Of a stretch of 24,867 nt of DNA, positions 1 through 24,867 are shown piece after piece. The notes under the pieces are model-generated. The model made no database searches, was not told the DNA's origin, and saw only the letters and a program-made list of their open reading frames with translations. A program made the translations under genes and the position numbers. This stretch comes from a virus. Numbering within the stretch: the stretch's first letter is position 1; each line of letters begins with the position of its first letter. The stretch is from positions 1-24,867 of IMG/VR virus record IMGVR_UViG_3300012022_000004; one strand, given 5' to 3'.

Positions 1-672
1 CTGGCCATCGAATGACTCCTCGCCACGTGGCCGAGCAAGATAGCCACGGTCACGAGCAACACCGACGCCCTGTCCATACTTGGCAGCGATGTTCTTCTCG
101 AGATAGAACGTGTAGAACGTGAACGTCACACTGAACGTCTGGATCGCTTCACCATTGCTCCAGTCGAAGTTGACCTCCGACATGGACACCGGGTACGCCC
201 TATCCATGGTGTATTTAAGGATCTCAACAGGAGCGTCCACAGATCCTGGGTTCTCGTTGTACACGTACATGACGAGCACAGTCTCGTAGTTGGCTGGATA
301 CTGCACCTCACCATACGCTGCACCATTCAGTGGTGTGGTCTTGGCAGGGTTGCCGTGGGCTACCACGTTGCGGATCCAGTTGTCGAAGAACGCAACTGCC
401 TCGCCATTGCCATCGCAATAGAACGTGAGTGTCACGTCCGTGGTCGCGACGTCGTATGGCACCTTGCGAGCTGGACCATAGCCACGCACACGTTCTTCAG
501 CAGTGATGACCTGAGTGCCAGGCAGATTGCCAGACGAGCACAGATACGACAGGAAGCGCGTCTGTCCCTTGTACCAGGCTGGTGCGGTTGGAATAGCAGC
601 AACGAAGTGACTCGGGCGGACGAGACCGTACCCGAGTGCTTCTGCGCCGAACTTCTGAATGTCGAATGCCAT
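1..672 (-). CDS. 54: Tail tube-fold protein, probable baseplate-tail tube initiator (gp54-like; gp19 family), partial
   Basis: Translation leftward from ATG at 672 is open to the window edge (224 codons, C-terminus missing). The protein starts MAFDIQKFGAEALGYGLVRP and carries the pattern of the T4 gp19/gp54 tail-tube family: an NLPGTQV segment, a 'YGPARKVPYDV' segment, a beta strand with 'TFYCDGNGEAVAFFDNWI', and late strands ending 'QTFSVTFTFYTFYLEKN'. These proteins form the tube, or the ring on which it starts. T4 gp19 is only about 163 residues, so a product beyond 224 residues fits gp54 (about 320) better than the major tube protein. It is the third gene of a minus-strand late operon after gp4 and the gp2-like gene, 18 bases downstream of the latter, with a purine-rich ribosome site (AGGAAGAAGAGG). 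gp19 or a tube paralogue remains possible. Confidence 0.75.
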   Translation of the reverse strand, partial: MAFDIQKFGAEALGYGLVRPSHFVAAIPTAPAWYKGQTRFLSYLCSSGNLPGTQVITAEERVRGYGPARKVPYDVATTDVTLTFYCDGNGEAVAFFDNWIRNVVAHGNPAKTTPLNGAAYGEVQYPANYETVLVMYVYNENPGSVDAPVEILKYTMDRAYPVSMSEVNFDWSNGEAIQTFSVTFTFYTFYLEKNIAAKYGQGVGVARDRGYLARPRGEESFDGQ

Positions 673-690
673 GTGGCTGCCTCTTCTTCC

Positions 691-1332
691 TTACTTCTGC
701 CAGTTGTTGCCGCGATACACGCGCTTGGACTGAGTCCAGACCTCTTCCTTGGTTGCCTTCTTGAAGCGTTCCGTTGGCAGGAACAGGGCGAACTGCCACT
801 CTTCAGGATGGATCCAGATGAAGCGCGATTGCACGTGCTTGTCGAGATAGTGCTTGTAACATGGACGGAAGTACTTGTACTCAGCAGCAGCCTTGAGTGT
901 GGCATAGTTCAGCTGCATGCGAGTAGTCTCATCCATCTCCGTGTTGTTGAGATTGCCGCCCTTCAGCAGTGCATCCATGAGAAGAGCACGATGACGTGGT
1001 GGTAGGTAGTGCATGTTGATGCCATGGAAGCCGCCCTTGACCTTCTTGATGGGGAAGATGAGGGGGAACGTGTCGTAGTATGGCAGCTCCTTCTTGAGCT
1101 TAGGATCATACACGAACATCATCATGTCACCGATGCGAGGGTTGAATCGCAGGTCACGCGCCGGTCGATCGGTCAACATACGAGATGGAGCAACGCGTTG
1201 CATCGACACCTGCTGTGCACGATCACGCAGCCATGCAATGCTTCGCTTGGTACCGTTGAGTTGTTGACCCTTCTTCTCAGCCTCTGCCACGATCTTGGTG
1301 TAGAGGGTACTGACTTTGCGCTTGCTTGGCAT
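691..1332 (-). CDS. 2: gp2-like DNA end protector / head completion candidate
   Basis: A 213-residue basic protein whose ATG abuts the TAA of the gp4 gene. Its core reads 'GDMMMFVYDPK', then 'LPYYDTFPLIFPI', then 'GGFHGINMHYLPP' followed by 'RALLMDAL'. I recognise this motif series from T4-like marine and other myoviruses, where it is usually labelled DNA end protector gp2; that protein binds packaged DNA ends and blocks host RecBCD. In T4, gene 2 also lies beside gene 4, which supports the call. T4 gp2 is longer (about 274 residues), so the match is to the shorter variant. The N-terminus (about 1-60) is Lys/Arg rich, as expected for a DNA-binding virion protein. The family assignment is from memory of motifs, so the function is less certain than the presence of the gene. 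Confidence 0.62.
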   Translation of the reverse strand: MPSKRKVSTLYTKIVAEAEKKGQQLNGTKRSIAWLRDRAQQVSMQRVAPSRMLTDRPARDLRFNPRIGDMMMFVYDPKLKKELPYYDTFPLIFPIKKVKGGFHGINMHYLPPRHRALLMDALLKGGNLNNTEMDETTRMQLNYATLKAAAEYKYFRPCYKHYLDKHVQSRFIWIHPEEWQFALFLPTERFKKATKEEVWTQSKRVYRGNNWQK

Positions 1333-1779
1333 TTAACTGCCCTCCAATCCGTTGATCTGCTTCTCTGTCATGATGACGAACTGCCAGCCACGCTTCATGC
1401 AGTACTCGTTGGCTGCCTCCCACTTGGCACTGTTGACGCCCCACGTCTTGACCTCAGTGAGATAGCGACGGGTGATGCGACTAGGCTTCTTGGGAGCAGA
1501 CGTCTGACTCTTGGGCTTGACCTCGATCAGCGTGGTGACGATGGTGCCATCAGCCTGCTTGAACTGCACGATGAAGTCCAAAAAGTAGCGGTGAAATTTG
1601 TTGTCGATTGGGGAGCGATATGGTACGATCACTGTCTCTGAACCCCATGAGATCACGTCCTTGTGCTTGTCGAAGTAGTTCATACACTTCAACTCCAGCC
1701 CGGACCTGTATGTGATCTTGGTGTGGTCGCCCACGTACTTCTTGATGTTGCGAGGCTTGAATTTTCCTCGGTATGCCAT
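1333..1779 (-). CDS. 4: gp4 (gp50)-like head completion protein with TnsA-like nuclease fold
   Basis: A 148-residue protein, close to T4 gp4 (150 residues), which acts after DNA packaging to finish the head so that the tail can join. It opens 'MAYRGKFKPRN' and has 'YRSGLELKCMNYFD' (Glu29), 'RYFLDFIV' (Asp68) and 'LIEVKPK' (Glu86, Lys88). This E...D...ExK arrangement is the PD-(D/E)xK signature of the TnsA-like endonuclease domain known in the gp4 family. It is the first gene of the minus-strand late operon: the leftward late promoter at 1810-1817 gives a leader of about 25 bases. The Shine-Dalgarno sequence is weak (AAGG 11 bases before the ATG). Confidence 0.9.
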   Translation of the reverse strand: MAYRGKFKPRNIKKYVGDHTKITYRSGLELKCMNYFDKHKDVISWGSETVIVPYRSPIDNKFHRYFLDFIVQFKQADGTIVTTLIEVKPKSQTSAPKKPSRITRRYLTEVKTWGVNSAKWEAANEYCMKRGWQFVIMTEKQINGLEGS

Positions 1780-1781
1780 GC

Positions 1782-1789
1782 TATAAATA
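1782..1789 (+). promoter_or_regulatory. T4-type late promoter for gp48-gp53 operon
   Basis: TATAAATA is the exact T4 late promoter consensus (recognised by gp55-directed polymerase in T4). With the usual spacing, transcription would start near 1795, about 25 bases before the gp48 ATG. Confidence 0.85.
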
Positions 1790-1809
1790 CCTTGGTCTAT
1801 CTGATGTGA

Positions 1810-1817
1810 TATTTAGC
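1810..1817 (-). promoter_or_regulatory. T4-type late promoter (GCTAAATA) for gp4 operon
   Basis: Read leftward, the box is GCTAAATA followed by TC, matching the other late boxes of this phage. The predicted start is near 1804, about 25 bases before the gp4 ATG at 1779. It lies downstream of, and faces, the rightward late promoter at 1782-1789. Confidence 0.8.
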
Positions 1818-1819
1818 TC

Positions 1820-2950
1820 ATGCCATTCCAAGGTCCTCCATACGCTCAGAATCCTGATCCATCGACGTACAAGCCGAATCAGGGCACCAACGTCGTGTTC
1901 AGCGATGGCACGACTGCATGGCAGCGCGACAGCTGGGCAGCTGACGCTGCAGCCAACAAGAACTCGCCACCGGTTCCATACACGGATCCGATGAGTCGCA
2001 ACACACCCATCAACTCTCCCGACAACCTCCCAGCCAACCTGCGCAACGTGGGTGGCAAGAAGGGCACAGCCGGCGAAACACCCGCTGCTGTGGTCCAGGA
2101 CAAGAAGGAACAGGTCGCAGCACCAAAGAAGCTACAGTTCCCATCGTCCGACATCGACAACATGCGCTATGGCATGCAGTTCAAGTTCGTCAAGCAGTCG
2201 TACGAGAAGTACGGTGACAAGGCGAAGTTCACCAGTGACATCGCTGGTGCTCACATCTTCCTGCCACTGCCAACTTCCATCATGGAAGCGCTCAACGTCA
2301 ACTACAACATCAGCGAACTAGGCGCAGCCGGCACTCTGTTTGAGGCTGGCAACAACACCATGGACGCCCTGGTCTCAGGCAAGTTTGATGGCGCGTCTCC
2401 TGATCAGCGCAGTGCGATGGTTGAGAGCGCCGTCAAGCAGGTCATGAACGTGAGTGGCTACGTGGTGCGTCGTCTCATCTCAGGCATGAGCCAGGAGACT
2501 GGCCAGGCAGTGGACCTGAAGTATGGACAGGTGACCAACCCATACACCGTGGCAGTGTTCCAGTCCACCACACCTCGCAATCACTCCCTGACCTTCAGGC
2601 TCATCCCACGCACGCCACAGGACTCGAAAGACATCCAGGCGATCATCAACGCGTTCAAGTATCACTCTATGCCCTCAAGGCAAGCCGGTGGTGATGGCAC
2701 AGCCGGTATCTTCCTGCGCATGCCTGAGGAAGTGGAAGTGTGCTTCTACGGAACCAAATTCCTTTACAAGTTCGCTCGCTGCGTGATCCAGTCTGTCAGC
2801 GTCAACCACACCCCGTTCGGCACACCGTCCTTCTTCGCAGGATCAGACGGCGCTCCGACCGGTGTTGAACTGACCCTTGCTCTACAGGAAATCGAACAGC
2901 TCACCAAGGAATCCTATGGTGACGACCACAGCCAGTACGCAATGGTCTAA
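1820..2950 (+). CDS. 48: gp48-like baseplate tail-tube cap protein
   Basis: A 376-residue protein, near the length of T4 gp48 (364). The first 110 residues are a Pro/Asn-rich, low-complexity extension. The body matches the gp48 pattern: 'GQVTNPYTVAVFQSTTPRNH' followed by 'FRLIPRT', 'IINAFKYHSMPS', 'FLRMPEEVEVCFYG', 'KFARCVIQSVSVNHTP', and a final 'GVELTLALQEIEQLTKE'. gp48 caps the central baseplate hub and, with gp54, seeds tail-tube growth; the gp54 candidate lies just across the divergent promoter region. The start at 1820 follows late promoter TATAAATA (1782) by a short leader with no clear Shine-Dalgarno sequence. Transcription continues into gp53, 21 bases downstream. Confidence 0.88.
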   Translation: MPFQGPPYAQNPDPSTYKPNQGTNVVFSDGTTAWQRDSWAADAAANKNSPPVPYTDPMSRNTPINSPDNLPANLRNVGGKKGTAGETPAAVVQDKKEQVAAPKKLQFPSSDIDNMRYGMQFKFVKQSYEKYGDKAKFTSDIAGAHIFLPLPTSIMEALNVNYNISELGAAGTLFEAGNNTMDALVSGKFDGASPDQRSAMVESAVKQVMNVSGYVVRRLISGMSQETGQAVDLKYGQVTNPYTVAVFQSTTPRNHSLTFRLIPRTPQDSKDIQAIINAFKYHSMPSRQAGGDGTAGIFLRMPEEVEVCFYGTKFLYKFARCVIQSVSVNHTPFGTPSFFAGSDGAPTGVELTLALQEIEQLTKESYGDDHSQYAMV

Positions 2951-2971
2951 CCAACATAAGGAACCGCACCC

Positions 2972-3496
2972 ATGCGTCAGTACTTTAAGAATCATCCACT
3001 GATCACGTACAACGGACAGCAGATGCGCAATCTGCTCAGCTCCGCACAGATCACCAAGGAAGTCCTCGCCAGCACCACCAACTTCCTCCCATACCAAATC
3101 CAGGAAGGCGACACCATCACGTCCGTCGCCTTCAACTACTACGGATCAGTGGACTATGCCTGGCTCGTCCTGTTCAGCAACGATGCAACCGACATCTACA
3201 GCTTCTGGCCAAAGACCGAAGAACAGATCCAGGCATTCATCGTCAAAGAGTATGGATCAATGGATGCAGGGTACAAGTACATCCATCACTACTACCACGT
3301 CACTGATCCGACGTATCCCCCGGTGACTCCAACCACGTTTGTGTTCATGAGTGAAGCTGAGAAAGCTCAGTTCTTCCCCATGTTCCTGTATGACTACCTC
3401 ATCCGTGAGAACGAGAAGAAGCGCCATATCAACCTGATTGATAAGGTGTATGCTGCTCGTATTGCGCTTGAACTTGAGAAGAAATTGGCATCATGA
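2972..3496 (+). CDS. 53: gp53-like baseplate wedge subunit
   Basis: A 174-residue protein (T4 gp53 is 196). Residues about 41-58 form a LysM-like segment ('YQIQEGDTITSVAFNYYG'), followed by 'YAWLVLFSND' and 'DIYSFWP', the family hallmark of gp53 proteins, which clamp neighbouring wedges together around the hub. 'FFPMFLYDYLIRENEKKRHINLID' near the C-terminus also matches the family. The gene has a usable ribosome site (AAGGA 11 bases before the ATG), sits 21 bases after gp48, and its TGA overlaps the start of the next gene (ATGA at 3493). Confidence 0.88.
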   Translation: MRQYFKNHPLITYNGQQMRNLLSSAQITKEVLASTTNFLPYQIQEGDTITSVAFNYYGSVDYAWLVLFSNDATDIYSFWPKTEEQIQAFIVKEYGSMDAGYKYIHHYYHVTDPTYPPVTPTTFVFMSEAEKAQFFPMFLYDYLIRENEKKRHINLIDKVYAARIALELEKKLAS

Positions 3497-4083
3497 ATTA
3501 CGTGAGGATTTACGACGAAATTTGCACTAGTGCAGAAAAGGTCCAAAAACGGAGTGAGTGTTCGCAGAGAGGTGTCTGCCCTCGTGAAGCCGCTGGGAAG
3601 TGGTGTGGGTCGTGTCTACACGTCCACCTAATCATCCCCGCTGGTATCTGGGGATCCACGGGCGCTGATCCCGCAAAGAACACGATCTATCTCACTGCAG
3701 CGCAGCAAGTCATCGCATATGCCCTGCTCCGCAAGATCTATCCGTACTCCAAGCACATTGCTGACACCTATCGTGCACTGAAGCGTGCCCGTGGACGCAA
3801 GAAGCGCAAGATCCCATATCGTCGTAAGCCTCATAGTGCAGCTACTCGTGCGAAGATGTCAGCCTCACACAAGGGCAAGACCTTTAGTGCTGAGAGTCGT
3901 AAGCGTATGAGTGAAGCAAAGCGTGGACGTGCACTGAGTGAAGCGCATGTGCGTGCTCGTAGTGAATCGCGTAAGCGCAACAAGCGTGGCTTTAGCCCTG
4001 AGACCATCGAGAAGATGCGATTGGCAGCCAAGAACCGTAAGATGAAACCCAAAGAAAGCAACTGGAGTGTCAAGAAGAAATGA
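3493..4083 (+). CDS. Degenerate HNH homing-endonuclease-like protein with NUMOD3 repeats
   Basis: A 196-residue, very basic protein. The N-terminus 'MNYVRIYDEI' and the stretch 'LIIPAGIWGS', then 'KNTIYLTAAQQVIAYALLRKIYP', align by eye with phage HNH homing endonucleases of the 'HHIIP...NLV.LTAREHFIAH' type. However, the second His of the HH pair is Leu46, and both His of the last motif are replaced (Gln72, Tyr76); only His45 and Asn63 remain. Residues about 114-180 contain several NUMOD3-type DNA-binding repeats ('SAATRAKMSASHKGKTF', 'SAESRKRMSEAKRGRAL', and a third ending 'GFSPETIEKMRLAA'). It is inserted between gp53 and the capsid-targeted genes with ATGA overlaps at both ends. AGT and CGT codons are commoner than in its neighbours, suggesting separate origin. 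Catalysis is probably lost; DNA binding may remain. Confidence 0.7.
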   Translation: MNYVRIYDEICTSAEKVQKRSECSQRGVCPREAAGKWCGSCLHVHLIIPAGIWGSTGADPAKNTIYLTAAQQVIAYALLRKIYPYSKHIADTYRALKRARGRKKRKIPYRRKPHSAATRAKMSASHKGKTFSAESRKRMSEAKRGRALSEAHVRARSESRKRNKRGFSPETIEKMRLAAKNRKMKPKESNWSVKKK

Positions 4084-4108
4084 AGACGTATCGAGAGTTC
4101 GTGGCTGA
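4080..4108 (+). repeat. 29-bp exact direct repeat, copy 1 (encodes capsid-targeting leader)
   Basis: The first 29 bases of the gene at 4080 recur exactly at 4315-4343. Identity stops right after the codons for the leader peptide, while the remaining coding sequences are unrelated at base level. Confidence 0.95.
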
Positions 4109-4313
4109 GGCTGCGACAAAGGAACCGTCGCCGTATGCAAGTCATGAAGAGCATCATGCCTATCACGAGAAGATGTTCAAGAAGTACGACAAGCACAAGA
4201 ACGTGTCATCTGCCAGTGAGCAAGCACAACGTGCACGTCTCGCTGCTAACCACAAGAAGATGATGGACTATCATGCCGGCAAGACTGGTCCAGCCGTGGC
4301 GAAGGGAGACTGA
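4080..4313 (+). CDS. Small capsid-targeted His/Lys-rich internal head protein candidate (copy A)
   Basis: A 77-residue protein starting MKTYREFVAEA, nearly identical to the capsid-targeting sequence MKTYQEFIAEA of T4 internal proteins IPI and IPIII, which is removed by prohead protease gp21 after the Glu. The expected cut here is VAE/A after residue 10. The mature part is short, helical-looking and rich in His, Lys and Ala ('HEEHHAYHEKMFKKYDKHKN'). The start overlaps the stop of the HNH-like gene (ATGA). The first 29 bases are identical to the start of the next gene. Inference: packed in the head and perhaps injected with the DNA. The mature part is not recognised. Confidence 0.78.
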   Translation: MKTYREFVAEAATKEPSPYASHEEHHAYHEKMFKKYDKHKNVSSASEQAQRARLAANHKKMMDYHAGKTGPAVAKGD

Positions 4314-4314
4314 C

Positions 4315-4343
4315 ATGAAGACGTATCGAGAGTTCGTGGCTGA
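4315..4343 (+). repeat. 29-bp exact direct repeat, copy 2
   Basis: Second copy of the leader-coding repeat at 4080-4108, at the start of the second small capsid-targeted gene. Confidence 0.95.
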
Positions 4344-4512
4344 AGCCAATGACGCGCACAAGCATCTACTGGCTTCAGCTGAGCATGAAGAAGGCAGTCG
4401 CAAGTACCACGAGCATATGGCTGCGTATCACGGTGAGAAGGCGAAGGTCGCTATTCGCAAAGACTATCACCTTGAGCAGCAGAAGGCTCATGAAGCGGCG
4501 GCGAAGAAGTGA
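4315..4512 (+). CDS. Small capsid-targeted His/Lys-rich internal head protein candidate (copy B)
   Basis: A 65-residue protein with the same MKTYREFVAEA leader as its upstream neighbour and a predicted cut VAE/A after residue 10. The mature peptide ('NDAHKHLLASAEHEEG', 'KYHEHMAAYHGEKAK', ending 'KAHEAAAKK') is an Ala/His/Lys helix with His at roughly regular spacing. The ATG at 4315 is chosen because the targeting leader begins there and GGGAG lies 7 bases upstream; an upstream ATG at 4273 would add an unrelated extension. The gene is 1 base after the stop of copy A and is followed by a large hairpin at 4527-4566 that probably ends the late transcript. Confidence 0.78.
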   Translation: MKTYREFVAEANDAHKHLLASAEHEEGSRKYHEHMAAYHGEKAKVAIRKDYHLEQQKAHEAAAKK

Positions 4513-4526
4513 GTTGTGTGTGAGTC

Positions 4527-4566
4527 ATTGGGCACCCCCTGGGTCTACACTCAGCGGGTGCCCAAT
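4527..4566 (+). terminator. Long two-part hairpin, probable transcription end (ATTGGG class)
   Basis: ATTGGGCACCC pairs with GGGTGCCCAAT (11 bp). After a one-base mismatch on each side, an inner stem CTGGGT/ACTCAG closes a 4-base loop. No strong T-run follows (CACTTT), so it may act as an RNA processing or stability element rather than a simple intrinsic terminator. It resembles the hairpins at 12059-12095 and 14381-14414. Confidence 0.65.
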
Positions 4567-4585
4567 CACTTTCGGAGTTGCTGCT

Positions 4586-4636
4586 ATGTTCTGGTTCTTC
4601 ATCGGCGTCCTCGTCGGCTACATTCTGTTCGGCTGA
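4586..4636 (+). CDS. 16-residue single-span membrane peptide candidate
   Basis: ATG at 4586 opens a 16-codon frame, MFWFFIGVLVGYILFG, almost entirely one hydrophobic helix. GGAG lies 8 bases upstream (CGGAGTTGCTGCT). It heads a run of three tiny hydrophobic frames that follow each other with 1-base gaps or overlaps, which argues for translation. At this size chance cannot be excluded. Role unknown; possibilities include membrane stress or lysis-associated peptides. Confidence 0.4.
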   Translation: MFWFFIGVLVGYILFG

Positions 4637-4637
4637 C

Positions 4638-4724
4638 ATGACCTTCTGGCTCGTCGTCGGACTGTTCGTGCTCTGCGGAGCCGGGCTGGTCATCCTCACG
4701 CGCAACTCAGGGATGGACCCCTGA
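4638..4724 (+). CDS. 28-residue single-span membrane peptide candidate
   Basis: The frame MTFWLVVGLFVLCGAGLVIL followed by a short polar tail (TRNSGMDP) begins one base after the previous tiny gene and ends in a TGATG overlap with the next. One transmembrane helix with an N-out or N-in arrangement is all that can be predicted. Coupled spacing is the main support. Confidence 0.5.
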   Translation: MTFWLVVGLFVLCGAGLVILTRNSGMDP

Positions 4725-4801
4725 TGCTGCTCGCCCTATTCTTGCTGTTCTACATCGGCTTCCTGGTGTACCTACTCACGGGAGGCAGCGATGACCGTTG
4801 A
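4724..4801 (+). CDS. 25-residue single-span membrane peptide candidate
   Basis: The frame MLLALFLLFYIGFLVYLLTG with a charged tail (GSDDR) starts within the stop of the previous tiny gene (TGATG). Its end overlaps the next gene's start at 4791. It is hydrophobic throughout its first 19 residues. Its layout resembles the 28-residue frame at 15475-15561, which also ends in a hydrophobic helix, a 'TG' turn and an Asp-rich tail. Confidence 0.5.
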   Translation: MLLALFLLFYIGFLVYLLTGGSDDR

Positions 4802-5000
4802 AGTGATCCTCGAGACACGTCGTGTGTTCGTCATGGGACCGAAGATGCTGCGGAAGTGGCTGTTCGACTACGCTGAGAAGGGTTGGTACCCGGAAGGCTA
4901 CTCACCCGACACCGTCGACGTCTGGTACTACTGGAACTGGGAAGCCTACACTCACGGTGGCGGCTGGCTCAAAGTGTACAGGAAGACGGCGACGTGCTAA
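4791..5000 (+). CDS. Small hypothetical protein, Trp/Tyr-rich
   Basis: A 69-residue protein with an excellent ribosome site (GGGAGGCAGCG before the ATG). It contains 'LRKWLFDYAEKGWYPEGYSPDTVDVW' and several Trp and Tyr residues, suggesting a small soluble beta/alpha domain. It overlaps the preceding membrane peptide by 11 bases and the next gene's GTG by 7. Not recognised. Confidence 0.65.
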   Translation: MTVEVILETRRVFVMGPKMLRKWLFDYAEKGWYPEGYSPDTVDVWYYWNWEAYTHGGGWLKVYRKTATC

Positions 5001-5158
5001 GGCGACGCTATCGGTTCGTCCGTGACATCCTTGGCTGCGGAGTCATCACCTCAGCCTTCATCGCGCTCCTCAATGAAGCGAGCGATCTCCCACCACACAA
5101 GGTCGGCTTCATGTTCTACGTCTGGGACATGACCGACGCCACTGACAGGAAACAATGA
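4994..5158 (+). CDS. Small hypothetical protein, GTG start
   Basis: A 54-residue frame starting at GTG (4994), chosen because AGGAAG lies 8 bases upstream and the start overlaps the previous stop, the usual coupling here. The product begins with a basic stretch (MLRRRYRFVRD) followed by a moderately hydrophobic helix ('ILGCGVITSAFIALLNEA') and ends 'YVWDMTDATDRKQ'. A longer upstream extension in this frame only overlaps the preceding gene and is not preferred. Unknown function. Confidence 0.55.
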   Translation: MLRRRYRFVRDILGCGVITSAFIALLNEASDLPPHKVGFMFYVWDMTDATDRKQ

Positions 5159-5367
5159 CACATATGAGCCTTGAGAAGATTGAACGCGCCGTCGCCCTGG
5201 GGCTGGTAGGTAGCGAGGTGGAGTTCCTGAAGATGGAGCCTGCCTTGCGCGCCGCTATCCTGTCCGCCGTTGACGAAGTCGCAGCCGGTACGCTCACCAT
5301 CGCGCCTGCTCCGACTGAAGAGCAGTGGCACGTGATCCGTGACGCGGACGGCAATGTGGTCGGCTGA
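5155..5367 (+). CDS. Small hypothetical protein
   Basis: A 70-residue protein whose ATG overlaps the previous TGA (ATGA), with AGGA 6 bases upstream. It is acidic and helical ('LEKIERAVALGLVGSEVEFLKM'), ending with a strand-like 'EEQWHVIRDADGNVVG'. It closes the gene run begun at 4586. Not recognised. Confidence 0.65.
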   Translation: MTHMSLEKIERAVALGLVGSEVEFLKMEPALRAAILSAVDEVAAGTLTIAPAPTEEQWHVIRDADGNVVG

Positions 5368-5495
5368 CCGCTGATCATGGTGACTGTTAAAACGGATTGA
5401 GCCGGAGCAGTTGTCACGCTAGCTCCGGTTCGGCGGGTGGTGCTCTGCAGCTGCATTGTCCCACTCGACCCGTCATCCACCAAGAGACACCCAGG

Positions 5496-5523
5496 AAGCC
5501 TCGGTTAGCAGCCGGGGCTTTTT
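5496..5523 (+). terminator. Rho-independent terminator
   Basis: AAGCCTCGG pairs with CCGGGGCTT (9 bp, one G-T) around a 7-base loop and is followed directly by TTT. It ends the run of small genes before the next promoter. Confidence 0.8.
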
Positions 5524-5577
5524 CACACCCAACCAGCCAGGTTAGCTCGCCGTTCGTTAAGATTTCGTTAAAGTCGA

Positions 5578-5624
5578 AAAAAGTTTGTTGCACTCTCCCC
5601 TTTCTGGTTGGAATCGGTTATACT
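5578..5624 (+). promoter_or_regulatory. Probable early promoter of the 5664 gene (repeat unit 1)
   Basis: Contains AAAAAAGTTTGTTG, then CTCTCCCCTTT, and a -10-like TATACT at 5619-5624 followed by GTGCC. The same layout recurs at 6319-6367. The best -35-like match (TTGCAC) is 25 bases from the -10 in both copies, so normal sigma70 spacing is not met. Confidence 0.65.
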
Positions 5625-5663
5625 GTGCCTAACCCAACCGCAACCCAAGAAAGGAACCAAGCC

Positions 5664-6017
5664 ATGCGCGCTACCCTCGCCGAAATCCGTATCGCCTACA
5701 TCGCCACCTTCAACCAGCGCATGCCGGGTGACCTGACCTTCGTGGCGGCTGGCCAGGAAGTCTTCAACAAGCTAGGCTCGGACGCCACCAAGCGTCTCAT
5801 CAGCCGCATCCGCATGATGTTCCAGCACCAGCCGGAGCTGTCCGTTGAAGAGATGGTCGCCCTGGCCAAGGACTGGGAAGTGATGAAGAGCTTCGACGGC
5901 TACATGATCATCACCGGCACTGGCGCGGTCGTGGCTCATGACGAAACCCTCAAGGGCGCGCTGGACGAGGCTCTCGAGTTCGCCCGTGACGTCGCCGCCA
6001 AGAAGCAGGTGAACTGA
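5664..6017 (+). CDS. Hypothetical phage protein, first gene of an early-type array
   Basis: A 117-residue protein started at ATG 5664 behind AAAGGA and the promoter at 5578-5624; the same frame is open further upstream, but that part lies in the promoter and terminator and is not coding. It is mostly helical, with 'SVEEMVALAKDWEVMKSFDGYMII' and a C-terminal Lys-rich helix. Three bases separate it from the next gene. Not recognised. Confidence 0.75.
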   Translation: MRATLAEIRIAYIATFNQRMPGDLTFVAAGQEVFNKLGSDATKRLISRIRMMFQHQPELSVEEMVALAKDWEVMKSFDGYMIITGTGAVVAHDETLKGALDEALEFARDVAAKKQVN

Positions 6018-6020
6018 GCC

Positions 6021-6299
6021 ATGAGCCACTCCACTCGCAAGCCCAAGAGCACCGTGCCGAGCATGTTCGTGGTCCTGGCAGGCTACTACGCTCTCACCGG
6101 ACAACACGCCACTACCAAGCAGGGGTTCGCCGAGCTGCACCAGTACAATAAGGACGTGATGGGCGATGAGCGTCTCAGCAGCCTCTACGCCCGTGCCCGC
6201 GCTGTGCAGCTGCAGTGGGGTGAGATGTCCTACTCCGAGGTGGGAGAGTGCATCCGAATTGAAGGCTACACCTACGGGTGTGAACGTAAGGGGTTGTAA
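6021..6299 (+). CDS. Hypothetical phage protein
   Basis: A 92-residue protein 3 bases after the previous stop. The basic N-terminus (MSHSTRKPKS) is followed by helices; 'LYARARAVQLQWGEMSYSEV' is the most regular. It is followed by a gap of about 100 bases holding the second copy of the early-type promoter. Unknown function. Confidence 0.7.
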   Translation: MSHSTRKPKSTVPSMFVVLAGYYALTGQHATTKQGFAELHQYNKDVMGDERLSSLYARARAVQLQWGEMSYSEVGECIRIEGYTYGCERKGL

Positions 6300-6318
6300 G
6301 CCGGTACGGAGAAGTCTT

Positions 6319-6367
6319 GAAAAAAGTTTCTTGACTTCTCCCCTTTTCTTGCTGGATGGACTATACT
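6319..6367 (+). promoter_or_regulatory. Probable early promoter of the 6406 gene (repeat unit 2)
   Basis: AAAAAAGTTTCTTGACTTCT, then CCCC and TATACT (6362-6367) followed by GTACC. This closely matches the unit at 5578-5624, including a 25-base gap between TTGACT (6331-6336) and TATACT. Confidence 0.7.
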
Positions 6368-6405
6368 GTACCTATCAGCTCGCCCACCCACTCAGGACCG
6401 CCCGC

Positions 6406-6768
6406 ATGAACGCTACCGCCCGCATCGCCAAGAACAACAACACCCCGCTGGTGTTCAAGAACCATGTGCCGGTCAGTGAGATGATCGAGACGCTGCGTGA
6501 CATCCAGCAGCTACTGGAGCGTGGTGCCGACGGCTTCCCGGAGCAGCAGTTCCGCAACTTCTGCCTGGCGCAGGAGTGGAACCTGTGCGTCGACTCGAGT
6601 CTGTCGCGCTGGAACAACCAGATGCGCATCGTCTTCATCGTCACCATCAACGGCTGGATGATGAAGGGCACTGTCGCCATTCCGCTGTCCGATGAGAAGG
6701 CGATTGTCGACGCCCGCGCCAAGCTCATCCACGACTGCTGCCAGTGGCTCATCGAGATCCTGGGCTGA
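6406..6768 (+). CDS. Hypothetical phage protein
   Basis: A 120-residue protein from ATG 6406, placed about 39 bases after the promoter -10 box; an upstream extension of the frame would run through the promoter. The pattern is helices ('VSEMIETLRDIQQLLERG'), then a strand-rich middle ('MRIVFIVTINGWMMKGTVAIPL') and a C-terminal helix 'AKLIHDCCQWLIEIL'. Not recognised. It begins a run of genes through 9989 without a recognisable internal terminator. Confidence 0.72.
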   Translation: MNATARIAKNNNTPLVFKNHVPVSEMIETLRDIQQLLERGADGFPEQQFRNFCLAQEWNLCVDSSLSRWNNQMRIVFIVTINGWMMKGTVAIPLSDEKAIVDARAKLIHDCCQWLIEILG

Positions 6769-6786
6769 GACGAAGGAGAGACGACC

Positions 6787-6960
6787 ATGAGCCACGACGT
6801 CAACAAGACCTTCCGCTACAACGGCAAGACCGTCCACTCTCACTACGACGCATCGCGTAGCTGGGTCCAGAGCGAACTCGCCTGGGACATGCTCGATGAG
6901 ATGGAAGTCGGTGAGGAAGTGACCGACGAACAGGGCGACGTCTGGACCCGCGAAAGCTAA
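6787..6960 (+). CDS. Small hypothetical acidic protein
   Basis: A 57-residue protein with a strong ribosome site (GAAGGAGAGACGACC before the ATG at 6787), too short for many gene finders but well placed between its neighbours (18 and 19 bases away). It starts MSHDVNKTFRYNGKTVHSHY and ends in an acidic tail (Glu/Asp-rich from residue 34). Unknown. Confidence 0.65.
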   Translation: MSHDVNKTFRYNGKTVHSHYDASRSWVQSELAWDMLDEMEVGEEVTDEQGDVWTRES

Positions 6961-6979
6961 CCGACAGGACGACACGACC

Positions 6980-7270
6980 ATGGCCAACAAGCGACTCACT
7001 CTCAAGGCGGTCAACAAGGCGATCGCCGAAGTGTCGAATCTCGAGATGCACTCCGGGCAGGGATACTTCTACTTCACCGGGCACGGCGTCGAGAACCTGC
7101 CGCAGCATCAGGCGAACATCTACGTGTACCAGCTGAACGACCTCAGCCTGGAACAGTACGTCGCGTTCGCCAAAGGCGCTCAGCAGGCGATCGACGCGCA
7201 CTTCGCCTGGGAAGCTCAGTTCGACCGCGACGAAGGTGACACCTACTCCTCCACGATCAAGGAAGCGTAA
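6980..7270 (+). CDS. Hypothetical phage protein
   Basis: A 96-residue protein with AGGACGACACGACC before the ATG. The pattern is alpha, beta hairpin ('GQGYFYFTGHGVENL'), beta ('QANIYVYQLNDL'), alpha ('EQYVAFAKGAQQAIDAHF'). It resembles many small phage alpha/beta proteins that come in paralogous arrays, but I cannot name a family. Four bases separate it from the next ATG. Confidence 0.72.
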   Translation: MANKRLTLKAVNKAIAEVSNLEMHSGQGYFYFTGHGVENLPQHQANIYVYQLNDLSLEQYVAFAKGAQQAIDAHFAWEAQFDRDEGDTYSSTIKEA

Positions 7271-7274
7271 GCCG

Positions 7275-7487
7275 ATGTACAAAGTCAACGACCTGGTCAA
7301 AGCCGCCCGCAAGCACAAGCTGTCGCTGCAGGTTCAGGGCGATAGCGCGGTGATCTACGGCGGTCACCCCGGTCGCATCACTCACAGCATGGCCAGCGAA
7401 GGGTTCAGCTTCGCCGGTCATGAAGTCGACATCCACAGCCTGACCGGGCAGAAGTGTGTCGGCATCATCTACCCGATCAAGGACTAA
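7275..7487 (+). CDS. Small hypothetical protein
   Basis: A 70-residue basic protein starting MYKVNDLVKAARKHKLSLQV. ATG 7275 is chosen over an in-frame start further upstream because it follows the previous stop by 4 bases. The N-terminal helix and later strands ('SAVIYGGHPGRIT', 'CVGIIYPIKD') look like a compact domain. Function unknown. Confidence 0.68.
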   Translation: MYKVNDLVKAARKHKLSLQVQGDSAVIYGGHPGRITHSMASEGFSFAGHEVDIHSLTGQKCVGIIYPIKD

Positions 7488-7493
7488 CCCGCC

Positions 7494-7718
7494 ATGACGC
7501 CCGAAGCCCTCAAGCGCCTGTCTGACTATCTCGACGCCATGGAAGCGCAGCGACTGCGCGACGAAGCGTTGTTCCGTGAGATCGACAGCAAGCTGAAGGA
7601 ACTACAGGACTTCCAGGAAACGGTTCACTGCATCGCCGTTGTCCTCGGTGTAGTTGTAGCCGCCTTTGCCGTCGGCGCCATCCTCGACGCTATGATGCGT
7701 CCCCTCGTTGTGAGCTAA
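7494..7718 (+). CDS. Small membrane-anchored coiled-coil protein
   Basis: A 74-residue protein. Residues about 5-44 form a charged amphipathic helix ('LKRLSDYLDAMEAQRLRDE', 'LFREIDSKLKELQDF'). Residues about 47-66 are one membrane span ('CIAVVLGVVVAAFAVGAI'). A tail of 8 residues follows. The layout suggests a tail-anchored inner-membrane protein with a cytoplasmic helix. Six bases separate it from each neighbour. Confidence 0.7.
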   Translation: MTPEALKRLSDYLDAMEAQRLRDEALFREIDSKLKELQDFQETVHCIAVVLGVVVAAFAVGAILDAMMRPLVVS

Positions 7719-7724
7719 CCCACT

Positions 7725-8009
7725 ATGGACCGTCAGCACTTTCGTGACATCGAAGCCCTGCTGCGTATCTCCCAGCACGGCACCCAGGCTGAGCAGCTGG
7801 AAGCGTTTCACCGGCTGGTCGAAGCCCTTTCCTGGCTGCGCCGGGTTGACGTCACGTTCCATGAAGCCGGCTGCGACTGCTGCTCCGGCGACTATGAGCG
7901 TTCGGAAGTCCTCTTCGGCGAGTACGTCGTCGCCGACCGTATCACCGAAGTCCTGGCACGGGCGGTCAAGCGTCCCATCCAGCCGGGCGAACTGAGCCTG
8001 AAGCCGTGA
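7725..8009 (+). CDS. Hypothetical phage protein with Cys cluster
   Basis: A 94-residue acidic helical protein with a mid-protein 'FHEAGCDCCSGDYE' cluster: three Cys within four residues plus a nearby His, which could bind metal. Otherwise unrecognised. It is in the same run as its neighbours, 2 bases before the next ATG. Confidence 0.68.
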   Translation: MDRQHFRDIEALLRISQHGTQAEQLEAFHRLVEALSWLRRVDVTFHEAGCDCCSGDYERSEVLFGEYVVADRITEVLARAVKRPIQPGELSLKP

Positions 8010-8011
8010 CG

Positions 8012-8140
8012 ATGGCCACCTCTGAAGCCCAGAAGCGTGCCTGGGCTGATCGTCTCACCAAGCCGGTGAGCAAGCACGCCAAAGCCCGCGCTCAGCGCGG
8101 TATCGCCAAGACCCTCAAGAAGAAGACCTTCCGCCGATGA
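8012..8140 (+). CDS. Small very basic protein
   Basis: A 42-residue protein from ATG 8012 to TGA 8138-8140. Lys and Arg are abundant, especially at the C-terminus ('GIAKTLKKKTFRR'). It overlaps the next gene by ATGA. Small basic proteins of this type in early phage regions often bind nucleic acid or host polymerase; here that is only inference. Confidence 0.6.
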   Translation: MATSEAQKRAWADRLTKPVSKHAKARAQRGIAKTLKKKTFRR

Positions 8141-8514
8141 ACACTCATCTCATCCGCATCAAGAGCAACAAGCCGCTGACGCACAAGCAGCGTTCCCGCC
8201 TGTACGAAGGGCTGAAGCACATGCTCAACGGTGAAGGCAGCCAGTTCTGGGAAGAGGACGACGTCGAAGTCGTGCCGACGCTCGTGGTTGTTGAGCCGAT
8301 GGGCGTCGAAGGCAAGCTGAAGCTGTACACCGTCAGCTTCAAGTACACCATGCCTTACGGCGCGGTCAGGCAGCCAATGCCGACCGAACAGCGCGTGTTG
8401 TACTGCGGTCTCAACGAACGTGAGGCGCAGCGCATCAGGAACGAACACAACCGGGGCAAGAGCTGGGATCACGAGCAGTATGCCCGGCTTGAGGAAAGGG
8501 AGCTTGACGCATGA
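8137..8514 (+). CDS. Hypothetical phage protein
   Basis: A 125-residue protein coupled by ATGA overlaps to both neighbours. An N-terminal 'IRIKSNKPLTHKQRSRLYEGLKHML' segment is followed by strands ('VEVVPTLVVVEPM', 'LKLYTVSFKY') and a charged C-terminal helix. Function not recognised. Confidence 0.72.
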   Translation: MNTHLIRIKSNKPLTHKQRSRLYEGLKHMLNGEGSQFWEEDDVEVVPTLVVVEPMGVEGKLKLYTVSFKYTMPYGAVRQPMPTEQRVLYCGLNEREAQRIRNEHNRGKSWDHEQYARLEERELDA

Positions 8515-8756
8515 GCAACAAGAAGAACATCGTGGTCGACGGCACCGCCGAGTTCCAGCACATGACCCTGGGCGACGTTCGCAAGTTGCTCAAGGAACTC
8601 GAGCAGTACGGCGACGAAACCGAACTGCGTATCGCAGCCATCGCTGACAACCCGGACGCGTGGATGGAAGGTGTTGCGGCGGTCAGCATGGACGTGGAAT
8701 ACGTCGAACACGGGGACGAAGGTCCCGAACTCTGGATCACCATCGAAGGGGAATGA
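8511..8756 (+). CDS. Hypothetical acidic phage protein
   Basis: An 81-residue acidic protein. 'MTLGDVRKLLKELEQYGDET' followed by 'LRIAAIADNP' and a C-terminal 'GPELWITIEGE' is a pattern seen in many small phage and bacterial alpha/beta proteins of unknown role. ATGA coupling to the previous gene; 4 bases to the next. Confidence 0.72.
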   Translation: MSNKKNIVVDGTAEFQHMTLGDVRKLLKELEQYGDETELRIAAIADNPDAWMEGVAAVSMDVEYVEHGDEGPELWITIEGE

Positions 8757-8760
8757 AATC

Positions 8761-9180
8761 ATGAAGGACGAAGCATTCGAAGCGTGGACGAAGGAACCGG
8801 CACAGGCTGGCTACTTCAGCCTCATCCGCGACGAGTCCAGCGGCAACTACCAGGGCGCCACGCTCCAAGCCTACTACGGTTGGCGCGGTGCGATGGAACT
8901 GATGAAGCGTCAGGAAGCCTGCGAAGCGGCACAGCCGGACCCGATCTTGCAGGAGATCTTCCATGCGCAGGACCGCCTGGCATGGATCATCGAAAACAAG
9001 GCGCTGCGCGTTCAGGGCACGGACGAACGCGGTTGGTCGATCATGGACTGCAGCGACGGTCTGACCTTCTTGGTGCGTCATGCCAAGACCTACGAAGAAG
9101 CCATCGACGAAGGCATGAAGAAGCGCCCGTTGAAGGAAGTCGTCGGCGCGTTGCCGCGTTGCCGTGTACCGTTGATCTGA
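8761..9180 (+). CDS. Hypothetical phage protein
   Basis: A 139-residue protein from ATG 8761, four bases after the previous stop and preceded by AAGGGGAATGAAATC. Helical for the most part ('WRGAMELMKRQEACEAAQ', 'LQEIFHAQDRLAWIIENKAL'). Not recognised. Several antisense and frame-shifted open frames overlap it but lack ribosome sites. Confidence 0.72.
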   Translation: MKDEAFEAWTKEPAQAGYFSLIRDESSGNYQGATLQAYYGWRGAMELMKRQEACEAAQPDPILQEIFHAQDRLAWIIENKALRVQGTDERGWSIMDCSDGLTFLVRHAKTYEEAIDEGMKKRPLKEVVGALPRCRVPLI

Positions 9181-9193
9181 GGCGACGTCGATC

Positions 9194-9409
9194 ATGCCGC
9201 GCAAGTACAAAGTCGGTCTGGTGGGTCACATGCCCAACCAGAAGAACATCGGTGAGACGAATGTCATGTTCGTCAACGGTGTCTATCGCTGCGTGATGCC
9301 CGATGGCTACCGCCCGCCGCCCGGCTACAACTGGGATCGCGGCGTCAGGAGCGTCGGGCATACTCGCATGTACACCGCTACCAAAAAGAAGGATGAAGAG
9401 ACGCCATGA
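9194..9409 (+). CDS. Small basic hypothetical protein
   Basis: A 71-residue basic protein, Lys-rich at both ends (MPRKYKVG ... ATKKKDEETP) with a Pro/Tyr/Gly-rich centre ('MPDGYRPPPGYNWD'). Its stop overlaps the next ATG (ATGA at 9406). Unknown function. Confidence 0.65.
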   Translation: MPRKYKVGLVGHMPNQKNIGETNVMFVNGVYRCVMPDGYRPPPGYNWDRGVRSVGHTRMYTATKKKDEETP

Positions 9410-9813
9410 GCCAACATACCGTTCCGTGTGCCGCTTGCCCCTGGCGCAAGACTTCCTTGCCCGGCTGGCTGGGTGACTCGACGCCGCTGCAGTTCATTCA
9501 GCAGGCGGAAGCTGAAATCAAGATGCCCTGCCACTGCGCGGTCGACTACAACGAAGAGAACTGGCAAGACCAGATCGAAGACGCGCCGCGTTGTGCTGGT
9601 CACGCTGCCTACCTGCGCAACCGCTGCAAGCTGCCGAATGACCCGAAGCTGCGCGCGTTCGCTGCCGAAGTTGGCCAGCGTAGCGACGTGTTCGCGCGCC
9701 CGGATCACTTCGTCGAGCATCATGGTGGCGATGTCAGCCGGGTTACCATGGTTCTGATCGGCATCGACGACGCCAGCGGCGAGAAGGTCAAGAAGCGGGA
9801 GATTGCACGATGA
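9406..9813 (+). CDS. Cys-rich phage protein, DUF6283-like
   Basis: A 135-residue protein with 'VPCAACPWRK' near the N-terminus (Cys8, Cys11), 'MPCHCAV' (Cys42, His43, Cys44) and a later 'RCAGHAAYLRNRCK' (Cys63, His66, Cys74). The CxxCPWR start and the later CHC and CxGH motifs match, from memory, a phage/actinobacterial family annotated DUF6283. The spaced Cys/His suggest metal binding. Role unknown. Coupled to both neighbours by ATGA overlaps. Confidence 0.68.
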   Translation: MSQHTVPCAACPWRKTSLPGWLGDSTPLQFIQQAEAEIKMPCHCAVDYNEENWQDQIEDAPRCAGHAAYLRNRCKLPNDPKLRAFAAEVGQRSDVFARPDHFVEHHGGDVSRVTMVLIGIDDASGEKVKKREIAR

Positions 9814-9989
9814 AGTGGTTCGTAGAAAGCCTGATCGAAGTGCACGGCGTGGTCGCGGTCGTGTTCTACATCCTCATGATCATCGCCACCATGGGTGCGA
9901 TTGCTACCGTACAGCTCGGCGGCATGTTGCTTGCGCTGGTGTTTGGCATGATCGGCATGATCGCAAGCACTGTCCACATGATGCGATAG
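9810..9989 (+). CDS. Small two-span membrane protein
   Basis: A 59-residue protein with two hydrophobic helices (about 13-30 and 34-52: 'VVAVVFYILMIIATMGAIA', 'GGMLLALVFGMIGMIAS') joined by a short TVQL turn. The start overlaps the previous stop (ATGA). Its TAG stop is two bases before the late promoter at 9991. Last gene of the early-type array. Confidence 0.65.
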   Translation: MKWFVESLIEVHGVVAVVFYILMIIATMGAIATVQLGGMLLALVFGMIGMIASTVHMMR

Positions 9990-9990
9990 C

Positions 9991-9998
9991 TCTAAATA
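9991..9998 (+). promoter_or_regulatory. T4-type late promoter (TCTAAATA)
   Basis: TCTAAATA followed by CC, between the stop of the membrane gene and the large His-rich gene at 10033. Expected start near 10004. A short CCTGG...CCAGG inverted repeat (9999-10021) spans the start site. Confidence 0.75.
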
Positions 9999-10032
9999 CC
10001 TGGTCACACTCAAACCCCAGGATCCCGCCGCC

Positions 10033-11265
10033 ATGGCATGGAAGGAATACAGCGGTGATGAACACGGCTACCGCGACCTGATCAAGAAGCATCACCCGGA
10101 TGCCAAGGTCGGTCGCGGCAACGCTGATGGCATCACCCAGCACACCGTTGGTCACCAGGACCACGTCGTCGGTCACTACGACTCGCACCACAAGACCGGC
10201 AAGGTCAAGGTGTACGAAGAGGAGCTAGAGGCTGACTTCGGCGTCTTCATCAAGGAAGACGCTCACCAGACCGCCGCTGCACATCACGCAGCCGCTGCCA
10301 CTCACAAGGCAGAAGCCGACTCGCACGAGGAAGGCTCGCTTGCGCAGCACAAGGCGCTGGCACATCACCACAAGTCACTCATGATGGCTCATCGCGCTGA
10401 AGCAGCGTCGAAGCGTCTCATCAAGGATCGCACCGCTTCGGTACAGAAGGCTGACGGTCACTTCAAGCAAGCCATGCACCACTACACCATCGCGTCCGGC
10501 GTTGGAACCGTCAAGGAAGGAAGCATCCTCATGAAGTCATTCACCGCAATCCTCAGCGAAGCCCGCCAAGCCAAGAGCGGCGAGATCGCATCCCATGCCG
10601 AGGGCATGAAGAAGCACGGCGAGGCGATGCTGCAGCACAAGCACGACGCGCACGTTCATCAGAATGCTGCCCAGGATACGGGCGACTCCGAAAGCACCCG
10701 TAAGGCAGAAGGCGCGCGCAATGCAAGCAACGCGTCGGAGTCGCAGTTCAAGTACCACGCATCGGAACTGAAGAAGATCAAGGAACCGGCTGCCGTCAAG
10801 GCTCACGCGGCTGCTCATGCGCACCTGGCGAGCAAGGCGAAGGAGCACGCGGCTTCTCTGACTGATCAGCACAAGAAGCAGGGTGGCACCACCACGACCC
10901 TGACCGACGGTGCTCGATGGATGCGCGAACGCGCAAGCAGCCATGCAAAGTCCGCATCTTCCAAGAGTCTGAAGGAAGAAGCCGTTCTCGACGAAGCGAA
11001 CAACGAGCACCGCGCGAAGCTGAAGGCGTACGAAGCCGCTGCTGCCAAGGCTGAAGAAGTCACCAAGGAAGCAAAGGAAGCCACCACATCCGGCGACCAC
11101 AGCAAGGCAGCTGCGCAGCACTCCCGTGCGGGCGGTTTCCACAAGGAAGCAGCAGACAAGGCAGCGGGCGTCGACCACTCGAAGCGCCTGTATCACATCC
11201 GCAAGGCGGGCGAACACAAGGTCTCCATGGACCATCACGATTCAGAACTGAAGAAGGCAAAGTAA
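10033..11265 (+). CDS. Large His/Ala/Lys-rich internal head protein candidate with a second in-frame capsid-targeting start
   Basis: A 410-residue protein rich in Ala, His and Lys. Residues 1-60 ('DEHGYRDLIKKHHPDAKVG', 'GKVKVYEEELEADF') look like a small folded domain. From about 78 come His-spaced helices ('AHHAAAATHKAEADSHEEG', 'LAHHHKSLMMAHRAEA'). At residue 167 (base 10531) MKSFTAILSEARQ appears, a capsid-targeting-like peptide, with AAGGAAGGAAG 7 bases before its ATG. The second part has further helices and 'EEAVLDEANNE', another possible gp21-type (LxE) cut. Thus two gene units share one frame: either a fusion, or two nested products. Late promoter at 9991; one base before the next gene. 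Likely role: packaged in the head; precise function unknown. Confidence 0.75.
   Translation: MAWKEYSGDEHGYRDLIKKHHPDAKVGRGNADGITQHTVGHQDHVVGHYDSHHKTGKVKVYEEELEADFGVFIKEDAHQTAAAHHAAAATHKAEADSHEEGSLAQHKALAHHHKSLMMAHRAEAASKRLIKDRTASVQKADGHFKQAMHHYTIASGVGTVKEGSILMKSFTAILSEARQAKSGEIASHAEGMKKHGEAMLQHKHDAHVHQNAAQDTGDSESTRKAEGARNASNASESQFKYHASELKKIKEPAAVKAHAAAHAHLASKAKEHAASLTDQHKKQGGTTTTLTDGARWMRERASSHAKSASSKSLKEEAVLDEANNEHRAKLKAYEAAAAKAEEVTKEAKEATTSGDHSKAAAQHSRAGGFHKEAADKAAGVDHSKRLYHIRKAGEHKVSMDHHDSELKKAK
10531..11265 (+). CDS. Nested in-frame product with capsid-targeting leader (alternative start)
   Basis: Starting at ATG 10531 gives 244 residues beginning MKSFTAILSEARQAKSG. The leader fits the T4-like targeting pattern (MK[ST][FY]...), and the predicted cut is LSE/A after residue 10, the same position as in the 65- and 77-residue proteins. 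The ribosome site AAGGAAGGAAG (10513-10523) is better than that of the upstream start at 10033, which has none obvious. I list it separately since both products may be made from one message. Confidence 0.55.
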   Translation: MKSFTAILSEARQAKSGEIASHAEGMKKHGEAMLQHKHDAHVHQNAAQDTGDSESTRKAEGARNASNASESQFKYHASELKKIKEPAAVKAHAAAHAHLASKAKEHAASLTDQHKKQGGTTTTLTDGARWMRERASSHAKSASSKSLKEEAVLDEANNEHRAKLKAYEAAAAKAEEVTKEAKEATTSGDHSKAAAQHSRAGGFHKEAADKAAGVDHSKRLYHIRKAGEHKVSMDHHDSELKKAK

Positions 11266-11266
11266 G

Positions 11267-12028
11267 ATGAAGAAGTTTTCTGAGTTCGTAGCAGAAGCGA
11301 AGGCAGTCAAGGACGCGGGAGACCATCACGCCGAGGCTGCAAAGATCGTGAAGAAGCACGACAAGCATGCCGAAGACGTCTACAAGTCTGGCGGCGAACA
11401 TCCAGATGGTCACAAGCTGCACCTCGCAGGCGTACACCACAGCAAGGTCGCCAAGCTGCATGCAGATCTAGAGAAGGCTGGCTTCAAGAAGCATGAAGGT
11501 TCACATGCTCCTGAGCATGGCGCTTCCTCCGGTGGCGGCGGTGATGGCAAGGTCTATCACAAGTTCACCAAGGGCAAGACGTCGGTGAACGTGAGCCACA
11601 AGCCGATTGTGGCAGGGTTCCACGACCATCACCAGCATCAGTTCGACCACCACTTCGTCGAAGTGCATTCCACTGTGAAGCATCCTCTGAGCGAGGAAGT
11701 GTTGGACGAAAGTATGAGCCGCGACGAGCACATGGCAAAGTCCGAGCATCACGAAGTGCAGGCTGAACATCACTTCATGAAGGCGCATCAGCACGCGTCG
11801 GCTATCGCTTCCGACCTACAGGCAGCCGGTCACAAGTCCGCTACCGCCGACAAGGTCGCGCACACCCACGACGAGTCCGCTCCGAAGTACCGCAAGCTGA
11901 GCGGCAAGGCGCAGGCTGCTGCCCAGGCTCACCCGCTGTATGACAAGGTCGTGCACCACAAGACCGAAGAGAAGAAGCACAACGCCCTCTTCAACGACCA
12001 CTTCCAGAAGGCGCGTAGCAAGAGCTAA
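11267..12028 (+). CDS. His-rich capsid-targeted internal head protein candidate
   Basis: A 253-residue protein starting MKKFSEFVAEAKAVKD, a third version of the T4 internal-protein leader with expected cut VAE/A after residue 10. About 38 residues are His (near 15%), many in clusters such as 'FHDHHQHQFDHHFVEVH'. 'KKHDKHAEDV' recalls 'KKYDKHKN' in the 77-residue protein at 4080. A Gly-rich linker (about 84-92) separates an N-terminal region from a beta-like part, and 'PLSEEVLDESMSRDEH' holds candidate LxE cuts before a C-terminal helical region. It starts one base after the previous stop. Family not recognised beyond the leader; location in the head is inferred from it. Confidence 0.8.
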   Translation: MKKFSEFVAEAKAVKDAGDHHAEAAKIVKKHDKHAEDVYKSGGEHPDGHKLHLAGVHHSKVAKLHADLEKAGFKKHEGSHAPEHGASSGGGGDGKVYHKFTKGKTSVNVSHKPIVAGFHDHHQHQFDHHFVEVHSTVKHPLSEEVLDESMSRDEHMAKSEHHEVQAEHHFMKAHQHASAIASDLQAAGHKSATADKVAHTHDESAPKYRKLSGKAQAAAQAHPLYDKVVHHKTEEKKHNALFNDHFQKARSKS

Positions 12029-12117
12029 ACGAGGATCCTAACCTCGTCGCGTCAAACATTGGGTACGGCAGTCCTAAACTGGGCTCCGTACCCAAACCAC
12101 ATTGGAACACCAACATT
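12029..12117. other. Non-coding spacer with two hairpins
   Basis: A 6-bp hairpin (ACGAGG/CCTCGT, about 12029-12047) is followed by the large hairpin listed at 12059-12095. No promoter with good -35 and -10 boxes is apparent before the next gene. Confidence 0.55.
12059..12095 (+). terminator. Two-part hairpin (ATTGGG class), probable transcript end
   Basis: TTGGGTACGG pairs with CCGTACCCAA (10 bp); inside, CAGT/ACTG closes a 5-base loop with a 4-base bulge. Same general design and same CATTGGG opening as the hairpin at 4527, and like it lacks a long T-run. Confidence 0.6.
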
Positions 12118-12582
12118 ATGAGCACCAACGTGATCAGCCTCAAGACCGTCCTCTGCGGTGAGCCGCAGGCAGCCTTCGACCTCGTCGGCGAGCGTCTGCT
12201 GCGACAGGGTGCCAGTTGCCGTGAGAACGGTTCGTGCGCCTACAGCGACGGCTTCGGACAGCACTGCGCGGTCGGTCTGATTCTGGACCAGACCGAACTC
12301 GACGTCGTCAAGGCGCGAGAACTGAATGGTGTCAGCGTCGGTACGCTGGCAGCCAATCTCGGGTACATCGAAAGCAACTGGACCGATGTCCCGCTGCTGC
12401 CCGAGCTGAACCTGAGCAACCTTCAGATGCTTCGCGATGTGCAGAACGTGCACGACAACCGCGAAGAATCGGATTCGGCGCAATGGCGTTCCGAGGTGTT
12501 CAATGCGATGCGGGCTGTCGCCAACGACAACCAGCTGAGCACCACCAAGCTCGAAGAGGTGTACAATGAACTGCGCGGCTAA
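12118..12582 (+). CDS. Phage-conserved 'CAVG' family protein, paralogue 1
   Basis: A 154-residue protein of a family I recognise from many large phages, with the pattern: LQ/AF helix, 'C.Y....G..CAVG.LI', then a mid region, 'L..LQ.VHD' and a C-terminal 'W...V..AM..VA...'. Here these are 'SCAYSDGFGQHCAVGLIL' (Cys40, Cys50), 'LQMLRDVQNVHDN' and 'WRSEVFNAMRAVAND'. No biochemical role is known to me. It is followed by its own paralogue with a 17-base overlap. Confidence 0.78.
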   Translation: MSTNVISLKTVLCGEPQAAFDLVGERLLRQGASCRENGSCAYSDGFGQHCAVGLILDQTELDVVKARELNGVSVGTLAANLGYIESNWTDVPLLPELNLSNLQMLRDVQNVHDNREESDSAQWRSEVFNAMRAVANDNQLSTTKLEEVYNELRG

Positions 12583-13042
12583 GAACGAAGTGACCTCGCT
12601 GCGCAGCGTCATGACCGGCGAGCATACGCTCCAGGAAACCTTCGACACCATCTACACCCGGCTGATCAAGCAGGGCTGTTCGGCAGTCGTCGAGACCAAC
12701 GAGAACTCCCTCGGCATCGCGTGCGTCTATCGCAACGACAAGGGTCAGGGCTGCGCCGTCGGCGTGCTCATGAGCGACGAAGAGATCGAGCTTGCTCGCA
12801 AGGGCGACGTCATCGACTCCCACATCAACGAACTGCTGGCGACGCTGCAATACACTGGCTACGAAGATCAACAGGAAATCGCGTGGTTCCTGGAATCGTG
12901 CCAGCAAGTCCACGACAGCGGCTTCCAGTCAGTGGCTGGTGACTGGGAAGACAAGATCCGCCATGGCATGCAGAACGTGGGCACCCGGTTCGGGCTGAAC
13001 ACCGACGTCTTGATCCTCGACGAGATGGCTGCCGGCGTCTAA
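12566..13042 (+). CDS. Phage-conserved 'CAVG' family protein, paralogue 2
   Basis: A 158-residue protein with the same motif order as the preceding gene: 'TLQETFDTIYTRLIKQG', 'ACVYRNDKGQGCAVGVLM' (Cys53, Cys63), 'ESCQQVHDSGF', 'WEDKIRHGMQNVGTRFGL'. GAGGTG lies 5 bases before the ATG, inside the end of paralogue 1. Its last codons and TAA (ending GV-stop) are formed by the late promoter box TCTAAATA of the hub gene. Function unknown. Confidence 0.78.
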   Translation: MNCAAKNEVTSLRSVMTGEHTLQETFDTIYTRLIKQGCSAVVETNENSLGIACVYRNDKGQGCAVGVLMSDEEIELARKGDVIDSHINELLATLQYTGYEDQQEIAWFLESCQQVHDSGFQSVAGDWEDKIRHGMQNVGTRFGLNTDVLILDEMAAGV

Positions 13043-13045
13043 ATA
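13038..13045 (+). promoter_or_regulatory. T4-type late promoter (TCTAAATA) for gp27-like hub gene
   Basis: GGCGTCTAAATATCC; the TAA in the box is the stop codon of the upstream gene. Expected start near 13051. A perfect palindrome, CCTCTAGA-C-TCTAGAGG (13047-13063), spans it. Confidence 0.78.
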
Positions 13046-13073
13046 TCCTCTAGACTCTAGAGGCTTCAGATGA

Positions 13074-14369
13074 ATGGCAACTGTTCAGACTGACATCGTT
13101 CAGCACAACCCAGGACAACCAGATGCGTTTGGCTACTCGATTGCCTTTGTGAAGGCGACGGGTGGCCAGACGTATTCTGTCACACAGTACGTCGCAGAGA
13201 TTGACGTGTGGGAGTCACTGTTCGCAAAGGCGATGTGCTGCAAGCTGGGCGTCTTCGACGGCGGCGGCTTGATGGAAACGATCGCGCTTCAGCCGGGCGA
13301 CATCATCCGTGTCACCATCTACGCCGACGAAGAAGGCGACAAGCTGATCAAGGACTTCCTGATCAGCGAGATCACGGGTGGCAACCGTACCGACAACTCC
13401 GCCGCCAAGACGTACAACGTCAGTGGCATGAGCCGCCACGCCTACAACAACATGAAGGCGAACGTCTACCGTGGCTTCAGCAGCACCTACAGCGACATGC
13501 TGAAGAAGGTCTGCTCCGACTACCTGGGTCTGGACGACGTCGACATCGAGAGCACCGTGGGCAACACCACGATCGTCTCGCCGGGTAAGCCACCGTTCAA
13601 GGTCATCGGTCAGCTGATGACGCACGCCGTTAGCGGGCGCTGGGGTCCAGAGGACTCGTTCTTCTTCTTCTACGAAGATCGTGACAAGGTGCGTTTCAAG
13701 ACGCTCAAGTCCATCGTCACCGATGCCAAGGTTCACCCGTTCATCGTCAGTGTCGACAAGAACGTCGACGGTCCGACCGATCTCATCAAGATTCAGCACT
13801 ACAGCCAGCTGAAGGCAGGCTCGCAAACCGAACGCATCAACAGCGGTATGTTCGAGAACGAGATCGTCGAAGTGGATTTCCTGAGTCGTACGTTCGGCTC
13901 CAAGAAGTTCAGCTATGAGAAGGCTGGCGATCAGCTGCGCATGCTCGGTCAGGGCGACATCGTCGACAAGGCGAACAACGTCAAGGACTTCGTCAACGAA
14001 AGCGCCAGCACCATCCGTGGCTTGAGCAACCTCGTCAAGTGGCGTGTGGCAGACGAGTCGTTCGATCGCGAAGGCACGATGCGCGACAAGTATGGCACTA
14101 TGGTCGCACAGAAGGCGCTGTTCAATCAGCTGATCTACGCGGTACAGATCTTCGGCAACCCTGGCATCAAGGCTGGAGACATCGTCGACGTGACCAGCCC
14201 CGCCCTATCCATGCAGGGCGACGCGCCTTCGCTGGACAACATGTTCCAGGGTCGTTTCCTTGTGGGAGATGTCAGGCATCGTATCGTGAATGGCGAGCAG
14301 TACCTGACGGTGCTGAACCTGTTCAAGGATGGCTTCGAGACTGCAAACGTTCGCGAAGAAAGCAAGTAA
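13074..14369 (+). CDS. 27: gp27-like baseplate central hub protein
   Basis: A 431-residue protein (T4 gp27 is 391). The N-terminal tube-like domain shows 'VAEIDVWESLFAKAMCCKLGVFDGGG', 'ALQPGDIIRVTIYADE' and 'TYNVSGMSRHAYNN', then 'YSDMLKKVCSDYLGL'. The second half has 'GNPGIKAGDIVDVTSP' and a closing 'GRFLVGDVRHRIVNGEQYLTVLNLFKDGF', typical of hub proteins that require a final 'L...V.H.I..G.Y.T.L.L..D' strand. In T4, three gp27 with three gp5 form the needle base through which DNA passes. Its placement just ahead of the gp5-like gene supports the call. A gpD-like hub from another family is the alternative. Late promoter at 13038; AGAGG 10 bases before the ATG. Confidence 0.78.
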   Translation: MATVQTDIVQHNPGQPDAFGYSIAFVKATGGQTYSVTQYVAEIDVWESLFAKAMCCKLGVFDGGGLMETIALQPGDIIRVTIYADEEGDKLIKDFLISEITGGNRTDNSAAKTYNVSGMSRHAYNNMKANVYRGFSSTYSDMLKKVCSDYLGLDDVDIESTVGNTTIVSPGKPPFKVIGQLMTHAVSGRWGPEDSFFFFYEDRDKVRFKTLKSIVTDAKVHPFIVSVDKNVDGPTDLIKIQHYSQLKAGSQTERINSGMFENEIVEVDFLSRTFGSKKFSYEKAGDQLRMLGQGDIVDKANNVKDFVNESASTIRGLSNLVKWRVADESFDREGTMRDKYGTMVAQKALFNQLIYAVQIFGNPGIKAGDIVDVTSPALSMQGDAPSLDNMFQGRFLVGDVRHRIVNGEQYLTVLNLFKDGFETANVREESK

Positions 14370-14380
14370 GGCAAAACATT

Positions 14381-14414
14381 GGGGTCAGAGCCGTCATCCT
14401 ATGGCTCTGACCCC
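14381..14414 (+). terminator. Strong hairpin after gp27-like gene (ATTGGG class)
   Basis: GGGGTCAGAGCC pairs perfectly with GGCTCTGACCCC (12 bp) around a 10-base loop, followed by TTTCC. Opened by ACATTGGGG, like the hairpin at 12059. Confidence 0.78.
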
Positions 14415-14435
14415 TTTCCATTTTCCGAGAACGAA

Positions 14436-14558
14436 ATGCTTCTGCTGACTGTCATCGCTTTCTTGCTCCTCGCTTTGCTCAGCCTGGCAACTCCACTCGC
14501 CCTGATGTACTACGGTTCGGGCATCGCGCTCGACAACCACAAGGACAAAGACTCATGA
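14436..14558 (+). CDS. 40-residue membrane protein candidate
   Basis: From ATG 14436: a long hydrophobic segment ('MLLLTVIAFLLLALLSLATP', continuing 'LALMYYGSGIALD') and a charged tail ending NHKDKDS. CGAGAACGAA before the ATG is a weak ribosome site. The stop overlaps the next gene's ATG (ATGA at 14555). One or two spans; unknown function. Confidence 0.55.
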   Translation: MLLLTVIAFLLLALLSLATPLALMYYGSGIALDNHKDKDS

Positions 14559-14803
14559 CCATGAAACGCATCGAAGACTTCGGCGTCAGTGACAATGGTG
14601 CATTTCTGCCAGCCGAAGACGGCATCCGCTACCGCCTCTTCGTCGATCACAAGGGCAGACTGCACGCACGCAAGGCATACCAGTCGTACGTCAAGGACGG
14701 TTACTGGATCACGGTCGACCACAAGAACGGCAGCCCCAGCCGCAACATGACACGCTGGGAGATCTTCCTCTTCAACTGGTTCGCCATCATCCCGGAGCAC
14801 TGA
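14555..14803 (+). CDS. Hypothetical phage protein
   Basis: An 82-residue protein starting MTMKRIEDFGVSDNGAFLPA. Contains 'GIRYRLFVDHKGRLHARKAYQSYVKDGY', a basic strand-rich part, and a hydrophobic C-terminus ('WEIFLFNWFAIIPEH'). Coupled by ATGA to the previous gene. Not recognised. Confidence 0.65.
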   Translation: MTMKRIEDFGVSDNGAFLPAEDGIRYRLFVDHKGRLHARKAYQSYVKDGYWITVDHKNGSPSRNMTRWEIFLFNWFAIIPEH

Positions 14804-14805
14804 TC

Positions 14806-14904
14806 ATGAGCATCTACGCAGCGATCTTCGCCGTGCTGTTCTGGGGCACCCTCGGTGCCATCGGCTACTCCCTCTACAAGTCGTACTACAAGAAGGACAA
14901 GTGA
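14806..14904 (+). CDS. 32-residue single-span membrane peptide
   Basis: MSIYAAIFAVLFWGTLGAIG, then YSLYKSYYKKDK: one N-terminal span and a basic, Tyr-rich tail, i.e. tail expected in the cytoplasm. Its TGA overlaps the ATG of the lipoprotein gene (TGATG). Similar in design to the other tiny membrane frames of this phage. Confidence 0.58.
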   Translation: MSIYAAIFAVLFWGTLGAIGYSLYKSYYKKDK

Positions 14905-15149
14905 TGAAGAAGCTCTTCGCCATCCTCTTGTTGGTGCTGCTTGCCGGCTGTTCCAAGAACACGACCGATGAGAACCTCGTCGGTACGCGCTGCATCGCTG
15001 GCACCGAGCGCACCTGGGTGACAATGATGCCCATGTCATGTGGCAACGGCTGTATGACCATGATGCCCATCACCAACAGCACGTGCGACTACGAGTCGTA
15101 CATCTACAAGAACTCTGACTACATTCCTCCGGAGCAACGCAAGCCATGA
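14904..15149 (+). CDS. Small Cys-rich lipoprotein
   Basis: An 81-residue protein from ATG 14904 (a GTG one codon earlier is less likely given the TGATG coupling). It starts MKKLFAILLLVLLAGCSKN, a textbook type II signal peptide with lipobox LAGC and lipidated Cys16. The mature part has four further Cys ('GTRCIAGT', 'MSCGNGCMTMM', 'NSTCDYESY') and repeats 'TMMPM/TMMPI', compatible with a disulphide-bonded periplasmic domain. Phage lipoproteins often block superinfection or act in lysis; nothing here decides between these. Confidence 0.75.
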   Translation: MKKLFAILLLVLLAGCSKNTTDENLVGTRCIAGTERTWVTMMPMSCGNGCMTMMPITNSTCDYESYIYKNSDYIPPEQRKP

Positions 15150-15475
15150 AGACCCGCAAATTCGACTGGTTCGACACGAACACCGGAACGCCGGTCTTTT
15201 CGTTCCAGGTCCACAAGGATGGCAAGTGGATGAACGTGTCGAACGGCAACAAGCCCGCGTTCTACAAGACAGAAGCCGAACGCGATCAGGCTCGCAAGGA
15301 CTTCAACAAGCCGAAGAAGCACGCGGTCAGCGATGAAACGCTGGACAAGATCATTGACGCGCTCGATGATTACGCAAGAAGAATTGACCCTCACGAATAC
15401 GGTCTGCCGGCATACAGCGACGTCTGCCTTGAAACCATGCGCGGCATCATCCTCCGCGTTCTGGAGACCAAGTGA
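15146..15475 (+). CDS. Hypothetical phage protein
   Basis: A 109-residue basic protein. The first half is strand-like ('FDWFDTNTGTPVFSFQVHKDG'), with a Lys-rich middle; the second is helical ('DETLDKIIDALDDYARRI', 'LETMRGIILRVLETK'). It overlaps the lipoprotein gene by ATGA and the following tiny gene by TGATG-type coupling. Not recognised. Confidence 0.68.
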   Translation: MKTRKFDWFDTNTGTPVFSFQVHKDGKWMNVSNGNKPAFYKTEAERDQARKDFNKPKKHAVSDETLDKIIDALDDYARRIDPHEYGLPAYSDVCLETMRGIILRVLETK

Positions 15476-15561
15476 TGTTCCTCTTCTTCCTGGCAACGTA
15501 CCTGTTCTTCATCTGGATGCTCGTCACAGGGAACGATGACGACTGGCGAGGCGGCGTCTAA
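15475..15561 (+). CDS. 28-residue single-span membrane peptide
   Basis: MFLFFLATYLFFIWMLVTGN followed by DDDWRGGV. One hydrophobic helix with an Asp-rich tail, like the 25-residue frame at 4724. The start shares one base with the previous stop and the stop TAA is part of the late promoter box at 15557, so its end is constrained by the promoter, as for the gene ending at 13042. Confidence 0.55.
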   Translation: MFLFFLATYLFFIWMLVTGNDDDWRGGV

Positions 15562-15564
15562 ATA
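15557..15564 (+). promoter_or_regulatory. T4-type late promoter (TCTAAATA) for gp5-like gene
   Basis: GGCGTCTAAATACAGG, sharing GGCGTCTAAATA with the promoter at 13038. Expected start near 15570. An 8-bp inverted repeat (ACAGGCAT/ATGCCTGT, 15564-15585) spans the start. Confidence 0.8.
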
Positions 15565-15590
15565 CAGGCATCACCTCATGCCTGTCCGCC

Positions 15591-16481
15591 ATGTCCACAC
15601 CGTTTGACTTCGTCTTCTTCCAGGGCGTTGTAGAGATCATCGAAGACACCAAGAAAGCCGACCGCGTTCGTGTACGAGCGGTCGGCTTTCACACAGAAGA
15701 TCGTAACGAGTTGCCATCCGAGCTACTCCCGATCGCTTCCTTCATGCATGGCTCGGTGCAGATGAGCGCACCGATGGTAGAACCCGGCGACTGGGTCGTT
15801 GGCTTCTTCCTCGACGGCAAGGAAGCACAGCAGCCGGTCATCATGGGCAAGCTCACTGGCATCCCGACCAGTCGCGACAACACCCAGGGCTTCAGCGACC
15901 CTTCCGGCACCTACCCCAAGCGTCTCAACGAGCCAACGTCTGCGCGTTCAGCGCGCGGCGATAGCAGCGACGTACAGGCGTACAAGCAGAAGACCGCGTG
16001 GGGCAACCCCACCGCGTATGCCGCGACCTACCCTTTCAACCACGTCATCGAGACGGACAAGGGCGCGCTGTTTGAGCTAGACGACACGCCGGGCGCGGAG
16101 CGCGTCTGCATCGTACACCACAAGGGTTCGTACGTCGAATTCCTTCCGGACGGTACGGTCGTCGTCAAGAGTGCGGCTGACCGCTGGGACGTCAGCTTCA
16201 AGAACCACCACATGCTGGTCAACGGTGACCTGACTATCGGAGCTACCGGCAACATCTCCATGGCGGCTGGCGGTAGGGTCAAGATCAGTGGCCAGGGCGG
16301 AGTGGATGTCGCTTCAGGCTCCGACCTCAACCTGGGTAGCGGGGGCGGTACCACTATCATGGCAGGTGGCTCTGTACAGATGAACGGCTCGAAGTTTGAC
16401 TGGGGCAGCGGCGGTGACGCCACCGGGGGTCCGGACGCTGTCGAAGCGCCGGGCGACACCAGCACCTACGCCAAGCCGTAA
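15591..16481 (+). CDS. 5: gp5-like baseplate central spike protein without lysozyme domain
   Basis: A 296-residue protein. Residues about 5-95 form an OB-fold domain ('FFQGVVEIIEDTKKADRVRV', 'SAPMVEPGDWVVGFFLDG', 'QQPVIMGKLTGIP'). Then 'YPFNHVIETDKGALFELDDT', 'RVCIVHHKGSYVEFLPDGTV' and repeated strands ('NGDLTIGATGNISMAAGG', 'VKISGQGGVDVASGSDLNL') build a triple-stranded beta-helix needle, as in gp5/VgrG. T4 gp5 (575 residues) carries a lysozyme domain between OB-fold and helix; here the two are joined directly, so peptidoglycan cutting must reside elsewhere. Many non-enteric T4-like phages share this shorter form. Ends at a strong terminator. Confidence 0.88.
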   Translation: MSTPFDFVFFQGVVEIIEDTKKADRVRVRAVGFHTEDRNELPSELLPIASFMHGSVQMSAPMVEPGDWVVGFFLDGKEAQQPVIMGKLTGIPTSRDNTQGFSDPSGTYPKRLNEPTSARSARGDSSDVQAYKQKTAWGNPTAYAATYPFNHVIETDKGALFELDDTPGAERVCIVHHKGSYVEFLPDGTVVVKSAADRWDVSFKNHHMLVNGDLTIGATGNISMAAGGRVKISGQGGVDVASGSDLNLGSGGGTTIMAGGSVQMNGSKFDWGSGGDATGGPDAVEAPGDTSTYAKP

Positions 16482-16486
16482 ACGAA

Positions 16487-16512
16487 GAAAGCCCGGCTCT
16501 CGCCGGGCTTTC
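16487..16512. terminator. Bidirectional rho-independent terminator
   Basis: GAAAGCCCGGC/GCCGGGCTTTC perfect 11-bp stem with a TCTC loop. It separates the rightward spike gene from the leftward early-type array. Confidence 0.92.
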
Positions 16513-16532
16513 TCACATCACGAGTCGGTGGC

Positions 16533-16913
16533 TTACGCCCGGAACGTCTCTTCCGGGAAGGCTTCGACAACCCGGCGCATCGCTTCCTGCGCCTGGCGCG
16601 CCGCCTTGGCGTACTCGTCGTTGGCGTCGTCGGAGTTGTTGATTTCGATGTCGTAGCGGTTCTCGAACTCGCCCCAGGTGCAGTGCGCTTCACGCACGGT
16701 CATCTGGATCACCATCGACGGTGCCTTCAGGTTCTTGCCGAGCTTCTCGGTGAAGGCGTCGAACTCTGCCTTGTTCGCAAAGCCGTAGCTGTCAGACATG
16801 TAGCCCTTCAGGGTGTTGCCGGCATCATCGAAGCCTTCGCTCATGATGTCGGTCAACAGGAAGTACAGCTCGTTGCGCTGGAACTTGGTAAGGCGGACGG
16901 GCTTGGTATTCAT
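16533..16913 (-). CDS. Hypothetical phage protein
   Basis: A 126-residue protein, last gene of the leftward array, with its own promoter upstream (16958-16986). 'LTKFQRNELYFLLTDIMSEGF' and 'EYAKAARQAQEAMRRVVEAF' are helices; the middle ('MVIQMTVREAHCTWGEFENRYDIEI') is strand-like. A purine-rich GAGGCAAGAAG precedes the ATG. Not recognised. Confidence 0.72.
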   Translation of the reverse strand: MNTKPVRLTKFQRNELYFLLTDIMSEGFDDAGNTLKGYMSDSYGFANKAEFDAFTEKLGKNLKAPSMVIQMTVREAHCTWGEFENRYDIEINNSDDANDEYAKAARQAQEAMRRVVEAFPEETFRA

Positions 16914-16957
16914 GGCTTCTTGCCTCAGGGCGGGGACATCCCTCCCTTTCGACTCAC

Positions 16958-16986
16958 ATCATAAAGCATTCCTGCACAGAAGTAAA
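16958..16986 (-). promoter_or_regulatory. Sigma70-like promoter, leftward
   Basis: TTTACT (16981-16986) and TATGAT (16958-16963) with a 17-base spacer, reading leftward into the gene at 16913. The -35 box touches the terminator stem of the upstream unit. Confidence 0.72.
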
Positions 16987-17009
16987 GCCCCCAGTTTTCA
17001 CTGGGGGCT
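16986..17009 (-). terminator. Rho-independent terminator, leftward
   Basis: AGCCCCCAG/CTGGGGGCT 9-bp stem with a 6-base loop; leftward it is followed by TTACTT. It ends the transcript carrying the 17023-18709 genes. Confidence 0.8.
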
Positions 17010-17022
17010 GGCTCCTGTTAAG

Positions 17023-17241
17023 CTAGGTAAAGAACACCTTGAGCTCGGGTCGGGTGAACTCGGTGTAGTGCTTGCCGGTGTCGGTCTTGAACTTCGACTC
17101 GAGCTTGTCAGCCTGGGCAAACCAGGACTTTTGCTCCTGTTCGGTGTAGGCGTTGTGAGCGTTCAACAAACAGGTGAATACAGCCTGTTCTACCGCCTTG
17201 GCAAGTACCAGCAGTTCGTCAGGGCTGCTTTTCGTCGGCAT
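17023..17241 (-). CDS. Small hypothetical helical protein
   Basis: A 72-residue protein, Lys-rich and helical ('DELLVLAKAVEQAVFTCLLN', 'KSWFAQADKLESKFK'). The start lies 23 bases inside the end of the preceding gene, typical of the tight packing here. Not recognised. Confidence 0.65.
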   Translation of the reverse strand: MPTKSSPDELLVLAKAVEQAVFTCLLNAHNAYTEQEQKSWFAQADKLESKFKTDTGKHYTEFTRPELKVFFT

Positions 17242-17674
17242 GGCGCAGCTCGTAGGCGGCTTCCAGTTCGCCGATCACGTGGTCGAGCAGGTGCAGGCGC
17301 AGGGTCTTGTTCGGACCTGCCCACTCGGTGTAGTCGACGTCTTCTGGCACCGGGTACGCGTGGTTGCTGTTGTGGTGCTTCCAGCCGTATGCGAAGTGGC
17401 AGACGATCTTGACCGTGTTCAACTCCGACACCTTTGGGTCGGTGCGGGTGTACTTGGTCAGATTGTGACAGATGCCGAGCGAGGGGAACGGCACGCTGTC
17501 GACACGAGCATCAGCCCGCAGCTTCTTGAGCGAGTCGATGATCGACAGAATGTCACTCGGCGCGCGCCAGACAAGACCGGAGTTGTAGAGCTTCTTGGCC
17601 AGCTCCTCGCGACGAATCTTCGCACGATAGGTCTTCGAGAAGCGCTTGCGGATGTTGTGGATGAACTCGAACAT
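17219..17674 (-). CDS. Hypothetical phage protein
   Basis: A 151-residue protein with a basic N-terminal helix ('FIHNIRKRFSKTYRAKIRRE'), a segment 'RAPSDILSIIDSLKKLRADA', and a His/Trp-rich middle ('CHFAYGWKHHNSNHAYPVP'). The ATG at 17674 has GAGGAG 7 bases upstream. Its product is not recognised. Confidence 0.7.
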   Translation of the reverse strand: MFEFIHNIRKRFSKTYRAKIRREELAKKLYNSGLVWRAPSDILSIIDSLKKLRADARVDSVPFPSLGICHNLTKYTRTDPKVSELNTVKIVCHFAYGWKHHNSNHAYPVPEDVDYTEWAGPNKTLRLHLLDHVIGELEAAYELRHADEKQP

Positions 17675-17686
17675 GATAACTCCTCG

Positions 17687-18307
17687 TCAGCAGCTGCAGG
17701 TGAAGAAGGAACCGGTGACCTTGGCGACACGACCGGTGATGATCGACCAGTGCGACCAGAACTCTTCCGGCACATACTCGCCTTCGAACTGTCCGGAATA
17801 CTCCGGATGGCACGAGTAGTTGCCGCCGACCTGGTAGCTCAGCGCAGCGTCCATCAGCCATTCGTAATCGACACCGAGGCTACCGGCGTAGTCCGACATC
17901 CATTCACGCGAATTCGCGACGTTTTCCGCGACTTCGTCGTAGACGTCCTTCGGAGCGCGTGCGACCGGCTCGTTCTCGAAGTCCGGATGTTCCCAGACAT
18001 GGCGCAGCGACTTGATCTGGCGCGGGTACACCACCAGCCAGAAGCGCTCGCCCGGGAACACCGCGTTCTTCAGGAACGGGTCCACGATACCCAGGTGCTT
18101 GACCTTGCCGGTCGCCATCGCAACCAGACCGCCCGCGCTCTGCACCAGACCGACGTCCTGCCCGGCGAACAGCTTCTCACCTGCGATCACCGGCTCGACT
18201 GCCAGATGGATCGCGTCGCGCTTCTCGGTATCGTTCAGGGGACCGGTGCCCAGCGTGTCGAGAGCGTCGGTGCTCACACTACGCTTGTCGGCGTTCTTTG
18301 CTGCCAT
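17687..18307 (-). CDS. Conserved phage/bacterial hypothetical protein ('RDAIHLAVEPVIAGE' family)
   Basis: A 206-residue protein started at ATG 18307, where CCAAGGAA, this phage's usual ribosome site, lies 6 bases upstream; a longer frame upstream has no such site. It includes 'EKRDAIHLAVEPVIAGEKLF', 'GQDVGLV', 'LGIVDPFL', 'GERFWLVVYPRQI' and 'LRHVWEHPDF', a motif series I associate with a widespread family of unknown function found in large phages and some bacteria. The C-terminus ends in Cys-rich FFTCSC. No enzyme motif is clear. Confidence 0.75.
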   Translation of the reverse strand: MAAKNADKRSVSTDALDTLGTGPLNDTEKRDAIHLAVEPVIAGEKLFAGQDVGLVQSAGGLVAMATGKVKHLGIVDPFLKNAVFPGERFWLVVYPRQIKSLRHVWEHPDFENEPVARAPKDVYDEVAENVANSREWMSDYAGSLGVDYEWLMDAALSYQVGGNYSCHPEYSGQFEGEYVPEEFWSHWSIITGRVAKVTGSFFTCSC

Positions 18308-18339
18308 GATGAATTCCTTGGTGTTGTCAGATGGTGCGG

Positions 18340-18531
18340 CTACTTTGGCGGAGCCGGTTCCCAATGTTTGCCTTCGCGGAACTTCGCGCAGTACGTGCCG
18401 TATGCACTGTAGTACCATTCACGCAGGCGCATGTACTGGTACATGGGATACTCGCCAGGGCGCTCGTGCTCGCTGTCCTTCACGATTTGCTCTTGCTTCC
18501 ATTGGTGGAACGGTATCGGCTCAGCTGTCAT
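18340..18531 (-). CDS. Small hypothetical protein
   Basis: A 63-residue protein starting MTAEPIPFHQWKQEQIVKDS and rich in Tyr, Trp and Arg ('YPMYQYMRLREWYYSAYGTY'). It begins within the last 11 bases of the membrane protein gene upstream. Unknown. Confidence 0.62.
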   Translation of the reverse strand: MTAEPIPFHQWKQEQIVKDSEHERPGEYPMYQYMRLREWYYSAYGTYCAKFREGKHWEPAPPK

Positions 18532-18709
18532 AGATGACAGCCATCAGCAGACCGCACACCACGCTGCCGACCAGCCCGCCTGCAATGCACGCGCCGACGA
18601 TATCCTTCCAGGCTTCAATCGGCATCGCGCCCGCGCTGACCAGGAACGTTGCACTCAGGATAACTGCCAGTGCAAACGTCAGAATTGCTCCCACTACGAA
18701 CTTCACCAT
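18521..18709 (-). CDS. Small two-span membrane protein
   Basis: A 62-residue protein from ATG 18709, preceded by AAGGAGATCGTG, a very good ribosome site (a GTG one codon upstream is an alternative). Two membrane helices: 'VVGAILTFALAVILSATFLV' and 'AGGLVGSVVCGLLMAVIY'. Unknown function. Confidence 0.7.
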   Translation of the reverse strand: MVKFVVGAILTFALAVILSATFLVSAGAMPIEAWKDIVGACIAGGLVGSVVCGLLMAVIYDS

Positions 18710-18815
18710 CACGATCTCCTTCTACGGCATCTGCGATTTTGTTGACGAGCGACTGGCTGAAATGCAGGTACACCTGCTGGCCAGTCGCCATGTTGGTTGC
18801 TTTCATGAGTGGCAT
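18615..18815 (-). CDS. Possible small protein overlapping the membrane gene
   Basis: A 66-codon frame whose ATG follows the upstream stop by one base. The first 38 residues (MPLMKATNMATGQQVYLHFS, then 'QSLVNKIADAVEG') look like a real protein. The remaining codons lie in a 95-base overlap with the 18521-18709 gene and look random. It may be a genuine overlapping gene or the front of a gene shortened by a frameshift. Without it about 105 bases between genes are empty. Confidence 0.45.
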   Translation of the reverse strand: MPLMKATNMATGQQVYLHFSQSLVNKIADAVEGDRDGEVRSGSNSDVCTGSYPECNVPGQRGRDAD

Positions 18816-18816
18816 G

Positions 18817-19173
18817 TCAGACGCCCTCGCCTACGCCTTCCCACTCTTCTTCGGCATCCGGATCGTAGTTCTCCAGATGGTCGATGTCGCGCACTACCTT
18901 CAGCAGACCGCGCTCGGTGTTCTCCGGATAACAGTTGTCGTTGCAGCCGTCGACGTTCAGCTTGACGTCGCGTACACCGCGCGCCAGGATGTCGAAGCAC
19001 AGCGCCTTCTGCTGGATGGTGAGCTTATCGGAGCAGTACGCCTGTACATCAACGTGAGGCTTTGCGTAGCGCCCCAGGGCGGCGCGCTCCTCGAGACTCA
19101 GCCCTGGCCAGGTGGCAGGATCAACGTTGCGCATCACGGCGCGCAGGGCTTCGTATTCAGCAGTCATTTCCAT
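18817..19173 (-). CDS. Hypothetical phage protein
   Basis: A 118-residue acidic protein, with GAAGGA 5 bases before ATG 19173. Contains 'YEALRAVMRNVDPATWPGLS', 'LSLEERAALGRYAKPHVDVQ' and a Cys/Asn region 'NVDGCNDNCYPEN', ending in a Glu/Asp-rich tail. Overlaps its upstream neighbour by 17 bases. Not recognised. Confidence 0.7.
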   Translation of the reverse strand: MEMTAEYEALRAVMRNVDPATWPGLSLEERAALGRYAKPHVDVQAYCSDKLTIQQKALCFDILARGVRDVKLNVDGCNDNCYPENTERGLLKVVRDIDHLENYDPDAEEEWEGVGEGV

Positions 19174-19543
19174 TGGTATCCTTCAGATGGACGATGCGCC
19201 CGATGGAGGCGCGTTTGGCGACCCAATTCTCGCCCAGGACGGGCACAATGTTCACCAGCCCGGTATGGTGGGGCTTGCCCTCGAACTGGGCGTTCCAGTC
19301 ATCGTACATGGCGACCGCCTTGTTGAGATCGCGCCCGGCTGGGCCAACCTCTTCGGTGTCCCAGTCGATCATGTAGAACTCGCCGCGCTTCTGGTGCTCC
19401 AGCATCTTCAGGGATGCTTCGAGGAGATCCACCGTGGTGATGGGATACTCGCCATCCGGATGATCTTCGCGCCAGCTCTTCCACGCAGTGATCTCCCTGC
19501 GCAGGCTTTCGATGATGTTGGAGGGGTTGAAGAAGGTGCTCAC
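19157..19543 (-). CDS. Hypothetical phage protein
   Basis: A 128-residue protein. 'SLRREITAWKSWREDHPDGEYP' and 'TVDLLEASLKMLEHQKRGEF' are helices; the C-terminal half is mixed. Upstream is a terminator-like hairpin at 19566-19591, so it probably starts a new expression unit or is reached by readthrough; I see no clear promoter in the 89 bases before it. Confidence 0.7.
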   Translation of the reverse strand: MSTFFNPSNIIESLRREITAWKSWREDHPDGEYPITTVDLLEASLKMLEHQKRGEFYMIDWDTEEVGPAGRDLNKAVAMYDDWNAQFEGKPHHTGLVNIVPVLGENWVAKRASIGRIVHLKDTNGNDC

Positions 19544-19565
19544 ACGGCGTTCCCTGAATGTGAAA

Positions 19566-19591
19566 GAGGCGCAGCAAGTTTGCTACGCCTC
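19566..19591 (-). terminator. Hairpin terminator, leftward
   Basis: GAGGCGTAGCAA/TTGCTGCGCCTC (12 bp with one G-T) around a 2-base centre, then TTTCAC in the leftward direction. It follows the gene ending at 19633. Confidence 0.7.
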
Positions 19592-19632
19592 CTCTCAATG
19601 TTTCAGAAAAAATTGCCGGGCGCTGCGCGCTG

Positions 19633-20199
19633 TCATTCAGCCCAGTGCGTACGAAGGAAGTCCATCAGCGCTGCGTGCACGACCTCCTCCATTGCCATCT
19701 TGACCAGCGGATCGACCGGCTCGCCCGTCACCTGCTGATAGCGTTCCAGCCCGGCACGGAGTGCCTTGCCGAAGGTAATGCCGCGCTGCTCCGCTTCCTT
19801 GACCATGCCCTGCGCCTTTCCACGCAGATACTGCGCAGCGCCGTTGCGGGCGGTGAAGTTGGTGGCGTCCATCTCGACGCCCTGTTCCGCCAGCCCGGCT
19901 CCGACTGCCACCAGGAACTGGTGGGCGAAGCGCATGCCACCGGTAGCGGCGAGGAGTTGATCCTGCAGCCAGTCGCACAGACCCTGCAGCTGTTCTGCTT
20001 CGCGATGGAGGACCATCGGCTCGTCATGAACCGTCATCCGGCTACCACGATACTGGAAGATGTCGACGGTCGTTCCATCGGCGAGCTTGGCTTCGACCGG
20101 CACGCGGTATCCGACGATGCTCAGGTCGGGCAACGGCATGCGGACAGCGACACCGCGCTCGTAATCGTTCTTGTCCACTTTGATCTGTTCGTCGTACAT
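19633..20199 (-). CDS. Hypothetical phage protein
   Basis: A 188-residue protein starting MYDEQIKVDKNDYERGVAVR. The N-terminal half is strand-rich ('LSIVGYRVPVEAKLADGTTV', 'DIFQYRGSRMTVHD'); from about 62 it is helical ('HREAEQLQGLCDWLQDQLLA', 'AQGMVKEAEQRGITFGKALR'). Not recognised. It lies 14 bases after the stop of its upstream neighbour. Confidence 0.72.
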   Translation of the reverse strand: MYDEQIKVDKNDYERGVAVRMPLPDLSIVGYRVPVEAKLADGTTVDIFQYRGSRMTVHDEPMVLHREAEQLQGLCDWLQDQLLAATGGMRFAHQFLVAVGAGLAEQGVEMDATNFTARNGAAQYLRGKAQGMVKEAEQRGITFGKALRAGLERYQQVTGEPVDPLVKMAMEEVVHAALMDFLRTHWAE

Positions 20200-20213
20200 T
20201 CTTCGGTTCCGGG

Positions 20214-20525
20214 TCAGGTGTTAGGGCTTGCGATGATCGAGGCGGCGCCAGCCACACCGGCTGCGATGCACTCTTCGCCATCGTTGAGAGGCACATTATT
20301 GCCCATGGCGTGCTCAAAGATTGCCATGAAGCCGTCGTCGTGCAGCTTGCGTTCCTTGTCCGTCAGCTGCTCGGTGGGCGGGCTAGTTTCGCTCGTGGTC
20401 AGCGCGAGCAGCTTCGTCCGCAGCGCCGCCTTGTACGCAGGGTGGTAGGTGTGCCAGTCCGGAAACAGCTGGGCTGCAGCGCGCTCGGTGCGCCAGAAGT
20501 CATCGTTCTTTGCATCAGTACTCAT
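20214..20525 (-). CDS. Hypothetical phage protein
   Basis: A 103-residue protein from ATG 20525; the frame is open further upstream but that part is antisense to, or overlaps, the membrane gene and has no ribosome site. It includes 'FPDWHTYHPAYKAALRTKLL' and 'TDKERKLHDDGFMAIFEHAM', a helical layout. Its start overlaps the last codons of the membrane gene upstream. Unknown. Confidence 0.68.
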   Translation of the reverse strand: MSTDAKNDDFWRTERAAAQLFPDWHTYHPAYKAALRTKLLALTTSETSPPTEQLTDKERKLHDDGFMAIFEHAMGNNVPLNDGEECIAAGVAGAASIIASPNT

Positions 20526-20703
20526 ATGCCAGTTCCTTGCGCTTGTCGAACCACATGGCGAGGGTCGCGCTGATGGCGACCGTGGTGAACCAGACCACCA
20601 CGACACAGACCGGTACGTTCAGCGTCGCCTTGTTCTGGACGACAACGAACCACATCAGGATCTGGTAGCTGATTGCGAAGAGGGCGACAGTAAGCCATTT
20701 CAT
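20515..20703 (-). CDS. Small two-span membrane protein
   Basis: A 62-residue protein from ATG 20703, coupled to the upstream stop (TGATG). Two spans: 'LTVALFAISYQILMWFVVV' and 'VPVCVVVVWFTTVAISATLA', then a charged tail 'FDKRKELAYEY'. Unknown function. Confidence 0.68.
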   Translation of the reverse strand: MKWLTVALFAISYQILMWFVVVQNKATLNVPVCVVVVWFTTVAISATLAMWFDKRKELAYEY

Positions 20704-20861
20704 CACGCGATGTCCTTGTTGTCGTAGGCGCCAAACATCAGCCCGACGATGAAAGAGAACAGGATGCCGATGACGATACCTGCGATCACGTTCGGGCTGA
20801 ACGCGAAGCCGCAGATGATGCCGATGTAGAACGGGAACCACTTCTTGAGATGCTTCTTCAT
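20703..20861 (-). CDS. Small two-span membrane protein
   Basis: A 52-residue protein, MKKHLKKWFPFYIGIICGFA onward, with a basic N-terminus and two close hydrophobic segments ('FYIGIICGFAF', 'VIAGIVIGILFSFIVGLMF'). It starts 2 bases before the upstream stop region ends and is coupled to the next membrane gene. The pair at 20515-20861 may work together. Confidence 0.68.
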   Translation of the reverse strand: MKKHLKKWFPFYIGIICGFAFSPNVIAGIVIGILFSFIVGLMFGAYDNKDIA

Positions 20862-20862
20862 C

Positions 20863-21144
20863 TCACTCTTCCCCGTTGAAGATGCGGTTGAGGACGTCGG
20901 ACAGCTTGTCGAACGCCGGCAGCGCCTTGGCGAAGAACTCCGGTGCTTCCATGTACTCGCCAGCGCCCGCCATCCAGAACGAACCGTCCAGGTCGTCCGG
21001 GTCGTCAGCGAAGTAGCCAGCCGCCTGCAACTCGGCGATGGGCTGGGTCGCTTCCAGGCGGTGCTGCTCACTGTAGTCGAAGCGGAAGCCGTTGTCTTCT
21101 TCCATCACCGCCATCAGGCGGTCAAACACTTCGTTCGGGGACAT
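20863..21144 (-). CDS. Hypothetical acidic phage protein
   Basis: A 93-residue protein from ATG 21144 (a GTG three codons upstream lacks a ribosome site). Acidic and helical: 'SPNEVFDRLMAVMEEDNGFR', 'EAPEFFAKALPAFDKLSDVL'. It is the first gene behind the promoter at 21176-21204. Not recognised. Confidence 0.68.
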   Translation of the reverse strand: MSPNEVFDRLMAVMEEDNGFRFDYSEQHRLEATQPIAELQAAGYFADDPDDLDGSFWMAGAGEYMEAPEFFAKALPAFDKLSDVLNRIFNGEE

Positions 21145-21175
21145 GCCGTTCACCAGGTAAGTTCGTGGTGCAGGA

Positions 21176-21204
21176 AGTATAGGCGGTTCTTAAGCCTACG
21201 TAAA
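21176..21204 (-). promoter_or_regulatory. Sigma70-like promoter, leftward
   Basis: TTTACG (21199-21204) and TATACT (21176-21181) with a 17-base spacer, in the short gap after the stop of the upstream gene. Confidence 0.78.
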
Positions 21205-21208
21205 GGGG

Positions 21209-21574
21209 TCAGCGCGTATGCGGCACACGACAGGTCGGCAGCAGCGCGCCGCCTTCAGAGCGGATGGTGTCCAGTTCCAGCCCTGCGCCCTGGCACATCT
21301 GCTTGAACTCTTCGACCTTCTCCGGGGTCAGCTTCTCGCCGAAGCTCTTGCCGACCGGCTCGCCGGTCTCCGGGTTGACCTTGACGCAACCGATCGCGGA
21401 ACCGGCAAACATCAGCAGCGCGGCGAACATGGCGGCGGACCGCAGGTGCTGGCGAGCCATGACACGCGCACCCATCGGAGTCAGGCGACGCTTCTTCGAC
21501 TTCGGGAAGTCCTGGTTGTCGTCGCGGCGGCTCTTGTTCTGGTGGTTGCGCTTGGTGCTCTTTTCAGCGTTCAT
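21209..21574 (-). CDS. Possible membrane or lipoprotein with long basic N-terminus
   Basis: A 121-residue protein. Residues 1-46 are strongly basic ('KSTKRNHQNKSRRDDNQDF', 'KSKKRRLTP'). Then comes a hydrophobic helix ending in SAIGC (Cys63), which looks like a signal peptide with a lipobox-like Cys. The rest is acidic with 'GEKLTPEKVEEFKQMCQG'. If translation started at Met34 or Met39 it would be a normal small lipoprotein; the purine-rich GAGAGACTCGAG before ATG 21574 favours the long form, which would be an N-in membrane-anchored protein with a nucleic-acid-like basic tail. Unknown role. Confidence 0.62.
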   Translation of the reverse strand: MNAEKSTKRNHQNKSRRDDNQDFPKSKKRRLTPMGARVMARQHLRSAAMFAALLMFAGSAIGCVKVNPETGEPVGKSFGEKLTPEKVEEFKQMCQGAGLELDTIRSEGGALLPTCRVPHTR

Positions 21575-21594
21575 CTCGAGTCTCTCTCAGGTAG

Positions 21595-21619
21595 AGCCGG
21601 GTCCACTCCGGACCCGGCT
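21595..21619. terminator. Intergenic hairpin
   Basis: AGCCGGGTCC/GGACCCGGCT perfect 10-bp stem with a 5-base loop, without a T-run on the leftward strand; a weak terminator or RNA processing site. Confidence 0.55.
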
Positions 21620-21627
21620 GGGTTGTC

Positions 21628-21999
21628 TTACAGGAACTTGCCCTTGAAGGCAGCGATGAAGTCATCCGCGCCCATCATCGCGGTTTCCAGCGGCGTGCCG
21701 TTGGCACAGCGGTGGATCACGAAGTTGGCCCAGAGCAGAGCGATCTGCCCAGCGGCGTCAGCCTTCTCGACCGGCGCAGTTTCGGGGACGACCGACTCAA
21801 TGTTTACGACTTCCACCTCCGCCTTGTTGCCGGTCACGTTGGCGACGGTGTGGATGCCGTACTGGCGCTTGTAGTAGGAGCGGCGGTTGGCGACGTGCTG
21901 CTTCCACTCCGGGGTCGACATCGAGGTCGGGCGGGTGAAGGTGACGACGTCGCCAACCTTCGCTTCGCGCAGACCGTTCCAGTAGAGAGCGGTGGACAT
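21628..21999 (-). CDS. Nested in-frame product (alternative start)
   Basis: From ATG 21999, 123 residues. AAGGAAG (22005-22011) lies 5 bases upstream, and the leader CAACCAAGGAAGTCACC matches the leaders of the genes at 18307 and 22663. Contents: 'AKVGDVVTFTRPTSMSTPEW', a basic 'HVANRRSYYKRQYGIHTVAN' and a C-terminal helix; possibly a small beta-barrel (KOW-like 'VGDVV') domain. I judge independent translation likely. Confidence 0.6.
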   Translation of the reverse strand: MSTALYWNGLREAKVGDVVTFTRPTSMSTPEWKQHVANRRSYYKRQYGIHTVANVTGNKAEVEVVNIESVVPETAPVEKADAAGQIALLWANFVIHRCANGTPLETAMMGADDFIAAFKGKFL

Positions 22000-22302
22000 G
22001 GTGACTTCCTTGGTTGCGACCGGGGCGCGGCGAGCGAACTCCGGCATTTCAGAGAGGGTCTGGAGGGTACGACGCAGGTCGGTCATACCGCCTTTCACCG
22101 GGACCCGCTTGTGAGTCGGGATGGAACCGAAGACCGAGTGGCTGATGAACTTGGTCATCAGCACGACCTTCGAGCAGTTACCGGCGAAGCGCCCGGCTTC
22201 ACGTTCACGCTCACGGGAGAGGAACTCGATCTTCAGTTCCGGGAACGCCGCCTTGATGGTGGCGACCTGGCTCGACAGCAGTCCGATGATACCGATCTTC
22301 AC
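21628..22302 (-). CDS. Fused protein: DUF2325-like N-terminal domain plus unknown C-terminal protein
   Basis: A 224-residue frame started at GTG 22302 with AAGGAG 6 bases upstream. Residues 1-101 (MKIGIIGLLSSQVATIKAAF ... 'SKVVLMTKFISHSVFGSIP', 'KRVPVKGGMTDLRRTLQTL') look like a small Rossmann-type domain reminiscent of DUF2325, with the conserved 'K.ISH' segment. At Met102 (base 21999) a second start has the phage's typical CCAAGGAAG site, and the following 123 residues (MSTALYWNGLREAKVGDVVT...) look like an independent protein. No stop separates them. So this is either a true fusion or two genes, the second made also from its own start. Confidence 0.7.
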   Translation of the reverse strand: MKIGIIGLLSSQVATIKAAFPELKIEFLSREREREAGRFAGNCSKVVLMTKFISHSVFGSIPTHKRVPVKGGMTDLRRTLQTLSEMPEFARRAPVATKEVTMSTALYWNGLREAKVGDVVTFTRPTSMSTPEWKQHVANRRSYYKRQYGIHTVANVTGNKAEVEVVNIESVVPETAPVEKADAAGQIALLWANFVIHRCANGTPLETAMMGADDFIAAFKGKFL

Positions 22303-22312
22303 GTCGTTCTCC

Positions 22313-22663
22313 TTAGAACGCGATCTGGGTGGTAGCGTTGCGGTTGCGGCACTTCCGCAAGTCGCGACGGATCAGGTTGGTCATCGCCAGCTTCACGTCG
22401 TGGACCTTCGACAGTGCGCGGGTCGCAGCCAGCTGGCGGTACAGGAAGCGCTTCACCTTACGGCGGTCGCCCTGGTTCTTGGTCGGCGGGGTCGTCACTT
22501 CCGGCTCAGCAACGAACGACTCCGCACTCGGCAGCTCCATCTGCGCGGCTTCATGGAAGCCCCACTTACCTTCTTCGTTCTGGACAACACAGTCACGGGA
22601 GACACCAGCACGATCGGCACCGGTCAGGGCGGAGGACTTGCGGGTGTAGGACTTGAAGCTCAT
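22313..22663 (-). CDS. Basic hypothetical protein, first gene of the leftward array
   Basis: A 116-residue, strongly basic protein with CCAAGGAA before ATG 22663. The N-terminus is 'MSFKSYTRKSSALTGADRAG'; the C-terminal half ('GDRRKVKRFLYRQLAATRAL', 'NLIRRDLRKCRNRN') is Arg/Lys-rich and likely binds nucleic acid. It lies directly behind a good promoter and the iterons at 22749-22826, so a role in binding that region is conceivable but unproven. Confidence 0.72.
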   Translation of the reverse strand: MSFKSYTRKSSALTGADRAGVSRDCVVQNEEGKWGFHEAAQMELPSAESFVAEPEVTTPPTKNQGDRRKVKRFLYRQLAATRALSKVHDVKLAMTNLIRRDLRKCRNRNATTQIAF

Positions 22664-22716
22664 GACGTTTTCCTTGGTTGGGTTAGCGGGTCAGCAGGTT
22701 GCTGCCCACGGAACAC

Positions 22717-22744
22717 AGTATACGTCATTCTTGGCTAATGTAAA
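22717..22744 (-). promoter_or_regulatory. Sigma70-like promoter, leftward
   Basis: TTTACA (22739-22744) and TATACT (22717-22722), 16-base spacer, followed by GTGTTCC, like the TATACTGTGCC and TATACTGTACC of the plus-strand early promoters. Drives the array starting at 22663. Confidence 0.82.
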
Positions 22745-22748
22745 CCCC

Positions 22749-22826
22749 CTAAGTCGTTGATTTTTCGACCCGCCTACCGGGGTCCGCTAAGTCGTTGATT
22801 TGCAATGATTTCTAAGTCGTTGATTT
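22749..22826 (+). repeat. Three 15-bp iterons (CTAAGTCGTTGATTT)
   Basis: Exact copies at 22749-22763, 22787-22801 and 22812-22826, all in the same orientation, with start-to-start distances of 38 and 25 bases. They lie immediately upstream of the leftward promoter. Candidate operator or replication-origin iterons. Confidence 0.9.
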
Positions 22827-22843
22827 TACAGGCTTTTCAACCC

Positions 22844-22863
22844 CTTACATTGGCTTACATCGG
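22844..22863 (+). repeat. Tandem 10-bp repeat next to iterons
   Basis: CTTACATTGG followed by CTTACATCGG (9 of 10 identical). TTACATTGGC at 22845-22854 is also an imperfect inverted copy of GCTAATGTAA at 22734-22743, which overlaps the -35 box; these arms flank the iterons. Confidence 0.75.
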
Positions 22864-22882
22864 GTTGGACCTGGCCAAAGCT

Positions 22883-22890
22883 CCTAAATA
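22883..22890 (+). promoter_or_regulatory. T4-type late promoter (CCTAAATA) for gp25-gp6
   Basis: TCCTAAATACAGG, 24 bases before the gp25 ATG. Expected start near 22896, which leaves only 18 leader bases, including AGGAGG. Confidence 0.78.
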
Positions 22891-22913
22891 CAGGGACTCA
22901 GGAGGCATCACCC

Positions 22914-23309
22914 ATGGCAGCGAACAACCAGCCGCGCTACACAGACTTCACGACCGCGTTCGCCCCACACCCGGTGTCGGGCGACCTAGCCCGCGTCACG
23001 GACATCGACGCCGTGAAGCGCTCGATCCGCAACCTCATCCTCACCGACAAGTACGAACGCCTGCTCAACCCGAAGATCGGTTCCAACATCCGCGCGATGT
23101 TGTTCGAGCCTATGGACGGCGCTACGGCGGCGGCTCTCAACTCCTACATCCAGGAGACGATCCGCAACTACGAGCCGCGTGCGAACCTCATTCAAGTGCA
23201 GGTTGTGCCGGACTACGACAACAACCTCTACTCTGTCACTATCATCTTCGGCGTCTCGTTCTCTGATCAGGGCGCAACTATCGAACTATTTCTGGAGCGC
23301 ATTCGCTGA
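22914..23309 (+). CDS. 25: gp25-like baseplate wedge subunit
   Basis: A 131-residue protein, same length class as T4 gp25 (132). It has the GPW/gp25 family pattern 'VTDIDAVKRSIRNLILTDKY' followed by 'ERLLNPKIGSNIRAMLFEP', then 'IQETIRNYEPRANL' and 'VTIIFGVSFSDQG'. gp25 sits in the wedge core with gp6 and gp53 and contacts the sheath. An AGGAGG ribosome site lies 8 bases before the ATG, and the TGA overlaps the start of gp6 (TGATG). Late promoter at 22883. Confidence 0.95.
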   Translation: MAANNQPRYTDFTTAFAPHPVSGDLARVTDIDAVKRSIRNLILTDKYERLLNPKIGSNIRAMLFEPMDGATAAALNSYIQETIRNYEPRANLIQVQVVPDYDNNLYSVTIIFGVSFSDQGATIELFLERIR

Positions 23310-24867
23310 TGGCTGGTTTCCTCTCTACCACTGAACTTGACTTCAACACCTACCGCGACAACCTGAAGGCGTTCTTGAGGCAGCAGGACCGCTTCAAGGA
23401 CTACGACTTCGACGGTCCGAACATGGCGGTGCTGTTGGACGTCCTCGCGTACAACACCTACAACAACGGCATGTACTTGAACCTCATCGGAAGTGAGATG
23501 TTCTTCGACACCGCGCAGCTGCGTCAGTCGATCGTCTCCCACGCGAAGGAACTCAACTACACGCCGCGCAGTCGCACGTCTGCGGTTGCGTACGTCGACA
23601 TCTCGATCAGCGGCAACAACATGCCAGCCGTGATGACGATCCCGAAGAACTACCCGGTCAACGGTCGCACCCCCGATGGTCAGACGTTCACGTTCCTAAC
23701 CAAGGAAGCGATCAGCGTCGGCGCAGCCAACAACCACACCGCCAAGAATGTGCCGGTGTACGAAGGCAAGATCGTCAGCGAGGCATTCGTCTCGAACAGC
23801 AGCATGCGCTACATCCTGCAGTCGTCGAACGTCGACATCTCTTCCATCGAAGTCAAGGTTCAGCAGGACGAATCGAACACCGCCATCGAAGAGTGGAAGC
23901 GCGAGACCACCCTGTTCGGTCTGTCGAACAACGTCCCGGCGTTCTTCGTGCAGGGATACGAGGACTACAACTACGAACTCGCATTCGGCAACGGCGTCGT
24001 CGGCAAGAAGCTGACCGACGGTTCTCTGGTGCGCGTCAACTACCGCACAACCCTGGGCGAAGAAGCCAACGGTGTCAAGACGTTCACTGCCTCGCAGGCT
24101 ATCGAAGGCTTCTCGACCGTAAAGGTTGCGTTGACCAACGACACCGGCTATGCGCAGGGCGGTGCTGAGCACGAATCTGACTCAGAGATCAAGTTCAACG
24201 CGCCTCGCTACTTCCAGACGCAGGAACGCGCAGTCGTGACTTCGGACTATGAGACGCTGCTCCGCAACGAGTTCCCACAGCTGGGCGCGCTGACTGCGTT
24301 CGGTGGCGAGACCGTTGAGCCGAAGAAGTACGGCAAGACCATCATCTCAGCCAAGCCTCGTGGCTCGGACGTGATGCCGAACTCGCTAAAGGAACAGATC
24401 GTCAAGTTCTTGAAGAACAAGACCACCCTGTCCATCGATCCGATCATCGTTGACCCGGACTTCTTCCATGTCCAGATCACGACCGAAGTCTTCTACGACA
24501 TCAACAAGACCGTGAAGACTCCGACCGAGCTGTCGGCTATTGTGTCGAATGCCGTCGTCAACTACAACACCGAGAACCTGGACGACTTCGGTTCGGACCT
24601 GCGCTTCTCGCGTCTGGTCGCTGCGATCGACGACGCGGACGTTGCTATCGTCTCGAACGATACCAAGGTTCTGATGACGAAGAAGCTGTACCCGCTCGCA
24701 AAGCGCGCTCAGGCGTTCAGCTTCAGCTACGGCAACGCGATCCTGCAGGATGACTCTGCCACCCTGTACTCGTCTCCGTTTGAGTGGCGCACCGGTAACA
24801 CGACCTACAACGTGTATCTGGAAGACGACGGTGCTGGCAAGATCCGCATCGTGACCATCGACCTGAG
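23309..24867 (+). CDS. 6: gp6-like baseplate wedge subunit, partial (C-terminus beyond window)
   Basis: From ATG 23309 (overlapping the gp25 stop) the frame is open to the window end: 519 complete codons of an expected 600-700 (T4 gp6 has 660). The N-terminus 'STTELDFNTYRDNLKAFLRQ' with 'DYDFDGPNMAVLLDVLAYNT' and 'NLIGSEMFFDTAQLRQSIVS' followed by 'HAKELNYTPRSRTSA' is characteristic of gp6/gpJ wedge proteins, which ring the baseplate. The order gp25-gp6 is as in T4. The downstream portion includes 'TSDYETLLRNEFPQLGALTA', the conserved core of the gpJ-like domain. Confidence 0.95.
   Translation, partial: MAGFLSTTELDFNTYRDNLKAFLRQQDRFKDYDFDGPNMAVLLDVLAYNTYNNGMYLNLIGSEMFFDTAQLRQSIVSHAKELNYTPRSRTSAVAYVDISISGNNMPAVMTIPKNYPVNGRTPDGQTFTFLTKEAISVGAANNHTAKNVPVYEGKIVSEAFVSNSSMRYILQSSNVDISSIEVKVQQDESNTAIEEWKRETTLFGLSNNVPAFFVQGYEDYNYELAFGNGVVGKKLTDGSLVRVNYRTTLGEEANGVKTFTASQAIEGFSTVKVALTNDTGYAQGGAEHESDSEIKFNAPRYFQTQERAVVTSDYETLLRNEFPQLGALTAFGGETVEPKKYGKTIISAKPRGSDVMPNSLKEQIVKFLKNKTTLSIDPIIVDPDFFHVQITTEVFYDINKTVKTPTELSAIVSNAVVNYNTENLDDFGSDLRFSRLVAAIDDADVAIVSNDTKVLMTKKLYPLAKRAQAFSFSYGNAILQDDSATLYSSPFEWRTGNTTYNVYLEDDGAGKIRIVTIDL

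Follow-up and report, generated by a model that had tools for sequence, protein, structure and literature searches.

The histidine-rich proteins encoded at 4080, 4315, 10033 and 11267 of the window (the whole stretch of DNA analysed, a complete virus record of 24,867 bases with a GC content of 58%) are probably gp21-matured internal head proteins of a DLP_6-like phage of the T4 superfamily. The initial annotation proposed packaged, protease-matured and possibly injected proteins, a reading supported in part, by the T4-type leader, late expression and the presence of gp21 in relatives. A plain counter-charge role with His in place of Lys/Arg is unsupported. Judged from the sequence, packaging, cleavage and ejection may proceed as follows. 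The proteins would be expressed late, alongside tail and baseplate genes, and a 10-residue leader would dock each on the prohead core before being removed by a gp21 cut after Glu10. The 410-residue ORF at 10033 could give rise to several mature pieces, either via internal gp21-type cuts or via restart at 10531. The mature products, Cys-free chains rich in Ala and Lys that are predicted to be mainly helical and to bear a His stripe every seven residues, would remain alongside the DNA inside the head and probably be ejected together with it. The stripe may form a weak, switchable contact with packaged DNA: the chains would be near neutral with His unprotonated, and the two long proteins would carry ~+40 to +50 per chain with His protonated beside dense DNA.

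Capsid-targeting leaders in a T4-superfamily genome fragment

Gene content identifies the source of the window as a T4-superfamily phage. A fragment of a tail tube gene comes with gp2 and gp4 on the minus strand. After these are found the tail tube cap, gp53 and a homing endonuclease, then an extended series of small genes and, at 13074, a baseplate protein; gp5-like and gp25-like genes lie beyond it. No named phage was matched at the DNA level. The closest named relative is Stenotrophomonas phage DLP_6, which provides the best protein match to the 13074 gene (36% over 98%) and has the gene order gp2-gp4-tube cap-small genes-baseplate in common with the window. The coding features are:

3493..4083, plus strand: NUMOD3 homing endonuclease gene (phrog_655 1e-12, PF07460 7e-7, sequence); it ends in a stop that overlaps the 4080 start codon
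4080..4313, plus strand: 77-aa protein with leader MKTYREFVAE|A and 9% His (from leader and composition)
4315..4512, plus strand: 65-aa protein with leader MKTYREFVAE|A and 12% His (from leader and composition)
10033..11265, plus strand: 410-aa ORF with 44 His, gp21-type sites ILSE|A and VLDE|A, and an internal leader at 10531
10531..11265, plus strand: in-frame internal start MKSFTAILSE|A, giving 244 aa with 9% His and served by a separate Shine-Dalgarno site
11267..12028, plus strand: 253-aa protein with leader MKKFSEFVAE|A, 15% His and a second gp21-type site, VLDE|S

All four leaders described in the initial annotation are present in the sequence, each with Glu10-Ala11 at the proposed junction, and a near-exact T4 capsid-targeting leader opens the 4080, 4315 and 11267 genes. 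The leader at 10531 is likewise real, but it does not begin a separate ORF as had been supposed, the ATG being internal and in frame within the ORF from 10033. Over the 10 N-terminal residues an aromatic residue 4, hydrophobic residues 7 and 8 and Glu10 are found, in agreement with the residues whose importance has been demonstrated in T4, 4 and 7 for targeting and 8 and 10 for cleavage (PMC9026906). T4 gp21 cuts after L/I-X-E (PMC9026906); one window leader ends in LSE, and three end in VAE, whose Val falls outside this consensus. Among the matches listed in a scan of other T4-like contigs, residue 8 is I, L or V in 114 of 120 leaders, Val accounting for 14. Profile searches gave weak PHROG matches of the 4080 protein to internal virion proteins (E 0.0065-0.042), and matched the 4315 protein to phrog_2667, an internal head protein, with an alignment confined to the leader (E 0.0055).

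The strict leader pattern, MK.[FY].EF[LIMV].EA scored on ATG starts, fits 3 of 364 starts in the window and a looser version fits 4. The leader pattern was absent from 7,838 ATG starts in 80 T4-like control contigs (picked by gene 4, blind to the leader), from 2,164 in DLP_6 and from 200 windows simulated with a first-order Markov model. As the match counts far exceed both controls and simulations, the leaders are not attributable to chance. That these are accidental frames or leaders in GC-rich, non-coding DNA is extremely improbable: antisense ORFs do overlap 10033-11265 and the GC content is 58%, yet these leader statistics, a codon-position GC pattern in the long frames resembling that of structural genes, the late promoter and ribosome-binding sites, and 82% identity to a DLP_6 protein all argue otherwise.

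The leader DNA of the 4080 and 4315 genes is 94% identical over 35 nt, and this identity ends at the cleavage point. A further record (G006) contains two adjacent leader genes with near-identical leader DNA, which suggests cassette-like movement of the leader. The window proteins had been described as a family; they do have a leader and composition in common, but no homology could be demonstrated between the mature parts, the 10531 and 11267 proteins aligning in the leader region only (E 0.19). Since the bodies cannot be aligned to each other, the set is defined by leader and composition. Four paralogous genes can be ruled out, as the bodies do not align and 10531 is internal. For the 11267 protein, no homologues were found among phages or viral contigs.

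In their ten-residue leader, key residues, Glu10-Ala11, small size, late expression and mutually unrelated bodies, the window proteins resemble T4 IPI, IPII, IPIII and Alt. The T4 internal proteins form a diverse anti-restriction set with the leader alone conserved (PMC3012670). It is conceivable, if somewhat unlikely, that the window proteins are injected host-defence inhibitors like IPI, the leader being the sole conserved part and the His composition incidental. Bodies that are mutually unrelated and nearly without relatives, and adjacent genes that share leader DNA and differ in the body, would fit such a role. In contrast, the compact fold of IPI does not resemble the repetitive heptad composition, and the joint His-richness of unrelated cargos in other phages (see below) would be left unexplained.

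Probable late operons and predicted gp21 processing

The motif [TC][ACT]TAAATA is a form of the T4 late promoter. It occurs six times in the window against 1.4 expected after shuffling, and five of the six copies are plus-strand motifs with a gene 31-42 nt downstream, namely the tube cap gene (1820), 10033 and the genes for the baseplate protein (13074), the gp5-like protein (15591) and the gp25-like protein (22914). Sigma-70 promoters in the window are at background level only. The signals flanking the leader genes are:

1782..1789, plus strand: late promoter motif of the T4 type, TATAAATA, lying 38 nt ahead of the tail tube cap gene
4523..4570, plus strand: strong terminator-like stem-loop after the 4315 gene, lacking a long T run (z -4.0)
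9991..9998, plus strand: late promoter motif of the T4 type, TCTAAATA, lying 42 nt ahead of the start at 10033
12059..12095, plus strand: strong stem-loop after the 11267 gene (z -5.7 for 12020-12120)

The 4080 and 4315 genes lie downstream of the tube cap and gp53 on the same strand, and gene order and strand would place them in the tube-cap operon, of which the 1782 motif is the probable promoter. The region 10033-12028 looks like a late virion operon because its late-promoter motif is spaced as before the baseplate and tail genes; the stem-loop at 12059..12095 probably marks its end.

The gp21 gene is not in the 24.9-kb window, which is a genome fragment. The gp21 family (PF03420) is however present in DLP_6 and in each of the eight related contigs above 130 kb that were searched, so that the refuting condition named in the initial annotation, lack of a gp21-type protease, does not apply in these relatives. 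DLP_6 gp23 carries LLGE|A, which fits the gp21 motif. Residues 2-69 of the 10033 ORF share 82% identity with an internal domain of DLP_6 AAY80_069, a 433-residue protein annotated as exodeoxyribonuclease VII large subunit with 7.4% His, and the homologous domain in DLP_6 is directly preceded by a gp21-type site, TIEE|G. The proteins resemble each other in this stretch of 68 residues, in being His-rich and in having several gp21-type sites. They differ in that the AAY80_069 domain is internal, the remainder cannot be aligned and a full window-type leader is lacking. DLP_6 was the sole match to the 67-residue domain, with no homologues in viral contigs or genome contigs, and no further named relative of AAY80_069 was found. 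Counting L/I/V-X-E-A/G/S, with the expectation taken from composition, AAY80_069 has five sites against 1.4 expected (p 0.008), the 10033 ORF three against 1.2 (p 0.11) and the 11267 body one against 0.6, so that the number in the window proteins alone is not above chance. Polyprotein-like processing is plausible from these sites. The ATG at 10531, preceded by a Shine-Dalgarno-like AAGGAAGGAAG with a 7-nt gap, could mark either a second translation start or a site of internal cleavage. The 10033 ORF contains 13% His over its first 166 residues, a part overlooked in the initial annotation. In DLP_6 AAY80_068 a basic segment lies behind DLTE|A, and phage C48C1 encodes a basic protein that resembles this segment by eye and has its own leader-like start.

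Multiple cuts are also a property of scaffold-core proteins of the gp67/gp68/gp22 type, in which the leader would join the core, gp21 would chop the protein at several sites and the fragments would be lost, so that His would not matter to the mature virion. Fragmentation of core proteins is known from T4 (PMC9026906), the window proteins have internal sites VLDE|A and VLDE|S, and the DLP_6 core-cluster gene AAY80_014 starts MKTW...IHE|A with ~6% His. We nevertheless consider a scaffold role quite improbable, given that the window genes sit away from the head cluster, the leaders are exactly of internal-protein length and the site count does not exceed chance.

Composition and histidine spacing of the mature parts

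The mature parts contain 9-15% His, are rich in Ala and Lys and are Cys-free; the count of about 38 His in the 253 residues of the 11267 protein proved to be exactly 38. Regular His spacing, as had been claimed, was confirmed statistically: with pairs pooled over the window proteins and the expectation derived from block shuffling, 30 pairs at i+7 were observed against 11.3 ± 2.9 (p<0.0005), and no excess was seen at distance 3 or 4. Since only distance-7 pairs are enriched, His is predicted to recur on one face of the helices. Structure models made without relatives are helical, with low confidence.

The mature chains are not markedly basic, the net charge without His being +1 to +8 per chain, near neutral. 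T4 internal proteins are by comparison basic and are reported to touch DNA phosphates through Lys only (PMC3012670); the putatively packaged and cleaved window proteins differ in their 9-15% His and heptad spacing. As diverse cargos carry the leader, basic charge is a usual rather than strictly defining feature of CTS internal proteins.

The same His pattern would suit packaged metal-binding helical bundles, with the stripes holding Zn, Ni or Fe between helices as a metal buffer or a lock until ejection. This is unlikely as an account of the window proteins as a whole. High His without Cys, the heptad spacing and a weak hemerythrin-like match of the 4080 protein (TIGR02481, E 0.026, 14.6 bits and thus far below the cut-off of 51.75) are consistent with it, but the i+3 or i+4 excess usual for a single-helix site is missing and no metal-protein profile exceeded its cut-off for the window proteins. 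For the role of His within internal head proteins, we favour a switchable charge next to DNA and take metal bridging as the main alternative. The charge-switch proposal is advanced only tentatively, because two predictions of His as a Lys substitute failed. His replacing Lys/Arg as DNA counter-charge was rejected, as no anticorrelation with net charge was found over at least 59 sequence clusters, and so was His as a Lys substitute, there being no site-level replacement of Lys.

No enzymatic domain was detected in the window proteins. Polyvalent packaged proteins combine several domains per polypeptide and are thought to be delivered at infection (PMC9503650). The window proteins are similar in having several domains in one polypeptide, whereas targeting is by a T4-type leader instead of portal/MuF fusion.

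Histidine content of leader proteins in other phages

A leader scan of T4-like contigs recovered at least 120 distinct leader ORFs in at least 59 sequence clusters, including the four window proteins. T4 internal proteins are so far known from a few phages, and the leader may serve as a sequence handle by which probable head cargo could be recognised in metagenomic phages that lack an assignment. Among the matches listed, leader ORFs carry unrelated cargos with a median His of 1.2%, and overall their products do not exceed neighbouring proteins in His (mean within-locus rank 0.44). Exact MKTYREFVAEAN occurs on an unrelated protein of Synechococcus phage DSL-LC02. Differences between contigs account for 76% of the His variance (permutation p 0.0006; 35 contigs with at least two leader proteins among the matches listed, homologous contigs counted separately).

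The unrelated folds DUF6267 (PF19782) and cytidylyltransferase-like, assignments confirmed by Pfam, were compared across lineages. Some members have leader-like starts, although the strict pattern fits just 4 of 80 DUF6267 N-termini of the first scan. Among the DUF6267 relatives closest to DLP_6, His content varied very little and showed no significant correlation between the two proteins (rho 0.17, p 0.16); a second scan therefore took in His-rich members. The large His-rich group obtained averages 12.1% His in DUF6267, a value favoured by the His-containing patterns used to fetch the set, 7.2% in the cytidylyltransferase-like neighbours and 6.2% in other leader proteins. The comparison group has 1.6%, 1.9% and 1.7%, respectively. 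Background His of other ORFs is 3.1% versus 1.9%, and DUF6267 Lys is unchanged (12.7% versus 12.0%). Over 131 loci the two neighbours are jointly rich or jointly poor in His (rho 0.77), with p-values that overstate independence because members of the His-rich set are related. In two near-complete-sized genomes (G001 and G012) they are the two most His-rich of ~190 ORFs, and in G009 they rank first and fifth. These cargos reach up to 15% His, compared with 1-2% in homologues in other phages.

These data hint that the head interior itself selects for His. It is possible, though we regard it as somewhat doubtful, that in several T4-superfamily lineages all leader-targeted packaged proteins, whatever their fold, have been driven to 7-15% His with Lys kept and Cys nearly excluded, as a compartment-wide adaptation of the capsid interior in which contact with packaged DNA would be switched by pH or metal and ejection would be helped. 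The DUF6267 and cytidylyltransferase-like proteins resemble the window proteins in containing 7-15% His and no Cys in some lineages; they differ in being absent from the window and His-poor in most lineages sampled. The cargo composition rule in some lineages would be His-rich and Cys-poor, with heptad His in the window proteins. If confirmed, the long-open role of internal proteins in DNA packing and ejection becomes testable by pH and metal titration, and a simple route to the proteins phages deliver at entry is provided.

The leader and internal proteins were already known, while the His-heptad cargo and His-richness across folds appear to be new. The earlier statement that no described family has this composition holds for the profile libraries searched, but it missed the His-richness of unrelated leader proteins in other T4-superfamily lineages. 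In the literature searched, with most subscription journals outside its scope, no description was found of either His-rich internal phage proteins or DUF6267 in phages. A DNA pattern search for a leader together with HisHis yielded solely another cargo, the 'LHHGT' proteins. The most His-rich ORF of DLP_6, AAY80_239 (11%), has no recognisable leader and matches the ADP-ribosyltransferase family PF03496 (1.2e-17), the enzyme class to which T4 Alt belongs.

Leader genes and neighbouring elements

A homing endonuclease gene runs into the first leader gene (4080), its stop codon overlapping the latter's start, and this endonuclease may have helped to mobilise the leader genes.
3493-4083: NUMOD3 homing endonuclease gene
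14381-14414: strong intrinsic terminator (near-perfect 14-bp stem, then a T-rich run), 3' of the baseplate gene

The gene layout at 4080/4315 is also that of L246:3305-4169, on a retrieved AT-rich contig, where three small His-rich genes (7–10% His) lie in tandem. The leader DNA of the first two is near-identical, and a leader-like start is present in all three.

Other leader-bearing proteins

Small proteins of the retrieved sequences L005-L015 (e.g. L006:7774-8238) start with the T4-type leader MKTFQEFIAEA or MKSYKEFITEA and contain an LHHGT/LHHGS motif. This motif recalls ADP-ribosyltransferases or RNA 2'-phosphotransferases, the family being assigned by eye only; if the leader works, these proteins would be packaged enzymes. 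The leader also occurs on proteins that by eye resemble RlpA/expansin-type double-psi barrels (L207:6199 and L201:3997), possibly packaged cell-wall proteins.

DLP_6 and DUF6267 proteins

In the relative DLP_6, AAY80_239 (L001:17987-19000; 11% His), whose annotation is hypothetical protein, is an ADP-ribosyltransferase exoenzyme (PF03496, 1.2e-17). Its gene adjoins gp2, and it is a possible Alt analogue. The composition and gp21-type sites of AAY80_069 (L003:6234-7535), annotated as exodeoxyribonuclease VII large subunit, suggest a head polyprotein instead.

Leader-like starts were also found on DUF6267 proteins with a K-x-D-G-[AS]-P motif, which we take to resemble motif I of nucleotidyltransferases/ligases:
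L003:2316-3551 (DLP_6)
L098:4724-5947 (retrieved sequence)
L247:2812-4224 (retrieved sequence)
A single profile, PHROG 455, covers DUF6267 together with a cytidylyltransferase-like part.
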